The notes under the pieces were generated by a model. It was given only the letters and a program-made list of their open reading frames with translations, had not been told where the DNA came from and ran no database searches. The position numbers and the translations under genes are program-made. Shown here one piece after another: positions 1 to 64,000 of a stretch of 64,000 nt of DNA. The stretch lies in NCBI RefSeq assembly GCF_016863395.1, contig NZ_BOOU01000077.1, forward strand, positions 1 to 64,000, given 5' to 3'. This stretch comes from Sphaerisporangium rufum (lineage in GTDB: Bacteria; Actinomycetota; Actinomycetes; Streptosporangiales; Streptosporangiaceae). Within the stretch, counting starts at the first letter, position 1; every line of letters begins with the position of its first letter.

Positions 1-201
1 TCGTTCCTCAGGCTTCCTCCCTCCTCCTCAGAACACCGGCGCGCCCGAACCGGCCCGGGTGAGGCTTGCCGCGGTTGGACGGCTCGCTCCGCGCGGGATG
101 GGGGGCCATGCCGGTCAGGGGACGGTGGACTGGAGGAGGACGATCGGGGCGGGACGGGGCGTCCGTGGCGGTGGGCGGCAAATGCGGAAATATCACGGAT
201 G

Positions 202-207
202 TATATA
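202..207 (+). promoter_or_regulatory. Candidate -10 element for the roadblock gene
   Basis: TATATA lies about 85 bp before the TTG start of the roadblock gene and is the most AT-rich spot in the first 290 bases. No convincing -35 is visible. I see no gene in bases 1-292. Confidence 0.3.
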
Positions 208-292
208 GCTGTGGGGTCCGGCGGTGCTAATGTCAGCGGCGATCTTCACTCCGGTGGCGGGGACCGCAGGCGACGGCAAGGAGGTGAGACGA

Positions 293-679
293 TTGTCCAC
301 CGAGCTGAACTGGCTGCTCGACGACTTCGTGACGCGGGTGGCCGACGTCCGTTTCGCGATCATCCTGTCCAACGACGGGCTGCGCGTCGCCGCGTCCGGC
401 AATCTCTCCCGGGAGGACGGCGAGCACCTGGCCGCGGTGGCGTCCGGTTTCCACAGCCTGGCCAAGGGCACCAGCCTGCGGTTCGGCGGCGGCCTGGTGC
501 GCCAGACGATCGTGGAGATGGAGTCGGCCCTGCTGTTCATCACGGCGGCCGGCAGCGGCAGTTGCCTGTCGGTGATGAGCGGCATGAACGCCGACGCCGG
601 GCTGGTCGCCTACGAGATGGCGCACCTGGTGGGCCGGGTGGGCTCCCACCTGGCCACGCACCCGCGCGGAGCCGTCTGA
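293..679 (+). CDS. Roadblock/LC7 domain protein, extra conservon-type copy
   Basis: A 128-residue roadblock/LC7 protein. Members of this family in actinobacteria bind small Ras-like GTPases and act at the membrane beside a conservon sensor kinase. The reading frame opens upstream at 224, but the TTG at 293 is preferred: AAGGAGGTGAG sits at 278-288 with good spacing, and the protein then begins LSTELNWLLDD, matching the CvnB family. It is strikingly similar to the CvnB at 1680-2087, sharing ELNWLLDD, SREDxEHLAAVASGF and VRQTIVEMESA. It faces the conservon convergently, so it is probably a duplicated CvnB under separate control. Its GTPase partner is inferred, not shown. Confidence 0.85.
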   Translation: MSTELNWLLDDFVTRVADVRFAIILSNDGLRVAASGNLSREDGEHLAAVASGFHSLAKGTSLRFGGGLVRQTIVEMESALLFITAAGSGSCLSVMSGMNADAGLVAYEMAHLVGRVGSHLATHPRGAV

Positions 680-687
680 GGCCCGCC

Positions 688-715
688 GGGCGGCGGCGGG
701 GAGCCCCCGCCGCCC
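688..715. terminator. GC hairpin between convergent genes
   Basis: A run of G and C (GGGCGGC ... GCCGCCC, with further G:C pairs inside) can fold into a strong stem between the stop of the roadblock gene and the stop of cvnD. There is no T tract on either strand, as is common for terminators in very GC-rich genomes. Confidence 0.4.
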
Positions 716-752
716 AGGGGGGCGGTGGCCGGCCGCCGGGCGAGCCCCGGAG

Positions 753-1328
753 TCAGCCGGCCGCCGGAGTGAGGGTGCGCAGCGCGTGCTCCACCAGGGT
801 GACGAGCACCACCTTGGCCGAGGCCCGGCGCCGCACGTCACACAGGATGACCGGGATGTCGGGGTCCAGGTCGAGCGCGATGCGCACGTCCTCCGGCTCG
901 TGCCGGTCGGCCCCGTCGAAACAGTTGACCGCCACGATGAACGGCGTGCCCCGCTGCTCGAAGTAGTCGATGGAGGGGAAGCAGTCGGTGAGACGCCTGG
1001 TGTCGGCCAGCACGACCGCGCCGAGGGCACCGTAGGACAGCTCGTCCCACATGAACCAGAAGCGCTCCTGACCGGGCGTGCCGAACAGGTAGACCACGAG
1101 ACCCTCGCGGATGGTGATCCGTCCGAAGTCCATGGCCACGGTCGTGGTCGTCTTCGCCTCCACGCCGTCGATGTCGTCGACGCCGATGCCGCGGTCGGAG
1201 AGGACCTCTTCGGTGCGCAGTGGACGGATCTCGCTGATCGCGCCGACCAGCGTGGTCTTCCCCACGCCGAAGCCACCGGCCACCAGGATCTTGAGGGCGA
1301 CCGGCTCCTCAGAGGGCTCGTAAGCCAT
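753..1328 (-). CDS. cvnD: Conservon GTP-binding protein (CvnD)
   Basis: A 191-residue Ras-like small GTPase, last gene of the conservon. Visible motifs are the P-loop GGFGVGKTT (residues 18-26), the G3 motif GTPGQERF and a G4-like VNCFDG. In the known family it forms a membrane heterocomplex with the CvnA kinase, CvnB and CvnC, resembling a eukaryotic G-protein receptor system that acts on differentiation or secondary metabolism. Its start lies inside the 3' end of cvnC (20-base overlap), so the two are translationally coupled. Length and motifs are complete. Confidence 0.92.
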   Translation of the reverse strand: MAYEPSEEPVALKILVAGGFGVGKTTLVGAISEIRPLRTEEVLSDRGIGVDDIDGVEAKTTTTVAMDFGRITIREGLVVYLFGTPGQERFWFMWDELSYGALGAVVLADTRRLTDCFPSIDYFEQRGTPFIVAVNCFDGADRHEPEDVRIALDLDPDIPVILCDVRRRASAKVVLVTLVEHALRTLTPAAG

Positions 1329-1683
1329 TGATCACTTCCTTGAGAATGCGCTCGTGCGGGCGCGGTCCTGCCTGGGCGGGAGCCCGCACGCTGATCATGC
1401 CCTGGTCCTGGAGATCGCCGAGGAGGACTCGGACCACGCCCAGGGGCAGGTCGATCTCGGAGGCGATGTCGGCGACCGACACCGGGCGCTCGGCCAGATC
1501 GAGGATGCGCCTCTCCTCGGGGCCGAGACCGGCCTCGCCAGTGTACGGAGCCCCGGTCGCGGTGACCATAGCGATCAGGTCGAGATCGTCACCGGATGAC
1601 CGCGTACGGCCACGGGTGAGAGCGTACGGCCGGACGACCCGCCCCGCGTCCTCGTCCAGCCACAGCTCGTGGCTCGCGCTCAT
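1309..1683 (-). CDS. cvnC: DUF742 conservon protein (CvnC)
   Basis: A 124-residue DUF742 protein. The C-terminal half carries the usual winged-helix-like pattern (ERRILDLAERPVSVADIASEIDLP, then a segment LGVVRVLLGDLQDQG), followed by a short basic tail. In conservons this protein bridges CvnB and the CvnD GTPase. It overlaps cvnB by 4 bases (ATGA) and cvnD by 20 bases, so all four conservon genes are one tightly coupled minus-strand operon. Confidence 0.9.
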   Translation of the reverse strand: MSASHELWLDEDAGRVVRPYALTRGRTRSSGDDLDLIAMVTATGAPYTGEAGLGPEERRILDLAERPVSVADIASEIDLPLGVVRVLLGDLQDQGMISVRAPAQAGPRPHERILKEVINGLRAL

Positions 1684-2087
1684 GAGGGCTGCCGCCGGGG
1701 ATTGGTGGAGATGTGCTGGCCGACCCGCTTCACGAGCATGGCCATCTCGTAGGCGATGTGGCCCACGTCGGCGTCCGAGCTGCTCAGCACGGCCAGGCAG
1801 GTTCCGGTGCCGGCCGCGGTCACGAACAGGAACGCGGACTCCATCTCGACGATCGTCTGGCGCACCTCGCCGCCGCCGAAGTGGCGGCCGGCGCCCCGCG
1901 CCAGGCTCTGGAAACCGGACGCCACCGCGGCCAGGTGCTCGGCGTCCTCCCGGCTGAAGCCCTTGGACGCGCCCACCACCAGGCCGTCGGTGGAGAGGAT
2001 GACGGCCTGTCGTACCGCGGCGACCCTGCCGATCAGATCATCGAGCAGCCAGTTGAGTTCGCCGTTCGACGAAACATTGCCGGTCAT
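1680..2087 (-). CDS. cvnB: Roadblock/LC7 conservon protein (CvnB)
   Basis: A 135-residue roadblock/LC7 protein, second gene of the conservon. It keeps the family sequence ELNWLLDD near residue 10 and VRQTIVEMESAFLFV in the middle. It overlaps cvnA upstream by 4 bases and cvnC downstream by 4 bases. It probably regulates nucleotide binding by CvnD and links it to CvnA. A close paralogue lies at 293-679 on the other strand. Confidence 0.92.
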   Translation of the reverse strand: MTGNVSSNGELNWLLDDLIGRVAAVRQAVILSTDGLVVGASKGFSREDAEHLAAVASGFQSLARGAGRHFGGGEVRQTIVEMESAFLFVTAAGTGTCLAVLSSSDADVGHIAYEMAMLVKRVGQHISTNPRRQPS

Positions 2088-4837
2088 TCGTCACCCTTCT
2101 CGCCGGTCGTCTGGTGTACGGAACCATGACTATGGTCGCGCAGCTCGCGAGGTTTGGTCACCAGACTGGATGATCTGCCGGACCGTTCGTTACCGGTGCC
2201 CGGGTCCGGGTGCGGTGGAAGATCGGCGTCGTCGCTGCTCAGGGCCGGATCCGGCCGGACGGGGGCGTTCGAAGAATCTTCCCGGCGACTCCGCTCGGCT
2301 TCCAGCCGTCCGCGCCGGGCACCTCGCTGGAAGGCCGACAGCATGGCGCGGGTCTCGTCCGGCGTGCGTTCGGCGACCGGCCCGGGCGGCCCGTCGGCCG
2401 GGGCCGGTGCGGCGGAGGCCGGGGCCGCGGGGGTCGCGGTGGCGGGCGCGGGTGGGGTGGGGGCGGCGTAAGGGCCGGTTCCCTCGCGGAGCTGCGGCGC
2501 CAGGTTGGCCTGGCGCACCCGGCGGGGCAGCCCGCGGTGCGTGCCACCGACCATCGACGCCCGGGACGGATGCCCGGCGGGGCACACCGATCCGGGGTGC
2601 GGTTCCTCCTCCGTCCGGCCGCCTGCCATCGGGGGGGCCGCCGCGGGAGAGTCCGCGATCGGGGAGTCCGCCGCGGGAGGGGCCGCCGGGGGCGAGCCGG
2701 CCGCCTCGCCGGTCGCCGGGCCGGCCTCGGTCTCGCCCGGCACCGGGGCGGCGGGCCCGGCGGGGATAGCCGGGAAGGGCCCGGTGTCGGCCCGGTCCGG
2801 GACCACGCTCAGCGGGGGCACCGCGTCCCTGCCGCGCCCGCCCGCGCGTGCGGGCACCGCGCCCCGGGCGCCGCGGATCCGGCGGGACAGCGCGGTGGCG
2901 TCCTCCTCGCGGGCGTGCCGCGGCGGCGCCTCGGCCGGCGGGGCGGCCGCGGCGACCAGCTCCTTCGGGATCAGCACGATGGCCGTCGTGCCGCCGTACG
3001 GCGAGCCGCGCAGTATCACGCCGACGCCGTTGCGCGCGGCGAGCCGGCCCACGACGAACAGGCCGAGCCGCTCGCTGTCGGCCAGGTCGAACTCCGGCGG
3101 GCGGGCCAGCCGGGCGTTGATCAGCTCGTACTCCTCCGGCGCCAGCCCGAGCCCCCGGTCCTCGATCTCGATGGCGAACCCGTTGGCCACCAGGTCGCCG
3201 CGGACCAGCACCTTGGTCTGGGGTGGCGAGAAGACCGCCGCGTTCTCCACCAGCTCGGCGACCAGGTGGATCAGGTCGGCCGCGACGGTGCCGTCGAGGT
3301 GGGTGTCGGGCATCGGCTGGACGGTTACCCGGGTGTAGTCCTCCACCTCGGCGATGGCCGCGCGCACGACGTCGACCACCGGAATCGGCTTGCGCCAGGC
3401 CCGGCCGGGCTCCGCCCCGGACAGGATGATCAGGCTCTCCGCCAGCCGCCGCATCCGGGTGGTGAGGTGGTCGAGCTGGAAGAGGCCTTCCAGCGCCTCG
3501 GGGTCATCGGCCTGGCGCTGCATGGCGTCCAGCAGGCTGAGCTGGCGGTGCAGCAGCCGCTGCTTGCGCCGGGAAAGGTTGAGGAAGACCTTGTTGACGC
3601 CGCGGCGCAGTTCGGCCTGGCCGACGGCGGCCCGCACGGCGGTGCGCTGCACCGAGCCGAAGGCGCGCGCCACGTCGCCCACCTCCAGTGAGCCGCCGGC
3701 GTCGGTGAGCGGCGGCGCGTCGGTGTCGACGTCGACGTCCTCGCCGGCGCGCAGCCGCTCGACCACCCGGGGCAGCCGTACCTCGGCGAGCTCTCGCGCG
3801 GAGTCGCGCAGGTCGGCGAGCTCGCGGGCCAGCCGCCGGCCGAAGCGGACCGAGATGATGATCGAGGCGACCACCGCGACCAGGCCGAGCCCGCCGGCCA
3901 GGATGATGCGGATCATGATGCCGGTCGCCACGTCGGCGGCGCGTTCGGCGAGCACCGCGGACGTCTTGGCACCGACCTCGTCCAGCGAGGCGGTCACGTC
4001 GTCGGTGGTCGCCTGCCATCCGGCGGCCGAGGCGGGCAGCGGGCCGCTGCTGCGGCTCCGGTCGACCAGGTCCTGCTCGATGCCGGTGAAGCGCTTGAAC
4101 GCCGTGCCGGCGAAGACCTCGTCGTAGGGCCGGCGCAGGTCGAAGTCGAGCGCGGCCCGGCCCTTGGCGTGCAGGAAGCGCCGGGTGGCGGCCCAGTCGG
4201 CGAACGCCCCGTATTCGGCGTCGGACAGCCCGCCGGAGGCGACCGCCGCACCCACCAGCGCGTTCTCCCGGGCGATGACCTCCCGCGCGTTGCCCATGGC
4301 CTGCAGCGCCTGGGCCTGCTCGAAGATGGCCAGGTCCGGCACCGACACCATGCGGTCGTAGACGCGGAAGAGCGCGTCCATCAGGCGGTTGTACGCCTGG
4401 GTGGTCTCCAGCCGGTCGTCGGACCTGCTGTCCACGTTCGCCCGGATGCCCGGCAACTGCTCCAGGTCGTTGATCAGGCTGGTGAGCGAGACCCGGGTCG
4501 CGTCGCTGATCGCGTCCTGGGTGTCCTCGGCCTCCGCGGCGGCCCGGAAGCCCGCCAGCGACCGGTCGGTGGCCCGCCGCTGGTCCGCCAGCCGGGTGCG
4601 GTCGCTGCCCAGGTTGCTGAGCACGGTGGCGGACATGGCGCGCTCCGCCTGCATCTGCAGGCCGAGTTCGGTGGAGGTGACTCCGATGCCGCGGTAGATG
4701 GTGTTGGCCCGCATCAGCGCCAGGCCGTCACCGATGGTGAGGTTGAGGACGAATCCCCACAGGGCGCTGAGGGACAGCAGCGGGAGCATCAGCAGCGAGA
4801 AGACCTTGAACCGGATCGACCGCTTACCAGAACTCAT
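2084..4837 (-). CDS. cvnA: Conservon sensor histidine kinase with nitrate/nitrite-sensing domain (CvnA)
   Basis: A 917-residue membrane kinase. From the ATG at 4837 (MSSGKRSIRFKVF), one membrane helix covers residues 10-32, an extracytoplasmic nitrate/nitrite-sensing (NIT) type helical domain follows to about 300, a second helix (IRIILAGGLGLVAVVASIII) lies near 305-330, then a HAMP-like linker and a HATPase domain at roughly 480-640. The ATPase N-box is ELVENAAVFSPP and the G-box EDRGLGLAP. The last ~280 residues are a Pro/Ala-rich low-complexity tail. The reading frame is open far upstream (to 5518), but that part is antisense to the SDR gene and is not used. No classical phospho-acceptor His box is obvious, typical of CvnA. 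Confidence 0.9.
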   Translation of the reverse strand: MSSGKRSIRFKVFSLLMLPLLSLSALWGFVLNLTIGDGLALMRANTIYRGIGVTSTELGLQMQAERAMSATVLSNLGSDRTRLADQRRATDRSLAGFRAAAEAEDTQDAISDATRVSLTSLINDLEQLPGIRANVDSRSDDRLETTQAYNRLMDALFRVYDRMVSVPDLAIFEQAQALQAMGNAREVIARENALVGAAVASGGLSDAEYGAFADWAATRRFLHAKGRAALDFDLRRPYDEVFAGTAFKRFTGIEQDLVDRSRSSGPLPASAAGWQATTDDVTASLDEVGAKTSAVLAERAADVATGIMIRIILAGGLGLVAVVASIIISVRFGRRLARELADLRDSARELAEVRLPRVVERLRAGEDVDVDTDAPPLTDAGGSLEVGDVARAFGSVQRTAVRAAVGQAELRRGVNKVFLNLSRRKQRLLHRQLSLLDAMQRQADDPEALEGLFQLDHLTTRMRRLAESLIILSGAEPGRAWRKPIPVVDVVRAAIAEVEDYTRVTVQPMPDTHLDGTVAADLIHLVAELVENAAVFSPPQTKVLVRGDLVANGFAIEIEDRGLGLAPEEYELINARLARPPEFDLADSERLGLFVVGRLAARNGVGVILRGSPYGGTTAIVLIPKELVAAAAPPAEAPPRHAREEDATALSRRIRGARGAVPARAGGRGRDAVPPLSVVPDRADTGPFPAIPAGPAAPVPGETEAGPATGEAAGSPPAAPPAADSPIADSPAAAPPMAGGRTEEEPHPGSVCPAGHPSRASMVGGTHRGLPRRVRQANLAPQLREGTGPYAAPTPPAPATATPAAPASAAPAPADGPPGPVAERTPDETRAMLSAFQRGARRGRLEAERSRREDSSNAPVRPDPALSSDDADLPPHPDPGTGNERSGRSSSLVTKPRELRDHSHGSVHQTTGEKGDE

Positions 4838-4946
4838 GCCCCACTCCCGCGGCGATCGGAGGTTTCTTGCCGTTGCCGATGAAAGGTACCTCCGGAAGAT
4901 CGATCCGAGGCTAGCACCGATAGGGTCGTTAATAGGGGAGGATGCA

Positions 4947-5771
4947 ATGATTAGTGTGATTACCGGGGCCAGTGCCGGAATCGGCGCCGCCGCCGCGGTG
5001 GCACTGGCCGAGGCCGGGCACGAGGTGGTGCTCGTCGGCCGATCCTCAGCCCGGCTGGCCGCGGTGGCCGACCGGATCGCCGGCCGTTCCGGGCGCCGCC
5101 CGGACGTCGCCGTCGCCGACTTCACCTCCTTCCAGGACGTCACCCGGCTCGCCGCCGACCTGCTCGACCGGTACGAGCGCATCGACGTGCTGGCCGGCAA
5201 CGCCGGGATCATGTCCACCAGGCGCCGGCTCACCCCGGACGGCCACGAGCTGATGATGCAGGTCAACCACCTGTCGCCGTTCCTGCTGACCAACCTGCTG
5301 CTGGACCGGGTCCGCGCCTCCGGCGGCCGGGTGGTCACCACCTCCTCCGGTGCCGCCCGGGCCGGCCGGCTGGATCCGGCGGACCTGGACCGCTCGCGCC
5401 GCCGGTGGAGCGGCTGGCTGCAGTACTGCGACAGCAAGCAGGCCAACGCGCTGTTCACCCTCGCGCTCGCCCGGCGCGGCGTCGCCGCCACCTGCTTCCA
5501 CCCCGGTGTGGTGCGCACCGGGTTCGCGCCGGACAGCCTCTACATGAAGGCGCTCATGCTGCTGCCCGGCGTGGCGCGCACTCCGGAACGCGGCGCCCGC
5601 ACGCTGGTGCACCTGGCCACCACCGCCGACGGCACCGAGCACTCCGGCCGTTTCTTCTTCGACGACGCCCCCGCGCCGGCGACGCCGCGGATGACCGACC
5701 CGGTGGCGGCCGAGTCGCTGTGGACGGCCAGCCTGGCCGCCACCGGACTGTCGGCGCCCGGCCCCGGCTGA
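4947..5771 (+). CDS. Short-chain dehydrogenase/reductase
   Basis: A 274-residue SDR. The ATG at 4947 follows a clear AGGGGAGG ribosome site and gives the Rossmann start MISVITGASAGIGAAAA (TGxxxGIG motif). NAGI, a TTSSGAA strand and a YCDSKQAN active-site segment (YxxxK) follow, with HPGVVRTGF after it. This is the layout of retinol-dehydrogenase-like or WW-oxidoreductase-like SDRs that reduce lipophilic carbonyls with NADPH; the substrate is unknown. It is divergent from the conservon kinase (110 bases between starts), so the two promoters share this gap. Confidence 0.88.
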   Translation: MISVITGASAGIGAAAAVALAEAGHEVVLVGRSSARLAAVADRIAGRSGRRPDVAVADFTSFQDVTRLAADLLDRYERIDVLAGNAGIMSTRRRLTPDGHELMMQVNHLSPFLLTNLLLDRVRASGGRVVTTSSGAARAGRLDPADLDRSRRRWSGWLQYCDSKQANALFTLALARRGVAATCFHPGVVRTGFAPDSLYMKALMLLPGVARTPERGARTLVHLATTADGTEHSGRFFFDDAPAPATPRMTDPVAAESLWTASLAATGLSAPGPG

Positions 5772-5791
5772 CCCGGCGTCCCGCCCGGTCC

Positions 5792-5857
5792 GGGCCGGCG
5801 ACCCGCTCGCGCTGGGCCGGCGACCTACTCGAGCTGGGCCGGCGACCCGCTCGGACC
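5792..5857. repeat. Tandem repeat, three 22-bp units
   Basis: Three consecutive 22-bp units each begin GGGCCGGCGACC and end in a variable CTCG-containing part (starts 5792, 5814, 5836). They lie just after the stop of the SDR gene. The units resemble, in inverted orientation, the second 22-bp array at 5933-5998. Confidence 0.75.
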
Positions 5858-5932
5858 GGGGCGGCGCCCTGGCAGAGCCGGGCCGGCGTCCGGTCCAGGG
5901 CAGGGGCGACCGGGGTGGCGACCGGCCCTGGC

Positions 5933-5998
5933 GACCCGTCGAGCAGGTCCCGGTCACCCGTCAAGTAGGTCCCGGTCACCCGTCGAGCAGGTCCGCGG
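5933..5998. repeat. Tandem repeat, three 22-bp units spanning the stop codon of the oxidoreductase
   Basis: Three 22-bp units start at 5933, 5955 and 5977 with the pattern ACCCGTCGAGCAGGTC. Read on the minus strand, each unit is a copy of the last codons and stop of the oxidoreductase gene (Asp-Leu-Leu-Asp-Gly-stop). The genuine end of the gene is the unit at 5977-5998; the other two are non-coding copies downstream. Confidence 0.8.
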
Positions 5999-7661
5999 CG
6001 GCACGGCACGCGGCACGCACCCCGGCGTCCCGCCCGGCCTCCGGCAGCGCGTCCGAGCCGGCGATCACGATCCGTCCGTGGCGGACGGTCCGCGGGCCCG
6101 CCCCGGTGCCCGCCGGATCACCGGTGACGGCGGCGGGCCCGTGCCCGAACCGGTGCACGGTCACCGCCGCCACGTCCCGCCCGGCGGCGAAGCCGAAGGG
6201 CCCGAGCAGCCGGCCGAGCTGGGCCACCGCGTGGTGCGCCATCACGTCGTAGGGAGTGCCGGCCAGCGCGCGCCGCCCGGCGGCCGCCGCCACCCGCAGC
6301 GGCGGTCGTGGCACGGCCGGCGCGTGCAGCAGGCGGACCTCGAGCGGCCCGTCCCCGGGGGCGGTCTCCGGCCCGGCCACCGTCCAGAACGCGCCGGTGA
6401 AGCGGACCCGGCCGATCCCGGCCGCCCGCCAGGGCCGGCCGTGCCGCAGCCGCACCGTCGCCCGGGCCAGCGGCAGCCGCACCGCCCGCCCCAGCGCGGC
6501 GCGCCGCCCGGCCGGCAGGTCCGGCACCAGATAGGGGACCAGCATGTGCGGGCAGGTCAAGATCACCGCCCCCGCCCGAACCGAGCGGACCCGGTGGCCG
6601 TCGAAGTAGGCCACCGTGGCCGAGCGCGCGGCGTCCGGCGGGCCGTCGTTGCGGGCCAGCACCACCGGGCTGGACAGCCGGATCCGGATCGGGCACGCGG
6701 GCCGGCCGGCCCGCACCCTCGGCACCGTCCCGGCCGCCGGCGCCGGGGCCGGTCCAGGCCCGCCGGCCGGCGCGCCCGGCGGCGGGCCGAGGCCGGCGAA
6801 ACCGGGGCAGGTATGCGGGTCCGCGCTCGCCGCCCACGCGTCCAGCGCGGAAACCGTGTCGGCGCCGTGGCCGAACGCCGCGGTCGTCATGGTCCGGCAG
6901 AACGTGACGGCGTCCGGATGCGCCTGGCATACGTCCCGCAGCAGGTCGCGGTAGGTGAGGCCGGCCAGCCACCGCCCGGCGGCCGCCGCGGGCAGTCCGG
7001 CCGACCAGCCGGGGGGCACGTCGAAGAGCGTGATCAGGTCGTCGCGGGCGCGTGGCGCCACGGGCAGCTCGGCCGCCCAGTCGGCGGTCGCCCGGTCCGG
7101 CGGCAGCAGCACCAGGCGGTCGACGCCGAAGCTCTCCCGGTCGCAGAACACCGCCGGGTAGGTGCCGGGCGGTCCGGCCGTACCGGGCGGATGGAGCAGG
7201 TCGGCGTCGCCCGCTCCGCCGGTCCGCTCCCGGGCCTCCAGGACGAGCACGTCGGCCCCGGGCCGGTGCCGCGCCCACCGGCCGGCGGCGGCCAGGCCGC
7301 CGGACCCGCCGCCGACCACGACGAGGTCGTAGGTCTCGCCGGTGGGCTCCGGCGGCCCGGCCCGGTGCCAGAACCTGCCGTCGCGCAGCGCGTGCGGCAC
7401 GCCGAGCAGGTCGGGGGTGTCGCCGCGCGGGTCCACCGGCGCGCGGGCCGCGCCGCCCGCGGCCCGGGAGGGTAAGGCGAGCGGGACTCCCGACCCGCAC
7501 GCCGCCCGGTCCGGGGCGGGACGGCCGCGCGGGCCGAACGCCGCGCAGGCCGCGATCGCGACGGCCCCGTCCAGCAGCCCGCGGCGGGTCGGTCCCGTGC
7601 CACCGGCCGGTGCGCCGGGGCGTGCCGGGAGATCTCCGCCAGAAGGGACATGAGCGGTCAT
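5976..7661 (-). CDS. Tat-exported FAD-dependent oxidoreductase, spermidine dehydrogenase-like
   Basis: A 561-residue flavoprotein from the ATG at 7661. A twin-arginine segment (GPTRRGLLDGAVAIAACAAF, residues 23-42) suggests Tat export. The dinucleotide-binding motif VVVGGGSGGLAAA is at 114-126, followed by a second-strand acidic region LVLEAR. ESFGVDRLVL and the C-terminal RIVIAGSDALPEAGR resemble spermidine dehydrogenase-type amine oxidases. Gly, Ala and Pro content is unusually high and some loops look inserted. It is alone on its strand, converging on the SDR gene. Amine oxidation is inferred from family resemblance; a general FAD/NAD-binding protein is the cautious label. Confidence 0.7.
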   Translation of the reverse strand: MTAHVPSGGDLPARPGAPAGGTGPTRRGLLDGAVAIAACAAFGPRGRPAPDRAACGSGVPLALPSRAAGGAARAPVDPRGDTPDLLGVPHALRDGRFWHRAGPPEPTGETYDLVVVGGGSGGLAAAGRWARHRPGADVLVLEARERTGGAGDADLLHPPGTAGPPGTYPAVFCDRESFGVDRLVLLPPDRATADWAAELPVAPRARDDLITLFDVPPGWSAGLPAAAAGRWLAGLTYRDLLRDVCQAHPDAVTFCRTMTTAAFGHGADTVSALDAWAASADPHTCPGFAGLGPPPGAPAGGPGPAPAPAAGTVPRVRAGRPACPIRIRLSSPVVLARNDGPPDAARSATVAYFDGHRVRSVRAGAVILTCPHMLVPYLVPDLPAGRRAALGRAVRLPLARATVRLRHGRPWRAAGIGRVRFTGAFWTVAGPETAPGDGPLEVRLLHAPAVPRPPLRVAAAAGRRALAGTPYDVMAHHAVAQLGRLLGPFGFAAGRDVAAVTVHRFGHGPAAVTGDPAGTGAGPRTVRHGRIVIAGSDALPEAGRDAGVRAACRAAADLLDG

Positions 7662-7791
7662 TGGCCGATCATCACCCCGTCCCGCCGGGCGGCGGCCCGG
7701 GGCGCGGCGCGCCGGGGAAGTCTTTTCGGGATCATTGTCGCGAAGGAACGAAGAAGATCCCCGGTTTGGCGCCGATCTCATCGGCCTTGGC

Positions 7792-8367
7792 TCAGCGAAG
7801 GACGTCGAACCACAGATGGGTCACGTGCGCGGACTCCCGGACCTCGGTGCGGCGCAGTTCCACCCCGCGCGGGCCCCGGTCGCCGAAGAGCCGCAGTCCC
7901 GCGCCGAGCAGCACCGGGGCGATCTGCAGGCGCAGCCCGTCCACCAGGCCGGCGGCGAGGCACTCCTGGCTCACCGTGGCGCCCATCAGCACGACGTTCC
8001 CGTCGCCCGCCGCCGCCCGCGCCTGCCGCACCGCGTCGCGGGCACCGCCGGTGACGAAGGTGAACGCGCCGCTCTTCATCACCATCGGTTCGTGCGCGCG
8101 GTGGGTGAGCACGAAGCACGGCACCGGATACGGGGTGTCCTCCCACACCGGCAGGCCGACGTCGAAGGTGCGCCTGCCGAGCACCACCGCGCCCGTGGTG
8201 GCGGACGTCTCCCGGACCACCGCGGCGTCCACCTCGCTGCCGGCCCCCCGCAGGATCCAATCGTGCAGGCGCAGCCCGCCGTCTCCCATGGGGACGCCGG
8301 GGCGTACATCCGGGCCGGCCATGAAGCCGTCCAGCGAGACCGTCGCGTATATCAGGACCTTGCCCAT
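7792..8367 (-). CDS. Dihydrofolate reductase family protein (RibD C-terminal type)
   Basis: A 191-residue protein of the DHFR/RibD-C superfamily. It starts MGKVLIYATVSLDGFMAGPD, the usual first strand of these NADPH-dependent reductases, and contains VVLGRRTFDVG, FVLTHR, FTFVTGG and VVLMGATVSQECLAAGLVD, then LLGAGLRLFGD. GGAGAGGAC and GGTGGAGG lie just upstream of the ATG. Family members of this size are single-gene reductases of unknown substrate, not the folate enzyme itself. It is transcribed divergently from the PEP mutase-like gene with a 110-base gap. Confidence 0.88.
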   Translation of the reverse strand: MGKVLIYATVSLDGFMAGPDVRPGVPMGDGGLRLHDWILRGAGSEVDAAVVRETSATTGAVVLGRRTFDVGLPVWEDTPYPVPCFVLTHRAHEPMVMKSGAFTFVTGGARDAVRQARAAAGDGNVVLMGATVSQECLAAGLVDGLRLQIAPVLLGAGLRLFGDRGPRGVELRRTEVRESAHVTHLWFDVLR

Positions 8368-8477
8368 CCTCCACCGTCCTCTCCCGGCCGCGGGACGCGG
8401 CCGACTTCGGGATACGGACTCCGAAGGAGGGCGGAATTCATTGGTCCGGCGGTCCGGAATTCTCCTAGGCTCGGCCC

Positions 8478-9290
8478 ATGAACTCCGATCCCACCGCTTC
8501 CACCACCACCACCGCCGCCGGGAAGGCCGCCGAGCTGCGGGCCCTGCACGTGCCGGGGCGGCCGCTGGTGCTGCCCAACGTGTGGGACGCGGCCTCGGCG
8601 CGCGCGGTGGTGGCCGCCGGGTTCCCGGTCGTGGCGACCGGCAGCGCCGCGATCGCGCCCGTGCTCGGGTACGACGACAACGAGGGCACGCCGGCCGGCC
8701 TGGTCCTGGACGCGGTCGCCCGCATCGCCCGGGCGGTGCCGGTGCCCGTCACCGCCGACATGGAACGCGGCTACGGCCTGGCGCCGGCCGAGCTGGTCGA
8801 GCGGCTGGCGGCCACCGGGGCGGCCGGGTTGAACCTGGAGGACACCGACCACCGGACCGGCGCGATGGCCGACCCGGCCGAGCAGGCCGCCTTCCTGGCC
8901 GAGGTCCGGCGGGCCGCCGGCGACGCCGGGGTGGACCTGGTGATCAACGCCCGGGTGGACTCCTACCTGCGCCACGGCGGGACGCCGGCGGAGATCCTCG
9001 CCGACGCGCTGGACCGGGGCCGGCGCTACCTGGCCGCCGGCGCCGACTGCGTCTACCCGATCGGCGCGGCCGCCGCCGAGTCGATCGCCGCGCTGGCCGC
9101 GGAGATGGGCGGCCCGGTGAACGTGCTGTTCCGGCCGGGAGTGCCGCCGCTCGCCGAGCTGGCGGAGCTCGGGGTGGCCCGGATCAGCTTCGGGCACGGC
9201 CTGCACGCCGCCGCCCAAGCGTACCTGGCGGCGATGCTCGGCGAGATCGCCGCCGGCCGCAGCCCCTACGACCTGCCCGCCGGCCGCTAG
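8478..9290 (+). CDS. Isocitrate lyase/PEP mutase family protein
   Basis: A 270-residue TIM-barrel protein of the ICL/PEPM superfamily. Diagnostic segments are LPNVWDAASARAV, TADMERGYG (metal-binding Asp), GLNLEDTD and VINARVDSYL, then GADCVYPIG. These enzymes make or break C-C or C-P bonds next to a carboxylate (2-methylisocitrate lyase, carboxyphosphonoenolpyruvate mutase, oxaloacetate hydrolase). The lyase signature KKCGH is absent, so isocitrate cleavage is unlikely. It stands alone on the plus strand; the next gene converges. Confidence 0.88.
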   Translation: MNSDPTASTTTTAAGKAAELRALHVPGRPLVLPNVWDAASARAVVAAGFPVVATGSAAIAPVLGYDDNEGTPAGLVLDAVARIARAVPVPVTADMERGYGLAPAELVERLAATGAAGLNLEDTDHRTGAMADPAEQAAFLAEVRRAAGDAGVDLVINARVDSYLRHGGTPAEILADALDRGRRYLAAGADCVYPIGAAAAESIAALAAEMGGPVNVLFRPGVPPLAELAELGVARISFGHGLHAAAQAYLAAMLGEIAAGRSPYDLPAGR

Positions 9291-9333
9291 CCCGGCCGGC
9301 GAGCGCGAGCCGGTGATCCGCGGCCCGGTCCCG

Positions 9334-10728
9334 TCAGCGGGCGGGAGCCGGCTCGGGGACGGCGGCGGGAGTGCGGAAGGCGGCGTGCGCGCGGGCCGCG
9401 GCGGCGCCGGCGGCGGCGAGCAGCGCGGCGATGACGGCGCACGTCCACAGCAGCCCCGCGCTCAGGTACAGGCCGCCCAGCGCCGCGATGGCGGCGACCT
9501 CGGCGAGCGTCGGGCCGGTGGAGTTCAGCGCCGACAGCGCCGACGCCCGCTCCGGGCCGGCCACCGCCGACACCCGGGCGATCATCGGACCGTACCCGGC
9601 GGCGTGCCCGGCGCCGGCGGCGAACAGCAGCGGAGCGGTCGCCGCCACCGGCCAGCCGTCCCGCGCCAGCCAGGCCACCGCGAGCGCGGTCACCGCGAAC
9701 ACCGCCGGCCCGGCCACCGGGAGCAGGGCCTGGACGCGCGCGGAACGCCGGGACCAGGTGAGGCTGAGCGCGGCGAAACCCAGCGCGTACGGGGCGAACG
9801 CCAGCCCCGAGCCGAGCGGCCCGTACCCGAGCCGGTCCTGCAGGTGCAGGGTCAGCGCGAACAGCAGGCCCGCGTAGCAGCCCATGACGGTGAAGCAGGT
9901 CACCAGCGCGGGACGCACGCCCGGCGGCCGCAGCACCGACAGGTCGAGCAGCGGCGTCCCGCCCCGCCGGGCGACCCGGCCCTCGAATCGGGCGAACACC
10001 ACCAGGAGCAGCAGGCCGGCCGCCAGGGACGCCCAGGTCCACGGGCCGAAGCCGTGCTCCCGGCCGAAGATCGGCGGGCCGATCAGCGCCGTCATCGCCA
10101 CGGTGAGCAGGACGACCCCGCCGATGTCCAGCCGCCGGGCGTGCGGCGCGCCGGGCGGCAGCACCCGGGCTCCGGCGGCGAGCAGGACGGCGCCGACCGG
10201 CACGTTGACCAGGAAGCCCGGACGCCAGGAGAGGCCGAACAGGTCGGCGCCGACCACCAGGCCGCCCACCAGCTGCCCGAGCGCCACGCCCAGGGCCAGC
10301 ACCATCGAATACAGCCCGATGGCCCGGCCGCGCGCGGCGCCGGTGAAGCGCAGCTGGATGAGCGAGAACACCTGCGGCATCATCAGCGCCGCCGCGGCGG
10401 CCTGGGCCACCCGGGCCGCGACCAGCGCCGGCACCGACGGCGCCAGCCCGCACAGCAGGGACGCGGTGGTGAACCCGGCCAGCCCGTACTGGAAGGCACG
10501 CCGATGGCCCAGCACGTCGCCGAGCCGGGCCCCGGTGACGATCAGCAGCCCGACGGTGAGCAGGTAGGTGGAGACGATCAGCTGGACGGCGGCGCCGCCG
10601 GCGGCGAACTCGCGCTGCATGGACGGCAGGGCGACCGTGATGATCGAACCGTCCATCGACGCCATGGTCTGCCCGGCCAGCAGCACCGCGAGCACGACGC
10701 CGGGCCGGTCCCGGCGGAGGGTGAGCAT
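9334..10728 (-). CDS. MFS drug-exporter-type transporter (DHA2 group)
   Basis: A 464-residue integral membrane protein with about 14 hydrophobic segments, starting MLTLRRDRPGVVLAVLLAG. The first helix contains TMASMDGSIITVALPSMQ, the N-terminal pattern of EmrB/QacA proton antiporters, and ARLGDVLGHRRAF is a motif-A equivalent. Substrate not predictable. The start at 10728 gives a normal N-terminus; the frame stays open through the divergent AraC gene but that part is antisense. An AraC-type activator begins 63 bases away in the other direction and is the likely regulator of this exporter. Confidence 0.85.
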   Translation of the reverse strand: MLTLRRDRPGVVLAVLLAGQTMASMDGSIITVALPSMQREFAAGGAAVQLIVSTYLLTVGLLIVTGARLGDVLGHRRAFQYGLAGFTTASLLCGLAPSVPALVAARVAQAAAAALMMPQVFSLIQLRFTGAARGRAIGLYSMVLALGVALGQLVGGLVVGADLFGLSWRPGFLVNVPVGAVLLAAGARVLPPGAPHARRLDIGGVVLLTVAMTALIGPPIFGREHGFGPWTWASLAAGLLLLVVFARFEGRVARRGGTPLLDLSVLRPPGVRPALVTCFTVMGCYAGLLFALTLHLQDRLGYGPLGSGLAFAPYALGFAALSLTWSRRSARVQALLPVAGPAVFAVTALAVAWLARDGWPVAATAPLLFAAGAGHAAGYGPMIARVSAVAGPERASALSALNSTGPTLAEVAAIAALGGLYLSAGLLWTCAVIAALLAAAGAAAARAHAAFRTPAAVPEPAPAR

Positions 10729-10791
10729 GGCGGCCAGCCTGCCGCCGCAGCTGCCGTCCGTCTTGAAGGTTCTTGTGCATATGGTGGTCGG

Positions 10792-11613
10792 GTGCGCAGC
10801 TCGCGGACCGTCGTCGAGACACCGGACTTCTCGGTCCGGGTGGTGGCGTGCGGCGAGCGGGGTCCCGGCTGGGGTGCGCCCGAGGAGGGCGGCGCCGACG
10901 CGCTGGTGCTGGTGCATCGCGGCATGTTCCGCGTCCGGGCCGGCGGGCGGCCGCTGACCGCCGACCCGACCATGGGATACGTGCAGGCGCCGGGACTCGA
11001 CTACTCCTTCGCCCATCCGGCCGGCGGGGACGTCTGCACCGTCATCGCGGTGGCCGGCCATCTGTGGCACACCGCCGGCGATGTGCCGGCGGCCGGGCCG
11101 GTGGCCGTGGACGGGCGGGTCGAACTGGCCCACCGGCTGCTGCTGCGGTCGGACCGCGATGCCGCCGACCCCGCCGAGCGCCTGGTGCGGACGCTCGCCG
11201 CCGCCGGCGTCCGCCGCCCGCCTCGCGCCGCCGGCGACCGGACCGGCCTGGCCCGGCGGGCGCGCGAGGCCATCGTGGCCGGTGACCCCGATTCGGCGGA
11301 CCTGGTGCGGCTGTCCCGGCTGCTCGACGTGTCGCCCGCGCACCTGAGCCGGGTCTTCCGCCGGCAGGTCGGCATGACGGTCAGCCGCTACCGCAACCGC
11401 GTCCGGGCGAGCAGGGCGCTGCGCCGGTTGGAAGAGGGCGAGACCGACCTCGGGGTGCTGGCGGCCGACCTGGGGTTCGCCGACCAGTCGCACCTGACCC
11501 GGGTGCTGCGCGCCGAGATCGGGCTTCCGCCCGGGCGGCTGCGTGCCCTGCTGGCCGGGATTCCGGAATCGGGACGCCATTCTCGGGAGTTGGAAATCGT
11601 CGGTGAATCGTGA
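10792..11613 (+). CDS. AraC family transcriptional regulator
   Basis: A 273-residue regulator from the GTG at 10792. The first ~160 residues form a cupin-like ligand domain (LVLVHRGMFRV, GYVQAPGLDYSFAHP). The last ~100 hold the two AraC helix-turn-helices, with LSRLLDVSPAHLSRVFRRQ as the first and LGVLAADLGFADQSHLTRVL as the second. It is divergent from the MFS exporter with 63 bases between starts, so it probably controls that gene and itself. No ribosome site precedes the GTG. Confidence 0.85.
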   Translation: MRSSRTVVETPDFSVRVVACGERGPGWGAPEEGGADALVLVHRGMFRVRAGGRPLTADPTMGYVQAPGLDYSFAHPAGGDVCTVIAVAGHLWHTAGDVPAAGPVAVDGRVELAHRLLLRSDRDAADPAERLVRTLAAAGVRRPPRAAGDRTGLARRAREAIVAGDPDSADLVRLSRLLDVSPAHLSRVFRRQVGMTVSRYRNRVRASRALRRLEEGETDLGVLAADLGFADQSHLTRVLRAEIGLPPGRLRALLAGIPESGRHSRELEIVGES

Positions 11614-11624
11614 CCGGCAGGTGA

Positions 11625-11680
11625 CGGTAAAGTTTTTTGTCGCTGATATGATGGTCAATTAGATTTGTATATTCCATAAT
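11625..11680 (+). promoter_or_regulatory. AT-rich promoter island before the methyltransferase gene
   Basis: This short stretch is far richer in A and T than the surroundings and holds TATGAT (11647), TATATT (11668-11673) and CATAAT (11675-11680). TATATT is 7 bases before the GTG at 11681, the arrangement of a leaderless transcript. Confidence 0.4.
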
Positions 11681-12553
11681 GTGGAATCGAATGGAATGCC
11701 GAGCCGCACGGCGCTCACCGCCGCGGCGGCCCGCGCGGCGCATCTGATCGTCGACGCCGAGCCGCACATCTTCGCCGACACCCTCGCCCTTCCGCTGCTC
11801 GGTGACCGTGCCGAGGAACTGGTCGCCTACCATCGCCTGCACGGCACCCATCCGGTGCTGGCGGGTGCCCGGCTGGCGGCCACCACGCGCGGCCGGTTCA
11901 CCGAGGACCGGCTGGCGGCCGCGGTCGCCCGCGGCACCGGGCAGTACGTGGTCCTCGGCGCCGGCCTGGACTCCTACGCCTACCGGGCGGGCCCGGGCGG
12001 CCCGCGGGTCTTCGAGGTCGACCACCCGGCCACCCAGGACTGGAAGCGCGCCGCGCTGGCGGCGGCCGGGATCGCCGTCCCGCCGGACGTGGTGTTCGTC
12101 CCGGCCGATCTGGAGCGGGATCCGCCGGTGACCGCACTGGCCCGGCACGGGTTCGACCCGGCCCGGCCGGCGTTCGTGAGCTGGCTGGGCGTGACCATGT
12201 ACCTCACCCCGGATGCCGTCGGGCGGACGCTCGCCGCGCTGGGCGGCCTGGCCCCGGGCACCGAGGTCGTGCTCGATCACATGGTGCCGGAGGAGCGGCG
12301 CGACGAGCTCGGCCGGATGTACGCGGCGGCCGTCGCGCCGGTCGCGGCCGAGGGCGGCGAGCCGTGGCGGGGGATCTTCGCTCCGGAGGACATGGCCGCC
12401 CTGCTAGCGGCGCACGGATTCGCCGTCCGGGAGCAGGCATGGCAGGGCGAGTCGGTGGACGCCGCGCTGTGGGACCGCTCCGACGCGCTGCGACCGCACC
12501 GCCTGCCGATGCTGACCCGGGCGGCCGTCACCGGCGTGCGGCCGGCGTCATAG
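11681..12553 (+). CDS. SAM-dependent methyltransferase, TIGR00027 / leucine carboxyl methyltransferase type
   Basis: A 290-residue class I methyltransferase. MPSRTALTAAAARAAHL near the start, the SAM-binding strand QYVVLGAGLDSYAYR, an acidic end of strand 2 (VFEVDHPATQ), and FVSWLGVTMYLT in the middle mark the actinobacterial family abundant in mycobacteria. The substrate is unknown; the family resembles O-methyltransferases acting on carboxyl or hydroxyl groups. Start could be the GTG at 11681 (leaderless) or ATG at 11696, which matches the usual N-terminus better. Confidence 0.88.
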   Translation: MESNGMPSRTALTAAAARAAHLIVDAEPHIFADTLALPLLGDRAEELVAYHRLHGTHPVLAGARLAATTRGRFTEDRLAAAVARGTGQYVVLGAGLDSYAYRAGPGGPRVFEVDHPATQDWKRAALAAAGIAVPPDVVFVPADLERDPPVTALARHGFDPARPAFVSWLGVTMYLTPDAVGRTLAALGGLAPGTEVVLDHMVPEERRDELGRMYAAAVAPVAAEGGEPWRGIFAPEDMAALLAAHGFAVREQAWQGESVDAALWDRSDALRPHRLPMLTRAAVTGVRPAS

Positions 12554-13150
12554 GCCGCGGCCGCCGGGCGGGTCGAGCGCCCGGCCGAGCGCCCGGTCGA
12601 GCAGCCGGGTCAACTCCGCGAAGGCCGCGTCCACCCGCTCGTGCTCCCCGGTCGCGCGGCGGTCCAGCAGCAGCCCGCGCAGGACGGCGAGCACCAGGGT
12701 GGCCGACGCGGCGGGGTCGGGATGGCCGCCGGCGCGCAGGCCAGCCTCGAGGTGGGGCAGCCAGTCGTGCACCGCCATCGCCGGGAAGTCCGGCCAGGGC
12801 ACGTCGGAGGCCGGCAGGCCGTGCACGGTGCCGAACAGCCGGACGTAACCCTCGGCCTCGGGCCCGGCGAGCGTGCGCCACGCGGCCGCCAGCGTCACCG
12901 CGTAGTCCTCCTCCGGGCGGTGCCGCAGGGCCCGCCGGAACAGCTCCAGCTGCCGGCGGCGGGCCTCCACCAGCGCCGCCTTCACCAGGCGGTCCTTGGT
13001 GCCGAAGTGGTAGATCAGCATGCGCGGGCTGGTGCCCAGCGATTCGGCGAGCGGCCGCAGCGAGGTCACCGGCAGGCCGTGCGCGACCAGGTGGTGTACC
13101 GCGCCGTCCAGCAGGCGATCGCGGATCTCCGGCTGTGGATGCCGTCCCAT
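12548..13150 (-). CDS. TetR/AcrR family repressor
   Basis: A 200-residue TetR-type regulator. The N-terminal helix-turn-helix covers residues 8-55 (IRDRLLDGAVHHLVAHG, TSLRPLAESLGTSPRMLIYHF, with the usual K at the end of the third helix). The C-terminal ~140 residues are the variable ligand and dimer domain. It runs convergent to the methyltransferase (its end overlaps that gene's end by 6 bases) and divergent to the alpha/beta hydrolase, whose start is 76 bases away, so it is the likely repressor of the hydrolase. Confidence 0.9.
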   Translation of the reverse strand: MGRHPQPEIRDRLLDGAVHHLVAHGLPVTSLRPLAESLGTSPRMLIYHFGTKDRLVKAALVEARRRQLELFRRALRHRPEEDYAVTLAAAWRTLAGPEAEGYVRLFGTVHGLPASDVPWPDFPAMAVHDWLPHLEAGLRAGGHPDPAASATLVLAVLRGLLLDRRATGEHERVDAAFAELTRLLDRALGRALDPPGGRGL

Positions 13151-13226
13151 CCCCCCACTTTTTCACGTAATGATCGATACGTCTAACGTGGCCGGGGTGA
13201 GGAGATCTTCGGCAGGGAGGAACGCG

Positions 13227-13916
13227 ATGCGAGTCGTCTTCGTGCACGGCGCCTGTGTCCGCGACGGCGCCTGGTGGTGGTCGCGAGTGGCCGCGCTGCT
13301 GGGCGAGCGGGGCGTGGCGAGCGAGGCGGTGGCGCTGCCGAGCTGCGGTGAGGACGGCCGGGCGCCCGGCACCGGCGGTCCCGGGCTAGCCGACGACGTC
13401 GCCGCGGTGCGCCGGGTCCTGGCCGGCGGCGGCCCGGTGACCGCCGTCGGGCACTCCTACGGGGGCGTGGTGATCACCGAGGCGGCGGCCGGCGTCCCCG
13501 AGGTGACCGGCCTGCTGTACATCGCCGCGTTCCTCCCGGAGCCGGGCGAGTCGCTGGCCACGTTCGGCGGCGGGGAGGTGCCGCCGTACCTGGACCCCGC
13601 CGCGGACGGCACGTTCGGCGTGCGGCGGGAGATGCTCCAGGACCTGTTCCTGCAGGACTGCGACGAGGCGGCGGTGACCGGCGCCGAGGCCCGGCTGGCG
13701 CGCCAGTCCCTGCACGCCACCACCGAACCGGTCCAGGCGGCCGCCTGGCGGCAGGTGCCCGCCACCTACCTGGTGTGCGCGGACGACCGGGCCACCCCGC
13801 CGGCCGTGCAGCGGGCGCAGGCCGCCCGGGCCGGCCGGGTCGTCGAGGTGCCCGCCGGGCACCACCCGTTCCTGTCCCGGCCGGAGCTGGTGGCCCGGGA
13901 ACTCCCGGTCGGGTGA
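13227..13916 (+). CDS. Alpha/beta hydrolase
   Basis: A 229-residue hydrolase of the AB_hydrolase_6 / EstC kind. The start at 13227 follows AGGGAGG and gives MRVVFVHGACVRDGAWWW with the oxyanion-hole HGA. The nucleophile is Ser77 in GHSYGG, the acid probably Asp186 or 187 in VCADDRATPP, and the base His212 or 213 in PAGHHPFLSRP, so the triad is complete. Likely a small-ester or polyketide-degradation esterase; the substrate is not visible. The TetR gene next door reads in the opposite direction. Confidence 0.87.
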   Translation: MRVVFVHGACVRDGAWWWSRVAALLGERGVASEAVALPSCGEDGRAPGTGGPGLADDVAAVRRVLAGGGPVTAVGHSYGGVVITEAAAGVPEVTGLLYIAAFLPEPGESLATFGGGEVPPYLDPAADGTFGVRREMLQDLFLQDCDEAAVTGAEARLARQSLHATTEPVQAAAWRQVPATYLVCADDRATPPAVQRAQAARAGRVVEVPAGHHPFLSRPELVARELPVG

Positions 13917-13919
13917 CCG

Positions 13920-15461
13920 CTAGTCGAAGACCGCCTCCCTGGTGCGGCGGGGCATGAGGAAGAGGGCCAGCACCCCGAGCACCGCCACCACCAGCAGCGC
14001 GAGGAAGACGTTGTGCGTCGCCTCCCGCAGCGCGCCGCGGACGAAGGCCGCCGCGGCGTCACCGCCGGCGGCGGCCCCCCCGCCGAGCACCGAGCCGGTC
14101 GCGTCCAGCCCGTCGGGCAGCTTCCCGGCCACCGCGGCCGGCGGATGCGCGAACCGGGCGGTGAGCGTCGCGTTGGCGATCGCGCCGAGCACGGCGGTGC
14201 CCACCGCACTGCCGATGGACCGGGAGAACAGGTTGGTGGCGGTGACCACCCCGCGCCGCTCCCAGCCCACCACCGACTGCACCGCGACCATCGTCGGGCT
14301 GGACGACAGGCCGAGCCCGGCGCCGACTACGAAGCACGCGGCGGCCACCAGCCAGATGGGCGTGTCGCCGGTCAGCAGCAGCGCGCACATGGCGGCGCCG
14401 GCCACCACCAGCCCGCTGCCGATCACCGCGGTGTCCCGGAAGCCGATCCGCATGTACAGCCGGCCGGACAGCGTCGCGGCGAGCGGCCAGCCGACGGTGA
14501 GCGCGGCCAGCGCGAAACCGGCCACCAGGGCGCCGGTGCCGAGCACCCCCTCGGCGTAGGTGGGGATGTAGGAGGTCAGCCCCATCAGCAGCACCCCGAT
14601 GCCGAGGGCGACGACGTTGCCGCCGGCCAGCGTGCGGTTCCGGAAGACCCACAGCGGCAGGATCGGCTCGGCCGCCCGCCGCTCCACCAGGACGAACGCG
14701 GCGGTCAGCGCGACACCCGCGGTGAAGATGGCGATGCTCGGCAGTGAGTTCCAGGCCCAGGCGACCCCGCCTTCCAGCAGGCCGAGGATGATCAGCGACG
14801 AGCCGGCGGTGAGCAGCACGGTGCCCAGGTAGTCGATGTGGTGCTCGCGCCGCTCCACCCGCTCGCGGAACCGCCGGGCGAGCATCCAGGCGGCGGCCGC
14901 GCCGAGCGGGAGGTTGATGAAGAAGATCCACCGCCAGGAGACGTACTCGGAGAACAGGCCGCCGAGCGCCGGGCCGACGACCGCGGATACCCCCCACACG
15001 CTGGCCACGTACCCCTGCACCCGGGCGCGTTCCTCGACCGAGTACATGTCGCCCACCATGGTGACGCTCATCGGCTGGATGGCGCCGGCGCCGATGCCCT
15101 GCACCGCGCGGAACGCGATGAGCGCGGGCATGCTCCAGGCCAGCCCGCACAGCACCGAGCCGAGCAGGAACACCGCGATGCCGAAGAACATGACCGGCTT
15201 GCGGCCGAAGACGTCGGCCAGCTTGCCGTAGATGGGGACCGTCACCGCCTGGGTGAGCAGGTAGATCGAGAAGAGCCAGGGGAACTGGGCGAAGCCGCCG
15301 AGGTCGCGTACGACCGACGGCACCGCGGTGGCGATGATCGTGCTGTCGATGGCCACCAGCCCGGTACAGAGCATGATCGCCGCGAGCACCCGGCCGCGTT
15401 CCGACCGCAGCCCCAGGCCGTCCGATGTCGCGGTGCTCGTCACGGTCGGGGTGCTCCTCAC
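13920..15461 (-). CDS. MDR-type MFS transporter (DHA2, EmrB/QacA)
   Basis: A 513-residue exporter with 14 predicted membrane helices. LCTGLVAIDSTIIATAVPSV is the first helix, GKLADVFGRKPVMFFG the conserved motif A, AFRAVQGIGAGAIQPM follows, and AVVGPALGGLFSEY is the antiporter motif C. It should pump lipophilic drugs or secondary metabolites out in exchange for protons. It ends 3 bases from the hydrolase stop. The promoter gap to the sigma factor at 15745 is about 280 bases and is shared. Confidence 0.9.
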   Translation of the reverse strand: MRSTPTVTSTATSDGLGLRSERGRVLAAIMLCTGLVAIDSTIIATAVPSVVRDLGGFAQFPWLFSIYLLTQAVTVPIYGKLADVFGRKPVMFFGIAVFLLGSVLCGLAWSMPALIAFRAVQGIGAGAIQPMSVTMVGDMYSVEERARVQGYVASVWGVSAVVGPALGGLFSEYVSWRWIFFINLPLGAAAAWMLARRFRERVERREHHIDYLGTVLLTAGSSLIILGLLEGGVAWAWNSLPSIAIFTAGVALTAAFVLVERRAAEPILPLWVFRNRTLAGGNVVALGIGVLLMGLTSYIPTYAEGVLGTGALVAGFALAALTVGWPLAATLSGRLYMRIGFRDTAVIGSGLVVAGAAMCALLLTGDTPIWLVAAACFVVGAGLGLSSSPTMVAVQSVVGWERRGVVTATNLFSRSIGSAVGTAVLGAIANATLTARFAHPPAAVAGKLPDGLDATGSVLGGGAAAGGDAAAAFVRGALREATHNVFLALLVVAVLGVLALFLMPRRTREAVFD

Positions 15462-15711
15462 GGTCGGCTGCGGCGGGGCCGGGACGGGCCGCCGGGGCGG
15501 CGGTCCACGGGCGTACCCAACCGGTTCCCCGTCCCGTACATTCCCCGCTGACCGGAAAGCGCCCTCTATATGGAGCTATGGGCAATTTCGAAGTAACGCC
15601 AGGGCCGGCACCGCACGCCGCCTCTCCGGTGGTGCCGCCACCGCACCGCCGGAACGGCGTGCATCGCCGGCGGCCGATCGCCGCCGGACCGGAAAAGGCT
15701 GCGCACCTTCC

Positions 15712-15735
15712 AACCTTTGTAACGCTTGTGGCGTT
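15712..15735 (+). promoter_or_regulatory. Candidate ECF-type autoregulatory promoter
   Basis: AAC at 15712-15714 and CGTT at 15732-15735 are separated by 17 bases, the spacing of many ECF sigma promoters (AAC-N16/17-CGTY). Transcription would begin a few bases before the ATG at 15745, giving a leaderless mRNA. The -35 part departs from GGAAC at two positions. Confidence 0.35.
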
Positions 15736-15744
15736 CTTGTACAC

Positions 15745-16260
15745 ATGGACCGTTACGACGGGTTTCGGGAGTTCGTGCGGGTACGCCAGCAGTCGCTGAT
15801 GCGGACCGCGTACCTGCTCACCGGTGACGCCCACCTTGCCGAAGATCTGCTGCAGACGGTCCTCATCCGGGTCGCCGCGCACTGGCGGAAGCTGGACGGC
15901 GGCGGCAACGCCGAGGCGTACACCCGCAAGGCGCTGATCAACCAGCACATCTCCTGGCGGCGGCGGAAGATCGTCGAAACCCCGCATGCCGAGCTGCCCG
16001 AACCCGGTGGCCGGCATGACGAGGCCACGGTCCGCCGGCTGGTCCTGCGCCAGGCGCTCGCCCGGCTCACCCCCCGCCAGCGGACGGTGATAGTCCTGCG
16101 GTTCTTCGAGGACCGCACCGAGGTCGAGACGGCGCATCTGATGAACTGCACGATCGGCACGGTCAAGAGCCAGACGCATCACGCCCTGTCCAGGCTGCGC
16201 ACCATGGCGCCCGAACTGGCCGGGCTGCTCGACGACGCCGCGACGGAGGGATCCCGATGA
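15745..16260 (+). CDS. ECF RNA polymerase sigma factor, SigE-family type
   Basis: A 171-residue sigma-70 family factor with region 2 (QSLMRTAYLLTGDAHLAEDLLQT) and region 4 (LTPRQRTVIVLRFFEDRTEVETAHLMNCTIGTVKSQTHHALSRL). FFED and TIGTVKSQ are typical of the SigE-family ECF group of actinobacteria. There is no ribosome site before ATG 15745; a leaderless start from an ECF-like promoter is plausible. Its stop overlaps the next start (ATGA), so it is co-translated with a membrane protein likely to control it. Confidence 0.9.
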   Translation: MDRYDGFREFVRVRQQSLMRTAYLLTGDAHLAEDLLQTVLIRVAAHWRKLDGGGNAEAYTRKALINQHISWRRRKIVETPHAELPEPGGRHDEATVRRLVLRQALARLTPRQRTVIVLRFFEDRTEVETAHLMNCTIGTVKSQTHHALSRLRTMAPELAGLLDDAATEGSR

Positions 16261-17381
16261 ACATGTTGCGCGACGATCTGCGGCACATCGCCGGGGAGGC
16301 CCCGGACGTCGACCTCACCGAGCGCGCGATCCGCGGCGCGCGGCGCCGGCGCGCGACCGCGGTGGCGGCGGCCGCGGCCATGGCGCTGGTCGTGACGGCG
16401 GGGACGGTGAGCGCCGTGATCTCCGGTGTGCTGCCCGCCCGGCGAGCCGCCCCCATCGTCGCCCCCACTCCCGTCATGGTCGCGTCCCCGTTGCCGGACA
16501 GCGGGGTCGGCCCGCTGGCCCACGCCCACCGGACAAGTTGCCGGATAGGCGTCGAGGAGAACTGTGTCGTGACCTGGCGGGTCGAGACCGCCGACGGCGA
16601 CGTCTACCGGCTCGATCCGGCCCGCTACCACTCCGGCGGGCCGATGGCGATCACGCCGGACGGGCTGCGCCTGGCGTACTACGACCCCGCACGGCAGCGC
16701 TTCCAGGTCCGTGACCTGGCGAGCGGCCAGGTCTGGACGGCGCCCCGGCAGACCGGCCCCGAGCTGCTCGACAACGGTGACACCGTCCTGAGAATCTCGC
16801 CGGACGGGCTCCACCTCACCTACTCATGTTTCGGCTGCCGGTCGAAGCCGTACAACGTGCTGATCGACATGGCGGGCCGGCGGCAAAGCACGCTCCCCGC
16901 CGAGTGGATTCCGGTGAGCGTCGGTGCGGGGGGCGGGCCGGTGACCTTGATCTGGCCGTACGACGACCACACGTCCATCCGGGTCTTGGACCGGGCGGGA
17001 CGGGACGAGCGGCGCACGGTGACCATCCAGACGTTCACCGACAGGTTCAGCACGCTGGGACCGGACGGGCGGACGATCGCCTGGCTCGACCTGGGGACCG
17101 CCGAACCGGCTCCGCAGGCGCGGATCGTGGTCACCGACCTCGCGCAGGGCGGGAGCGGCAGGTCGGTGACCGTCGGGGCGCTGCCCGACGGGTACCGGCC
17201 GGCCAGGCTCGGGTCCTGGCTCGGTCCCGCGGAGGTCACCATGCTGGCGTATCCGGAGGAGCCCGGGCGGGGGGCCACGCCGATGCTCTACGCGGTCGAT
17301 GTCGCTACCGGCGCGGTGCGGGAGATCATGCGCCTTCCCGCCGACCAGAGTGCCATCGTCGTTCCCGGGCTGGTCCGCTAG
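16257..17381 (+). CDS. Single-pass membrane protein with beta-propeller-like domain, sigma-factor partner
   Basis: A 374-residue protein. Residues 1-40 are cytoplasmic and basic (RAIRGARRRRATA), then one membrane helix at about 43-62, then an outer domain of ~300 residues with TolB/WD40-like repeats (MAITPDGLRLAYYDP, LRISPDGLHLTYSCFG, STLGPDGRTIAWLDLG). The position and ATGA overlap with the sigma gene suggest an anti-sigma or sensor role, but no zinc-binding anti-sigma motif is visible. The propeller could bind a cell-wall ligand; this is inference. Confidence 0.7.
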   Translation: MNMLRDDLRHIAGEAPDVDLTERAIRGARRRRATAVAAAAAMALVVTAGTVSAVISGVLPARRAAPIVAPTPVMVASPLPDSGVGPLAHAHRTSCRIGVEENCVVTWRVETADGDVYRLDPARYHSGGPMAITPDGLRLAYYDPARQRFQVRDLASGQVWTAPRQTGPELLDNGDTVLRISPDGLHLTYSCFGCRSKPYNVLIDMAGRRQSTLPAEWIPVSVGAGGGPVTLIWPYDDHTSIRVLDRAGRDERRTVTIQTFTDRFSTLGPDGRTIAWLDLGTAEPAPQARIVVTDLAQGGSGRSVTVGALPDGYRPARLGSWLGPAEVTMLAYPEEPGRGATPMLYAVDVATGAVREIMRLPADQSAIVVPGLVR

Positions 17382-17385
17382 CCCC

Positions 17386-17417
17386 GCCGGTGGGCCCGGG
17401 ACGCCGGGCCCACCGGC
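17386..17417. terminator. Bidirectional hairpin terminator
   Basis: A perfect 13-bp stem, GCCGGTGGGCCCG with its complement, encloses a 6-base loop and fills the gap between two convergent genes. There is no T tract on either side. Confidence 0.65.
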
Positions 17418-18839
17418 TCAGCGGTCGCCGTGCCAGGCGGCGACGAGTTCTTCCGGGCCGTAGAGCGCCGCGTGGCCGTGGCAGGTGGCGCCGCTCCGGG
17501 ACACGACGACCAGCGGAAGCGCGCGGTCGGTCAGCGCGGCGCGATGGTGGATCAGCCGCTGGAGATCATGTTCGTCGAACGGGCTCTCCAGCCACTTGAT
17601 CGAACCGACGAAGCGCAGTTCCTTCGCGATCGGCGCCCGATCGGCCCCCACGATATCGATCTCGATGTCGTTGCTCCGCGTCCAGTAGGACCCGATGGCC
17701 TCGGCCGCCGGCAGCCGCTCGTCCGGCAGCCGCCGGGCGAGTGACTCGCGCACCAGGGGCTCGACCGCCCGGCCACGCCAAGTGCTCCATCCGGCGGCGA
17801 CCCGGCGCAGGGTGAGGTCACCCCGGCGCCTTTCGATCTCCGCCATGTGCGGGCGCACGAAGGAGAGCCAGAACCGCAGGTACGGGTCGGTGACGCGGTA
17901 ACGGCGCTCCTTGGACGGGCGGGTGCTCAACGGCAGGTCGGACACCACCATCCCCTTCTCGGCCAGCAGGTCCACCGCTCTGGTGAGCGTGGAGTGCGCG
18001 ATGCCGCCGGCCGCCCGGGCGATGTTGACGAAGGTGCGCTCGCCGCTGCCGATGGCGGTGAGCACGTCCCGGGCCATGGCGTGCTCGGGGAACTCGGCCG
18101 CCAGCATCCGCTCGCCGGAGACCAGCAGCGCGGAGAGCGGATCGGTCAGTGCTTCATGAAGGTACTCCCACGGCGACGCGCCCGGCGGCCACTCGGCGCA
18201 CACCAGCGGCAGCCCGCCGGTGACCAGCGTGGCGTCCACCGCCGTCCTGGCGTCCAGGCCCAGCATCCGCTGGATCTCCGCGGGATTCAACGGGCCGACC
18301 ACCATCTCGGTGCCGCGCTGGTGGAAGGGCCGTTCGTAGCTGTTCAGGGCTTCCATCATCGACAGGTCGGAGCCGATGAGGATCAGCAGTACCGGCCGCC
18401 GGCTGAGGTGGCGATCCCAGGCGCGCTGCAGCAACCCCTCGAAGGCGTCCACCCGCTCCATCAGGTACGGCACCTCGTCGATCACCAGCACCGAGGGAGA
18501 ATCGTCCGGTACCGCCTCGGCGAGCAACTGGAGCGCGCCGTTCCAGTTCGCCGGGGCGCTCTCGGCGAAGGCCGCGCGGTTCGGGAGTGTCGAATCCGCG
18601 ACGTCGGCCAGCAGTTGCTCCAGTTCCTGCTCGGCGCTCGCCCGGGCCGCGGTGAAATAGAGATGAGGGAGGCCGCTGCGACCGACGAACTCCTCGGCCA
18701 GCGCCGACTTGCCGATCCGCCTGCGCCCCCTCATCAGCACGCAGACTCCAGGCCGCGATCCGCCGGCAGCGGATTTCACCCGGGTGAGCAGCCCGTCCAG
18801 GGCTCGCAGCTCCGCCTCCCGGCCCACGAACTCCGGCAT
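17418..18839 (-). CDS. AAA ATPase of the DUF234 (archaeal-type) family
   Basis: A 473-residue ATPase. It begins FVGREAELRALDGLL, the usual box VII-like start, then a Walker A GRRRIGKSALAEE (residues 38-50) and Walker B SVLVIDEVPYL (116-126). A winged-helix region follows at about 270-330, and the C-terminal third holds a PD-(D/E)XK-like core: IEIDIVGADRAPIAKELRF (acidic residue, then E and K on the next strand). Proteins of this kind are mobile, often found in defence or toxin islands, and their action is unproven. GGAGGA precedes the ATG. A 9-bp inverted repeat lies 19-40 bases upstream of the start. Confidence 0.85.
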   Translation of the reverse strand: MPEFVGREAELRALDGLLTRVKSAAGGSRPGVCVLMRGRRRIGKSALAEEFVGRSGLPHLYFTAARASAEQELEQLLADVADSTLPNRAAFAESAPANWNGALQLLAEAVPDDSPSVLVIDEVPYLMERVDAFEGLLQRAWDRHLSRRPVLLILIGSDLSMMEALNSYERPFHQRGTEMVVGPLNPAEIQRMLGLDARTAVDATLVTGGLPLVCAEWPPGASPWEYLHEALTDPLSALLVSGERMLAAEFPEHAMARDVLTAIGSGERTFVNIARAAGGIAHSTLTRAVDLLAEKGMVVSDLPLSTRPSKERRYRVTDPYLRFWLSFVRPHMAEIERRRGDLTLRRVAAGWSTWRGRAVEPLVRESLARRLPDERLPAAEAIGSYWTRSNDIEIDIVGADRAPIAKELRFVGSIKWLESPFDEHDLQRLIHHRAALTDRALPLVVVSRSGATCHGHAALYGPEELVAAWHGDR

Positions 18840-18857
18840 AAAACGGTCCTCCGAAGA

Positions 18858-18879
18858 ATAGTTTCGCCAGCGATACTAT
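18858..18879. promoter_or_regulatory. Inverted repeat upstream of the AAA ATPase gene
   Basis: ATAGTTTCG and CGATACTAT form an inverted repeat with one mismatch and a 4-base spacer. It overlaps an AT-rich -10-like stretch (TAGTAT on the minus strand) just before the ATPase start, so it may be an operator. Confidence 0.45.
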
Positions 18880-19016
18880 CTTTCGTCGAACCATGGCCGG
18901 GGCCGATCGGCAGGACCGGCGCCGATGTCGCGGTGAAGAGACCGGAGGTGCCGAAACCGGCGACACGCCGCCGATCGGCACGCTGCTCGCTCATCGACGT
19001 AAGCGACCCGCGGGTG

Positions 19017-19379
19017 TCACGGCAGCCGGTCGATCTGGCCGGGGCGCGGGAGCCGGCCGCTGGAAAGGCGCTCTTCCAGCGCGTTGACCAACCGTCCCAT
19101 CGCCGGCTTGGTGCGTGGGAAGCGGTGGGCGGCACTGTAGAGAAGACCGGCGCAGGGCCGGCCCTGGTCGAGCCGCTGAGTCCTGAGGATCTCGAAGTCG
19201 CGGACGTTCTCGGTCAGCAGACAGCGCTCCTGCCCGATGGCGAGATCGAGCACCGCGTCGTCCGGAGTGCCGGGGCCTCCGGGGCACTGCGCCAACGCGG
19301 TCACGTCGTAACCTCGAGCCTGGAGTTCCGCCGCCAGGGCCGGGGAGAACATCTCGTCCAGCAGAAGGCGCGCGATCAC
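19017..19379 (-). CDS. DUF5615 PIN-like protein, probable toxin-like partner
   Basis: A 120-residue protein from a GTG at 19379. It begins VIARLLLDEMFSPALAAELQARG, the PIN-like/Mut7-C-related start of DUF5615 with acidic residues at 8-9, and later has TPDDAVLDLAIGQERCLLTENVRDF, a second acidic cluster. Family members sit beside DUF433 proteins and are thought to be RNases. Its start overlaps the stop of the DUF433 gene (GTGA). The protein is full length. Ribonuclease activity is inferred from the family. Confidence 0.85.
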   Translation of the reverse strand: MIARLLLDEMFSPALAAELQARGYDVTALAQCPGGPGTPDDAVLDLAIGQERCLLTENVRDFEILRTQRLDQGRPCAGLLYSAAHRFPRTKPAMGRLVNALEERLSSGRLPRPGQIDRLP

Positions 19380-19819
19380 GAGGCGAGCAACCCGCGCTCG
19401 CGGCGCCACCGCTCCTCGGCGGCCCGCGCCGCCTGCTCGGCCGCCTCGATCTGCTGGTCTATCTCCTCGGGATAGGCCGACCAGTAGCCCACCGCCGCCC
19501 GTACCTGCCCGACGGTGACTCCGGAATGCTCGCTCACCATTTCCACGATCTCGTCCGGAGCGGCCTCCTGGTCGGCGGCCCGCGTCGTCTTCACCGCGCG
19601 GACCAGTTCCCACACATCGGGGCCGCCGGCGGTCACCGCGCGCCGGCCCGCCGGTCCGGAACGGAAGAAGATCCCCGGGTGCTCCTCCATCCGCAGGGCC
19701 TCCGCGACGAGCAGATTCACCGCGGCGGACACCGACAGGCCGGGATGGTCCATGACGAACCGGGCGAGCTTGTCGAGGACCGCTTCCTCGAACCTGATCG
19801 ATCGCGGGCTAGGGGTCAC
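19376..19819 (-). CDS. DUF433-like antitoxin-type protein with N-terminal ribbon-helix-helix-like part
   Basis: A 147-residue protein. Residues 1-45 (SIRFEEAVLDKLARFVMDHPGL) look like a ribbon-helix-helix DNA-binding segment, and the C-terminal part (PDEIVEMVSEHSGVTVGQV, YWSAYPEEIDQQI) is the DUF433 helical domain. It precedes the DUF5615 gene as antitoxins do. GTG 19819 is only 6 bases after a TACAAT -10 element, so the mRNA is probably leaderless, and a perfect palindrome covers that -10. Autorepression is therefore likely. Confidence 0.85.
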   Translation of the reverse strand: MTPSPRSIRFEEAVLDKLARFVMDHPGLSVSAAVNLLVAEALRMEEHPGIFFRSGPAGRRAVTAGGPDVWELVRAVKTTRAADQEAAPDEIVEMVSEHSGVTVGQVRAAVGYWSAYPEEIDQQIEAAEQAARAAEERWRRERGLLAS

Positions 19820-19834
19820 GACTACATTGTAGTC
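19820..19834. promoter_or_regulatory. Palindromic operator of the DUF433/DUF5615 pair
   Basis: GACTACA-T-TGTAGTC is a perfect 7+1+7 palindrome lying directly before the GTG start at 19819. On the minus strand it contains TACAAT, a good -10 hexamer. Confidence 0.65.
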
Positions 19835-19888
19835 ACCCGACTGTGCGCCCTTTCCTGCTCCTGACGGTCCGGCGTGCCGCGCGGCGGG

Positions 19889-21967
19889 TCAGATCATGAC
19901 GTGGGCTTCGGGGTGGCCGACGAAGCAGAACTGGGCGTTGCGCGTCAGCTTGTAGTCCTGGGCCTTCCAGGTGTGCGCGGAGGCGTCGGCGCCGCGCATG
20001 TAGACGAAGTTGAAGCGGTCGGCCGAGTAGATGCGGACCCCGTCCTCCTTCAACCGGCGGACCAGCCGGGTGTCCTCGCCCGCGTTGACCGCCTCGAAGG
20101 CGTAGGTGCGCATCAGGTCGGCCCGGGCCAGGATGGTGGCGCCCTGCACCAGGTGGGCGTAGCGGTGCTCCAGGCCGGGCAGCCGCATGACGGTGGTGTC
20201 GGTCGCCGGGAAATAGGTGTAGTGCGCTCCCTTGCCGACCAGGTCGGCGTCGGCGTAGTCGAAGGCGCGCAGCAGGTCCGACAGGTAGTGCTCGCCGTAG
20301 AGGTTGTCGTCGTCCATCTTGGCGACGAAGTCGCCGCCGGCCCGCGCGATGCCGACGTTGAGCACCTCGCCCAGGGTGAGCGAGGCGTCGGCGGTGAGCA
20401 CCGTGACCGCCGGGACGCCGGCGGCCAGCGCCTTGTCCCGGACGACCCCGGGGTCGATGTCCAGGCCGTGCAGCACCAGGATCAGTTCCAGGTCGCGGTG
20501 CCGCTGCCGGGCGACCTGGGCGATGGCGTGCTCCAGCTGGCCGGCCCGGTTGGTGGGCAGCACCACCGAGACCGGCCGGGTGCGCGCCTGGACCGGCCGA
20601 CCGAGCGCGGCGAGGATCTGGTCGACCCGGTGGGTGAACAGGTGCTTGTCGAACACCTCGCGCATCGCCAGGTGCGCCTGCCGGGCCCGCAGCTCGGGGC
20701 TGTTGATGAGGTAGAGGGCCTGGTTGTAGGCCTCCTCCTGGGTGTGCGCGATCGGGATCAGCGGGCCGAAGGTCTCCTCGATGGCCCGCGACCAGCCGGA
20801 CAGCACCGTGGTCGAGCAGGCCGACAGCTCGAAGACCCGGCGGGCGCACATGGTCGGCGAGTCGATCACCGAGTTCACGTTCAGGAAGACCTTGTACATC
20901 TTGTACGCGGCCAGCATCTGCTCGTACGGCAGCTCGCCCACGATGTGCGGGCGGTACTCCTCCGGCCAGGCGTACTTGTCGCCGGCCTTCTCGTTGCGGG
21001 CGAAGATGTGCAGGCCGAGCTCGCGGGTGGGCGCGATCACGGTCTCCATCTGCTCGCGCCGCTCGGGGTGCTTGTCGCGGAAGTACATGCCGGCGAAGAC
21101 GACGTCGTAGGGGCGGCCCTGCTTGGTCTGGACGGGGTTGTGCACCCGGGGCTGGGCGGCGAACTGCAGCACGTCCACCCGGTCGTGCCCCAATATCTCG
21201 CGATATTTCGGCACCATGTCCCCGTCACACGTGTAGACGTGGTCGAACAGCTTCGCGGTGTCGATGAAGAAGTCGAAGTTCGGCGGGTCCTCCTTGTTCC
21301 AGAAGACCGTGGGAATGCCCTGCTCCCGGCACCAGGCGACCAGATCGCGCAGCTCCTGCTTGGGCGCGTTGGTGCCGGTCATCTGGTAGCGCCACCGGCC
21401 CTGGTTGCCGTGCCAGGCCGACTCGCAGAACAGCACGTCCGGCCGGTCGGCGGCGAAGATCTCCGGCCAGTCCTTCAGCCCGAACTCGATCTGGTGCCAC
21501 TCGTAGCGGAACGCCATCCGGGAGAAGTCGTCCAGGATCACCGCGACCTTCAGATCCGGGCGGTTCACCGGCCCGTCCGGCCAGGCCAGGTTGGGGATCT
21601 TCACCTCGGGCGCGTGCGCGAGCGCCGCGTCGATGACGGCGGCGCTCGCGGTGACGGTGGCCGGCGGCTTGGGCGCCTTCTTCGGCTTCATGGCCTTGGA
21701 CAGCTCGCCGGGCAGCCGGACCAGCCGGGACGGCCGCTTGGCGCCGGCCAGTACGGTGCTCACCCGGTACGGCCGCTGGGCGCGGGTCGCCGACAGCTGC
21801 CACTGCGCGTACTCGGCGCGCGCCTCGGCGGTGGCCAGCCGCCGCTCCAGCTCGCGGATGCGGTCCTCGTAGCGTTCGATGACCTTGCGCTCCTCGGGCA
21901 GCCAGTTCGCCGCGCCGAGGCGCTGGAAGCGCGGACCGTCCGGGTCCTGCCGGTCGCTTTCGGCCAT
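19889..21967 (-). CDS. Bimodular glycosyltransferase (CgeB-like plus GT2)
   Basis: A 692-residue protein from ATG 21967 after GAGGGGG. A coiled coil (residues 24-60, ERKVIERYEDRIRELERRL) comes first. The region about 150-440 resembles spore-maturation CgeB-type glycosyltransferases (YDVVFAGMYFRDKHPERR, SPTMCARRVFELSACSTTVLS). From about 450, a family 2 transferase follows with SVVLPTNRA and the catalytic AKMDDDNLYG near residue 550. Such proteins build surface polysaccharides or teichoic acids from nucleotide sugars on the cytoplasmic side. The C-terminal module is a paralogue of the protein at 59934-61235. Downstream of wecB on the same strand. Confidence 0.85.
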   Translation of the reverse strand: MAESDRQDPDGPRFQRLGAANWLPEERKVIERYEDRIRELERRLATAEARAEYAQWQLSATRAQRPYRVSTVLAGAKRPSRLVRLPGELSKAMKPKKAPKPPATVTASAAVIDAALAHAPEVKIPNLAWPDGPVNRPDLKVAVILDDFSRMAFRYEWHQIEFGLKDWPEIFAADRPDVLFCESAWHGNQGRWRYQMTGTNAPKQELRDLVAWCREQGIPTVFWNKEDPPNFDFFIDTAKLFDHVYTCDGDMVPKYREILGHDRVDVLQFAAQPRVHNPVQTKQGRPYDVVFAGMYFRDKHPERREQMETVIAPTRELGLHIFARNEKAGDKYAWPEEYRPHIVGELPYEQMLAAYKMYKVFLNVNSVIDSPTMCARRVFELSACSTTVLSGWSRAIEETFGPLIPIAHTQEEAYNQALYLINSPELRARQAHLAMREVFDKHLFTHRVDQILAALGRPVQARTRPVSVVLPTNRAGQLEHAIAQVARQRHRDLELILVLHGLDIDPGVVRDKALAAGVPAVTVLTADASLTLGEVLNVGIARAGGDFVAKMDDDNLYGEHYLSDLLRAFDYADADLVGKGAHYTYFPATDTTVMRLPGLEHRYAHLVQGATILARADLMRTYAFEAVNAGEDTRLVRRLKEDGVRIYSADRFNFVYMRGADASAHTWKAQDYKLTRNAQFCFVGHPEAHVMI

Positions 21968-22113
21968 GGTCGAGGTGCCCCCTCTGAGCTCCGCGATGGT
22001 CCGCCGGTCACCGGTCGCCCGGCCGGCTCCGGCTCGATGCCGGGAATGTCCGATCGTACGGCGTGTGCCGCGCCGACCGGTCCGTTTCCCAGGAAATCCC
22101 CAGATGGTGCCGG

Positions 22114-23250
22114 TCAGCCGGTGGCGGGTGGCACGCCCTGCGCGGCGGGGGACAGGTTGTCCCCCCGCAGCCACGCCTCGATGACCCGGGCGATGCGCGG
22201 CCCGGCGGCGCCGTCCCACAGCGGGGGCAGCTCGCCGCTCGGCGTGCCCGCGCCGTCGGACAGCGCCTTGGACGCCGCGGCGGGCAGCGTGGCCGGGGTG
22301 ACCAGGCGGTTGGTGCCGTGGGTGATGGTGACCGGCCGCTCGGTGTTCGGCCGCACGGTCAGGCACGGGACGCCGAGCATGGTGGTCTCCTCCTGCACGC
22401 CGCCGGAGTCGGTCACCACCAGCGCGGCACCGCGGACCAGGGAGAGGAAGTCGACGTAGCCGAGCGGGTCGATGATCATCAGGGTGTCCCCGGTGACCAG
22501 GCCTGCCTCGGCCAGCCGGGTGCGCCCGCGCGGGTGCAGCGGCACCACGACCGGCAGCTGCTCGCCCACCGCGAGCACCGCCTCCACCATCTCGCGCGCC
22601 GCCCCGGGGTCGTCCACGTTGGCCGGGCGGTGCAGCGTGGCGACCGCGTAGCGCTCGGGCAGCCCCAGCCGCTCGCGCAGCGGAGCCGGGTCCAGCTGCG
22701 GCAGCGCGGCGAACAGGCTGTCGATCATGGGGTTGCCCACCAGGTGGACCTTCGACGCCGGCACGCCCTCGTTCGCCAGGTGGGAGAGCCCGTCCGGGCT
22801 GGTGACCAGCAGGATGTCGGCCAGCGCGTCGGTGACGACCCGGTTGACCTCCTCGGGCATCTCGCGGTCGAAGGAGCGCAGCCCCGCCTCGACGTGCGCG
22901 GTGGGCACGTGCAGCTTGGCGCAGACCAGGATCGCGGCGAGCGTGGAGTTGACGTCGCCGTAGACCACGACCAGGTCCGGGCGGTGCTCCAGCACGACCT
23001 CCTCCAGGCCGGTGAGCAGCGCCGCGGTCTGCCGCGCGTGGCTGCCCGAGCCCACGGCGAGGTTGGCGACCGGCTCGGGCAGGCCGAGGTCGGCGAAGAA
23101 CACGTCCGACATCAGGGCGTCGTAGTGCTGGCCGGTGTGGACGATGCCCTGCCGGACGCCCAGATCGGCCAGGCCGCGCACGACGGGCGCCGCCTTCACG
23201 AAGTTGGGCCGCGCGCCCAGCACGTGCAGGACGAGGGGGTTCTCCCGCAT
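22114..23250 (-). CDS. wecB: UDP-N-acetylglucosamine 2-epimerase (non-hydrolysing)
   Basis: A 378-residue epimerase that makes UDP-ManNAc from UDP-GlcNAc. Diagnostic segments are LHVLGARPNFVKAAPVVRGL, VVYGDVNSTLAA, AHVEAGLRSFDREMPEE (catalytic acidic residues), VGNPMIDSL and VTDSGGVQEE near residue 275. Length matches the family. A plus-strand glycosyltransferase gene begins 76 bases away in the other direction; with wecC at 25118 it forms the ManNAcUA branch. The same strand continues into the bimodular transferase. Confidence 0.93.
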   Translation of the reverse strand: MRENPLVLHVLGARPNFVKAAPVVRGLADLGVRQGIVHTGQHYDALMSDVFFADLGLPEPVANLAVGSGSHARQTAALLTGLEEVVLEHRPDLVVVYGDVNSTLAAILVCAKLHVPTAHVEAGLRSFDREMPEEVNRVVTDALADILLVTSPDGLSHLANEGVPASKVHLVGNPMIDSLFAALPQLDPAPLRERLGLPERYAVATLHRPANVDDPGAAREMVEAVLAVGEQLPVVVPLHPRGRTRLAEAGLVTGDTLMIIDPLGYVDFLSLVRGAALVVTDSGGVQEETTMLGVPCLTVRPNTERPVTITHGTNRLVTPATLPAAASKALSDGAGTPSGELPPLWDGAAGPRIARVIEAWLRGDNLSPAAQGVPPATG

Positions 23251-23326
23251 TGACCTCGCCTTTCCCCGGAAGTAGGTTCATCTGTCGCCCCATGGGGCCA
23301 AGCGGTGCCTATGGTACGGTCACCGC

Positions 23327-24988
23327 GTGGTTTCCGAGGCCAGCCGGCCCGAGAAGGTCTCCCCCAAGTCGGCTCGCGCCGGCCTGCGCGGCTTCCTCAA
23401 GGGCTTCGTCCAGCATCCGGTCATCGTCTCCAGGGTCTTCGTCACCAGGGTCAAGTCCGACCCGATGCGGGTGGCGCAGGCCGCGGCGGAGGCCATGCCG
23501 TCCCGCCTGCGTCCCGCCGTGGGCCGGGTCGCGTGGCCGGTCGCGCGCGTCGTGCGCGTCACCGCCCGCAAGATCGCCCGGCGGATGGCCGACGGCCCGC
23601 TGGAGCAGGCCAAGGCCGAGTTCGAGCAGGGCCGGATGACCAAGGCCGTCCAGGTGCTCCAGCCGCACGCCCGCTGGCCGTTCATCCGGCGGCGGATCGC
23701 CTACTACGAGGGCGAGAAGGCGGCGATCGGCACCACGCCCATCCCGCCGAAGTCCAAGGTGATCGTCGGCGAGCGGGTGCCCGGGCGGGTGCTGCACTGC
23801 GTCACCAACGCCCTGCCCTACACCCAGGCCGGTTACACGGTGCGCACCCACCGGATCGTCACCGCCCAGCGCGCCGCCGGGCTGGACCCGCACGTGGTGA
23901 CCAGCTGGGGCTGGCCCATGCTGCAGGGGCACGCCGACGCCGAGCCGTACGAGGAGATCGACGGCGTCCCCTACCACCGGCTGCTGCCGAGCGGCGAGGT
24001 GCCGTTCGAGAGCCGGGGCCGGATGATCCGCGGCGCCGGCGAGGTCACCGAGCTGGTGCGCACGCTGCGCCCGCAGGTGCTGCACGCCGCCACCGACCAC
24101 CGCAACGGCTCGGTGGCGCTGGCGGTGCGCGAGCGCACCGGCACGCCGCTGGTGTACGAGGTGCGCGGCTTTCTGGAGGAGACCTGGGCCTCGCGCGACC
24201 CCGCCCGGGTCGGCAGCGAGCGCCATCTGTTGCAGCGGGAGCGCGAGGCGCACATCATGCGCTCGGCGGACGCGGTGGTCACGCTGGCCGAGACCATGGC
24301 CACCGAGATCGTCGAGCGCGGCGTGCCGCGCGAGCGGGTCTTCCTGGCCCCGAACGCGGTGGACGACACGCTGCTGACGGCCGACTACGACGGCGCGGCG
24401 TTCCGCGCCGCGTACGGCATCGCGCCGGGGGAGATCGTCGTCGGCTCGGTGTCCAGCATCGTGGGCTACGAGGGGTTCGCCACCCTGCTGTCGGCGGCCG
24501 CGCTGCTGCGCGACGCCGGCACCCCGGTCCGGGTGCTGATCGTCGGGGACGGGGCCGAGCGCCCCGCGCTGCTGGCGCAGGCCGAGCGGCTCCGGCTCGG
24601 CGACCTGGCCCTGCTGCCCGGCCGGGTCGGGCCGGAGGAGGCGCTGCGGGCCCAGTCGGCGATCGACATCTTCGCCTGCCCGCGCGAGGACCTGCGGGTG
24701 TGTCGCCTGGTCACGCCGCTGAAGCCGGTGGAGGCGATGGCGCTGGGCAAGCCGGTGGTGCTCAGCGACCTGCCCGCGCTGTCGGAGCTGGTCGGCTCCG
24801 ACGGTGCCGGGCTGCTCGTCCCGCCCGGCGACCCGGCGGCGCTGGCCAAGGCGATCGGCGGGCTGCGCGACGACCCGGCGCGCCGGGCCGAGATGGGCGA
24901 GGCGGGCCGCGCGGAGGTCGCCGCCAAGCGAACCTGGAGCCGGATCGCCGAGACCTACAAAGCGATCTACGGATCTGTGGCACGATGA
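23327..24988 (+). CDS. Glycosyltransferase family 4
   Basis: A 553-residue group 1 transferase. The first ~130 residues are a basic helical region without clear relatives. The GT-B fold then starts with VLHCVTNALPYTQAGYTVRTH and TSWGWP, and the C-terminal Rossmann domain carries EIVVGSVSSIVGYEGF, IVGDGAERPAL and the sugar-binding region VCRLVTPLKPVEAMALGKPVVLSD. GTG 23327 follows TACGGT by 6 bases, a leaderless-type start with no ribosome site. It uses a nucleotide sugar, perhaps the ManNAcUA made by wecB and wecC next to it. Confidence 0.88.
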   Translation: MVSEASRPEKVSPKSARAGLRGFLKGFVQHPVIVSRVFVTRVKSDPMRVAQAAAEAMPSRLRPAVGRVAWPVARVVRVTARKIARRMADGPLEQAKAEFEQGRMTKAVQVLQPHARWPFIRRRIAYYEGEKAAIGTTPIPPKSKVIVGERVPGRVLHCVTNALPYTQAGYTVRTHRIVTAQRAAGLDPHVVTSWGWPMLQGHADAEPYEEIDGVPYHRLLPSGEVPFESRGRMIRGAGEVTELVRTLRPQVLHAATDHRNGSVALAVRERTGTPLVYEVRGFLEETWASRDPARVGSERHLLQREREAHIMRSADAVVTLAETMATEIVERGVPRERVFLAPNAVDDTLLTADYDGAAFRAAYGIAPGEIVVGSVSSIVGYEGFATLLSAAALLRDAGTPVRVLIVGDGAERPALLAQAERLRLGDLALLPGRVGPEEALRAQSAIDIFACPREDLRVCRLVTPLKPVEAMALGKPVVLSDLPALSELVGSDGAGLLVPPGDPAALAKAIGGLRDDPARRAEMGEAGRAEVAAKRTWSRIAETYKAIYGSVAR

Positions 24989-25117
24989 CGATCGGCCGGT
25001 GACCGTGCTGTCGGCCAGGCTTGCCTACCTGTTCATTCGCATTAGACGTGATCTGTGCGGACTTGAGATAGCCTTTGCCACCATGCAGTGTTGTTTCGGA
25101 CTTCCTCGGGCCGCCCG

Positions 25118-26383
25118 GTGAGCGGATACGACCTCGCGGTCATCGGCCTGGGATACGTGGGCATGCCCCTGGCCAAGGAGGCCACCGGGGCCGGTCTCCG
25201 GGTGGTCGGGCTGGACGTCGACCCGCGCAAGGTCGACGCCCTGACCGCCGGTCACTCCTACATCGACGACCTGAGCGACGCCGACCTGGACGCCATGCTG
25301 TCGGGCGGCTTCACGGCCACGCTCGACCAGTCGGTGCTCGCCGCCAGCGACGCCATCGTGATCTGCGTGCCGACCCCGCTGGACGAGGACCACCGTCCCG
25401 ACCTGTCGGCGGTGCGCGGCGCCGTCGCGTCGGTGGGCCGGTACCTCCAGCGCGGCAGCCTGGTGGTGCTGGAGTCGACGACCTATCCCGGCACCACCGA
25501 CGAGGTCGTCCGGCCGATCCTGGAGGAGGCCTCCGGCCTCACCGCCGGCACCGACTTCCACCTGGCCTTCTCGCCCGAGCGCATCGACCCCGGCAACCCC
25601 AAGTTCGGCCTGCGCAACACGCCGAAGGTCGTCGGGGGGTTCACCACCGGCTGCCGGGACCGCGCCGCCGCGTTCTACGCCCGCTTCATCGAGCAGGTGG
25701 TGCCGGTCAGCGGCACCCGCGAGGCCGAGATGGCCAAGCTCCTGGAGAACACCTACCGGCACGTCAACATCGCGCTCGTCAACGAGATGGCGATCTTCTG
25801 TGACGAGCTCGGGGTGAACCTCTGGGAGTCCATCGAGGCGGCGGCCACCAAGCCGTTCGGCTTCCAGAAGTTCCTGCCCGGCCCCGGCGTCGGCGGGCAC
25901 TGCATCCCGGTGGACCCGTCGTACCTCTCGCACGCCGTGCGCAAGCTCGGCTACCCGTTCCGGTTCGTCGAGCTCGCCCAGGAGATCAACGAGCGGATGC
26001 CGGCGTACGTGGCGGCCCGGGTGCAGCGGCTGCTCAACCGGGCGAAGAAGCCGGTGAACGGCTCCCGGGTGCTGCTGCTCGGGGTGACCTACAAGCCCGA
26101 CATCGCCGACGAGCGCGAGACGCCGGCGGTGCCGGTCGCCCGCGCGTTCCGCGAGCTCGGCGCGGAGCTGTCCTTCGCCGACCCGCACGTGAAGAGCTGG
26201 GCGGTGGACGGCGTCCCGGTGCCGCGCGAGGAGGACCTGGCGGCCGCGGTGGCCCGGGCCGACGTGACCGTGCTGCTCCAGCCGCACTCCGCCTTCGATC
26301 TGGACATGGTGGAGAAGCAGGCGCACCTGCTCCTCGACACGCGGGGCGTCCTGGCCGAGGGCGAACGCGTCGAGCGGCTCTGA
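25118..26383 (+). CDS. wecC: UDP-N-acetyl-D-mannosamine dehydrogenase
   Basis: A nucleotide-sugar dehydrogenase that oxidises UDP-ManNAc to its uronate with 2 NAD+. LAVIGLGYVGMPLAKEA is the NAD site, VICVPTPLDEDHRPD and STTYPGTTDE follow, the catalytic Cys262 is in GPGVGGHCIPVDP, and LLGVTYKPDIADERETP marks the C-terminal domain. The frame also opens at 25088 (TTG); the GTG at 25118 is chosen since it begins just before the conserved first strand. Same strand as the two neighbouring glycosyltransferases, with a 20-base gap to the next. Confidence 0.92.
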   Translation: MSGYDLAVIGLGYVGMPLAKEATGAGLRVVGLDVDPRKVDALTAGHSYIDDLSDADLDAMLSGGFTATLDQSVLAASDAIVICVPTPLDEDHRPDLSAVRGAVASVGRYLQRGSLVVLESTTYPGTTDEVVRPILEEASGLTAGTDFHLAFSPERIDPGNPKFGLRNTPKVVGGFTTGCRDRAAAFYARFIEQVVPVSGTREAEMAKLLENTYRHVNIALVNEMAIFCDELGVNLWESIEAAATKPFGFQKFLPGPGVGGHCIPVDPSYLSHAVRKLGYPFRFVELAQEINERMPAYVAARVQRLLNRAKKPVNGSRVLLLGVTYKPDIADERETPAVPVARAFRELGAELSFADPHVKSWAVDGVPVPREEDLAAAVARADVTVLLQPHSAFDLDMVEKQAHLLLDTRGVLAEGERVERL

Positions 26384-26402
26384 GACGCGGAGGGGTCGGC
26401 TC

Positions 26403-27491
26403 GTGCACGTGCTCGTCATGACGGTGGTCCACCACCCCGAGGACGCCCGGATCCTGCACCGGCAGATCCGCGCGCTCGTGGACGCCGGCCATGAGGTCAC
26501 GTACGCGGCCCCGTACACCGCGCGCGGCGTGGTGCCCCGGTCGTGGGTCACCGGCGTCGACCTGCCGCGTGCCGCCGAGCGCCGGCGGCTGGCCGCCGTC
26601 CGGGCGGCGCGGCGGCTGTTCCGCAGCCTGCGCGGGAAGGTCGACCTGGCGCTGATCCACGACCCCGAGCTGCTGCTCGCCGTGGCGGGCGTGCGCCGCC
26701 GGCCGCCGGTGGTGTGGGACGTGCACGAGGACACCCCGGCCACCCTGTCGCTCAAGCCGTGGCTGCCCTCGTTCCTGCGCCCGCCGACCCGCTTCCTGGC
26801 CCGGCTGCTGGAGGGCACCGCCGAGCGGCATCTGCACCTGCTGCTCGCCGAGTCCGCCTACGCCGGCCGGTTCCGCCAGGAGCACCTGGTGGTGCCCAAC
26901 GAGACCTGGGTGCCCGACCACGTCAGCGAGCCGTCCGACGACCGGGTGGTCTACCTCGGCTGGCTGTCGGAGGCCCGGGGCGTGCGCGAGGCGGTCGAGG
27001 TGGGCCGGCTGCTGCAGCCGCACAAGGTGGCGGTGGAGCTCATCGGGTACGCCGACCCGCAGAGCCGGCCGATGCTCAACCAGGCGGTCGCCGAGGGCGT
27101 GCTGGAATGGCGCGACTTCATGCCGAACGACGAGGCGCTCAAGCGGCTGGACGGCGCGCTCGCCGGGCTGTCGCTGCTGCACGACGAGCCGAACTACCGC
27201 CACTCCATGCCCACCAAGATCGTCGAGTACATGGCGCACGGCATCCCGGTGATCACCACGCCGTCGCCGCGGGCCGTGGAGCTGGTCGAGCGCTACCGCA
27301 GCGGGGTCGTAGTGCCCTGGCGCGACCCGGGGGCGGTGGCGCGGGCCGTGCTGCGGCTGCGCGACCACCCCGAGGAGCGCCGGGCGGCCGGCGCCCGCGG
27401 GTACGCGGCGGCGCGGGCCAACCACCACTGGCCGAACTCGGCGCGGCGATTCGTGACCCAGCTGGAGTCCTGGGCGGGTGTACGACCGTAG
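26403..27491 (+). CDS. Glycosyltransferase (group 1)
   Basis: A 362-residue GT-B transferase starting at GTG 26403 (VHVLVMTVVHHPEDARILHRQIRALV). LALIHDPELLLAVAGVRR and VWDVHEDTP lie in the N-terminal domain, then VVYLGWLSEARGVREAVEVG and LSLLHDEPNYRHSMPTKIVEYMAHGIPVITTP, the family GPGTP-like nucleotide-sugar-binding segment in the C-terminal domain. It sits 20 bases after wecC and should be in its operon. The sugar and acceptor are unknown. Confidence 0.87.
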   Translation: MHVLVMTVVHHPEDARILHRQIRALVDAGHEVTYAAPYTARGVVPRSWVTGVDLPRAAERRRLAAVRAARRLFRSLRGKVDLALIHDPELLLAVAGVRRRPPVVWDVHEDTPATLSLKPWLPSFLRPPTRFLARLLEGTAERHLHLLLAESAYAGRFRQEHLVVPNETWVPDHVSEPSDDRVVYLGWLSEARGVREAVEVGRLLQPHKVAVELIGYADPQSRPMLNQAVAEGVLEWRDFMPNDEALKRLDGALAGLSLLHDEPNYRHSMPTKIVEYMAHGIPVITTPSPRAVELVERYRSGVVVPWRDPGAVARAVLRLRDHPEERRAAGARGYAAARANHHWPNSARRFVTQLESWAGVRP

Positions 27492-27536
27492 CCCTGGGGC
27501 ACCGATGATCCACGGTGCCCGTTCCGCTCTTTATAA

Positions 27537-29369
27537 GTGCCACATCGTAAGGACGGTAATCTCCTGAAGGTGCGCGGCCTCACTCTGCTCCTGGGGGCAG
27601 CCATCCTGACCGCCGTCGCGGCGTTCGTCATGGTCCTGCCGCGCGGCGCCGCGGAGGCGCCCCCCGTCTCGGCCACCCCGTCCCGGTCGGTCCCGGTCAC
27701 CCCGCCGGCCAGCGCGTTCAGCGACCCGTGCGGCACGTTCGACACCACGACGCCCGCCCCGTACGCCATCACCGGCTACTGGCTGGTGCCGACCGCCGAC
27801 CACTGCACCTGGCGACGCCAGCTGCAGGCGATCCACCGGGTCGGCGGTGACACCGTGGTGCGCCTCGGCTTCGGACTGCAGGCCCGTGCCGTGGACCAGG
27901 ACGGCCAGGTGCTGAACGGCGAGGGCGACGCCCCGGACCGCCGGTTCGCGCGCTGCCAGGAGAACGGCATGACGTGCGTGCAGGCCGCGGAGTCGGCGCT
28001 CAAGGCCGCCAATCCCGGCAACCGCATCACCTGGACCTACGTCTACCGGACCGACGAGGCGTTCGGGCCGGGGCTGTTCCGCTGCCCGCAGATGGAGCAC
28101 ACCGTCCAGGCCGCCGGGGAGACCTTTTACCGGCTGATCGCCCCCGACGACGGTTCGGACAACCCGAGCTGCGACTTCACCTCCAAGGGGCTCGGCTACC
28201 ACCTGATCCTGGTGAGCGGCGCGCTCCAGGACAGCCTCACCGAGATCCTCGATCTGGCCGACCGCTTCGCGATGAAGGTGTTCCCCGCGCTGCCGATGGC
28301 GCCGCGGGACCGGGTGCAGCGCAGCAACGCCGACCCCCGGCACATCGGCACGCTGACCACCCTGACCCGGCGCATCCTGCAGGACTACGGTGACCGCTTC
28401 GCCGACCGCGTCTCGCTGGGCGGCGTCTACCAGCCGTTCGAACTGCAGATCCGCGACTGGCCGGATCCGTCGAAGGTGCCGACCCTGGAGGTCTACGCCG
28501 AGCAGCACGACATCGTCGAGCAGGAGCTGCCCGGCAAGCCGATCATGGTCAGCCCGTACCTGGACGCGCGCCGGAACAAGTCCTTCACCTCCACGCCCGC
28601 CCAGGTGAAAGAGGGGTTCAAGGCGCTGGCCCGCACCGGGGTCGGCATCGTCGCCCCGCAGGACAGCCGCGGCACCGGGAAGGTGGGCCTCTACTGGCCG
28701 AACCTCAAGCGCCAGGCGGTGGACGACCGCCTCAAGCCGATCGTCGGTGACACCACCTACGACGAGGCCTACTACGGCGCCACCCGCGACTATTACCGCG
28801 CCATGTCCGAGGCCCTGGTCGAGCTGCGCGCGGACGGCGAGGAGCTGGAGCTGTGGGCCAACGTCGAGGCGTTCGAGCCGTCCGGCGACGGCGCCTGCGA
28901 GGCGGGCGGCAAGCGCGGCGTCACCGACAAGCGGCGGCTGGACACCGCGGTCACCTTCGCCGGGCCGTACGTGTCGAAGATCATTTCCTACAAGTGGAGC
29001 AACTTCTTCACCTGCGGTGAGCCCGACCTGGCCGCCCAGGTGGCCGCCGACTGGGACCGGCCGATCCCGATCCAGGCGATCCCGGGCCGGCGCGACGAGC
29101 GGGACGGGGTGGAGGTGCGTGGCTACAACCTGCTCGGCGGCAAGGTGACGCTGAGCCGGCACGGCAGCGACGACCGGCAGGAGCAGGACTCGGCGACGGC
29201 CGGCCGATCGGACGTCACCCCCGTCCCCGGGCTGCCGCCCGCGGTGCAGCGGATCTGGGTGCCGGTCGACTGGCGGGACATTCCGGCCGGGGCGTGGGTG
29301 CGAGTGGACGTGACCTCGGCCGACGGCCGCCAGGGCGGCTCCCCGGTCTTCCTGCAGCGCGGCCCTTGA
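27537..29369 (+). CDS. Secreted DUF4434-like glycosidase-type protein
   Basis: A protein of up to 610 residues. After a basic start it has a signal or anchor segment GLTLLLGAAILTAVAAFVMVLP, then a Pro/Ser/Thr linker and a large extracellular domain. FSDPCGTFDTTTPAPYAITGYW, VVRLGFGLQ, QLQAIHRVGGDTVV and EAFGPGLF suggest a TIM-barrel of the DUF4434 / glycoside-hydrolase type; LELWANVEAFEP and YKWSNFFTC fit later strands. The start is not settled: GTG 27537 opens the frame, but TATAAG at 27532-27537 looks like a -10, so GTG 27570 may be used. It is the last gene of the glycan cluster and may trim or release the polymer. Confidence 0.65.
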   Translation: MPHRKDGNLLKVRGLTLLLGAAILTAVAAFVMVLPRGAAEAPPVSATPSRSVPVTPPASAFSDPCGTFDTTTPAPYAITGYWLVPTADHCTWRRQLQAIHRVGGDTVVRLGFGLQARAVDQDGQVLNGEGDAPDRRFARCQENGMTCVQAAESALKAANPGNRITWTYVYRTDEAFGPGLFRCPQMEHTVQAAGETFYRLIAPDDGSDNPSCDFTSKGLGYHLILVSGALQDSLTEILDLADRFAMKVFPALPMAPRDRVQRSNADPRHIGTLTTLTRRILQDYGDRFADRVSLGGVYQPFELQIRDWPDPSKVPTLEVYAEQHDIVEQELPGKPIMVSPYLDARRNKSFTSTPAQVKEGFKALARTGVGIVAPQDSRGTGKVGLYWPNLKRQAVDDRLKPIVGDTTYDEAYYGATRDYYRAMSEALVELRADGEELELWANVEAFEPSGDGACEAGGKRGVTDKRRLDTAVTFAGPYVSKIISYKWSNFFTCGEPDLAAQVAADWDRPIPIQAIPGRRDERDGVEVRGYNLLGGKVTLSRHGSDDRQEQDSATAGRSDVTPVPGLPPAVQRIWVPVDWRDIPAGAWVRVDVTSADGRQGGSPVFLQRGP

Positions 29370-29456
29370 CCTGCGATGCCGTCCCCGCCGCCGGCGCCCG
29401 TGGCGCCTTCCGCTCCGGAGCCGGTCCGGGCGCCCGCGCGGTGTAACGTGCCTGAC

Positions 29457-30119
29457 ATGGTCCCGCGCATTCCGGTCAGCGTGGATCTCGTCGTGCTCAC
29501 CGTGCGCGGCCAGCAGCTGAACGCCCTGGTCTGGCGGCGCGACCGCCCGCCGTACCAGGGGTGCTGGGCGCTGTCGGGCGGTTTCATCCAGCTGGAGGAG
29601 GACCTGCCGGCCGCCGCCGCCCGGGTGCTCGCCGAGCGGGCCGGCATGCCCGGCGCGCCGGTGCACCTGGAGCAGTTGCGCACCTACGGCTACCCCGATC
29701 GCGACCCGCGCCAGCGGGTGCTCAGCGTGGCCTACCTCGGGCTGGCGCCGGACCTGCCGGCGCCCACCGAGGCGCACATGAGCTGGCAGCCGGTGGCCTC
29801 GCTGCGCGATATGGCCTTCGACCACCGCCGCATCATGTTCGACGGCATCGAGCGGGCGGGCGCCAAGCTGGAGTACACCTCGCTCGGCGCCGCCTTCTGC
29901 CCGGCGGAGTTCACCGTGGCCGACCTGCGCCGGGTGTACGAGATCGTCTGGGGCCGCTCGCTGGACCCGCGCAACTTCCACCGCAAGGTCACCAAGGCCG
30001 AGGGCTTCCTGGTGCCGACCGGGCGCACCACCACCCGCGACGGCGGCCGGCCCGCCATGCTCTACCGCCGCGGCCCCGCCGAGTGGCTGCACCCCCCGAT
30101 GCTCCGCCTGGGCGGCTGA
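29457..30119 (+). CDS. NrtR-like Nudix-derived regulator with degenerate Nudix box
   Basis: A 220-residue protein. Residues 1-140 form a Nudix fold (VDLVVLTVRGQQLNALVWRR, WALSGGFIQLEED) and the C-terminal ~70 are a winged helix (FTVADLRRVYEIVWGRSLDPRNFHRKV), the NrtR layout that controls NAD or sugar metabolism. The Nudix box is damaged: where GX5EX7REUXEEXGU is expected, the end reads ARVLAERAG, so one E of the REUXEE core is V and another is R. Hydrolysis is probably lost, leaving a ligand sensor. ATG 29457 lies 8 bases after TAACGT, so it may be leaderless. Confidence 0.85.
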   Translation: MVPRIPVSVDLVVLTVRGQQLNALVWRRDRPPYQGCWALSGGFIQLEEDLPAAAARVLAERAGMPGAPVHLEQLRTYGYPDRDPRQRVLSVAYLGLAPDLPAPTEAHMSWQPVASLRDMAFDHRRIMFDGIERAGAKLEYTSLGAAFCPAEFTVADLRRVYEIVWGRSLDPRNFHRKVTKAEGFLVPTGRTTTRDGGRPAMLYRRGPAEWLHPPMLRLGG

Positions 30120-30214
30120 CCCGCACCACCGCCCCGGCCGCCCGCCGGTGGGCCCGGCCCCGCTCCAGATCGGCGTGCGGGCGGCGGTGGTCCGACGCGT
30201 CATCGACTAGATCA

Positions 30215-31141
30215 CTACCCGGCCCAGGCAAGGTAGGTGCCCGTCTCGCCTCGGTCGGCGGGCAGGATGACGTCCACCTTCTCCAGGTCCTGGTAGAGGG
30301 CGAGGAACCTGGTGTAGTGATCGTGGAACTTGTTCTGGATCTCGGCCAGATACTCGTGTGCCCGCCCGTCGGTGTCCTCGCCGCGGAGCCAGTCGAGGAA
30401 TCCGCGATCAAGGTCGGGCACGCCCGCCTTGATCTGGCGGATCGTGGCACCCAGCGCCTCGTACTGATCCACGAATTTCTGCATGTGAGGGACGAGCTGG
30501 TCGGCCTGCTTCCCTATGACGGCGAACCGGTCACGCGCCAGTTGGGCGGCCTCGCCCTGCCAGATGTCGCCGAGCTCCTTGGCGGCGCCGTACGAATTCG
30601 TGGACTGGTTCTTGAGGTGCTCGACGGCATCGTGGAGGCAGGGTGAGAATTCGCGGACGCAGTGGTCGTCCATGCTCTCCACGTAATCACGGACTTCGGC
30701 GGCATCGAAACGGGCCGGGTCATCCTGGTTCCAAAAAGCGGGTGGCCGGCCCTGTTCCAGCCCGGCGCGCAGGCGGCGGTACTCCGATGCCTCGATCGAC
30801 TCGATCACCGGAAACTCGCGGGTCTCGGCCTCGACGGTGCCCAGGGCGCGGATCACCTCCTGCTCGGTCGTCAGGTACCTGCGCATGCAGTCGCCGATGA
30901 ACCCGCGGCACCTTCTCGCCATGTAGTCGGTCGCTTCCACCTTGAATTTCAGGTTAAAGCTCAGTACCTCGATGAGGTCGGTCAGCGCCCGGCCTGCGGC
31001 CATTTTGCCGTAGCCCGTGATGTCCCAGTAAACGTTTTGGGGGATGTTATTGGTGATGAATCCGTCGTGGAAAAGTTTGTCGTACTTGGTGATGAATGCT
31101 GACAACTTGGGCCAGTCGATGTCCAGGTAGGACTCGGGCAT
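30215..31141 (-). CDS. Helical protein with WXG100-like segment, unknown
   Basis: A 308-residue protein of unknown family. It is almost entirely helical, has no signal peptide or membrane segment, and contains ELGDIWQGEAAQLARDRFAV at about residues 190-209: W-x-G followed by AA and a helical run as in WXG100 (ESX/type VII) proteins. Base composition is lower in GC than the neighbours, suggesting transfer. No ESX machinery is in the window. It could be an orphan type VII effector or chaperone-like partner; this is inference. Confidence 0.65.
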   Translation of the reverse strand: MPESYLDIDWPKLSAFITKYDKLFHDGFITNNIPQNVYWDITGYGKMAAGRALTDLIEVLSFNLKFKVEATDYMARRCRGFIGDCMRRYLTTEQEVIRALGTVEAETREFPVIESIEASEYRRLRAGLEQGRPPAFWNQDDPARFDAAEVRDYVESMDDHCVREFSPCLHDAVEHLKNQSTNSYGAAKELGDIWQGEAAQLARDRFAVIGKQADQLVPHMQKFVDQYEALGATIRQIKAGVPDLDRGFLDWLRGEDTDGRAHEYLAEIQNKFHDHYTRFLALYQDLEKVDVILPADRGETGTYLAWAG

Positions 31142-31340
31142 GCGCGTTACTCCCCGTGGCCGGTGCCCGCCGGCGGGGCGGGCCCGCGATGTGCTTCTGT
31201 CGCAGTCTGGCACGGATTGATCATGAGGTCAGGATGTTGGGCGAATTGCGGCTTTTGGTGGCCGGACGCCTGCGGCACCGTGCCGTCACAGGCGAGGAGC
31301 AGGAGTTCTCCAGCGGCTCGGCACCGCGCCAGGATGGACG

Positions 31341-31363
31341 CGACGTTTCGACGTCCTCGACGT
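31341..31363. repeat. Three CGACGT repeats upstream of the pat gene
   Basis: CGACGT occurs at 31341, 31349 and 31358, about one helical turn apart, 80-100 bases before the pat start. The gap 31142-31443 otherwise holds only an AGGTGG/CCACCT hairpin-like pair near 31370; I see no gene in it. Confidence 0.3.
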
Positions 31364-31443
31364 TCCGCCAGGTGGCACGACCACCACCTGGCCGGCCGCG
31401 AGGGCGGATGACCTCGCCCCCGATGGCATCCTAAGCTGGGCGC

Positions 31444-32505
31444 ATGCCGCGTTTCCGTTCCATCCTCGACGAGCTGCCCGTCTACCGGCCGGGCAAGGCC
31501 GTCGTCTCCGCCGAGGGCCGGTCGTACAAGCTGTCCTCCAACGAGTGCCCCTACGACCCGCTGCCCTCGGTCGTCGAGGCGATCGCCGCCGCCGCCCGCG
31601 AGGTGCACCGCTACCCCGACGCCGGGTGCGTGCGGCTCACCGAGGCCCTGGCCGCGCGGTACGGCGTGCCGCCCGAGCATGTCGCGCTCGGGGCCGGTTC
31701 GGTGACGGTGGCCCAGCAGCTGCTGGAGACGGTCGGCGAGCCGGGCGCCGAGGTGATCTACGCCTGGCGGTCGTTCGAGGCGTATCCGCTGCTGGCCGAC
31801 CTGTCCGGGGTGACCTCGGTCCGGGTGCCGCTGGCGGCCGAGACGCACGACCTGGCCGCGATGGCCGAGGCGATCACCCCCGCCACCCGCATGATCTTCG
31901 TCTGCAACCCCAACAACCCCACCGGGACGGCCAACCGGGCCGCCGAGCTGACCGCCTTCCTGGACCGGGTGCCGGACGACGTGCTCGTCGTGCTGGACGA
32001 GGCCTACCGCGAGTACGTGCGGGACGCCGGCGTGCCCGACGGGCTGGGCCTTTACGCCGAGCGGCCGAACGTCGCGGTGCTGCGCACCTTCTCCAAGGCG
32101 TACGGCCTGGCCGGGCTGCGGGTGGGCTACCTGATCGGCCACGAGCCGGTCGCCACCGCGGTGCGCAAGACCATGGTCCCGTTCGCGGTCAACAGCATCG
32201 CCCAGGCCGCGGCGATCGCCTCGCTGGCGGCCGAGGACGAGCTGCTGGAGCGGGTCGAGGCGGTCGTCGGCGAGCGCACCCGGGTCCGGGAGGCGCTGCT
32301 CGGCCAGGGCTGGACGGTGCCGCCGACCGAGGCCAACTTCGTCTGGCTGCGGCTCGGCGAGCGCACCGGCGAGTTCGCCGAGCGCTGCGCGGTGGACGGC
32401 GTCGCGGTGCGCCCGTACGGCGCCGAAGGGGTACGCGTGTCCATCGGCACGCCCGAGGCCAACGACGCCTTCCTCGCCGCCGCGGGCGAGTTCCGCCGGA
32501 GCTGA
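31444..32505 (+). CDS. pat: Pat/HisC2-type aromatic or histidinol-phosphate aminotransferase
   Basis: A 353-residue fold-type I aminotransferase using [42 protein letters not shown] and [18 protein letters not shown] (PLP lysine K218) match the actinobacterial Pat group closely, including the mycobacterial HisC2. Members transaminate phenylalanine/tyrosine or histidinol phosphate; the substrate here cannot be fixed from sequence. TAAGCT lies 7 bases before the ATG, so the transcript is probably leaderless. No other amino acid genes are adjacent. Confidence 0.88.
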
Positions 32506-32507
32506 CC

Positions 32508-32561
32508 GGAGCCGGCCGCGGCGGGAGCCGGGCCGGCCGGGGAGCCGGCCGTGGCGGGAGC
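32508..32561. repeat. Direct repeat after the pat gene
   Basis: A 21-bp unit beginning GGAGCCGGCCG occurs at 32508 and 32541 (20 of 21 bases the same, period 33), directly after the stop codon. Confidence 0.55.
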
Positions 32562-32656
32562 GGGGCGCCCGCGAATCGCGGCGGCCGCGGGCGCGCCGCC
32601 GGCACCGCTCGCCGGCCCGGGCCGCCCGCGCGCCTTCGTCCCCGCGCGCCGGGTGG

Positions 32657-33586
32657 TCAGGCGCGGTCGAGCGCCGGAGCCGTGGCCGGCGGGCGGCGGT
32701 CGCGGCGTTCGGTGGAGACGACCAGCGCGACGCCCACCACGATGAGCAGGCCGCCGGCGATCATCGGCGGGGTCAGCGGCTCGCTGAGCACGGCGGTGCC
32801 GAGCAGGACGGCCACCACCGGGTTCACGTACGCGTAGGTGGAGACCAGGGTGATCGGCGCGTTGCCGAGCAGCCACACGTATGAGGTGAAGCCGACCAGC
32901 GAGCCGATCAGGATGAGGTAGACCAGTGCCAGCCACGAGGTCGGGCTGACGCCCGCCGGGTCGAGGCGTTCGCCGAGGGCGGTGCCGGCGACGAGCAGGG
33001 TGGCGCCGCCCGCCAGCATCTCCACCGTGCTGGCGACGAACGGGTCCCGCGGCATGGCGATCCGGCCGGACAGGAACGAGCCGGCCGACCAGGACAGCGA
33101 GCCGAGCAGGATGACGACGATGCCGCTGGTGCTGGACGGACCGCCGCCCCCGGTGAGGGAGAGTCCCGCGACGCCGCCGAAGCCGATGAGCACGCCGGCC
33201 AGCGTGAGCAGGTACGGGCGGTCGCGCGCCACCAGGCGGAACACCACCAGCCAGAGCGGGACCGAGGCGACCAGCAGCGCGGCCAGGCCGCTGGAGATGT
33301 GCTGCTCGGCCACCGCCACCATGCCGTTGCCGCCGGTCAGCAGGAGCAGGCCCGCCAGGGTGGCGCCGCCGGCCTGGCGCCAGGTCATCCGGAAGGCGGC
33401 GGCCCCGCGGCGCAACGCCAGAACGCCGCCGAGCAGCAGGCCGGCCGCGACGAAGCGCAGGCCGCCGCTGAGCAGCGGCGGAATGGTGTCGATCGTCAGG
33501 CGGATGCCGAGGTAGGTGGACCCCCAGACGACGTACACCGCCGCGAGCGCGGCCCAGACTCTCATGTCAGGAGTGTTCCGGTCCAT
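32657..33586 (-). CDS. EamA/DMT-family transporter (YedA type)
   Basis: A 309-residue membrane protein with ten hydrophobic helices in two EamA repeats, starting VWAALAAVYVVWGSTYLGIR and again near FLSGRIAMP. VYVVWGSTYLGIRL is the standard first segment of YedA/RhtA-like exporters of amino acids or metabolites. The ATG at 33586 is used; ATG 33565 is possible. The only regulatory candidates upstream are the two inverted DnaA-box pairs starting 85 bp before the start. Confidence 0.88.
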   Translation of the reverse strand: MDRNTPDMRVWAALAAVYVVWGSTYLGIRLTIDTIPPLLSGGLRFVAAGLLLGGVLALRRGAAAFRMTWRQAGGATLAGLLLLTGGNGMVAVAEQHISSGLAALLVASVPLWLVVFRLVARDRPYLLTLAGVLIGFGGVAGLSLTGGGGPSSTSGIVVILLGSLSWSAGSFLSGRIAMPRDPFVASTVEMLAGGATLLVAGTALGERLDPAGVSPTSWLALVYLILIGSLVGFTSYVWLLGNAPITLVSTYAYVNPVVAVLLGTAVLSEPLTPPMIAGGLLIVVGVALVVSTERRDRRPPATAPALDRA

Positions 33587-33670
33587 GACTCATGACAATA
33601 TCGGCCCGGCGGCCGGGGTGCCCGTGAATATCGGACCGGAAATGCGCCGCTATCCGGGCATATTGCTCGG

Positions 33671-33693
33671 GTTATCCACACCTTGTGGATAAC
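33671..33693. promoter_or_regulatory. Inverted pair of DnaA boxes (I)
   Basis: GTTATCCACA and its perfect reverse complement TGTGGATAAC are separated by 3 bases (CCT). TTATCCACA is the consensus DnaA box. The gap 33587-34021 holds no gene. Confidence 0.65.
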
Positions 33694-33770
33694 TGTGGCG
33701 GGTCGCGGCGAGTGAACATCACATTTCAGCATCTAGATCGCGGAATCTCGGACGGCCCGCGCGGCCCCCG

Positions 33771-33793
33771 GTTGTCCACAGCCTGTGGACAAC
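33771..33793. promoter_or_regulatory. Inverted pair of DnaA boxes (II)
   Basis: GTTGTCCACA and TGTGGACAAC, perfect complements, are separated by 3 bases (GCC). TTGTCCACA is the form of the DnaA box preferred in GC-rich actinomycetes. It lies exactly 100 bp from pair I, with the same length, orientation and spacing. Confidence 0.65.
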
Positions 33794-34021
33794 CAGGTGA
33801 CCGGGTACGCGGCGCCGGCCGTCGTCGGCGACGTCTCCGCGCGGGCCGCAGGCCGCCGGTACGGTCCGCGTCGGCTCGTGGTACCGCTCCCACCCCGGCG
33901 GCGCCGATGGACCGGTACGGACCGGTACGGCGCCGCCGGGAGCCCGGTGGCGAAGGACGCGGGCCGCCCGCCCCACACGGACGGCCTGCGGGCACCGGCC
34001 GGGCCGGACCCTTGCGACGGC

Positions 34022-35371
34022 TCAGCGCGGGCCGAGCTTCTCCACGATCAGGCGGTACAGCTGGCGCGGACGCCCCGGCTGGGGTGTCCGGTTCGGCGGC
34101 AGCGGCCACGCGAGTCCCTCGTCGACCAACGTGCGCAGCAGGCGCCGAGCCGTGCGGGGAGTGACCCCGAGCATCCGCCCGGCACTCTCCGCGTCCACGA
34201 TCGTGTCGCCTCCGTCCAGCTTGGCGGCCAGCCGCGCGAGCACCTCGGTGCCCTTCGGCCGGCCCTGGCCGGGTAACTGCGGAGGCATCCGGGGCGCCGG
34301 CACCAGCGTCCGGCCTTCCCGGTCCACCGCGAAGCCCTGCGCCTGCTTGCCGGCCTGCGTACGGGCCAGCGCCGCCCGCGCGTGCGCCTCCGCGTCGTGG
34401 GTGGTACGTCCCATGCCTACGCCCACCTCGACCGACAGCCCGAGCTCGTCGCGGATGCGCGCCGCGAACGGCAGCACCCGGAACCCGTCGGTGGCACCGG
34501 CCATCGAGCCCCGCGTCGCGGTGACCAGATAGCTGTGATCGTCGATCGCCCATACGACGGCGTGCATCCGGTTGGCCTCCTGCACCAGCAGCCGGTGCAG
34601 AGACAGCCGCAGCTCATCACGCCAGTATCTCGGTGCCGCCCGCCGTACGGGCTCGCGTAACGTGGGCACCTCGACCAGCACGACCGTCAGCTGCGACTCC
34701 TCCAGCCGGTGGTGCGCTCCGAGCAGCGCCGCGGTGTGCAGCGCCGTGCGGACCGCGGCCGAGGTCGGCCGTACCCGCACGGTCGGCACCCCGGCCGTGG
34801 TCAGCCGGTCGGCCACCGCGGGCAGGCAGGTCAGCGCACCGGTGGTGGTGCCCTGCCGCAGCATCCGCTCGTGGTAGGCCGCGACGGTGCCCGTCGCGCC
34901 CGGCTCCTCCCGGGTCAGCACGCCGCTGGCGGGCAACCCCAGGTCGGCGTACGCCTCCTCGACGTCCGCCCTGCTCAGCACGTCCAGGCTGATCCGCCGC
35001 GGGTCGATGCGCTCGTCCAGCGCCGCCCGGGCCAGCGCCGCGGTGAGCGCCGGCCCGCCGAGCTGGACGTGCGTCGCCGGCACGGTGAGCACGCCCGACC
35101 GTTTGGCCAGCTCGTACGGCACCGGGCTGGCGAACAGGCAGGCGTCCACGCCCGGCCCGAGCCGTACCACCTTGTCGGCCGCCTCCTGCTCGTCCCGGTA
35201 GGCGGCGGCGACGAGCCGGCACGGCACCGGCGCCGCGGCGTGCCCCATGAGCATGACCCGTTCGACCAGGTCATGGGGTCCTACCACTCCGATGGTGAGG
35301 TCCGGCGCCGAGGCGCCTCCTCGTGGTCCTCGTGGTGTTTCTTCGGCCCTTTCGACCAATGTTCGTCCCAT
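34022..35371 (-). CDS. Winged-helix regulator with GTP cyclohydrolase III/GGDEF-like domain
   Basis: A 449-residue protein. The N-terminal ~190 residues start with an open-twisted alpha/beta pattern (LTIGVVGPHDLVERVMLMG) like receptor domains of sugar- or signal-binding regulators. The middle (~230-355) has TVVLVEVPTL, SYLVTATRGSM and LSVEVGVGMGRTTHDAEAHA, an RNP-like nucleotide-cyclase/GGDEF-related fold without a GGDEF motif. The last ~85 residues are a helix-turn-helix (DAESAGRMLGVTPRTARRLLRTLVDEG). ATG 35371 is chosen; the frame opens further upstream without a ribosome site. The ligand and targets are unknown. The gap to murA is about 320 bases with no gene. Confidence 0.75.
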   Translation of the reverse strand: MGRTLVERAEETPRGPRGGASAPDLTIGVVGPHDLVERVMLMGHAAAPVPCRLVAAAYRDEQEAADKVVRLGPGVDACLFASPVPYELAKRSGVLTVPATHVQLGGPALTAALARAALDERIDPRRISLDVLSRADVEEAYADLGLPASGVLTREEPGATGTVAAYHERMLRQGTTTGALTCLPAVADRLTTAGVPTVRVRPTSAAVRTALHTAALLGAHHRLEESQLTVVLVEVPTLREPVRRAAPRYWRDELRLSLHRLLVQEANRMHAVVWAIDDHSYLVTATRGSMAGATDGFRVLPFAARIRDELGLSVEVGVGMGRTTHDAEAHARAALARTQAGKQAQGFAVDREGRTLVPAPRMPPQLPGQGRPKGTEVLARLAAKLDGGDTIVDAESAGRMLGVTPRTARRLLRTLVDEGLAWPLPPNRTPQPGRPRQLYRLIVEKLGPR

Positions 35372-35692
35372 CCCGCCATACCTCTGATCGAGGCCGCCGT
35401 ACCGCGCGACGACCCCGGGCCGATGCATCCGGCCCGGGGCGACCCGGCGTGACGACCTCGCAATCCACTGGTCGAGTCCACCGAGCGGAAGCCACCGGAC
35501 GGGGTCGCCGGACGGCGATCCGCGGTCGTTTCCGGCTCGGGTTCTCTCCCATCCGGTCCAGTCCTCTTTGGAACGATCGCTCGCCGCGGCACTAATGTCA
35601 CGCCCGGATTTCCGGCACGAGCATGCATCCATGCCCGCCCGGTATGGCGGGGAAGGGAGAACCAGCAGGTCAGCGGGGGTTTACCGGTCGAG

Positions 35693-36964
35693 TCACGGAG
35701 TAGGGGAAATCTCTCTTACCACATCGCCGCCAAGGGCCTTCATGCGCTCGGCGAGGTCGTGATGGCCGCGGTCGATGAGGTAACCGGGGTCGACGACCGT
35801 CTCGCCGTTCGCCGCCAGCCCGGCGAGCACCAGCGCGATGCCCGAGCGAAGATCGTGCGCCGTAACCTCGGTTCCGGTCAGCGGGGTGGCGCCGTGCACG
35901 ACCGCGCGGCTGCCCTCCACCTCGATCCGGGCGCCCATCTTGTTGAGCTCCCCGGCGAGCGCGAAACGCCCGTCGAAGATCCGCTCGTGGATGTAGCTGG
36001 CGCCGTCGGCCAGGCACGCCACCGTCATGATCGGCGACTGCAGGTCGGTGGCGAACCCCGGGTAGGTGTCGGTGATGACGTTGATGGGCCGCAGCGGCCG
36101 GTCGCGCCGCACGTTGAGCACCGCGCCGTCGGTGGCGAACTCGACGCCCATCTGCTCCAGCTTCCAGCGCACCACGCCCAGGTGCTCCAGCGAGGCGCCG
36201 ACCAGGTTCACCTCGCCGCCGGTGATGGCGGCGGCCATGGCGAACACGCCTGCGTCCAGCCGGTCCGGCATCACCCGGTGCTCGACGGCGGTCAGCTCGT
36301 CGACCCCCTCGACGGTGATGAAACCGGTGCCGCCGCCGCTGATGCGCGCACCCATCTTGGTGAGCATGGCGATGACGTCGAGCACCTCGGGCTCGAGCGC
36401 GGCGTTCTCGATGATGGTGGTGCCCTTGGCCAGGGCCGCCGCCATGATGAGGTTCTCGGTGCCGGTGTGGGAGGGGGTGTCGAGGTAGAGCGGCGCGCCG
36501 GTCAGCCCGGAGGCCTTCACGTGGATGACGCTCTCGCCCTCGTCCACCATCGCGCCGAGCCGCTTGTAGCCCAGGTAGTGGAAGTCGAGGTTGCGACTGC
36601 CCAGGTTGCAGCCGCCGACGCCCTCGATGACCGCCTCGCCCATCCGGTGCAGCAGCGCGGGCACGAAGAGCACCGAGCCGCGGAACCGGCGGGCGATCTC
36701 GGCGGGCAACACCGGGTTGGTCAGCCGGGAGGCGTCGATGACCAGCGTGCGCTCGGCCTCGTGCAGCTCGACCCGCGCACCGATGGCCTCCGCCAGCTCC
36801 AGCGCCCGCCGCACGTCCTCGATGATCGGCACGTTGCGCAGGACCGTCCGGCCCTCGGCGGCCAGCAGCGCCGCTCCGATCATGGGGAGCACGGCGTTCT
36901 TCGCCCCCTGGATGAAGGCGGTTCCACGCAGGGCGTTGCCACCGCGCACGCGGTAACGAACCAT
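35693..36964 (-). CDS. murA: UDP-N-acetylglucosamine 1-carboxyvinyltransferase
   Basis: A 423-residue enolpyruvyl transferase, the first step of peptidoglycan precursor synthesis in the cytoplasm. Lys22 in QGAKNAVLP, Cys119 in VGGCNLGSRNLDFH, Arg124, Asp in PGFATDLQSP and Arg in DLRSGIALVLAG match the E. coli catalytic set (K22, C115, R120, D305, R397). Residues after the Cys are unusual (NLGSRNLDFHYLG, TPSHTGTENLIMAA), so it could be a paralogue. Cys at this place implies fosfomycin sensitivity; mycobacterial MurA has Asp there. GGAG is a few bases before the ATG. Confidence 0.88.
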   Translation of the reverse strand: MVRYRVRGGNALRGTAFIQGAKNAVLPMIGAALLAAEGRTVLRNVPIIEDVRRALELAEAIGARVELHEAERTLVIDASRLTNPVLPAEIARRFRGSVLFVPALLHRMGEAVIEGVGGCNLGSRNLDFHYLGYKRLGAMVDEGESVIHVKASGLTGAPLYLDTPSHTGTENLIMAAALAKGTTIIENAALEPEVLDVIAMLTKMGARISGGGTGFITVEGVDELTAVEHRVMPDRLDAGVFAMAAAITGGEVNLVGASLEHLGVVRWKLEQMGVEFATDGAVLNVRRDRPLRPINVITDTYPGFATDLQSPIMTVACLADGASYIHERIFDGRFALAGELNKMGARIEVEGSRAVVHGATPLTGTEVTAHDLRSGIALVLAGLAANGETVVDPGYLIDRGHHDLAERMKALGGDVVREISPTP

Positions 36965-37105
36965 ATTGACTGGGCTCCTCGGAGTCGGGGAAGTTACACG
37001 CCTGAGGCAGCGACCGGCGGCGAGCTATCCGCCCACAGTAGTGCGTTCGGCACCGTGGCCCGGCCGCTTTGGCGCCACTCCGCTGCCCAGCCGATCACGG
37101 TCCAA

Positions 37106-38170
37106 TCATCGGCCAGGTGGCCCGGCCGGCACGCTCGGCGACGCGGCGTGCAGCAGCGTGGCGGCGCGCTGGTCGACGAATCGGGTGACCACCTGCTGGG
37201 CGTATCCGAACACCATCGCCCACACCAGAATGGCGGTCTGCGAGCTGAGCCCGGCGAATCCCGGCACGAAGCCCGAGTTGAGGATCAGCAGCCCGACGAT
37301 GGCGGTCGCGACGCCGGCCGGCGCCTTCAGCAGGTTCTGCGCGACCGCCAGGGAGTACTTGGTGGCCAGCTCCGACCGGGTGGACAGGCTCGCCGCGGTG
37401 GCGAGCGCGGCGCCGAGCATGCCGACCAAGGCGACCAGCGGCACGTCCCCGTGCGAGGGCCCGCCGGCGCCCGCCGGGCACACCTGGATGTTGTGCGCGC
37501 CGAGGCTGGCCAGCAGGGTGCCGTTGCCGCACATGGGGATGGCGCCCGGCCAGGCGGCGCCGATGGCCACCAGCCCGGCCACGATGAGGCTCAGCACCAC
37601 CACCCCGCCGAGCAGCATGTTGCGGAAGCTGCGCACCCGGTTGCTCTCCACCGAGGCGTCCTGGTAGGCCGCGCGCAGCACCGACTGCAGCAGCGCGCGG
37701 TCGCGCTCGCCGATGTCGCCGGCCACGACGCGTCCGGCGAGCTGCCCGAGCCGGGCGTCGTCGGCGGGCAGGTACGCCCGCCCGGTGGCCAGCACCTCGG
37801 CGGCCCGGGCGTTCAGCTCGCCGGCGGGTAACAGCCCGTACAGCAGCACGGTGGCGCCGTACACGCCGGACCAGGCCCCCTCGACGGCCTGGCCGGTCAG
37901 CCACCGCCGCCAGCCCTGCCGCTCCCGGGCGTACCGGGCGGTCGCCGCCAGGTGCCGGCCGATGGCCTGGTGCAGCGGGTCGAGCCCCGGCCGGTCGGGG
38001 TCGCAGGCGAGGGCGCGGGCGGCCTCCGCCTCGATCTCCGCGGCGCGCGAGGTGACGTGCACCCGCCACACCCCCGGCCAGCGCGACGGATCCGGGCCGG
38101 CCGGGCCGCCGGTGTCCGGCTCGCCGCCGGGCGCCGCTCCGGTCCGGCCTGTCGCGGCACCCGCTGCCAT
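37106..38170 (-). CDS. Polytopic membrane protein, unknown
   Basis: A 354-residue protein from ATG 38170 after GGAGGGG. Residues 1-30 are Pro/Gly-rich and disordered. A cytoplasmic helical region (ATARYARERQGWRRWLTG, ALLQSVLRAAYQDA) precedes four membrane helices (MLLGGVVVLSLIVAGLVAIG, VPLVALVGMLGAALATAASL, VATAIVGLLILNSGF, AILVWAMVFGYAQQVV). Two Cys between helices 1 and 2 (PMCGN, QVCPAG) may form an outside disulfide. The family is not recognised. It sits between murA and the methylase operon on the same strand, with 141 bases to murA. Confidence 0.75.
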   Translation of the reverse strand: MAAGAATGRTGAAPGGEPDTGGPAGPDPSRWPGVWRVHVTSRAAEIEAEAARALACDPDRPGLDPLHQAIGRHLAATARYARERQGWRRWLTGQAVEGAWSGVYGATVLLYGLLPAGELNARAAEVLATGRAYLPADDARLGQLAGRVVAGDIGERDRALLQSVLRAAYQDASVESNRVRSFRNMLLGGVVVLSLIVAGLVAIGAAWPGAIPMCGNGTLLASLGAHNIQVCPAGAGGPSHGDVPLVALVGMLGAALATAASLSTRSELATKYSLAVAQNLLKAPAGVATAIVGLLILNSGFVPGFAGLSSQTAILVWAMVFGYAQQVVTRFVDQRAATLLHAASPSVPAGPPGR

Positions 38171-38305
38171 ACGCCCCTCCGAAGGATCGACTTCCCCCGG
38201 CTTATCGCGCCCGCCCGCCCCGGCGCTACCCCCGCCCGGGCCGGTGGACCGTCTTAGCCGGTCCACCGGCAGGATGAGGATCGTCACCTGCCAGGGGCCG
38301 GGCGG

Positions 38306-38953
38306 TCACCCGGGGCGGGTGCCGGAATCCTCGTCGAGGAACTCTCCGGACACGAGCCGCGGGAGCAGCCATTCGTGGAGTCGCTCGGACGACCGGATGA
38401 GATCACGATGTGCGGCGATTCTTCTCTCCAAGGCGCCGAGTATGTCGGCGACTGACGACTGAACGCCGGGCGGTGCCATAACGAACGGCAGATCGCGTAG
38501 GACCTGGGCGCTGACGCTCGGGATGGCGGAGTACCTGGCGTTCACCCTGATCCAATCTCGGACCTTCGGATGATGAAGGTAGCGCAGCGCATATCCGGCG
38601 TTCACCGAGTCGGCGAGTCGCAACCTCATGCATGAAGTACCCAGAATCCACCCCTCGTTCTCCGGCCCGGCCAGAGCGGCACGCCCGAGGTCGCCCGTCC
38701 GTACGCAGATCAGGTCGCCGGCACGGATGCGATAGCGCGTGAGTCGGCCCGCTGTGCCGGCGGATACACTTCTGGCCGCCCGTCGGTCGAGAGAGAACCA
38801 ATTGACCTCGCTTGGCGTGACCACGGGGACGCCCTTGTCGCCGACCGGTAGTAGTTCAGATTTAACGTTCGCAGGTCCAGGCTGGATATCGGCGACATCT
38901 CCCAACCGGAGTTGGCGCCACCCGTCCGGAACCGGGCCGATCACCGTCTCCAT
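38306..38953 (-). CDS. Single-TRD type I specificity subunit (half HsdS)
   Basis: A 215-residue HsdS-type protein. It has one target-recognition domain (VPDGWRQLRLGDVADIQPG, RIRAGDLICVRTGDLGRAAL, SVSAQVLRDLPFVMAP) and one central conserved helix (QSSVADILGALERRIAAH). A complete HsdS has two of each and about 400 residues, so this half would have to dimerise and would read a palindromic site. Its start overlaps the end of the methylase gene by 13 bases. No HsdR gene is present. Confidence 0.82.
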   Translation of the reverse strand: METVIGPVPDGWRQLRLGDVADIQPGPANVKSELLPVGDKGVPVVTPSEVNWFSLDRRAARSVSAGTAGRLTRYRIRAGDLICVRTGDLGRAALAGPENEGWILGTSCMRLRLADSVNAGYALRYLHHPKVRDWIRVNARYSAIPSVSAQVLRDLPFVMAPPGVQSSVADILGALERRIAAHRDLIRSSERLHEWLLPRLVSGEFLDEDSGTRPG

Positions 38954-40476
38954 TCGGAGATCCTCTTCAGCTGCTCGCGGGCATGCGCGTCGGCGATCTC
39001 GACGGCACGCTCGGCCAAGGCCAGGTCACGTAGGTGGTCGGCGAAAGTCGAATCATCCTGCGACACCGACATCCTGGAGATGTAGCGGGCCGGACTGAGA
39101 TCGTAATCATGTTCCTCGATCTCCGGCAGCCGGGCCAGGCGACTCCGCTCTCCGGGCGCCATTGAGGCCAGGAGCCGGATCTCCGGGCCGCTGAGCTCTC
39201 GCCGGGAACGCCCGACCATATTGCCGAGGTCGGTACCGTCCACCAGCAGAACGCTCTGTGGACCGGTTTTTCGTAGAACCCAGAGCGTCACCGGGATGGC
39301 GGTGGTGACGAACAGTCCTGGCGGCAGTGCGATGATCCGTTCGATGACGCCGGCCCGGACCATGGCGGCTCTGATGTCGCGCTCTGCGCCCTGTGAGAAC
39401 GACGACCCGTTCGGCATGATCACGGCACCTCGGCCATCGTCCGCCAGACGCTCGTAAATATCGCAGAGCCACGCAGTGTTAATGCTTTTTGCGGGGATCG
39501 TCCCGAAGCGTCCACGCCATGGTCCTTCTTTGGCGTGCAGATTGAACGGTGGATTGGTCACCACCACCTGGTAGCGGCGTCGAACTCCATCAGGCGACGG
39601 CGCGGCGTCCGGCGTGATCTCACCCTTCCTCCCGCGGAGCGCCAGGGTCAGCGAGGCCGTTCGGGCTGATCGCTCCCACAGCGCATGGCCGCGTACCGCT
39701 TTCCGCGTGACACCGGCGATGCCGGCCAGCAGACCTCCGTTGCCACAGCACGGGTCGCACACCTCGTCATCCGGTGCGGGAGAGGTCACTGCCGATATGA
39801 GCTCGACGAGCGATCGCGGAGTGTAGTGCTCCACGCTTTTTACCAGCCATTCGGCCGCGACGTCCGTAAAGGCGGCCACAAGTGCCGACCATCCAGAGTC
39901 ATCAGTCGGCGGTATGAGGGTGTCAAGGCCTGCCAGCAGGTCGTGGGAGACCTGACTTCTGATGGCTTTCGGGCCGATGTGCTCGAACTCGCTGCCCCGG
40001 CGCCCCAGGAATTCCCGGATATCCGGATACGCCGTCACTTCGCGGTCTCGCTCTTTGAGAGCGGTCCATCCGTTCTCGTCGCGGAGCCGAAGGACCAGCA
40101 GTTCGAGAAGTACGTCTGGATCGCTGTTGGGTATCTGAAAGGAAGGTAGTCGCAGCAGACGTGTCAACAAATCTCTCATCTGCGCCGTGTATCCAGGATG
40201 GCCCGCCGACCCGCCGGTCGCTCGCAACTGATCACCATAAGTCGCCCGAAACCGATCACCATAAGTGCGGCCGCCGGCTTCGTCCGGACGCAGAGATGCC
40301 CGATCGATTCTACGGCCATCGAGCCAGCTTGCGACTTCGTCGGCACGAAATTGTTCGCGTCCCTCTAGGGAGACCGGTTCCGGAAAGCTGTCGCGATGGC
40401 GGCGGCGCCAATTGCTGACGGCTCCCGGCCCGACCCCGGCTCGGCGGGCGATCTCCGTGAGGGATACCAATGTCAC
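38941..40476 (-). CDS. N6-adenine DNA methylase with N-terminal HTH (HsdM-type)
   Basis: A 511-residue methylase from GTG 40476, 8 bases after the HEPN gene stop and preceded by AGGAG. Residues 4-60 are an AlpA/MerR-like helix-turn-helix (LTEIARRAGVGPGAVSNWRR, then QFRADEVASWLDGR). The HsdM catalytic domain follows with DPCCGNGGLL (motif I, SAM) and NPPF (motif IV, residues 308-311), then FVTTAIPVTLWVLRK. It should methylate adenine with the HsdS downstream. The N-terminal DNA-binding part is unusual and may control its own operon. Confidence 0.88.
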   Translation of the reverse strand: MTLVSLTEIARRAGVGPGAVSNWRRRHRDSFPEPVSLEGREQFRADEVASWLDGRRIDRASLRPDEAGGRTYGDRFRATYGDQLRATGGSAGHPGYTAQMRDLLTRLLRLPSFQIPNSDPDVLLELLVLRLRDENGWTALKERDREVTAYPDIREFLGRRGSEFEHIGPKAIRSQVSHDLLAGLDTLIPPTDDSGWSALVAAFTDVAAEWLVKSVEHYTPRSLVELISAVTSPAPDDEVCDPCCGNGGLLAGIAGVTRKAVRGHALWERSARTASLTLALRGRKGEITPDAAPSPDGVRRRYQVVVTNPPFNLHAKEGPWRGRFGTIPAKSINTAWLCDIYERLADDGRGAVIMPNGSSFSQGAERDIRAAMVRAGVIERIIALPPGLFVTTAIPVTLWVLRKTGPQSVLLVDGTDLGNMVGRSRRELSGPEIRLLASMAPGERSRLARLPEIEEHDYDLSPARYISRMSVSQDDSTFADHLRDLALAERAVEIADAHAREQLKRISEWRR

Positions 40477-40484
40477 GCGGTCTC

Positions 40485-41159
40485 CTAGAAGCGGGGTGCC
40501 ATGAGACCGCCGCACACACCGCTTTTGCGTCCCAGCGCTTCGGCGACGCGGTCGAGATGAGGAAGGCGATACGCCGCCTGCGGCTCGAGGTAGCCGAGCA
40601 TCCGGCAGATCTTCGCGTAGTCCGCCGCGAGGTCACGATGGTGGATCGGCTCGTGATGCATGATCCGGTTGCGCAGCAGCACGAGCGACAGGAGGCCGTC
40701 ATGGAGGGCGCGACGGGGCTCACGGGAGTCCGCGAAGGCACGATGGACCACGGGCACCCACAGAGTGCGGTCGTAACGTCGGCTCAGCAGGGAGACCCAG
40801 AAACCGAAAGAGAGTTCGGTGACCACGTCATCGGGACCGGGGACACGGCCGGGGCGCTGTCTCACGTTCTCTCGCACGCGAGTGGCCGCCTCGCGGACCT
40901 TGCGTTCGTTGTGATCCCCCAGATTGGTGGCGTGCCACCAGTCGGCCCGCGTGAAGTGGGTCGTCAACGTGTCGTGGAGAACGTTGCGGAGACAGATTTC
41001 CAGGAAGTGCAGCGGGCCGTAGAACGCGGCCGCCGCCTCCACGTTCCAGTAGTACAGGCGTTCGGCACGCTCCGCGTCTCCCGCCGAGGCTCGCAGGTAC
41101 GGCGCCAGCCGAGAGTCCGAGAGGCCACGGCGTAACCAGGCGGGCAGTTGCGGGCTCAC
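40485..41159 (-). CDS. HEPN-type Abi protein (probable RNase)
   Basis: A 224-residue Abi-like/HEPN protein from GTG 41159, first gene of the operon. Helical throughout; the C-terminal segment LLRNRIMHHEPIHHRDLAADY holds RNRIMH (R163 to H168), the R-x4-6-H active site of HEPN endoribonucleases such as abortive-infection and RloC/PrrC-type enzymes. No ribosome site precedes the GTG. Codon and base use are lower in GC than in purD nearby. RNA cleavage and a defence role are inferred from family and position. Confidence 0.85.
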   Translation of the reverse strand: MSPQLPAWLRRGLSDSRLAPYLRASAGDAERAERLYYWNVEAAAAFYGPLHFLEICLRNVLHDTLTTHFTRADWWHATNLGDHNERKVREAATRVRENVRQRPGRVPGPDDVVTELSFGFWVSLLSRRYDRTLWVPVVHRAFADSREPRRALHDGLLSLVLLRNRIMHHEPIHHRDLAADYAKICRMLGYLEPQAAYRLPHLDRVAEALGRKSGVCGGLMAPRF

Positions 41160-41204
41160 AGGTTCGTCCGGGTGACGGAACGGCGTGGTACTATCGGGCT
41201 GTAA

Positions 41205-41242
41205 GCCCCGGGTTCGCCTCTGCTCAGCATGCCACCCGGGGC
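41205..41242. promoter_or_regulatory. Inverted repeat before the HEPN operon
   Basis: GCCCCGGGT (41205-41213) and ACCCGGGGC (41234-41242) are a perfect 9-bp inverted repeat 46-83 bases before the HEPN start. On the minus strand it lies upstream of a TAGTAC/GATAGT -10-like site, so it could be an operator for the HTH of the methylase. Confidence 0.4.
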
Positions 41243-41314
41243 ACGGCCATTTCTGGGCCCCTCTTTCGAACCCGCCGCGTCATCGTATCTTGGTGCGGCC
41301 GCCGCGGCAAGTGC

Positions 41315-41340
41315 ATTCACAATACTCAAGAACTGTGAAT
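41315..41340. promoter_or_regulatory. AT-rich inverted repeat in the purD-HEPN gap
   Basis: ATTCACA and TGTGAAT face each other across 12 bases. The gap 41160-41482 contains no gene; besides this it holds the GC repeat at 41205. Confidence 0.35.
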
Positions 41341-41482
41341 CTGGACTGCCTGGTGGCGCCGGCCCGAGCCTCTGGGAAGAGAGCGAATGATCAGTGTGGC
41401 GGAGATCAGGAACAGGTCACGCGGCTCGCTTGCCTGTCTTGTGGCGATCGGTCCACGGTCGGCTCGGGCCTGAGCGGCGGTA

Positions 41483-42712
41483 TCAGACGCGGGCGGCGAT
41501 GTCGGAGCGGTGGTGGGAACCGCGCAAGCGCACTCGGCCGGCGAGCTCGTAGGCGGCGGCCCGGGCCGCGGGCACGTCCGGACCGGTGCCGACGACGCTC
41601 AGCACCCGCCCGCCGGCGGAGACCACCCGGCCCTGGTCGTCCAGCGCGGTGCCGGCGTGGATGATGTAGGCGTCCCCGGTCGGCTCCAGGCCCTCGACCA
41701 GGTCGCCCTTCGCCGGTTCCGCGGGGTAGTTCTCGGCGGCGACGACGACGGTGACCGCCGCCCCGCCGCGGTGCCGCGGCGCCGGATGCGCGGCGAGCGT
41801 GCCGGTCGCGCAGGCGAGCAGCAGCCCGGCGAGCGGGGTCTCCAGCCGGTCCAGCACGACCTGGGTCTCCGGGTCGCCGAACCGCGCGTTGAACTCGATG
41901 ACCCGCGGGCCCGCCTTCGTCAGGGCCAGCCCGGCGTACAGCACGCCGCTGTAGGGCGTGCCGCGCCGTGCCAGCTCGCGCACCGTGGGCAGCACGACAT
42001 CGGCCATCACCTGGTCGACCAGCCCGGACGGCGCCCAGGGCAGCGGGGTGTAGGCGCCCATGCCGCCGGTGTTCGGCCCCTGGTCGTCGTCGTAGGCGCG
42101 CTTGAAGTCCTGCGCCGGCTGCAGCGGCACGGCGGTGGTGCCGTCGCACAGCGCGAACAGCGACACCTCCGGCCCGTCCAGGTACTCCTCCACGACGACG
42201 CGCCCGCACGCCGCGGCATGCTCCAGCGCCGCCGCGCGGTCGCCGGTCACCACGACGCCCTTGCCGGCCGCCAGCCCGTCGTCCTTCACCACGTACGGGG
42301 CGCCGAACTCGTCCAGCGCCGCGGCCGCCTCCGCAGGGGTGGCGCACACCCGCGCCCGCGCGGTGGGCACCCCGGCGGCGGCCATGATCTCCTTGGCGAA
42401 GGCCTTGGAGCCCTCGATGCGGGCGGCCTCCCGGGACGGGCCGAAGCAGGGGACGCCGGCGGCGCGCACGGCGTCGGCCACTCCCGCCACCAGCGGCGCC
42501 TCGGGGCCGATCACCACGAGATCGGCGCCGAGCCGCATCGCCAGCGCGGTCACCTCGGCCGGGTCGGCCGGACGGACGGGATGGACGGCGGCGACCGCGG
42601 CGACGCCGGCGTTGCCGGGGGCGCAGTGCACTTCGGAGACGGCCGGGTCGAGGTCGAGGGCCCGGCACAGGGCGTGCTCGCGCCCGCCGGAGCCAATCAC
42701 AAGAACGCGCAC
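41483..42712 (-). CDS. purD: Phosphoribosylamine--glycine ligase
   Basis: A 409-residue GAR synthetase, step 2 of purine synthesis: phosphoribosylamine plus glycine plus ATP. It starts [19 protein letters not shown], then [47 protein letters not shown] (ATP-grasp loop), [13 protein letters not shown] and [13 protein letters not shown] (metal and ATP site). Full length. It stands alone on its strand, divergent from corA across 411 bases. The next minus-strand gene is the HEPN gene, 323 bases downstream. Confidence 0.95.
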
Positions 42713-42852
42713 GTGGGGAGTCTACGGGTCGGCTCTGGGGTCGCCGGCCCGTGCCGGCGTCACCGCAGGCCGGCGGCTCGGAACCGGGTGCCGGTCGCGG
42801 GTGAGGTGCGACCGGCCGGGCGATCGCATGATCGGGAGGGCCGCGGGCGGTG

Positions 42853-42858
42853 TAGGCT
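42853..42858 (+). promoter_or_regulatory. Candidate -10 element of corA leader
   Basis: TAGGCT ends 6 bases before the first base of the folded element at 42865, the position of a transcript start. No clear -35. Confidence 0.35.
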
Positions 42859-42864
42859 GTCGAG

Positions 42865-42973
42865 CGAGACCTGCCTATGGTAGCTTTGGTCAGCTGTGGA
42901 CCGTCTCGTGGCGATTGGAGGTGGAATCGGGATGACATCTGGTGATCCCAGCAGTACGTGCTCGCGCACGTAC
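42865..42973 (+). ncRNA. Candidate structured corA leader RNA
   Basis: Three elements follow each other. A three-way junction has an outer stem CGAGAC/GTCTCG (42865-42870 with 42903-42908) and two inner hairpins, CTGCC-TAT-GGTAG (42871-42883) and GGTC/GACC (42888-42902). Then GGGAT/ATCCC (42929-42949) and GTACGTGC/GCACGTAC with a 4-base loop (42954-42973). The leader is 150 bases longer before corA at 43124. No match to a known magnesium riboswitch was recognised. Confidence 0.4.
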
Positions 42974-43123
42974 GTCGTGCGCACCCCCGACCACTCCAAT
43001 TCGGTGTCCGGCTGACGGAGTCACGCGCTCCCTTTTCTTCCCCTGAGGCGACGTTCGTCGCCCGGTGCGACCTTCCGGGTGTCGCGTCATGGGTCCGCCA
43101 GGCCGGGCGGGAAGGGACCCCAC

Positions 43124-44269
43124 ATGCGCTCGTCCACCCTTTTCCAGCGGATCAACATGCACCCGCGGGCCGCGCACGTGCGGCTGGGCGCTCCCCCGGT
43201 GTCCGGGCCGGTGCACCGCGAGCCCGGTGACGTCCGGTGCGTGCCGCCGCGCGACTCGGTCGTCGAGTTCGCCGCCTACATCGAGGGCAAGGCCGTGCGC
43301 GCCCCCGGCATCACCGAGGCCGTGCGCCTGGTCCGCGAGCACAACGCCGTCCGGGCCGCCGCCGCCGAGGACGGCGACGCCTACGTCTGGGTCGGCCTTC
43401 ACGAGCCGGCGGCGCCCGAGGTCGAGTGGCTCGCCGAGGTCTTCGGCCTGCACCCGCTCGCCGTGGAGGACGCCATCAAGGCCCACCAGCGTCCCAAGGT
43501 GGAGCGGTACGGCGACTCGCTGTTCGTGGTGCTGAAGACGGTCGCCTTCCTCGACCACGACGAGCTCACCGCGTCCAGCGAGATCATCGCCACCGGCGAG
43601 ATCATGGTCTTCGTCGGGCCGGACTTCGTGGTCACCGTCCGGCACGGCGAGCATTGCCCGCTGGCCGGCGTGCGCCGCCGGCTGGAGTCCAAGCCCAAGC
43701 TGCTGGCCCGCGGCCCGTCCGGCGTGCTGCACGCCATCGCCGACCACGTGGTCGACCGCTACCTGTCGGTCGCCGACCTGATGCAGGCCGAGCTGGAGGA
43801 GGTCGAGGCGGCGGTCTTCGCCGACGTCAGCTCGCGGGACATCGGCCGCATCTACCAGCTCAAGCGCGAGATGATCGAGATGAAGCGCGCGGTGACGCCG
43901 CTGCAGACGCCGCTCGGCGCGCTGCCGCAGCGGCGCATGATCCCGGCCGAGATGCGGGAGTACTTCCGCGACGTCGTCGACCACCTGTCCCGGGTGTGCG
44001 AGCAGGTCGAGTCGTCCAACGAGCTGTGCAACTCGATCCTGCAGGCCGCGCTGGCCAGGTCCAACGCGCTGGCCAACGAGGACATGCGCAAGATCTCCGC
44101 CTGGGTGGCCATCATCTCGGTGCCCACGATGATCGCCGGCATCTACGGCATGAACTTCACGCACATGCCCGCGCTGTCCGCCGTGTGGGGCTACCCGCTG
44201 ATCCTCGGCGTCATGCTGATCATCTGTACGTTCCTCTACCGCGGCTTCCGCCGCAACAGCTGGCTCTGA
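43124..44269 (+). CDS. corA: CorA-family magnesium/cobalt transporter
   Basis: A 381-residue CorA from ATG 43124 after GAAGGGA. The large cytoplasmic domain (WLAEVFGLHPLAVEDAIKA, LKRQMIEMKRA-like helices) carries Mg2+ sensing; two C-terminal helices follow, with the selectivity motif YGMN (about residue 340) between them and a basic tail. A homopentamer in the membrane brings in Mg2+. It is divergent from purD and preceded by a ~260-base leader with predicted folds. Confidence 0.92.
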   Translation: MRSSTLFQRINMHPRAAHVRLGAPPVSGPVHREPGDVRCVPPRDSVVEFAAYIEGKAVRAPGITEAVRLVREHNAVRAAAAEDGDAYVWVGLHEPAAPEVEWLAEVFGLHPLAVEDAIKAHQRPKVERYGDSLFVVLKTVAFLDHDELTASSEIIATGEIMVFVGPDFVVTVRHGEHCPLAGVRRRLESKPKLLARGPSGVLHAIADHVVDRYLSVADLMQAELEEVEAAVFADVSSRDIGRIYQLKREMIEMKRAVTPLQTPLGALPQRRMIPAEMREYFRDVVDHLSRVCEQVESSNELCNSILQAALARSNALANEDMRKISAWVAIISVPTMIAGIYGMNFTHMPALSAVWGYPLILGVMLIICTFLYRGFRRNSWL

Positions 44270-44341
44270 GCCCGGCGGGCCACCCGCGCGCCCCGGGATC
44301 GGCCGCCGCGTTCGTCCGGTTCGCCGGGCAGGATGAAGACC

Positions 44342-44932
44342 ATGAGTTCCACATTCCACCCGTTCCTCCCGGAGACGGCGGCCTGGCGGCATCTCGGGGC
44401 GCGGGACGGCTTCGAGGTCACCTGGTTCCGGCCCGCGGCCGGCGGTCACGTCATCGACGGATGCACGACGGCCGTCGAGGACGGCCGGTCATGGGCCGTC
44501 GACTACACCATCGAGGTGGCCCCGGACTGGACGACGCGGTCCGCGCGCGTGCACGGACGTTCGGCGGCCGGCTCCTGGCGTACCGTGCTTTCGGCGGACG
44601 GCGCGGGCCGCTGGCGGATCGACGGGGAACCGGCGCCGCACCTGGACGGCTGCCTGGACGTCGACCTGGAGTCGTCGGCGATGACCAACACCCTGCCGGT
44701 GCACCGGCTGGCACTGCGCCCGGGGTCGCGCGCGGCCACCCCGGCCGCCTACGTGCGGGCCGCCGGCCCGGCGGTGGAGCGGCTGGAGCAGGAGTACGCG
44801 CGGGTCGCCGACCGGGACGGGCTGCCGGGCTTCGACTACGCCGCGCCGGTCTTCGACTTCTCCTGCCGCCTGGGGTACGACGCGGCCGGCCTGGTGCTCG
44901 ACTACCCCGGCATCGCGACCCGGGCCGCGTGA
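44342..44932 (+). CDS. Putative glycolipid-binding domain protein
   Basis: A 196-residue protein, member of the putative glycolipid-binding family (beta-rich, single domain). It has WRHLGARDGFEVTWFRP, WAVDYTIEVAPDWTTRSA, WRIDGEPAPHLDGCLDVDLE and VFDFSCRLGYDAAGLVLDYPGI, the family's closing segment. No signal or membrane segment. ATG 44342 is preceded by GCAGGA; ATG 44333 is in frame. The biological role of the family is not established. It starts 72 bases after corA and may share its mRNA. Confidence 0.82.
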   Translation: MSSTFHPFLPETAAWRHLGARDGFEVTWFRPAAGGHVIDGCTTAVEDGRSWAVDYTIEVAPDWTTRSARVHGRSAAGSWRTVLSADGAGRWRIDGEPAPHLDGCLDVDLESSAMTNTLPVHRLALRPGSRAATPAAYVRAAGPAVERLEQEYARVADRDGLPGFDYAAPVFDFSCRLGYDAAGLVLDYPGIATRAA

Positions 44933-44985
44933 CCTGTGCCGCCGGCCTGCGCGGCCTGACCTGTGCCGCGTGACCTGTGCCGCCG
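44924..44985. repeat. Direct repeat spanning a stop codon
   Basis: A 21-bp unit beginning GCCGCGTGACCTGTGCC occurs perfectly at 44924 and 44965 (period 41), with a partial copy between. The first copy contains the last codon and TGA of the glycolipid-binding gene. Confidence 0.7.
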
Positions 44986-45035
44986 ACCCGCGGCCGGCCC
45001 GGAACCCGGCTCGCCGCGGGTCTCCGCGATCCCGG

Positions 45036-46010
45036 TCAGAAGCGGACCGAGGCCCACAGCGGGTCATGGTCGGAGTACGGGGCGGTGGTGGCGTCACCCC
45101 AGTCCACCTGAAGGGCGCGGGTGACGAAGATGAAGTCGAACTTCTGGCCGGTGGGGCTGCCCTCCTCGGTCACCCAGTCGTCGAAGGTGGCCTCGCCGTC
45201 CCGGCAGTAGGTGTACAGCGGCCAGCTGCCGGTTCGCTCGGTGATGGTGTTGCCGCACGGGCTGTCGACCTCCTTGAACCGCCCGCGCGCGCCGCGGCCG
45301 TACCCGGAGTCGTAGAAGTTGTCCGCCATGCCGGACATCGGGTCGTCGTTCAGGTCCCCGCCGAGGAAGACGGTGTACCCGGCGTACTGCCCGGCCAGGA
45401 TGCCGGCGGCGACCGACGCCTCGTGCCGCCGGGCGTCCAGCTGGGGCTGGTCGTCGCCGTTGGTGAGGTGCGCCGAACAGATGGCGAGGCTCGCGGCGGT
45501 GGAGCGGACGCACAGCATCTCCCGCTGCTCGTACCCGGCGGGCGACTCCAGCGGGTGGGCGGTCGCCGCGTCGATGCCCAGGTCGTCGCGGTAGAGCACC
45601 GCGTTGCCGAAGTCGGACGCGTGCCGGCACCGCGCCGTGGCGCCGCCGCCGGTCTGCACCGGATCGAAGCGCACCGAGTAGCCGGGCAGCCGGGCGTCCA
45701 GGCGCTCGGTCCAGTCCCGGCAGGTCTCCTGGAGCGTGACGAAGGCGGGGCCGCGCTCCTGCACGCTGGTGACCAGCGCGTCGGGTGCCTGGTCGCCGAG
45801 TGCGCCGTAGGTGCCGTGGCCGCCCGCCATGTTGAACGTGCCGACCTGGCGGGCGGTCGCGCCGGTGGCGGTCACCGCCGCCACCCGGGTCACCGGCACC
45901 GCGCAGCCCTGCACGAGGAGGCCGAGGGTGATCAGCACGGCGGCGTGGAATCGGCCGATGGAACGGCGGGGTACGGAGTGCGGAAAGGTCTGACGTGACC
46001 GGCCGGTCAT
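45036..46010 (-). CDS. Secreted endonuclease/exonuclease/phosphatase-family lipoprotein
   Basis: A 324-residue protein from ATG 46010. A signal segment FHAAVLITLGLLVQGC ends in the lipobox with Cys36, so it is a lipoprotein on the outer face of the membrane. The mature part has the EEP fold: VGTFNMAGG, VTLQE (metal Glu), SAHLTNGD, FLGGDLNDDP, DFIFV and YSDHDPLWA, all metal and catalytic residues. It would hydrolyse DNA or phosphodiesters outside the cell. It is transcribed away from a 518-base gap. Confidence 0.9.
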   Translation of the reverse strand: MTGRSRQTFPHSVPRRSIGRFHAAVLITLGLLVQGCAVPVTRVAAVTATGATARQVGTFNMAGGHGTYGALGDQAPDALVTSVQERGPAFVTLQETCRDWTERLDARLPGYSVRFDPVQTGGGATARCRHASDFGNAVLYRDDLGIDAATAHPLESPAGYEQREMLCVRSTAASLAICSAHLTNGDDQPQLDARRHEASVAAGILAGQYAGYTVFLGGDLNDDPMSGMADNFYDSGYGRGARGRFKEVDSPCGNTITERTGSWPLYTYCRDGEATFDDWVTEEGSPTGQKFDFIFVTRALQVDWGDATTAPYSDHDPLWASVRF

Positions 46011-46124
46011 GGCGCCTCCAGCGGAGTCGATCTCCACTAGAAACGTGACCGCCGAAACGCCTCCCGTCAATAGGAAGAATCGCTCGTGGCAGGTCACGGT
46101 TTTTCAGCGATGCAAATCCCTTTC

Positions 46125-46218
46125 TCGGTGATCATCGGTTACCGTTCACTTACCATCGGTGATATCACATTGAATGCCGGTGCCGATTCCGCGTCCCGGT
46201 ATTGTTAAAATCGGTGAT
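46125..46218. repeat. TCGGTGAT direct repeats
   Basis: TCGGTGAT occurs at 46125, 46156 and 46211 in a short AT-richer stretch of the gap 46011-46528, between divergent genes. Two of the copies extend to ATCGGTGAT. The rest of the gap shows no gene. Confidence 0.45.
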
Positions 46219-46528
46219 GTATTGTAGGTTCAGCGCGCAAGATCACTGCACGGGGGCGGGGCGGTGCGGTGACGCGTACATGACGGGGAAACGGGGGCGG
46301 GGTACGAGCCGGCGGGCCGGACTCGACCGCGGCGGGACGCCGCCGGCGGCGCGCGGGTGACCGCGCCGCGCCGCCGGACCGGGACCCGGCATCATGGCGG
46401 CCCGTGCTCGGGCCGTTCGACGGCTGCGGCCGCCGGCAGGACCGTTCCAGAACATGTTGGCCACCCGGGCATGGGTTCGTGACGCCTGCCCGGGACGGGG
46501 AAGGCGACAGCCGGAAGGCGGGGGCGGA

Positions 46529-47008
46529 ATGACAGAGACCGCGGGGACCATCGGAACAGTGGAAACCATGGAAACGGCGGAGACCGGGGCAGTGGGACGA
46601 ATGCCGGGAATCGGCAGGTTGGCGCCGGCGGCGGTCACCGACCGCACCAGGTCGCTGTACGACCTGCTCGCCGAGTGGTCGCGGCGGACGCGGGTGAACG
46701 TCGAGGTCTGGGCGATGCCCGCTCTGCCAGTCGCCGACGCGGTCGCCGACGCGGTGTACGACGTCGTGGCCGAGGTGCTGCGCCTCGTCGAGACGCACAC
46801 CGCCCCCCGCACCCTGTCGTTCGCCCTGACCACCGGGCGCGGCGGCCTTCGGCTGACGATCTGCGACGACGGGCGCGGCGCCGGGCCGGCGGGCACCGCC
46901 CGGTCGGCCGAGATCATGAAGCGGTGCTTCCGGCAGGTGGGCGGCACCCTCACCGTGCGCGCGGTCGCCGGGGAGGGTCTCACCGTTCACGGCCGGATCC
47001 GGCCGTGA
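46529..47008 (+). CDS. HATPase-domain protein (sensor-kinase-like)
   Basis: A 159-residue protein resembling the C-terminal ATPase domain of LuxR-type sensor kinases. The N-box is DVVAEVLRLVETHT and the G1 box CDDGRGAG, but no dimerisation His or sensor domain is seen. The N-terminal ~35 residues are Thr/Glu-rich. ATG 46529 follows GGGGCGG; an upstream start at 46454 would add a Cys- and Arg-rich tail. It may be a stand-alone anti-sigma-like or partner kinase; this is inference. Confidence 0.7.
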   Translation: MTETAGTIGTVETMETAETGAVGRMPGIGRLAPAAVTDRTRSLYDLLAEWSRRTRVNVEVWAMPALPVADAVADAVYDVVAEVLRLVETHTAPRTLSFALTTGRGGLRLTICDDGRGAGPAGTARSAEIMKRCFRQVGGTLTVRAVAGEGLTVHGRIRP

Positions 47009-47061
47009 CCCGCCGCCGGCCGTGACCCGCCGGTCTGACCTGCCGCCGGCCGTGACCCGCG
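47001..47061. repeat. Repeat spanning a stop codon
   Basis: GGCCGTGACCCGCC occurs at 47001, 47018 and, with one change, 47048. The first includes the last codon and TGA of the HATPase gene. Confidence 0.7.
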
Positions 47062-47076
47062 CGGCGGGTCACGGCC
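47048..47076. terminator. Hairpin terminator between HATPase gene and tenA
   Basis: GGCCGTGACCCG and CGGGTCACGGCC are perfect complements around a 5-base loop, between two convergent stops. Confidence 0.6.
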
Positions 47077-47086
47077 CGGCCGCCGG

Positions 47087-47788
47087 TCAGACCGGCCAGG
47101 TCTCGCGGCGCCAGGCGGCGTCCCAGAACATCCACTCGTAGCGCGACGTGGTCACGAAGTGCTCGACCGCGGCCGCCCGCTGCTCGGGGGTGGCCGCGGC
47201 TCCGGTCCGGTCGGCCAGCGCCACCACCCGGCGGACCACCCCCTGGAACGCCTCGTCCCCGTAGGTCTCGATCCACCGCCGGTACAGCGGGTCCGGCGAC
47301 GACTTCGCAAGCAGCGCCTCGCCGACCCGGGCGTAGATCCAATAACAGGGCAGCACCGCGGCGAGCCCGTCCAGGAACGATCCGCCGTAGACGGTGGCCA
47401 GCAGATAGCTGGTGTACGCGCGGGTGGTCGGTCCCACCGGCTGGGCGGCCGCCTGCGCGGCCGAGCCGCCGAGCCGGTCCATGAACTCGGCGTGCATCTC
47501 CTGCTCGGCGGCGATCGCGCCCGCGGCGTCGCCGGCGAAGGCGCGCACGTCGTCCTCGCCGGGCGCCCGGGCCGCGCACACCGCCAGCGCCCGCGCGTAG
47601 TCGCGCAGATAGTGCGAGTCCTGCACCACGAAGTGCCGGAAGGCGTCGTGCGGCAGCGTGCCGTCCACCAGCCCGGTGATGAACGGGTGGTCCAGGATGG
47701 CCGCGTACACCGGGTCGATCGCCGTCCACAGTTCCGCGCTGAACGGCCGTGCAGTGCCGGGGGAATCGGGCATCTGGGGCATCGTCAT
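47087..47788 (-). CDS. tenA: TenA-type thiaminase II / aminopyrimidine aminohydrolase
   Basis: A 233-residue TenA, all-helical. It shows HPFITGLVDGTLPHDAFRHFVVQDSHYL, the conserved active-site region, and AVLPCYWIYARVGEALL with the family's catalytic Cys, then ETYGDEAFQGVVRR. It salvages base-degraded thiamin by hydrolysing the aminopyrimidine. A TPP riboswitch begins 8 bases before the ATG, so it is controlled by thiamin status. It ends at 47087 facing the HATPase gene. Confidence 0.92.
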   Translation of the reverse strand: MTMPQMPDSPGTARPFSAELWTAIDPVYAAILDHPFITGLVDGTLPHDAFRHFVVQDSHYLRDYARALAVCAARAPGEDDVRAFAGDAAGAIAAEQEMHAEFMDRLGGSAAQAAAQPVGPTTRAYTSYLLATVYGGSFLDGLAAVLPCYWIYARVGEALLAKSSPDPLYRRWIETYGDEAFQGVVRRVVALADRTGAAATPEQRAAAVEHFVTTSRYEWMFWDAAWRRETWPV

Positions 47789-47796
47789 CGGTCAAC

Positions 47797-47886
47797 TCCC
47801 TACGCCGGCATGACCCGGTCAGGTTCGAGCGGTCTGCGGCCGCGTCCGCCGCACTCTCAGCCCGGTCCGCCGGGCTCCCGCGTCCG
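47797..47886 (-). ncRNA. TPP riboswitch (THI element)
   Basis: On the minus strand, the conserved CTGAGAGTGCGG and CCGCTCGAACCTGACC lie in order, then CGGGTCATGCCGGCGTAGGG, ending 8 bases before the tenA ATG. These are the hallmark thi-box elements. The 3' end GTAGGGAG overlaps the ribosome site of tenA, so ligand binding should block translation. Confidence 0.9.
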
Positions 47887-47950
47887 TCGCGCCCGAGACT
47901 ATTACCTTCGCGCCGCCCGGCGGCCGGCGGGCCGGCCGGGCGGCGGCCGG

Positions 47951-49138
47951 TCAGGGGACCAGTCGCAGCGCGGGCCGGCGGTCGCGGACGCCGAGCAGCT
48001 CCCGCACCCGGGGCACCGGCCAGGCGAGCGTGCCGGCCAGGGCGGCCATCGTGAGGCCGCCTTCGGCCGCCGCCAGGTCGAACGCCTGGCGCAGCATCAC
48101 CGGGTGCTCGCCGGGGTAGCCGGTGATGGGCTCGCAGCCGAAGCCCGGCTGGTCGCGCAGCTCGGCCAGCCGCTGGTAGGCGCGCCCGGCGGCCGAGTCC
48201 GACAGCAGGCCGACCTCGCGGCAGCGGTACAGCAGGGAGTCGACCGACACGCCCCAGACGTTGCGCAGCTCGGCCAGCCGCCGCAGGTCGAGCCGCCTGG
48301 GCAGCTCGGGCAGGATGCTCTCGCGCGGGGTGAGGAACTCGGCGGCGAAGGTGTCGGCCTCGCGCTCCTGCTGGTGGTCGCCGGCCGCGGTGTCGCCGTG
48401 CAGCACCAGGTGGCCGAGCTCGTGCGCGGCGGTGAATCGGTAGCGGTGGATGTCGTCGAAGCGGTTGGCGGTGAGCACCACGATGGGCCGGGGCAGCTGG
48501 GAGGTGGAGAAGGCGTCCACCGTGGTGGCGTCCTCGTCCGGCGGCGGCAGCACCACCACGATGCCGTGCGCCTCCAGCCGCCGGACCAGGTGGGCGACCG
48601 GGCCGGTGCCCAGGCCCCAGTGCCGCCGCAGCGCCCGGGCGGCGGCCGCCGGGTCGCCGGCCGGGGCGGCGTGCACCTCGCCGCCGGCGAACCCGGGCAG
48701 GTCGACGGCCGGCAGCCGCACCCGCGACTCCAGGGCGTGGGCGAGCTCCCATACCTGCTCGACGAAGGCCACGGCCCGGGCCCGCTGGTGCGCCCGGGTG
48801 GAGCGCAGGCTGCGGAAGTGCGCCATCGAGCCGTCCAGCTTGGCGTGCGGGCGCCCGGGCAGGAAGAACGCCATGGGCACGCCGAGCACCTCGGCCAGCC
48901 GCGGCACCAGGTCGGGACGGGGCCGGGTGGCGCCCGTCTCGTACTGCCCGACCGCCGCCGGGGTCACCCCGAGCCGTTCGGCCAGGTCCTTCTTGGTCAG
49001 GCCGGTCAGCCGGCGCGCCTGGGTCAGCCGCGCCTGGTCGAAGGCGTCGGCCACCGCGCGCGGGGTGGGGCCGCGGCCGGTGCCCGCCGCGGCGCCGAAC
49101 AGCCGGACCTGCCCGCGGCCGCTTTTACGCTCGTTCAT
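47951..49138 (-). CDS. XRE-HTH regulator with ImmA/IrrE metallopeptidase domain
   Basis: A 395-residue protein. An XRE helix-turn-helix is at about 36-95 (LTKKDLAERLGVTPAAVGQYETG). The ImmA domain has HELGHLVLH (zinc site, near residue 240) with EREADTFAAEFLTP downstream, as in COG2856 proteases that cut repressor partners. Its first 14 bases overlap the end of the next gene upstream, 49125-49961, so it is translated with it. It may regulate or be neutralised by its partner. Confidence 0.88.
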   Translation of the reverse strand: MNERKSGRGQVRLFGAAAGTGRGPTPRAVADAFDQARLTQARRLTGLTKKDLAERLGVTPAAVGQYETGATRPRPDLVPRLAEVLGVPMAFFLPGRPHAKLDGSMAHFRSLRSTRAHQRARAVAFVEQVWELAHALESRVRLPAVDLPGFAGGEVHAAPAGDPAAAARALRRHWGLGTGPVAHLVRRLEAHGIVVVLPPPDEDATTVDAFSTSQLPRPIVVLTANRFDDIHRYRFTAAHELGHLVLHGDTAAGDHQQEREADTFAAEFLTPRESILPELPRRLDLRRLAELRNVWGVSVDSLLYRCREVGLLSDSAAGRAYQRLAELRDQPGFGCEPITGYPGEHPVMLRQAFDLAAAEGGLTMAALAGTLAWPVPRVRELLGVRDRRPALRLVP

Positions 49139-49961
49139 CCGTACCGGTCGCCTGCGCCTCGTCGGTCTCGTCGTGCACGGGGAACAGCGCGGGGACGCGC
49201 CGCGCCATGGCAGGCCGCCCGACCAGCCCGATGTCGGGCACCGCGCCCTGGTCGAAGCGCGCCGCCGGCACCGGCGGGACCGCCGGGGCGGCGGCGGAGC
49301 CGCCGGTAAGCGCGGCCGACAGCGGGATCTGCTCGCAGTGCACCCAGTGGACGTGGCCGGTGTCGTCGATCAGCTCGGCCTCACCCCAGAACAGCTTGAG
49401 CAGGCCGGCCTGCGCGTTGGCGGCGTAGGCGACCGGGATCAGCCGGGTGTCGTCCGGCAGCTGCGCCAGGACGACCCGGGGATCGGGCCGGCCGGCGCCG
49501 CCGGTGTCGTCGGGGTCCTCGGCGTCCTCGTCCACGCCGAGGTCGAGGGACTCCTGGAAGAAGGAGGCGCGCGGGCCGAACCGGGTGAACAGCTCGCGGA
49601 CCAGCGAGGACACCCGCCCGGGGCCGACGCGGGCGTCGCTGATCGGCGTGGTGTCGTCCTCGGCGTACCGGAAGGGGAGTAAAAGGTTGCCGTCCAGCAC
49701 GACCAGGTGGTGCGGCGAGCCGTGCGGCCGGACCACCCGGAAGCCGGGGTCGTCGCGGAAGCCGTCGACCAGCGCCTCGTAGCGGCGCGCCATCAGCGTG
49801 GACCCGTAGGCGTACCGCTTGCCGCTGCGCGAGGACTGCTGGGCGTCCTGCGCGTTGCCGGCCGCCTCCAGCAGGGACGCGGCCAGCCGCCCGCGCACCG
49901 ACGCCGCCCGCTCGCCGAACCGCTCGACGGCCCAGCCGGAGATGTGCGCCGCTTCCCGCAT
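49125..49961 (-). CDS. Partner protein of XRE-ImmA regulator, unknown
   Basis: A 278-residue protein of unknown family. It starts MREAAHISGWAVERFGERAASVRGRLAASLLEAAG (first part shown only in short pieces here: SGWAVERFGERAASVRGRL), contains RYEALVDGFRDDPGF, and has SPHHLVVLDGNLLLPFRYAED in the middle. There is no signal or membrane segment; residues 170-180 are very acidic. It precedes the XRE-ImmA gene with a 14-base overlap. Pairs of this kind occur in many actinomycetes; whether it is toxin, sensor or target is not known. Confidence 0.7.
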   Translation of the reverse strand: MREAAHISGWAVERFGERAASVRGRLAASLLEAAGNAQDAQQSSRSGKRYAYGSTLMARRYEALVDGFRDDPGFRVVRPHGSPHHLVVLDGNLLLPFRYAEDDTTPISDARVGPGRVSSLVRELFTRFGPRASFFQESLDLGVDEDAEDPDDTGGAGRPDPRVVLAQLPDDTRLIPVAYAANAQAGLLKLFWGEAELIDDTGHVHWVHCEQIPLSAALTGGSAAAPAVPPVPAARFDQGAVPDIGLVGRPAMARRVPALFPVHDETDEAQATGTDERA

Positions 49962-50197
49962 CGTGCTCCTCCGTTCGCCGGCCCGCCGGCGCCGGGCGGC
50001 GCGGGGGCGTCACTTCGGTTTCCGGCAGCCTACCCCCGCCGGCACTGTAGTTGATGTTGTGACGCGCCACTGGCCCGGCCGGATCGCCCCGCCGCCGGCA
50101 CCCGCCGTGAAAGCGTGCCGGGGTGTCGGGAGACAAGGAGGTGACGGCCGCCACAGAGCGCGGCGGCCCGCGGGAGGCTGCAGATGACGAGGAGACC

Positions 50198-50791
50198 ATG
50201 GTGACCCAGGCGCGGGATCCGGCCGTCGGGGACGCCTATCTGGTGCGGCTGTCGCAGGCCGAGCCGGAGAGTTTCGGTGCGGTCTTCGACGCCTACGGCG
50301 CGGAGATCCACCGTTATGTGGCCCAGCGGCTCGGTGTCGACCAGGCCGAGGACGTGGTGGCCGAGACGTTCCTGATCGCGTTCCGCAAGCGGGACGGCTA
50401 CGACCCGGCGCGGGCCGGCGTCCGGGCCTGGCTGTACGGCATCGCGACCAAGCTGGTCGGCCGGCACCGCCGCTCGGAGATGCGCGCGCTGCGGGCGCTC
50501 GGGCGCTGTGCCCCGGAGCGGGACACCGATGGGCACGACGAGCGGGTCGCCACCCAGGTGAGCGCGCAGAGCCTGCGGCCTGACCTGGCCAGGGCGGTGG
50601 GCTCGCTCAACCGCGGCGACCGGGACGTGCTGCTGCTGCTCGCGCTGGGCGGGCTGAGCCACCAAGAGATCGCCGATGCCCTCGGCATCCCGTACGGGAC
50701 GGTGGGATCCCGGCTGAACCGGGCCAGGCGCAAGGTGCGCGCCGTGCTGGGCGAGACCGATCCGATGGACGGAGGGAGTGACCATGAATGA
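50198..50791 (+). CDS. ECF RNA polymerase sigma factor
   Basis: A 197-residue ECF sigma factor with region 2 (AEDVVAETFLIAFRKRDGYDP) and region 4 (LNRGDRDVLLLLALGGLSHQEIADALGIPYGTVGSRLNRARRK). ATG 50198 or GTG 50201 are possible; both follow a GAGGAG. A stronger-looking AAGGAGGTGAC at 50137-50147 has no start codon at good distance in frame. Its stop overlaps the start of the partner gene. Confidence 0.9.
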   Translation: MVTQARDPAVGDAYLVRLSQAEPESFGAVFDAYGAEIHRYVAQRLGVDQAEDVVAETFLIAFRKRDGYDPARAGVRAWLYGIATKLVGRHRRSEMRALRALGRCAPERDTDGHDERVATQVSAQSLRPDLARAVGSLNRGDRDVLLLLALGGLSHQEIADALGIPYGTVGSRLNRARRKVRAVLGETDPMDGGSDHE

Positions 50792-51896
50792 CCTGGACGC
50801 GGTGCGCGAGCTGTATGGGGAACCGACGGCGAATCCGCAGGCCCGGCTCGTGCTGCGCGGCATCCGCGCGCGGGTGGTGAACGGCCGGCCGCGGCGCCGG
50901 CGGCCGATCTTCCGGCTGGCGGTGGCCGGCCTGGCCGCGGCGGCGGCAGCGGTGGCGGCGGTGCCGGTCGCCCACTCCTGGCTCGGAGCGGACGGGCGGA
51001 TCACCGCGGGCGTGCGGTCCGGGCCGGACCTGCTGCGGGAGATGGCCGATCGCGCCGAGTCGGCGCCGGCCGGGCAGGGCAGGTACTGGCATGTCGAGAG
51101 CCTCTCCCACCGCCCGTTCAACAAGCGCCTCGGCGCGGCGCCGAACCGGTACGAGGTGGAGGAGGCGGAGATCGCCGCCTACTGGACCGATCGGGAGGGC
51201 CGTGCCTGGTTCGCCTTCCGTGATCTCGGTGCTCGGCCTAGGACGGCGGCGGACCGGGAGGCCTGGGCACGCGACGGATCCCCGGAGAAGTGGGACAAGA
51301 CCGTAGAGCCCAAGCTCAAGGTGAAGCTGTCCACTCAGCCGGACCAGGGCCACGTCGGGCAGGTGCGGGGAAAGGCGAACGACGAACCCGACGCGCCGGA
51401 CGATTTCGTCTTCGCCGGGTCCGTCGCGACGTACGACGAGATCCAGGGGCTGCCGGCCGAGCCGCGGGAGCTGACCGCCGCGGTGCGCGACCGCACGCTC
51501 CGCTCCACCACCCGGTCGGAGTACGACGAGCACAACATCACCAGCACGCTGGCGGAGGATTTGCTGGCCGACCTGCCGGCCCCGCCGGCGGTCCGGGCGG
51601 CGGCGCTGCGCGCGCTGGCCGACCGGTCGGACTTCCAGTACGCGGGACCGGCCGCCGACGATTGGGGCCGCCGGGGCGAGCTGTTCCGGATGGAGGCCGC
51701 GGGCGGCCGGCTGCGCGAGGAACTGCTCATCGACCCGGCGACCACCCAGGTGCTGTCGTCACGGACCGAGAGCCGGTCGGAGCCGGAAGGGCCCATCGTC
51801 AAGGACAACTCCAAGACCTACCTCAAGGTCGGCTGGACGGACGTCCCACCCGCGATCCCGGCGGTCCCCGAGGGCTTCTGGGACCGCATCACCTGA
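50784..51896 (+). CDS. CU044_5270-family membrane protein, sigma partner
   Basis: A 370-residue single-pass protein from ATG 50784 after GGAGGGAG. Residues 35-60 hold the only helix (FRLAVAGLAAAAAAVAAVPVAH), preceded by a basic cluster RRRRP. The outer domain has WHVESLSH, YDEIQGLPAEPREL and SRTESR, features of the actinobacterial CU044_5270 family always found beside ECF sigma genes. It is likely a regulator or sensor for the sigma factor upstream; the start overlaps its stop. Confidence 0.82.
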   Translation: MNDLDAVRELYGEPTANPQARLVLRGIRARVVNGRPRRRRPIFRLAVAGLAAAAAAVAAVPVAHSWLGADGRITAGVRSGPDLLREMADRAESAPAGQGRYWHVESLSHRPFNKRLGAAPNRYEVEEAEIAAYWTDREGRAWFAFRDLGARPRTAADREAWARDGSPEKWDKTVEPKLKVKLSTQPDQGHVGQVRGKANDEPDAPDDFVFAGSVATYDEIQGLPAEPRELTAAVRDRTLRSTTRSEYDEHNITSTLAEDLLADLPAPPAVRAAALRALADRSDFQYAGPAADDWGRRGELFRMEAAGGRLREELLIDPATTQVLSSRTESRSEPEGPIVKDNSKTYLKVGWTDVPPAIPAVPEGFWDRIT

Positions 51897-52133
51897 CGGC
51901 AGGCCGGCCGGCCTTCGGGGGAGCGGCGCCGGCCGGGCCGAGGGGCCCGGGAGGGGCCGCCCAGGCGGCACCGGTCAATGGGCCCGTCGAAGGCCGCCGG
52001 TCGACGGAGGCGGTCGAAGGGGGGCGAAGCGGCCGGTTGGAGGCGCCGGTCAACGGCGGCGGTCGAAGGCGGCCGTTCGAACGAGGCCGGTGGGGGCCGC
52101 CGGCGGAGGGGGTCTTCGGTAAGAGGTGCCGGG
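51897..52133. repeat. Degenerate GC repeats between convergent genes
   Basis: The gap is filled with imperfect units around GGTCGAAGG and CCGGTCAA. No gene; a terminator function is likely but no single perfect hairpin stands out. Confidence 0.4.
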
Positions 52134-53054
52134 TCAGGCGGAGGCGTGCCGGAGCGCGCCGACCGGTGCCGGGCGGGGCAGCCCGCGCTCGGCCCAGACG
52201 TCGCGCATCCGGTCGGGGTAGTCGGTGACCAGGCCGGCGACGCCGAGGTCGAGCAGCCGGCCGGCCTCGGCCGGGTCGTTGACCGTCCAGGCGGCCACCG
52301 GCAGCCCGGCGGCCTGGGCGCGGGCCATCAGCCCGGCGTCCACCAGCACCCGGTCCGGGGACAGGGTGGTGGCCCCGGTCGCCGCGGCCGCCGCGGCGAT
52401 GTCGCCGCCGAAGTCGCCGGCCAGGTCGACGCCCAGCCACGCCGGATGCAGGGTGGCCTGCTCGACCAGGGCGTACCGGGTGTCGACCAGCCGCTCGGCG
52501 GCGCGCAGCACCCGCCAGTCGAAGCTCAGGATCGCCGCGCGGTCCCGGCGGCCGTGCCGGTCCAGCTCGGCCACGACCAGCTCGGTGAACTCGCGCGGGT
52601 CGCCGGACAGGTCCGGCCGGGTCGGATCGGACTTCAGCTCGACGTGCAGCCGGACGCCGTCGGCGCCGTAGGCGTCCAGCAGCCCGAGCACCGCGCCGAG
52701 CGTCGGCATCCGGGTGCCGGGCACCGGCACCTGGGTGCCGGCGAAGCGGTCGGCCGCGCCCCGCGGGTTGCGCACGCCGACGTCCAGGGTGCGCAGCTGG
52801 CCGAGGGTGAGCGAGGCGATCGGCTTGCCGACGTAGGGGAAGGCCGGGTCGCCGGGCACCGCGGGTGCGGTGTCGGTGCTGGTCACCGCGGACACCGTCA
52901 GGTCGTGGGTGAGGACGGCCTGCCGGTCGGCGGTCAGCGCCACGTCGATCTCGATCGCGTGGACGCCGATCTCCAGCGTGTGGACCAGGCCGGGCAGGGT
53001 GTTCTCCGGGCGCAGGCCGCGCGCCCCCCGGTGGCCGTGAATCTCCGCATGCAC
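52134..53054 (-). CDS. Glycerophosphodiester phosphodiesterase
   Basis: A 306-residue GDPD from GTG 53054. It starts VHAEIHGHRGARGLRPENTL with His and Glu of the active site, and IEIDVALTADRQAVLTHDLT has the metal-binding Glu, Asp and His. HVELKSDPTRPDL follows, then VAAWTVND and DLGVAGLVTDYPDRM. It cleaves glycerophosphodiesters to glycerol-3-phosphate and an alcohol. No signal peptide, so it is cytoplasmic. A TAGGGT lies 8 bases before the GTG, so a leaderless start is likely. Confidence 0.93.
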   Translation of the reverse strand: MHAEIHGHRGARGLRPENTLPGLVHTLEIGVHAIEIDVALTADRQAVLTHDLTVSAVTSTDTAPAVPGDPAFPYVGKPIASLTLGQLRTLDVGVRNPRGAADRFAGTQVPVPGTRMPTLGAVLGLLDAYGADGVRLHVELKSDPTRPDLSGDPREFTELVVAELDRHGRRDRAAILSFDWRVLRAAERLVDTRYALVEQATLHPAWLGVDLAGDFGGDIAAAAAATGATTLSPDRVLVDAGLMARAQAAGLPVAAWTVNDPAEAGRLLDLGVAGLVTDYPDRMRDVWAERGLPRPAPVGALRHASA

Positions 53055-53228
53055 AATGGCGCACCCTATCGTCCGCCCTCGCCGCCGCGCCGCACGCCGG
53101 GGGCGGCGCGCCCCGGGACGCGGTGGCGAGGCGAGGCGGCCCGCCGTCGGGCGGAGGTTTGCGGGCTTCGCTGAGCGGAAGTCGAATTCGTGGGGGATTG
53201 TCGCCATAGGGGAGGACGGAGCCGGGCC

Positions 53229-54563
53229 GTGGCCGCGAACACGCTGACGACGCTGACGGGGAAACTCACCACCGCGGTGGCGCGGGTCGCGCTGTGGGTG
53301 CTCGCGCTGCTCAACCGGCGGCGGGCCCGGGCCGCCGGCCGGCCGGACTCCGGTCCGGTGCGCATCCTGCTGCTGCACGCCAACGGCATGGGCGGCACCA
53401 TCCGCACCGTGCTCAACCTGGCCGGCCACCTGGCCGCCCGGCGCGAGGTGGAGATCGTCAGTGCCCTCCGGACCGCCGAGCGGCCGTTCTTCGACATCCC
53501 GCCCGGCGTGCGGGTGACCTACCTGGACGACCGCACCGCCCCGGGCGGCCCGGTGGCCCGGCTGCTCTCCCGCATCCCGGCGCTGCTGGTGCCGGAGGGG
53601 GAGAAGGCCAGGAAGTCGTTCACCCTGCGGACCGAGCTGCGGCTGATCGCCTACCTGCGCGCCATGGACTCCGGCGTGGTGATCGCCACCCGGCCGGCGT
53701 TCACCCTGCTCACCGCGCTGTTCGCTCCGCCCGAGGTCATCACCGTCGGCCAGGAGCACGTCACCCTGGACTCGCACCCGCCGGCGCTGCGCCGCCTGAT
53801 CCGCCGGCGCTACGGCCGGTTCGACGCGTTCGTCACCCTGACCGAGGCGGACCGGGAGCGCTACGCCCGGCTGCTGCGCGGCGACCCGCCCGGGCGGCTG
53901 CTGAGCATCCCGAACGCCGTCCCCGAGCTGGACGGCGGGGTGTCCCCGCTGTCGGAGAAGACGGTGGTGGCCATGGGCCGGCTGGCGCACGCCAAGGGGT
54001 TCGACCGGCTGGTGAACGCCTGGCGGACCGTCGCCGAGCGGCACCCGGACTGGACGCTGCGCATCTACGGCGGCGGCCCCCGGGAGCGGCACGAGCGGTT
54101 GCAGGAGCGGATCGACCGGGCCGGGCTGGCCGGCAAGGTCGTGCTGATGGGCCGCACCGCGACCCCCGGCGCCGAGCTGGCCCAGGCGTCGATCCACGTG
54201 GTGAGCTCCCGGTACGAGGGGTTCGGCATGGCGATCCTGGAGGCGATGAGCAAGGGCCTGCCGGTGGTCAGCTTCGACTGCCCGTTCGGCCCCCGCGAGA
54301 TCATCACCGACGGCCGGGACGGGCTGCTGGTCCGCTCGAAGAAGGCGGCGGACCTCGCCGAGGGCGTGTGCCGCCTCATCGAGGACGAGGATCTGCGCCG
54401 CCGGCTCGGCCGGGCCGCGCTGCGCACCGCCGGCCGCTACGACCTGGCCACCGTCGGCGCGCGCTGGGAGGCGCTGCTCGGCGACCTGGCCGCCGCCCGG
54501 TCCGGCATCCCGCTGCGCAGGCCGGCCCCCGCCGGCGCCGGCGCCCCGCGCGCGGCGGCCTGA
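53229..54563 (+). CDS. Glycosyltransferase family 4
   Basis: A 444-residue transferase from GTG 53229. A short hydrophobic helix at about residues 16-28 may anchor it. RILLLHANGMGGTIRTVLNLA and TVGQEHVTLDSHP lie in the N-terminal GT-B domain, KTVVAMGRLAHAKGFDRLV and SSRYEGFGMAILEAMSKGLP in the C-terminal domain, with FGPREIITDGRDG at the end. It resembles teichoic-acid or poly-sugar-adding enzymes. GGGGAGGA is upstream. It stands alone, next to two sigma-factor operons. Confidence 0.88.
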   Translation: MAANTLTTLTGKLTTAVARVALWVLALLNRRRARAAGRPDSGPVRILLLHANGMGGTIRTVLNLAGHLAARREVEIVSALRTAERPFFDIPPGVRVTYLDDRTAPGGPVARLLSRIPALLVPEGEKARKSFTLRTELRLIAYLRAMDSGVVIATRPAFTLLTALFAPPEVITVGQEHVTLDSHPPALRRLIRRRYGRFDAFVTLTEADRERYARLLRGDPPGRLLSIPNAVPELDGGVSPLSEKTVVAMGRLAHAKGFDRLVNAWRTVAERHPDWTLRIYGGGPRERHERLQERIDRAGLAGKVVLMGRTATPGAELAQASIHVVSSRYEGFGMAILEAMSKGLPVVSFDCPFGPREIITDGRDGLLVRSKKAADLAEGVCRLIEDEDLRRRLGRAALRTAGRYDLATVGARWEALLGDLAAARSGIPLRRPAPAGAGAPRAAA

Positions 54564-54665
54564 CCGGCCGGGTCACCCGCCGGAGATCCGCCGGCCGGCC
54601 CGGCCGGGAGGCCGGGTCCGGACGACCGGGGCGGGTGCCCGCGCCATCGGGGCGTCTCCGCCGGC

Positions 54666-55568
54666 TCAGGACGGCGGTCCCGGTTCGGCCGCCGGTGGCG
54701 GGCCGGCGTCCTGGAGCTTCTTCATGATGTCCGGCGGCACCGGTCCGGCCGGCCGGATCATCAGCACGACCTGCCCGTCGGCGTACGGGTCGACGCTCAT
54801 GACCCGCCATTTCGGGTCGACCTTCGACCGGGTCGTCAGGTCCCCGTAGCCCTGCCCGCCCGGCAGCGACCACTGCACGTTGTAGCGCGCGATCGTCAGG
54901 TGCTCGCGGGCGACCAGTGCCTCCACCGCCGCGACGGTGCGCCCCTCGACCGGGACGCCTTCCAGGGCCTCGCCCTTCGCCGTCGAGGAGTTGGTGGAGT
55001 CGTAGGGCTCGCCGGGGCGGGCGGCGCGCCCGAGGACGACCGTCGCCCGGCCGGTGAACCCGGCCTCGATGCGCAGGCCGATCGGGCAGGCGCCGCCCCC
55101 CGCCGTGCGGCAGGACGGGTCGTCGATGGTGTGGATCCTGCGGTCCCCTTCCATCATCACGATGGTCCCCACCACGCTGGGCGAGGCCGGGACCAGCCGC
55201 AGATCGATGTCGAAGCCGCAGGCGCGGAAGTCCTCGCCGAGCCGCCGCCGGTCGGCGAGCGGGTCCATGATCCGGGCGATCACGTGGTCGCGGTCCTTGG
55301 CGCAGACGACGGCGGCCTGGGCGGTGGAGGCGTCCTTCCCGAGCACCGCGTTGCCCGCCACCGCGGCCACCGTCACCGCGGCGGCGGCGACGGCTCCGGC
55401 GGCCAGGCGGCCCGCGAACCGGGGCCGCCGGGACGGCGCCGGCGGGGGCGGCGCGGTGCCCGCTTCGTCGCGCGACTGTCTGGTCAGCTCGGCCATGAGG
55501 TGTGCCCTTCGTTGCGCATGGCGGCCGCCGGGAAGGTCACGCTCGCCGGGAATGAGCGGATCGGTCAT
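54666..55568 (-). CDS. Membrane-anchored protein, partner of ECF sigma factor
   Basis: A 300-residue protein. Residues 1-50 are cytoplasmic, one helix at about 52-73 (LAAGAVAAAAVTVAAVAGNA), then an outer domain with four Cys (VVCAKDRD, FRACGFDI, SCRTAGGG, GACPIG), possible disulfides. The start overlaps the stop of the sigma gene (ATGA), as anti-sigma partners do. Its family is not recognised; the C-terminal ~40 residues are Pro-rich. Confidence 0.72.
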   Translation of the reverse strand: MTDPLIPGERDLPGGRHAQRRAHLMAELTRQSRDEAGTAPPPPAPSRRPRFAGRLAAGAVAAAAVTVAAVAGNAVLGKDASTAQAAVVCAKDRDHVIARIMDPLADRRRLGEDFRACGFDIDLRLVPASPSVVGTIVMMEGDRRIHTIDDPSCRTAGGGACPIGLRIEAGFTGRATVVLGRAARPGEPYDSTNSSTAKGEALEGVPVEGRTVAAVEALVAREHLTIARYNVQWSLPGGQGYGDLTTRSKVDPKWRVMSVDPYADGQVVLMIRPAGPVPPDIMKKLQDAGPPPAAEPGPPS

Positions 55569-56209
55569 GAGTCCTCCACTGAGGGCCGGAGCGCGGGATG
55601 GCGCTCACCCGGTCTGTGTGCCGGGCCGCCCGGCGGTTCCCGCACCTCGCCGGGACGCGAGGCGGTCAGCCTCCTGAGCCGGGCGCGGGCCCGCGACAGG
55701 CGGGAGCGCACCGTCCCCACCGGCAGGCCCAGCGCGGTCGCGGCATCGTCATAGCCGAGGCCCGCCCACACGCACACGGATAGGATCTCCTGGTCGGCGA
55801 GCGGAAGCCGGTTCACCGCGGCGAGCACCCGGCGCATCCGGTGCTCGTCGTCGAGCCGGCCGGCGATGTCATCGGCCGGATCGGGTTCGGCGGCCGGGGC
55901 GGGCATCCGGGCCAGGGCGTCACGATGAGTGCGCCTGGCGCGGTGGCGGTTGCGCAGCACGTTGTTGGCCACGCCGAGCAGCCAGGGCAGCGCGGAGTCG
56001 CGCTCGGGACGCAGTTCCCCGTGCCGCCGCCATGCCTCCAGGAACACCACCGAGGTGAGGTCCTCGGCCTCCGACCAGTCGGCTGTCCGGCGGAAGCAGT
56101 GGTTGTAGACGGCGCGCGCGTGCCGGTCGAAGATGACGCCGAAGGCCTCGGTGTCCCCGTCCGCCGCGCGCGTCCATAGCTCGGCGTCTGTGGGAGGGCT
56201 GTCCATCAC
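55565..56209 (-). CDS. ECF RNA polymerase sigma factor
   Basis: A 214-residue ECF sigma factor. Region 2 is seen in YNHCFRRTADWSEAEDLTSVVFLEAWRR and region 4 in LPLADQEILSVCVWAGLGYDDAATALGLPVGTVRSRLSRAR. It starts at GTG 56209 or ATG 56206. It is followed by a membrane protein in the same operon, a sigma/anti-sigma-like arrangement. Regulon unknown. Confidence 0.9.
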   Translation of the reverse strand: MMDSPPTDAELWTRAADGDTEAFGVIFDRHARAVYNHCFRRTADWSEAEDLTSVVFLEAWRRHGELRPERDSALPWLLGVANNVLRNRHRARRTHRDALARMPAPAAEPDPADDIAGRLDDEHRMRRVLAAVNRLPLADQEILSVCVWAGLGYDDAATALGLPVGTVRSRLSRARARLRRLTASRPGEVREPPGGPAHRPGERHPALRPSVEDS

Positions 56210-56390
56210 ATCATGACCGTGTCGGCGGACGCCGCCGGGTTCCCATGATCACCGGTATTTCCCCGGACCCCGGTGACGTCCCCCGGCGCCGGTGACCCGC
56301 CGGCGGGCTCCGGACGTTCCGCCGGGGCCCGGCCCGGCGCCGGCCCGCCCGCGCCGCGGCCGTCGGCGCGGGCGGGCACGGCCGTCGTGG

Positions 56391-57674
56391 CTAGACCAGC
56401 GGGCGGATGGCGAGGGTCTGGGTGCGGCCGGGGCCGACCCCGATGGCGGAGATCGGCGCCCCGCTCATCTCCTCCAGGGCCCGCACGTAGTCGCGGGCCT
56501 TCGCCGGCAGGTCGTCGAAGCTCTTGGCGTCGCTGATGTCCTCCTGCCAGCCGGGCAGCTCCTCGTAGATCGGCTTGGCGTGGTGGAAGTCGGTCTGCGT
56601 CATCGGGATCTCGTCATGCCGCACGCCGTCCACGTCGTAGGCGACGCACACCGGGATGCGCTCCAGGCCGGACAGCACGTCCAGTTTGGTGAGGAAGAAG
56701 TCGGTCACGCCGTTGATCCGGGTGGCGTACCGGGCGATCACCGCGTCGAACCAGCCGCACCGGCGGTCCCGGCCGGTGGTGACGCCGTACTCGCCGCCGG
56801 TGGTGCGCAGCCAGTCGCCGGCCTCGTCGGTGAGCTCGGTCGGGAACGGCCCGGAGCCGACCCGTGTCGTGTACGCCTTCAGGATGGCGATCACCCGGGT
56901 GAGCCGGGTCGGCGGGATGCCGGCCCCGATGCACGCGCCGCCCGCGGTCGGCGAGGAGGAGGTGACGAAGGGGTAGGTGCCGTGGTCGATGTCCAGCAGC
57001 GTGCCCTGGCCGCCCTCCAGCAGCACGACCTTGTCCTCGTCCAGCGCCTGCGACAGCACCAGCGAGGTGTCGGCGATGTGCGGCTTGAGCCGCTCGGCGT
57101 ACCCGAGGTACTCGTCCAGCACCTTGGCCGGGTCGATGCCCCGGCGGTTGTAGACCTTGGTCAGCACCTGGTTCTTCTCGTTGAGCGCGACCTCGATCTT
57201 CTTGCCCAGGATGCCCGGGTCGAGAAGGTCCTGCACCCGCACGCCCATCCGGGCGATCTTGTCACCGTACGCCGGGCCGATGCCGCGCCCGGTGGTGCCG
57301 ATCCGGGCCTTGCCCAGGTATCGCTCGGTCACCTTGTCCAGCGCCTTGTGGTGCGGCATGATCAGATGAGCACTGGCCGAGATGAGCAGCCGGCCGCAGT
57401 CGATGCCGCGCTCGCGGAGCCCGTCGATCTCGGCGAGCAGCACCCCCGGGTCGATCACCACACCGTTGCCGATCACCGGGACCACTTCGGGCGACAGCAC
57501 GCCGGTGGGCAGCAGGTGCAGGGCGTACTTCTGGTCGCCGATCACCACGGTGTGGCCCGCGTTGTTCCCGCCCTGGTAGCGGACGACGTAGTGGACCTCG
57601 CTCCCCAGCAGGTCGGTGGCCTTCCCCTTGCCCTCATCGCCCCACTGGGCGCCCACGAGAACGACAGCCGGCAT
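56391..57674 (-). CDS. purA: Adenylosuccinate synthetase
   Basis: A 427-residue PurA making adenylosuccinate from IMP, aspartate and GTP. It begins [20 protein letters not shown], the GTP-binding loop, and has [25 protein letters not shown] (here [10 protein letters not shown]), [17 protein letters not shown] and [13 protein letters not shown]-like [13 protein letters not shown]. Full length. A rho-independent terminator from the upstream DUF3151 gene ends 14 bases before the ATG, so it has its own promoter or is read through. Confidence 0.96.
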
Positions 57675-57687
57675 GGTTCAACTCCCG

Positions 57688-57726
57688 CACACAAAAACGA
57701 AACCCCTGGCGCAAGCGCGACAGGGG
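57688..57726 (-). terminator. Rho-independent terminator after DUF3151
   Basis: On the minus strand CCCCTG, an inner GCGC-TT-GCGC and CAGGGG form a stem followed by TTTCGTTTTTGTG, the best T tract in the window. It separates the DUF3151 gene from purA. Confidence 0.75.
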
Positions 57727-57776
57727 CTCTTGCGTTGAGAGACTACCCGAGTCCGCCGACCCACCCCAAGGGGCGG

Positions 57777-58196
57777 TCAGTCGGAGTTGAGCGCCTCGGC
57801 CGCCTCGCCGCTGCTGTCCCGCAGGAACCGCGCGCAGCGTTCGGCCTCGTCCTTCTCCCCGATGGCCTGGGCGGCGCGGGCCAGCGCGTGCAGGCAGCGC
57901 AGGAACCCGCGGTTGGGCTCGTGGTCCCACGGGATCGGCCCGTGCCCCTTCCAGCCGGCCCGGCGCAGCTGGTCCAGCCCCCGGTGGTAGCCGGTGCGGG
58001 CGAAGGCGTAGGAGGTGACCGCGTGACCGGCGGCGAACGAATCGTCGGCGAGCGCCGCCCACGCCGCGGAGTAGGCCGGGAACCGGGCGGCGACGTCGCT
58101 CGGCTTGGCACCTGAGGTGAGCGCCTCCCGGGCCTCCGGGGTGTCCGGCAGCTGGACGGGCGGTGGACCGGCGAGCAGGTTCTGCTGGATTTCCAT
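57777..58196 (-). CDS. DUF3151 protein
   Basis: A 139-residue DUF3151 protein, an actinobacterial family of unknown function. Typical segments are QLPDTPEAREALTSGAKPSDVAARFP, WAALADDSFAAGHAVTSYAFARTGYHRGLDQLRRAGWKG (only parts quoted: AARFPAYSAAWAALADDSF) and PIPWDHEPNRGFLRCLHALA. ATG 58196 is chosen; GTG 58202 is in frame. It lies between purA and the glycan operon, matching the mycobacterial order purA - DUF3151 - fba. Confidence 0.9.
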   Translation of the reverse strand: MEIQQNLLAGPPPVQLPDTPEAREALTSGAKPSDVAARFPAYSAAWAALADDSFAAGHAVTSYAFARTGYHRGLDQLRRAGWKGHGPIPWDHEPNRGFLRCLHALARAAQAIGEKDEAERCARFLRDSSGEAAEALNSD

Positions 58197-58206
58197 GAAC
58201 ACAGTC

Positions 58207-59937
58207 TTACCTGTCCGGCCGCGAGGTGCTCGAAGCCGCCCGCGCGGATCGCCGGAACCGGCCGGACAATCTCCGGGACAGTGTGGTGGGGCCCCGGTCG
58301 GCCGGCTGCGCCTCAGGGGCGGTCGCCGTCTCCGCCGCGCCGGCCGTCTCCGCCGCGCCCGCTGTCTCCGCCGTCTCCGCGGCGCCCGCGCCGCCGGGCG
58401 CGGTCGCGGCGGCCAACCGCTCGGCGAGCCGGGCGTTCTCGGCGCGTAGCCGGGCCACCTCGTCGGCCAGGGCCGGGCCCGCCGGTTTCGGCTCCGGCGG
58501 TTCGGCCGCCGCGGCCGGCCGGAAGCCGAGGCCGTGGCCGTCCAGCCAGTGCGTCCCCGCCACGTCGTCCACCGCGGCGTCCAGCGGCTCGCCCTCGGCT
58601 CGGACCAGTGCGGCCCGGGCGAAGGCGCCGGTGTGCTCCAGCCGGGCGGCGATCACCTCGTCGGTCTCGTCCAGCGCGACCGACACCAGCCCGTACCCGC
58701 CGTCCACCGCGTGCTTCACCAGCCGGCGGAGCGTCTCGGGGCCGGGCACCCAGCCGGCCGGGCAGCGCAGCCGGTAGGGCACCGGCGCCGCCGAGGCCGC
58801 GGGCGCGGTGACGAACCGCACCCGGGACTCGGCCCGGTAGTGGCCGCGGACGAGCAGCAGGTCCAGCCGCTCGCTGTTCAGCGGGTTGCGCCGGTCCGCC
58901 ACCGTCTCGTCCCACGGCCCGGTCAGGGTGACCCGGATGTCGGGCAGCGAGCCCGCCAGGAAGCCGTCCACGGTCGCCCGCACGTCCTCGTAACCGGCGT
59001 GCTCGGCCTCGACCAGCACCTCGACGTACGGCACCAGCCACTGCCGGCGCGGATGGGCGCGCAGCCGGCGCATGTGCGGCAGGTGGTCCGGCACGAAGGC
59101 GTGGTTGTAGCGCCGGACGCGCTCGCCGTCGCGCATCATCATCGACGGCCCGAGGTGGCGGCTGCGCGCCTCCGGGGCGAGCACGAACGCGGCGCCCTGC
59201 TGGGCCAGCCGGTGGCCGAGCTCGGTGTCCTCGCCGAGCACCAGTCCGGTGTCCAGCGGCCCGGCCGCGCGCAGCAGCCGCGCGTTCACCGACGCGGCGT
59301 TGGTGACGTGCACCCGGTAGGCCAGGTCGCCCGCGGTGCGCAGGCCGTCGGTCCGCGCGGCCAGGTCGACGATCCACCGGTGCGGTTCGCCGGCCGCCTC
59401 GTCGAACGCCTTTCCCGCGTCACCGGCCGAGACGGCCGCGTGCACCTCGGCCGCGGTGGGCGTGCCCGGCCGGTACGGGACATAGCGCACGTACCCCATG
59501 ACGACCAGGTAGTCCGCCAGGTGATGCCAGCGCATGTGCGCCTCGACCTCGTCGTGGAAGGTCACCATGTCGGCGTCCAGCCAGTGCACGACGTCGCCGT
59601 CCGCCGCCGCCAGCCCCAGGTTGCGGGCGGCCGACCGACCCCGGTCGCCGGGGCCGGTGCGCAGCAGGCGGACGTTCTCCGGCGCGATCTCCGGCAGGTG
59701 CAGCGGCGGGTCGGTCCCGTCGTCGACCACCACGACCTCGGTCAGGTGGGCCGGGTAGCTCTGCGCCGCGAGGGCGGCCAGGGTGAGGTCCAGCCGGTCC
59801 TGGTGCCCGTAGGCGGCGATCACCACGCTGACGGTGCGCCGGGGCCGCCAGCTCCCGGGCTCCGGCGGGCGCAGCGCGCCGTAGTCGTTGTGCCTGATCC
59901 GCGGGGCGGGCGGGCGGGCGAGGTCGTCGGCTGTCAT
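58207..59937 (-). CDS. Glycosyltransferase family 2 with C-terminal coiled-coil tail
   Basis: A 576-residue GT2 enzyme. VSVVIAAYGHQDRLDLTLAALAAQSYP starts the domain (part of it, SVVIAAYGHQDRLDLTL, is the nucleotide-binding strand), with VVVDDGTDPP and the DxD-like HWLDADMVTFHDEV. GLVLGEDTELGHRLAQ is the usual acceptor-binding segment. The last ~130 residues include a helical coil (LADEVARLRAENARLAERLAA) and a low-complexity Ala/Glu repeat ending in a basic tail. It starts inside the stop of the upstream transferase (ATGA) and is the last gene of the operon. Confidence 0.87.
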   Translation of the reverse strand: MTADDLARPPAPRIRHNDYGALRPPEPGSWRPRRTVSVVIAAYGHQDRLDLTLAALAAQSYPAHLTEVVVVDDGTDPPLHLPEIAPENVRLLRTGPGDRGRSAARNLGLAAADGDVVHWLDADMVTFHDEVEAHMRWHHLADYLVVMGYVRYVPYRPGTPTAAEVHAAVSAGDAGKAFDEAAGEPHRWIVDLAARTDGLRTAGDLAYRVHVTNAASVNARLLRAAGPLDTGLVLGEDTELGHRLAQQGAAFVLAPEARSRHLGPSMMMRDGERVRRYNHAFVPDHLPHMRRLRAHPRRQWLVPYVEVLVEAEHAGYEDVRATVDGFLAGSLPDIRVTLTGPWDETVADRRNPLNSERLDLLLVRGHYRAESRVRFVTAPAASAAPVPYRLRCPAGWVPGPETLRRLVKHAVDGGYGLVSVALDETDEVIAARLEHTGAFARAALVRAEGEPLDAAVDDVAGTHWLDGHGLGFRPAAAAEPPEPKPAGPALADEVARLRAENARLAERLAAATAPGGAGAAETAETAGAAETAGAAETATAPEAQPADRGPTTLSRRLSGRFRRSARAASSTSRPDR

Positions 59938-61235
59938 CGGCACTCCATCAGTCGGCTCGGCCGGAAACCGCGCCACTGCCGGGCGGCCCGGGCCAGGAAG
60001 TACCCGACCGGCTCCTGCCAGGTGTGCGCGCCCCGGGCCGCGCGGCGGGCCATGAACCCGAGCCCGTGCGTGCGGTACATGGCGCCGCCGGCCCGGATGA
60101 GGTCCTGGAAGAGGTGGATGTCCACCGACCGGGGCAGTGGCCGGAAGCCGCCCAGGGCGGTGAGCACCGAACGCGGCAGGACGAAGGTGCCGCCCGCCAC
60201 GTGGTCGGCCACCGTTTCGGCCGACCACCGGCGGCGGATCGTGGTGTCGATCTGCGCCAGGTAGAAGAACTCCGAGGCCGCGCCGGCCAGTTCGGCACCC
60301 GAGTACGCGTGCGCGAGCATCATGTCGGCGAGGTGGTCGGGGCCGTACCAGTCGTCGTCGTCCCACTTGGCGACGTACGCGCCGGCGGCGCGGGCCACGG
60401 CCTGGTTCAGCACCGCGCCGAACGGCGTCGCCGCCTCCGCCGTCACGATGGTCAGCGGGCGGTCGAACGCCGCCACCGCCCGGGCCACCTCCGGCGCCGC
60501 GGCGGCCACCCCGTGCAGGGCCAGCACCACCTCCAGCTCGGCACCGCGCTGCCGGGCGATCTGGCCGAGCGCGAACGGCACCAGCGCGGGCCGCCGGGTG
60601 CACAGCACGACGGAGATCGTCGGAGCCGGCGGCACCGGTTCCCCGGCCCGGACGGCGAGCGAGCGCCGCCGCGCGGCCGACCCGTGCCGGGCCAGCGCCG
60701 TCCGGCGCAGCAGCACGCTGTGCTCCTCGCGGCGCAGGTCGTCGGCCAGATCCTCCTCGGTGGCCGCGGTCAGCCGGGCGGCCAGCTCCGGGCCGAGCGC
60801 TCGCGCCGCCCAGCCGGGCGGCGGGCCGGACAGCAGCGGGACCCCGGCGGCGGCCAGCCCGGCCACCGCGCGCACCGCGGCCAGCGGTCCGGTGTGCGCG
60901 CGGCGCCAGGGCACCCGCAGGCCGCGCAGCCGGCGCAGCCGGCCGACGTCGGCCTCGGTGACCTGCCCGGACGCCGCCAGGCGCACCGGTGGCCGGCCGG
61001 GCAGCGGGATCTCCCAGCCGCCGTCGCGCCAGGTGATGCCGGTCACCGGGTCGGTCGCGTCGCGCAGGAAGCCGCCCGGGTTGACGGTCCGCTCGTCCAC
61101 CGGCGGCACCGCGTCCGGCTCGAACTCCGCGGTGCGCAGCGCCGCGTACCCGCCGGGGGAGCCGAGCTCCACCCAGGTGGGGCCGGCCGGCGGCTCCGCG
61201 ACGCGCGCCCGGGCCGCCCCGGCGGTGGCGGTCAC
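59934..61235 (-). CDS. Glycosyltransferase family 2-like protein
   Basis: A 433-residue protein from GTG 61235, overlapping the upstream stop by 4 bases (GTGA). The N-terminal ~190 residues lack clear motifs. The C-terminal part starts TISVVLCTRRPALVPFALGQI and has AKWDDDDWYGPDHLADMML with the catalytic acidic run, then FVLPRSVLTALGGF and AHTWQEPVGYF. The domain is related to the C-terminal module of the 692-residue protein at 19889-21967. It adds sugar in the cytoplasm to an unknown acceptor. Confidence 0.82.
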   Translation of the reverse strand: MTATAGAARARVAEPPAGPTWVELGSPGGYAALRTAEFEPDAVPPVDERTVNPGGFLRDATDPVTGITWRDGGWEIPLPGRPPVRLAASGQVTEADVGRLRRLRGLRVPWRRAHTGPLAAVRAVAGLAAAGVPLLSGPPPGWAARALGPELAARLTAATEEDLADDLRREEHSVLLRRTALARHGSAARRRSLAVRAGEPVPPAPTISVVLCTRRPALVPFALGQIARQRGAELEVVLALHGVAAAAPEVARAVAAFDRPLTIVTAEAATPFGAVLNQAVARAAGAYVAKWDDDDWYGPDHLADMMLAHAYSGAELAGAASEFFYLAQIDTTIRRRWSAETVADHVAGGTFVLPRSVLTALGGFRPLPRSVDIHLFQDLIRAGGAMYRTHGLGFMARRAARGAHTWQEPVGYFLARAARQWRGFRPSRLMECR

Positions 61236-62335
61236 GGCGTCCGCCTGAGCACCATCGCGCCCTTCTCGGCGCGGTGCGCGGTCCCGGCCAGTTCCGGGTA
61301 CTCGCGGAGCCACCGCTCGGCCACCTCGCGCTCGGCCGGGCGGTCCGCGTCGTCCAGCACGATCCACGCGTCCGCCGTGCAGTGCGGCAGCAGCACCGGC
61401 ACCGCCGGGTAGCGCACCAGCGGCGCGGTGGCGCCGGGCGGCCCGTCCACGAAGACCAGGTCCACCTCCGGAAGGTCCGCGAGCGCCGCCGGGTCGTACC
61501 AGGGCACCGCGACGGCGTCCCCGTCGTCTCCGTCCCGGCCGCCGGACCACGGCAGCAGCGGGGCGTGCCGCACCTCGACGACGTCCTGGAGGCCGTGCGC
61601 CAGCACCAGGTCGCGGGTGGCCCGGGCGAACCGCTCGTCGTGCTCCAGCGCCACGACCCGGCCGCCGCCGAACCGCTCCACCGCGTAGCCGAGCCACACG
61701 CTGGAGGAGCCGCTGCCGCACTCGACCACGGTCTTCACGCCACCGGCGGCGATCCGCCCCACCAGCAGGCGCAGCATGTCGGGGGAGGCGGCCCAGCCGC
61801 GCAGGGCGGGCAGCGGGGCGCGCGGGCGCAGCAACGCGCGCAGATCGACCAGCGCCTCCAGCTGGGCGTAGTTCTGCCGCACCGTGGCGGCCAGCTCGGC
61901 CCGCCCGGCGCGCAGTTCGGCCCGCCCGGCGTGCAGCTCGGCGTCGAGCCGGTCCAGCCGCTCGGCCTGGGCGGCCAGCTCCATCCGGTCCTCGCCGAGC
62001 GCCGCGAGCACGACCTCCGCCCGCCGGTGGCCGGCCTCCTCCAGCCGGCCGGCCAGGCCGTCCACGGTGGCCGCCAGCCGGGAGATCTCCTCACCGGTCC
62101 GCCGGAGCGCGGCCTCCTGCCGCTTGGTGCGGGCGTCCACCCGCAGGGCCTTGCCGTCGGCGCGCCGGGTGACGGCGACGGCGACCACCGTGGCGGCGAG
62201 GATCAGCACCGACAGGGCGAGCTGCGCCGCGGCGGCCGGCGCCAGCGCTCCGGCGGCGACGGTCCAGGCCAGCAGGGCGACCGCGAGGGCGGCGCCGGCC
62301 GCGGCGGCGGCGGCCAGCACGCGCGGGGACGGCAT
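61232..62335 (-). CDS. Membrane-anchored class I methyltransferase
   Basis: A 367-residue protein. Two membrane helices come first (VLAAAAAAGAALAVALLAW and AAQLALSVLILAATVVAVAV), then a coiled coil (RRTGEEISRLAATVDGLAGRL to about residue 165), then a Rossmann methyltransferase domain (TVVECGSGSSSVWLGY, VVALEHDERFARATRDLV, VDLVFVDGPPGATAPL). It may methylate a membrane-bound glycan intermediate. It overlaps the next gene by 4 bases, and a TGATG overlap with a short ORF lies at its start. Confidence 0.8.
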   Translation of the reverse strand: MPSPRVLAAAAAAGAALAVALLAWTVAAGALAPAAAAQLALSVLILAATVVAVAVTRRADGKALRVDARTKRQEAALRRTGEEISRLAATVDGLAGRLEEAGHRRAEVVLAALGEDRMELAAQAERLDRLDAELHAGRAELRAGRAELAATVRQNYAQLEALVDLRALLRPRAPLPALRGWAASPDMLRLLVGRIAAGGVKTVVECGSGSSSVWLGYAVERFGGGRVVALEHDERFARATRDLVLAHGLQDVVEVRHAPLLPWSGGRDGDDGDAVAVPWYDPAALADLPEVDLVFVDGPPGATAPLVRYPAVPVLLPHCTADAWIVLDDADRPAEREVAERWLREYPELAGTAHRAEKGAMVLRRTP

Positions 62336-62535
62336 CAGCGGGTCCCCCGCCCGGCGTGCCGCGCGGCGGCGGGACGGACGCGGCCGGCGGGCCGGGTATC
62401 GGCGGCGGGCCGGGCGCGGTCGGCGGGATGGGCAGGGGCGGTGGGACGGGCCGGGATCAGCGAGCGGCCCGCGCGCGGGGTCCGCGTGCCGAGATCGGCG
62501 CCCCCGCTGGAGAACCTGCGAGATGGGGCGAACAT
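62335..62535 (-). CDS. Possible short leader ORF
   Basis: A 66-residue Arg/Ala/Pro-rich ORF starting at ATG 62535, 9 bases after a TAGCCT -10-like site (leaderless). Its TGA overlaps the ATG of the methyltransferase (TGATG), the arrangement of translational coupling. It has no recognisable domain and the composition is close to random GC-rich coding, so it may not be a real gene. Confidence 0.3.
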   Translation of the reverse strand: MFAPSRRFSSGGADLGTRTPRAGRSLIPARPTAPAHPADRARPAADTRPAGRVRPAAARHAGRGTR

Positions 62536-62584
62536 TCAGCCGAGGCTAACGACGCATCGACTGGATCATCCGGGCGTTTACTAC

Positions 62585-62605
62585 TTCTTGGGCATTTCCC
62601 AAGAA
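62585..62605. terminator. Hairpin after fba
   Basis: TTCTTGGG and CCCAAGAA form a perfect 8-bp stem with a CATTT loop, the second of two hairpins downstream of the fba stop. Confidence 0.5.
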
Positions 62606-62613
62606 ACTCTCAT

Positions 62614-62645
62614 GGACCCGGGCAGGAATCGGCCTGCCCGGGTCC
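62614..62645. terminator. Strong hairpin terminator after fba
   Basis: GGACCCGGGCAGG and its perfect complement form a 13-bp stem with a 6-base loop, 29 bases after the fba stop; a TTTCTT follows on the minus strand. Confidence 0.7.
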
Positions 62646-62674
62646 GTGGCTCATCCGGAACCGCCGGCGGCGGT

Positions 62675-63700
62675 TCAGGACAGCTTGTTCCCCGCGGACA
62701 GCAGGTGCTCGCAGGCCTCGACCACCCGGGCGGCCATGCCCGCCTCGGCGGCCTTGCCCCACGCACGGGGGTCGTACTCCTTCTTGTTGCCCACGTCGCC
62801 GTCGACCTTGAGCACGCCGTCGTACTTGCGGAACATGTGGTCGGCGACCGGCCGGGTGAAGGCGTACTGCGTGTCGGTGTCGATGTTCATCTTCACCACG
62901 CCGTAGGAGATGGCCTCGCGGATCTCCTCCATCGTCGAGCCGGAGCCGCCGTGGAAGACCAGGAAGAACGGCTTGTCACCGCTGCCGTGCTTGGCGCCGA
63001 CGGCCTCCTGGATGTCCTTCAGCACGCTCGGGCGCAGCTTGACGTGCCCCGGCTTGTAGACGCCGTGCACGTTGCCGAACGTCGCGGCCAGCAGGTACCG
63101 GCCGCGGTCGCCGAGACCGAGCGCCTCGGCGGTCGCCAGGGCGTCCTCCGGGGTGCTGTACAGCTTCTCGTTCATCTCGCCGACGACGCCGTCCTCCTCG
63201 CCGCCGACGACGCCGATCTCGGCCTCCAGCACGACCCGGGCCGCGGCGGCCTTCTCCAGCAGCTCGCGGGCGATCTCCAGGTTCTCGTCCAGCGGGCAGG
63301 CCGAGCCGTCCCACATGTGCGACTGGAACAGCGGGTCGCGGCCCTCGGCCACCCGGCGGGCGGAGATCTCCAGCAGCGGGCGGACGAAGCCGTCCAGCTT
63401 CTCCTTCTGGCAGTGGTCGGTGTGCAGCGCGATGTTCACCGGGTACTTGTCGGCGACGGCGCGGGCGTACTCGGCCAGCGCCACGGCACCGGTCACCATG
63501 TCCTTGACCGTGCTGCCGGAGAGGTATTCGGCTCCGCCGGTCGAGACCTGGATGATGCCGTCGCTCTCGGCCTCGGCGAAACCGCGCAGCGCGGCGTTCA
63601 ACGTCTGCGAGGACGTCACGTTGATCGCCGGGTATGCGAAACCATTGGCCTTGGCCCGGTCGAGCATTTCGGCGTAGACCTCTGGGGTCGCGATAGGCAT
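62675..63700 (-). CDS. fba: Class II fructose-bisphosphate aldolase
   Basis: A 341-residue zinc-dependent aldolase of glycolysis, cleaving FBP to DHAP and G3P. It begins MPIATPEVYAEMLDRAKANG, has ALHTDHCQKEKLDGFV (zinc His and catalytic Asp), LEAEIGVVGGEEDGV (zinc Glu), AATFGNVHGVYKPGHVKL and FLVFHGGSGSTMEEI (zinc His, phosphate loop). Length is that of class IIA. It ends before a strong hairpin and is divergent from the DedA-type gene, as in Mycobacterium. Confidence 0.96.
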   Translation of the reverse strand: MPIATPEVYAEMLDRAKANGFAYPAINVTSSQTLNAALRGFAEAESDGIIQVSTGGAEYLSGSTVKDMVTGAVALAEYARAVADKYPVNIALHTDHCQKEKLDGFVRPLLEISARRVAEGRDPLFQSHMWDGSACPLDENLEIARELLEKAAAARVVLEAEIGVVGGEEDGVVGEMNEKLYSTPEDALATAEALGLGDRGRYLLAATFGNVHGVYKPGHVKLRPSVLKDIQEAVGAKHGSGDKPFFLVFHGGSGSTMEEIREAISYGVVKMNIDTDTQYAFTRPVADHMFRKYDGVLKVDGDVGNKKEYDPRAWGKAAEAGMAARVVEACEHLLSAGNKLS

Positions 63701-63942
63701 CGGAAGTCAACTCCCTGGACGGAACGGATGCTGGCACGGGAGCTCGGTGACTCCCCCGAGGGGCAAGTATTGCGAAGTACCGCCGACCGAGGAAGCCGGA
63801 GTCCAACGGGCGGTACGGCCGCCGGCCGCCGCCCGGATCCGGCACCGTGCCCAATACCTCCCTGCCCGGGGACGGTGCCGGACACACCACGTCGTGCCCG
63901 ATCGGGCACTGAACGCCCCCGTGCGGGGTACCCTCGTGCGTG

Positions 63943-64000
63943 ATGGACCTCACAAATCTTCTGGACGCCCAGTGGTGGATCGTCACCTTCGGGCTCATCG
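63943..64000 (+). CDS. DedA-family membrane protein, N-terminus only
   Basis: The window ends 19 codons into this gene (MDLTNLLDAQWWIVTFGLI). A hydrophobic stretch begins at once. In many actinobacteria the gene divergent from fba is a DedA-family membrane protein, which fits this start; the assignment rests mainly on synteny. TACCCT lies 8 bases before the ATG, so it may be leaderless. Confidence 0.5.
   Translation, partial: MDLTNLLDAQWWIVTFGLI

What the first reader, a model, noticed from the sequence alone, without database searches (positions are those of the whole stretch)
38306..41242. HEPN / HTH-methylase / half-HsdS operon without a restriction subunit
Three minus-strand genes are tightly packed: an Abi-type HEPN protein with an intact R-x4-H (R163, H168), a DNA adenine methylase with an N-terminal DNA-binding HTH, and a single-TRD HsdS. 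No HsdR is near. Base composition is lower in GC than in the neighbours. A perfect 9-bp inverted repeat lies before the first gene. Anticodon nucleases such as PrrC are known to be held silent by type I enzymes, so here a HEPN RNase could be guarded by a methylase complex, with the HTH giving autoregulation. This exact layout is not one I recognise.
Basis: partly seen in the sequence, partly recalled or inferred. Interest (0 to 1): 0.8.

Follow-up and report, generated by a model that had tools for sequence, protein, structure and literature searches.

The report
RNA-guarded toxin with methylase operon
A bacterial operon pairs a likely self-harming RNA-cutting protein with DNA-methylating proteins, and a small folded RNA encoded on the opposite strand just upstream, rather than the methylase, is the toxin's steadiest partner and probably restrains it.

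Summary
The three genes are real and co-conserved. In a HEPN clade of 47 loci (eight named actinobacterial families), 36 carry HTH-methylase and half-HsdS directly downstream (25 separate, 11 fused), with no HsdR homologue found nearby; R163/H168 are invariant in 47 of 47. No Rfam family comes near its threshold. The HEPN model's best PDB match is AbiF bound to its RNA antitoxin (8vz6). Nine clade members keep HEPN and RNA without M-S, so M-S is not the obligate guard. A second promoter, often with an inverted repeat, occurs in 32 of 35 M-bearing loci and 0 of 9 solo loci, pointing to HTH autoregulation. Best reading: an AbiF-type toxin with opposite-strand RNA antitoxin under a methylase-repressor. 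New variant of a known kind; no experiment yet.

The parts
38306..38953 (-). half-HsdS (single target-recognition domain)
   Evidence: Pfam PF01420 4e-9, PADLOC Specificity_I 4e-27; fused in frame to M in 11 of 36 complete loci
38941..40515 (-). HTH + N6-adenine methyltransferase (M); start may be about 40476
   Evidence: Pfam PF02384 7e-41; NPPF in 36 of 36 M proteins; fused-MS model of relative L006 matches type I M structures
40246..40470 (-). HTH-like N-terminal domain of M, conserved (VxRxAVTNW)
   Evidence: alignment A2; mean pairwise identity 51% against 32% for the M body; called HTH by its pattern and model helices, no Pfam hit
40485..41159 (-). AbiF-like HEPN RNase toxin, R163/H168
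   Evidence: PADLOC PD-T4-5 6e-13; AF2 pLDDT 95.6; Foldseek top hit 8vz6 AbiF; R163/H168 47 of 47
41201..41251 (+). structured small RNA, opposite strand; stem arms 41205-41212 and 41235-41242
   Evidence: 46-row alignment A4, covariation, model R1 75 bits (this row is in the model)
41186..41194 (+). extended -10 promoter of the small RNA (TG 41186-87, TACTAT 41189-94)
   Evidence: TAnnnT 6-7 nt before the RNA in 46 of 46 loci, shuffle rate 7.4%
41310..41339 (-). HEPN-operon promoter: -35 TTCACA (41334-41339), -10 TGCACT (41310-41315), inside a dyad ATTCAC/GTGAAT (41335-41340, 41315-41320)
   Evidence: the window's own dyad is read by eye and was not tested against chance
38239..41482 (.). whole insertion between a 393-aa protein gene and purD
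   Evidence: 10 of 10 congeneric genomes with the flanks lack it; boundaries from L062, left end uncertain by about 150-300 nt in the others

Best explanation
The core is a two-part toxin-antitoxin/abortive-infection module: an AbiF-type HEPN RNase and a ~50-nt hairpin RNA made from its own promoter on the opposite strand, just upstream of the toxin start. The RNA is inferred to hold the HEPN inactive by binding it, as AbiF RNA antitoxins do, and, because it is complementary to the predicted toxin mRNA leader, may also act on that mRNA. In the window's clade an HTH-methylase plus half-HsdS was added downstream. It is inferred to assemble as an M2S2-like methyltransferase that marks the host DNA, and its HTH to repress the operon at an inverted repeat over the upstream promoter. 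When infection lowers the antitoxin (short-lived RNA, host transcription shut-off) or pulls the methylase-repressor off its operator, toxin exceeds RNA, cuts RNA and stops growth. Shown: gene order, conservation, RNA structure and promoter box, co-occurrences. Inferred: transcription itself, RNA-protein inhibition, repression, trigger, phage defence.
For: HEPN fold matches AbiF-ncRNA dimer 8vz6 first, probability 1.00. RNA present 46 of 46 in the clade, 41 of 53 elsewhere on the opposite strand. 7 of 14 pairs changed on both sides, 0 of 500 shuffles. TAnnnT at fixed spacing 46 of 46 and in 42 of 42 distinct copies outside the alignment, shuffle rate 7.1%. In relatives L157 and L160 terminators, and in L160 a TTGACA-17-TATGAT promoter, point the same way. 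Orphan RNA copies keep the box. Toxin promoter pattern 32 of 35 with M, 0 of 9 without. No HTH-covering M elsewhere in the nine solo genomes. AbiF of C. difficile is neutralised by RNA RCd22 through direct binding (PMC12373285: abstract, section 7 and part 1 of section 13 read).
Against: No expression, binding, toxicity or phage data. The characterised C. difficile AbiF RNA is on the toxin's strand, here opposite. One pair (A4 columns 14-44) is unpaired in 10 rows on the opposite strand but would mostly be U-G on the toxin strand; the measure 'further pair types' is not clearly above its shuffles (54 of 500 as high). The AbiF structural match is distant (E 6e-3, TM 0.60/0.47, 12% identity) and the window HEPN has no Pfam hit at E 0.01. 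No terminator or sigma-70 promoter is found around the window RNA by a simple scan. R1 missed 11 of 53 loci, matched one on the toxin strand (L041), and missed 5 of 13 plasmid/phage loci, L160 among them. The promoter patterns were written after seeing the sequences.
Confidence: 0.6

Rival explanations
1. Methylation-sensing titratable repressor: M-S without R tells self from non-self. Host sites are methylated and release the complex; unmethylated phage DNA (or a DNA-mimic anti-restriction protein) soaks it up, the HTH leaves the operator, and the toxin is switched on.
For: No HsdR found in 36 loci; HTH fused to M; toxin promoter/inverted repeat co-occurs with M; at one chromosomal spot three pairs keep flanks, promoter, HEPN and HTH at 86-88% DNA identity while the M body drops to 33-38% aa, i.e. 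the sensor is exchanged under a fixed output; model of fused M-S matches, second in rank, an MTase solved with the DNA mimic Ocr (7eew).
Against: No methylation or binding data. The exchanged part is M body more than the TRD (S 46-66% in the same pairs), unlike classical specificity swapping. In a fourth pair (L086/L094) the promoter stretch is not in the aligned block. Operator identity tracks S and M body as well as HTH (0.48, 0.40, 0.41).
Confidence: 0.2
2. PrrC-like guard: the M-S complex binds the HEPN protein and holds it silent until anti-restriction proteins strike.
For: Tight operon; PrrC/type I precedent (PMC3710099 passages); 2 loci link HEPN with hsdMSR.
Against: HEPN intact without M-S in 9 of 47 clade loci and in sister clades, with no HTH-covering M elsewhere in those nine genomes (7 of the 9 do have other N6 methylases); the RNA is the constant partner.
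Confidence: 0.1
3. Purely type I-like antisense or transcriptional interference: the RNA only blocks the toxin mRNA leader and never binds HEPN.
For: The predicted toxin promoter lies beyond the RNA, so the mRNA leader would be fully complementary to it.
Against: Internal loop CGCCUCUG and inner stem are conserved from actinobacteria to Bosea and Ancylobacter more than antisense pairing needs; orphan RNA copies without a toxin; AbiF precedent.
Confidence: 0.2
4. The structure works on the toxin strand as a leader/attenuator, as RCd22 does in C. difficile.
For: AbiF precedent; one covarying pair fits the toxin strand better; one locus (L041) matches R1 on the toxin strand.
Against: Promoter box on the other strand 46 of 46; no conserved TAnnnT at one place on the toxin strand (best 8 of 46); terminators of L157 and L160 on the other strand.
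Confidence: 0.07
5. M-S is cargo: an orphan epigenetic methylase stabilised by an addiction module.
For: Loci with toxin and RNA but no M-S beside the same neighbour; insertion absent from relatives.
Against: Within the clade the toxin promoter pattern appears only with M or an HTH stub; 36 of 47 retention over a deep tree.
Confidence: 0.15

Closest known systems
AbiF with RNA antitoxin (RCd22/AbiF Cd; PbAbiF-ncRNA 8vz6; Rfam RF03085)
   Same: AbiF-type HEPN fold, R-x4-H, conserved structured RNA just upstream
   Different: RNA here is on the opposite strand, about 50 nt, one hairpin with its own extended -10; no RF03085 match; an M-S operon follows
PD-T4-5 (E. coli plasmid anti-phage gene, AbiF/D relative)
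   Same: only PADLOC hit of the HEPN (6e-13)
   Different: described as a plasmid-borne gene (PMC9519451, passages); no methylase mentioned there
PrrC/PrrI (anticodon nuclease with type I R-M)
   Same: HEPN RNase linked to hsdM/hsdS
   Different: no NTPase domain, no HsdR, RNA partner instead
Half-HsdS type I methyltransferases (Vibrio vulnificus MTase with Ocr, 7eew; that its S has one TRD is recalled)
   Same: M plus single-TRD S
   Different: no R here; HTH added; HEPN is the first gene
MADS
   Same: M and S subunits resemble MAD2/MAD5 weakly
   Different: far below NCBIfam cut-offs; no other MADS genes inside the 3.2 kb, not searched beyond

Membership tests
AbiF RNA toxin-antitoxin | HEPN fold like AbiF with R-x4-6-H | tested here: met
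   8vz6 top Foldseek hit, prob 1.00, TM 0.60, E 6e-3; motif 47 of 47
AbiF RNA toxin-antitoxin | Pfam Abi_2 membership | tested here: inconclusive
   no Pfam hit for window HEPN; relatives L157, L163, L133, L158 hit PF07751
AbiF RNA toxin-antitoxin | conserved ncRNA upstream of the toxin | tested here: met
   46 of 46 and 41 of 53, but opposite strand
AbiF RNA toxin-antitoxin | ncRNA of Rfam RF03085 | tested here: not met
   not among the matches at E up to 5 and 10 in the window or up to 1 in six relatives
AbiF RNA toxin-antitoxin | RNA binds and neutralises toxin | not testable with these tools
   needs bench work
Type I restriction-modification | HsdM and HsdS | tested here: met
Type I restriction-modification | HsdR in the locus | tested here: not met
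   0 of 36 loci (three queries); present in L026 and L113, outside the clade
PrrC anticodon nuclease | ABC/NTPase domain fused to HEPN | tested here: not met
   224-aa all-helical HEPN only
Type III TA (ToxIN kind; features recalled) | toxin-strand repeat RNA before the toxin | tested here: not met
   single hairpin, opposite strand

The most novel reading that the evidence does not exclude
A restriction system without a nuclease: an HTH-methyltransferase-TRD complex acts as a methylation-sensing, titratable repressor, so that unmethylated invading DNA (or a DNA-mimic inhibitor) pulls it off the operator and releases an AbiF-type RNase toxin from its opposite-strand RNA antitoxin. Self/non-self is read as DNA methylation and answered by RNA cleavage.
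Probability: 0.2. Interest if true: 0.92.

Novelty: new variant of a known kind. Interest (0 to 1): 0.76.

Why it matters
AbiF with its RNA antitoxin is reported as an ancestor of Cas13. This adds a small RNA family that matches nothing in Rfam 15, on the opposite strand and shared by actinobacterial and alphaproteobacterial relatives, and it ties an RNA-guarded RNase to a methylase without a nuclease, which makes a direct test possible of whether DNA methylation can control an RNA-cleaving suicide response.

Tried and rejected
PDB sequence search with the HEPN profile gave only DARPin-type chance matches; rejected. Rfam gave only chance matches: E 2.9-4.1 elsewhere in the region, and two archaeal H/ACA models at E 3.6 and 5.3 over the hairpin, 14-15 bits against gathering 47-55. 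A tRNA-Leu likeness of the element occurred to me from memory and was not pursued; ARAGORN finds no tRNA in the window or in L150/L151. The simple sigma-70/terminator scan found nothing in the window region, L165 and L161. Orientation by wobble pairs is mixed and was not used as proof. Operator-HTH correlation is not specific. TRD swapping was expected and not found in the classical form: M body is the least conserved part. A regex for helicase motifs missed HsdR even in L113 and was replaced by tblastn. The strict toxin-promoter pattern gave 27 of 35 M-S loci and 0 of 9 solo; the relaxed one (32 of 35) was written after seeing the misses. One search printed 43 of 43 promoter boxes because L027 was counted twice; one search gives 42 of 42. 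Rows dropped: 12 duplicate loci, the window copies L033/L048/L056, L058/L059, L042/L046 (HEPN with an in-frame stop) and L044/L045 (no profile hit) before or; L027 (broken HEPN), L041, L043 from the tree; L098 from RNA and promoter counts (contig edge); L026 and L113 from the M-S counts; 8 of the 79 match rows (mostly partial) were not fetched. L017, one of the 11 fused loci, has no HTH in the frame read. Fisher's p (3e-7) treats related loci as independent; shuffles keep base content only.
Full report
Observation. The three minus-strand genes are present at the stated places: HEPN 40485-41159 with LRNRIMHHEP, HTH-N6 methylase 38941-40515 with NPPF, half-HsdS 38306-38953. GC falls to 64%. The stretch is an insertion: the same two flanking genes (a 393-aa protein and purD) lie next to each other without it in 10 of 10 congeneric genomes, the best boundary being 38239-41482. 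A congener (G296, = L001/L071) has the same cassette (HEPN 83%, M 66%, S 70-71%) on another contig than its purD site. It therefore seems to move; no integrase gene lies inside the 3.2 kb, and none was searched for outside.

Co-conservation. One scan of genome contigs gave 32 HEPN loci; a search of 341 family genomes found the HEPN in 72, and 70 of its 79 match rows were fetched besides the window. After removing 12 duplicates and the other rows named under Tried and rejected, 100 loci were classed and 97 put in a tree. The window lies in a supported clade of 47 (99/98) whose named members belong to eight actinobacterial families. In 36 of 47 the HTH-methylase and half-S follow directly on the same strand, 25 as two genes and 11 as one fused frame; 2 have a decayed or cut M (L021, L075); 9 have HEPN alone (L004, L013, L020, L025, L099, L101-L104). 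R163, H168, E170 and P171 are invariant in 47 of 47. NPPF is present in 36 of 36 M, but in 17 of 36 the first glycine of the SAM motif is arginine (counted). No HsdR homologue is found in the 36 loci with three HsdR queries. A control search of the nine solo genomes found no match covering the HTH of M; two (G568, G651) have no N6-methylase match at E 1e-20 and seven have other, HTH-less matches, while two M-bearing control genomes give full-length matches. Outside the clade, L026 and L113 have HEPN, a 673-684-aa HTH-methylase, then hsdM, hsdS and hsdR in line (hsdR cut by the fetched stretch in both); the other sister loci show no M of this kind.

What happens to M-S at fixed places. At one spot (neighbours read by eye as gcvT, glyA, sdaA) three pairs keep flanks, HEPN and the first ~80 codons of M at 86-88% in DNA while the rest of M drops to 33-38% protein identity and S to 46-66%; the break is at about +903 from the HEPN start. 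A fourth pair (L086/L094) breaks at +915 with M body 40%, S 65%. These pairs are few and related, perhaps three independent exchanges. Over 630 pairs mean identity is HEPN 53, HTH 51, M body 32, S 39%: M body, not the TRD, is the most diverged. In another genus (g267) four loci have HEPN + fused M-S and five have HEPN alone beside the same downstream gene (read by eye as glgX); four of the five and three of the four also share the upstream neighbour.

The RNA. Of 14 pairs, 7 have changes on both sides (one of them the doubtful pair 14-44); 98.2% of cells pair; 0 of 500 shuffles reach the paired fraction, the both-sides counts or the covariation score, but 54 of 500 reach the number of further pair types. 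In L104 and L024 the inner stem is lengthened with matching partners (by eye). A TAnnnT box stands 6-7 nt before the RNA start in 46 of 46 (shuffle rate 7.4%), with TG at the extended position in 33; in 42 of 42 distinct further copies it stands 4-9 nt before (shuffle rate 7.1%). A model (R1) finds the RNA within 300 nt upstream in 42 of the 53 HEPN loci not in the clade (L027, unplaced, included), 41 on the opposite strand and one (L041) on the same strand; of 56 hits of at least 22 bits, 51 are of this opposite-strand upstream kind (my count, clade rows included). The 11 misses are mostly the most distant HEPNs. HEPN relatives are listed on 774 plasmid and 6 phage records; of 13 such records fetched, 8 have a hit in that place, three strong (Bosea, Ancylobacter, Shinella, 43-52 bits), the rest 16-26 bits (E up to 0.06); 5 have none, and 6 of the 8 have the box. 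In Acetobacter L157 and Zymomonas L160 a terminator, and in L160 (no R1 hit) a near-perfect sigma-70 promoter, have the same direction; scans of L161 and L165 found none. Two orphan copies without a HEPN nearby exist, one in the window's own genome (G000:C41) and one in G309. No Rfam 15 family comes near its threshold.

The toxin promoter. Further upstream the toxin strand carries TTMACA, 15-19 nt, TRCRST. The strict pattern is found in 27 of 35 M-S loci and 0 of 9 solo loci of the clade (shuffle rate 0.04%); 18 of its 28 finds have an inverted repeat with arms of 5 or more over spacer and -10 (counted, no chance control). A relaxed pattern made afterwards gives 32 of 35 and 0 of 9 (shuffle rate 2.3%). 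L021, which keeps an HTH stub, has it by the strict pattern and not by the relaxed one. In the window it lies at 41310-41339. Its transcript would run through the complement of the small RNA. Operator identity correlates with HTH (0.41) but as well with M body and S, so which domain binds is open. That HTH-bearing methylases can repress their own operons (M.SsoII kind) is recalled, not looked up.

Fold. The HEPN model (pLDDT 95.6) matches PbAbiF bound to its ncRNA (8vz6) first, probability 1.00, TM 0.60, E 6e-3, 12% identity; the next hit has probability 0.21. The fused M-S model of L006 (pLDDT 79.7, pTM 0.53) matches type I M proteins and M-S enzymes, second in rank one solved with Ocr (7eew).

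Literature. PMC3710099 (passages): Abi2/AbiF/AbiD HEPN 'embedded in R-M operons', R-M-linked HEPNs proposed to act like PrrC. PMC9519451 (passages): PD-T4-5 is an AbiF/D relative with Abi defence. PMC12373285 (abstract, passages, section 7, part 1 of section 13): AbiF Cd is toxic and neutralised by RNA RCd22, same strand; it cites the AbiF-Cas13 work (Cell 2025), which I know only from that and from recall. PMC12737573 and PMC12165695 (passages): AbiF RNA antitoxin and RF03085. PMC12839542 (passages): HEPN effectors near BREX. None of the passages I saw describes an opposite-strand RNA or a HEPN/HTH-methylase/half-S operon; among the rows listed by searches (capped lists of an open-licence library) none does by title or abstract start. 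Most subscription papers are not held, so this is no proof of novelty.

Conclusion. Best supported: an AbiF-type toxin with an opposite-strand RNA antitoxin as constant core, and in this clade a methylase with an HTH that probably represses it. The PrrC-like guard is unlikely as the sole control because the toxin persists without M-S. Whether M-S senses methylation is the open and most interesting point.

Noticed in passing
L150 5478-5527 (G000:C41:59477-59526, -): Orphan copy of the small RNA (40.7 bits) with a TATCCT box in the window's own genome and no HEPN found in the 11.5 kb around it.
   Followed up: partly
L151 5343-5393 (G309:C78): Orphan copy of the small RNA at 72.6 bits without a recognisable HEPN in 11 kb.
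   Followed up: partly
L053, L054, L055: The window genome also has two HTH-N6-methylase genes without an S match beside them (C89, C3) and a separate HsdM/HsdR pair with an HsdS match between them on C52.
   Followed up: partly
L157 1-4636: Acetobacter plasmid: the HEPN gene stands divergently beside a type I M and S with a nucleotidyltransferase and its substrate-binding protein between them.
   Followed up: no
L158, L162, L164: In Bosea, Ancylobacter and Shinella plasmids a small HTH gene lies just upstream of the HEPN and its RNA.
   Followed up: no
clade M proteins: 17 of 36 M proteins have arginine for the first glycine of SAM motif I, yet all keep NPPF.
   Followed up: no
L113 4602-4654 and 4906-4958: Two copies of the small RNA upstream of one HEPN gene.
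   Followed up: no
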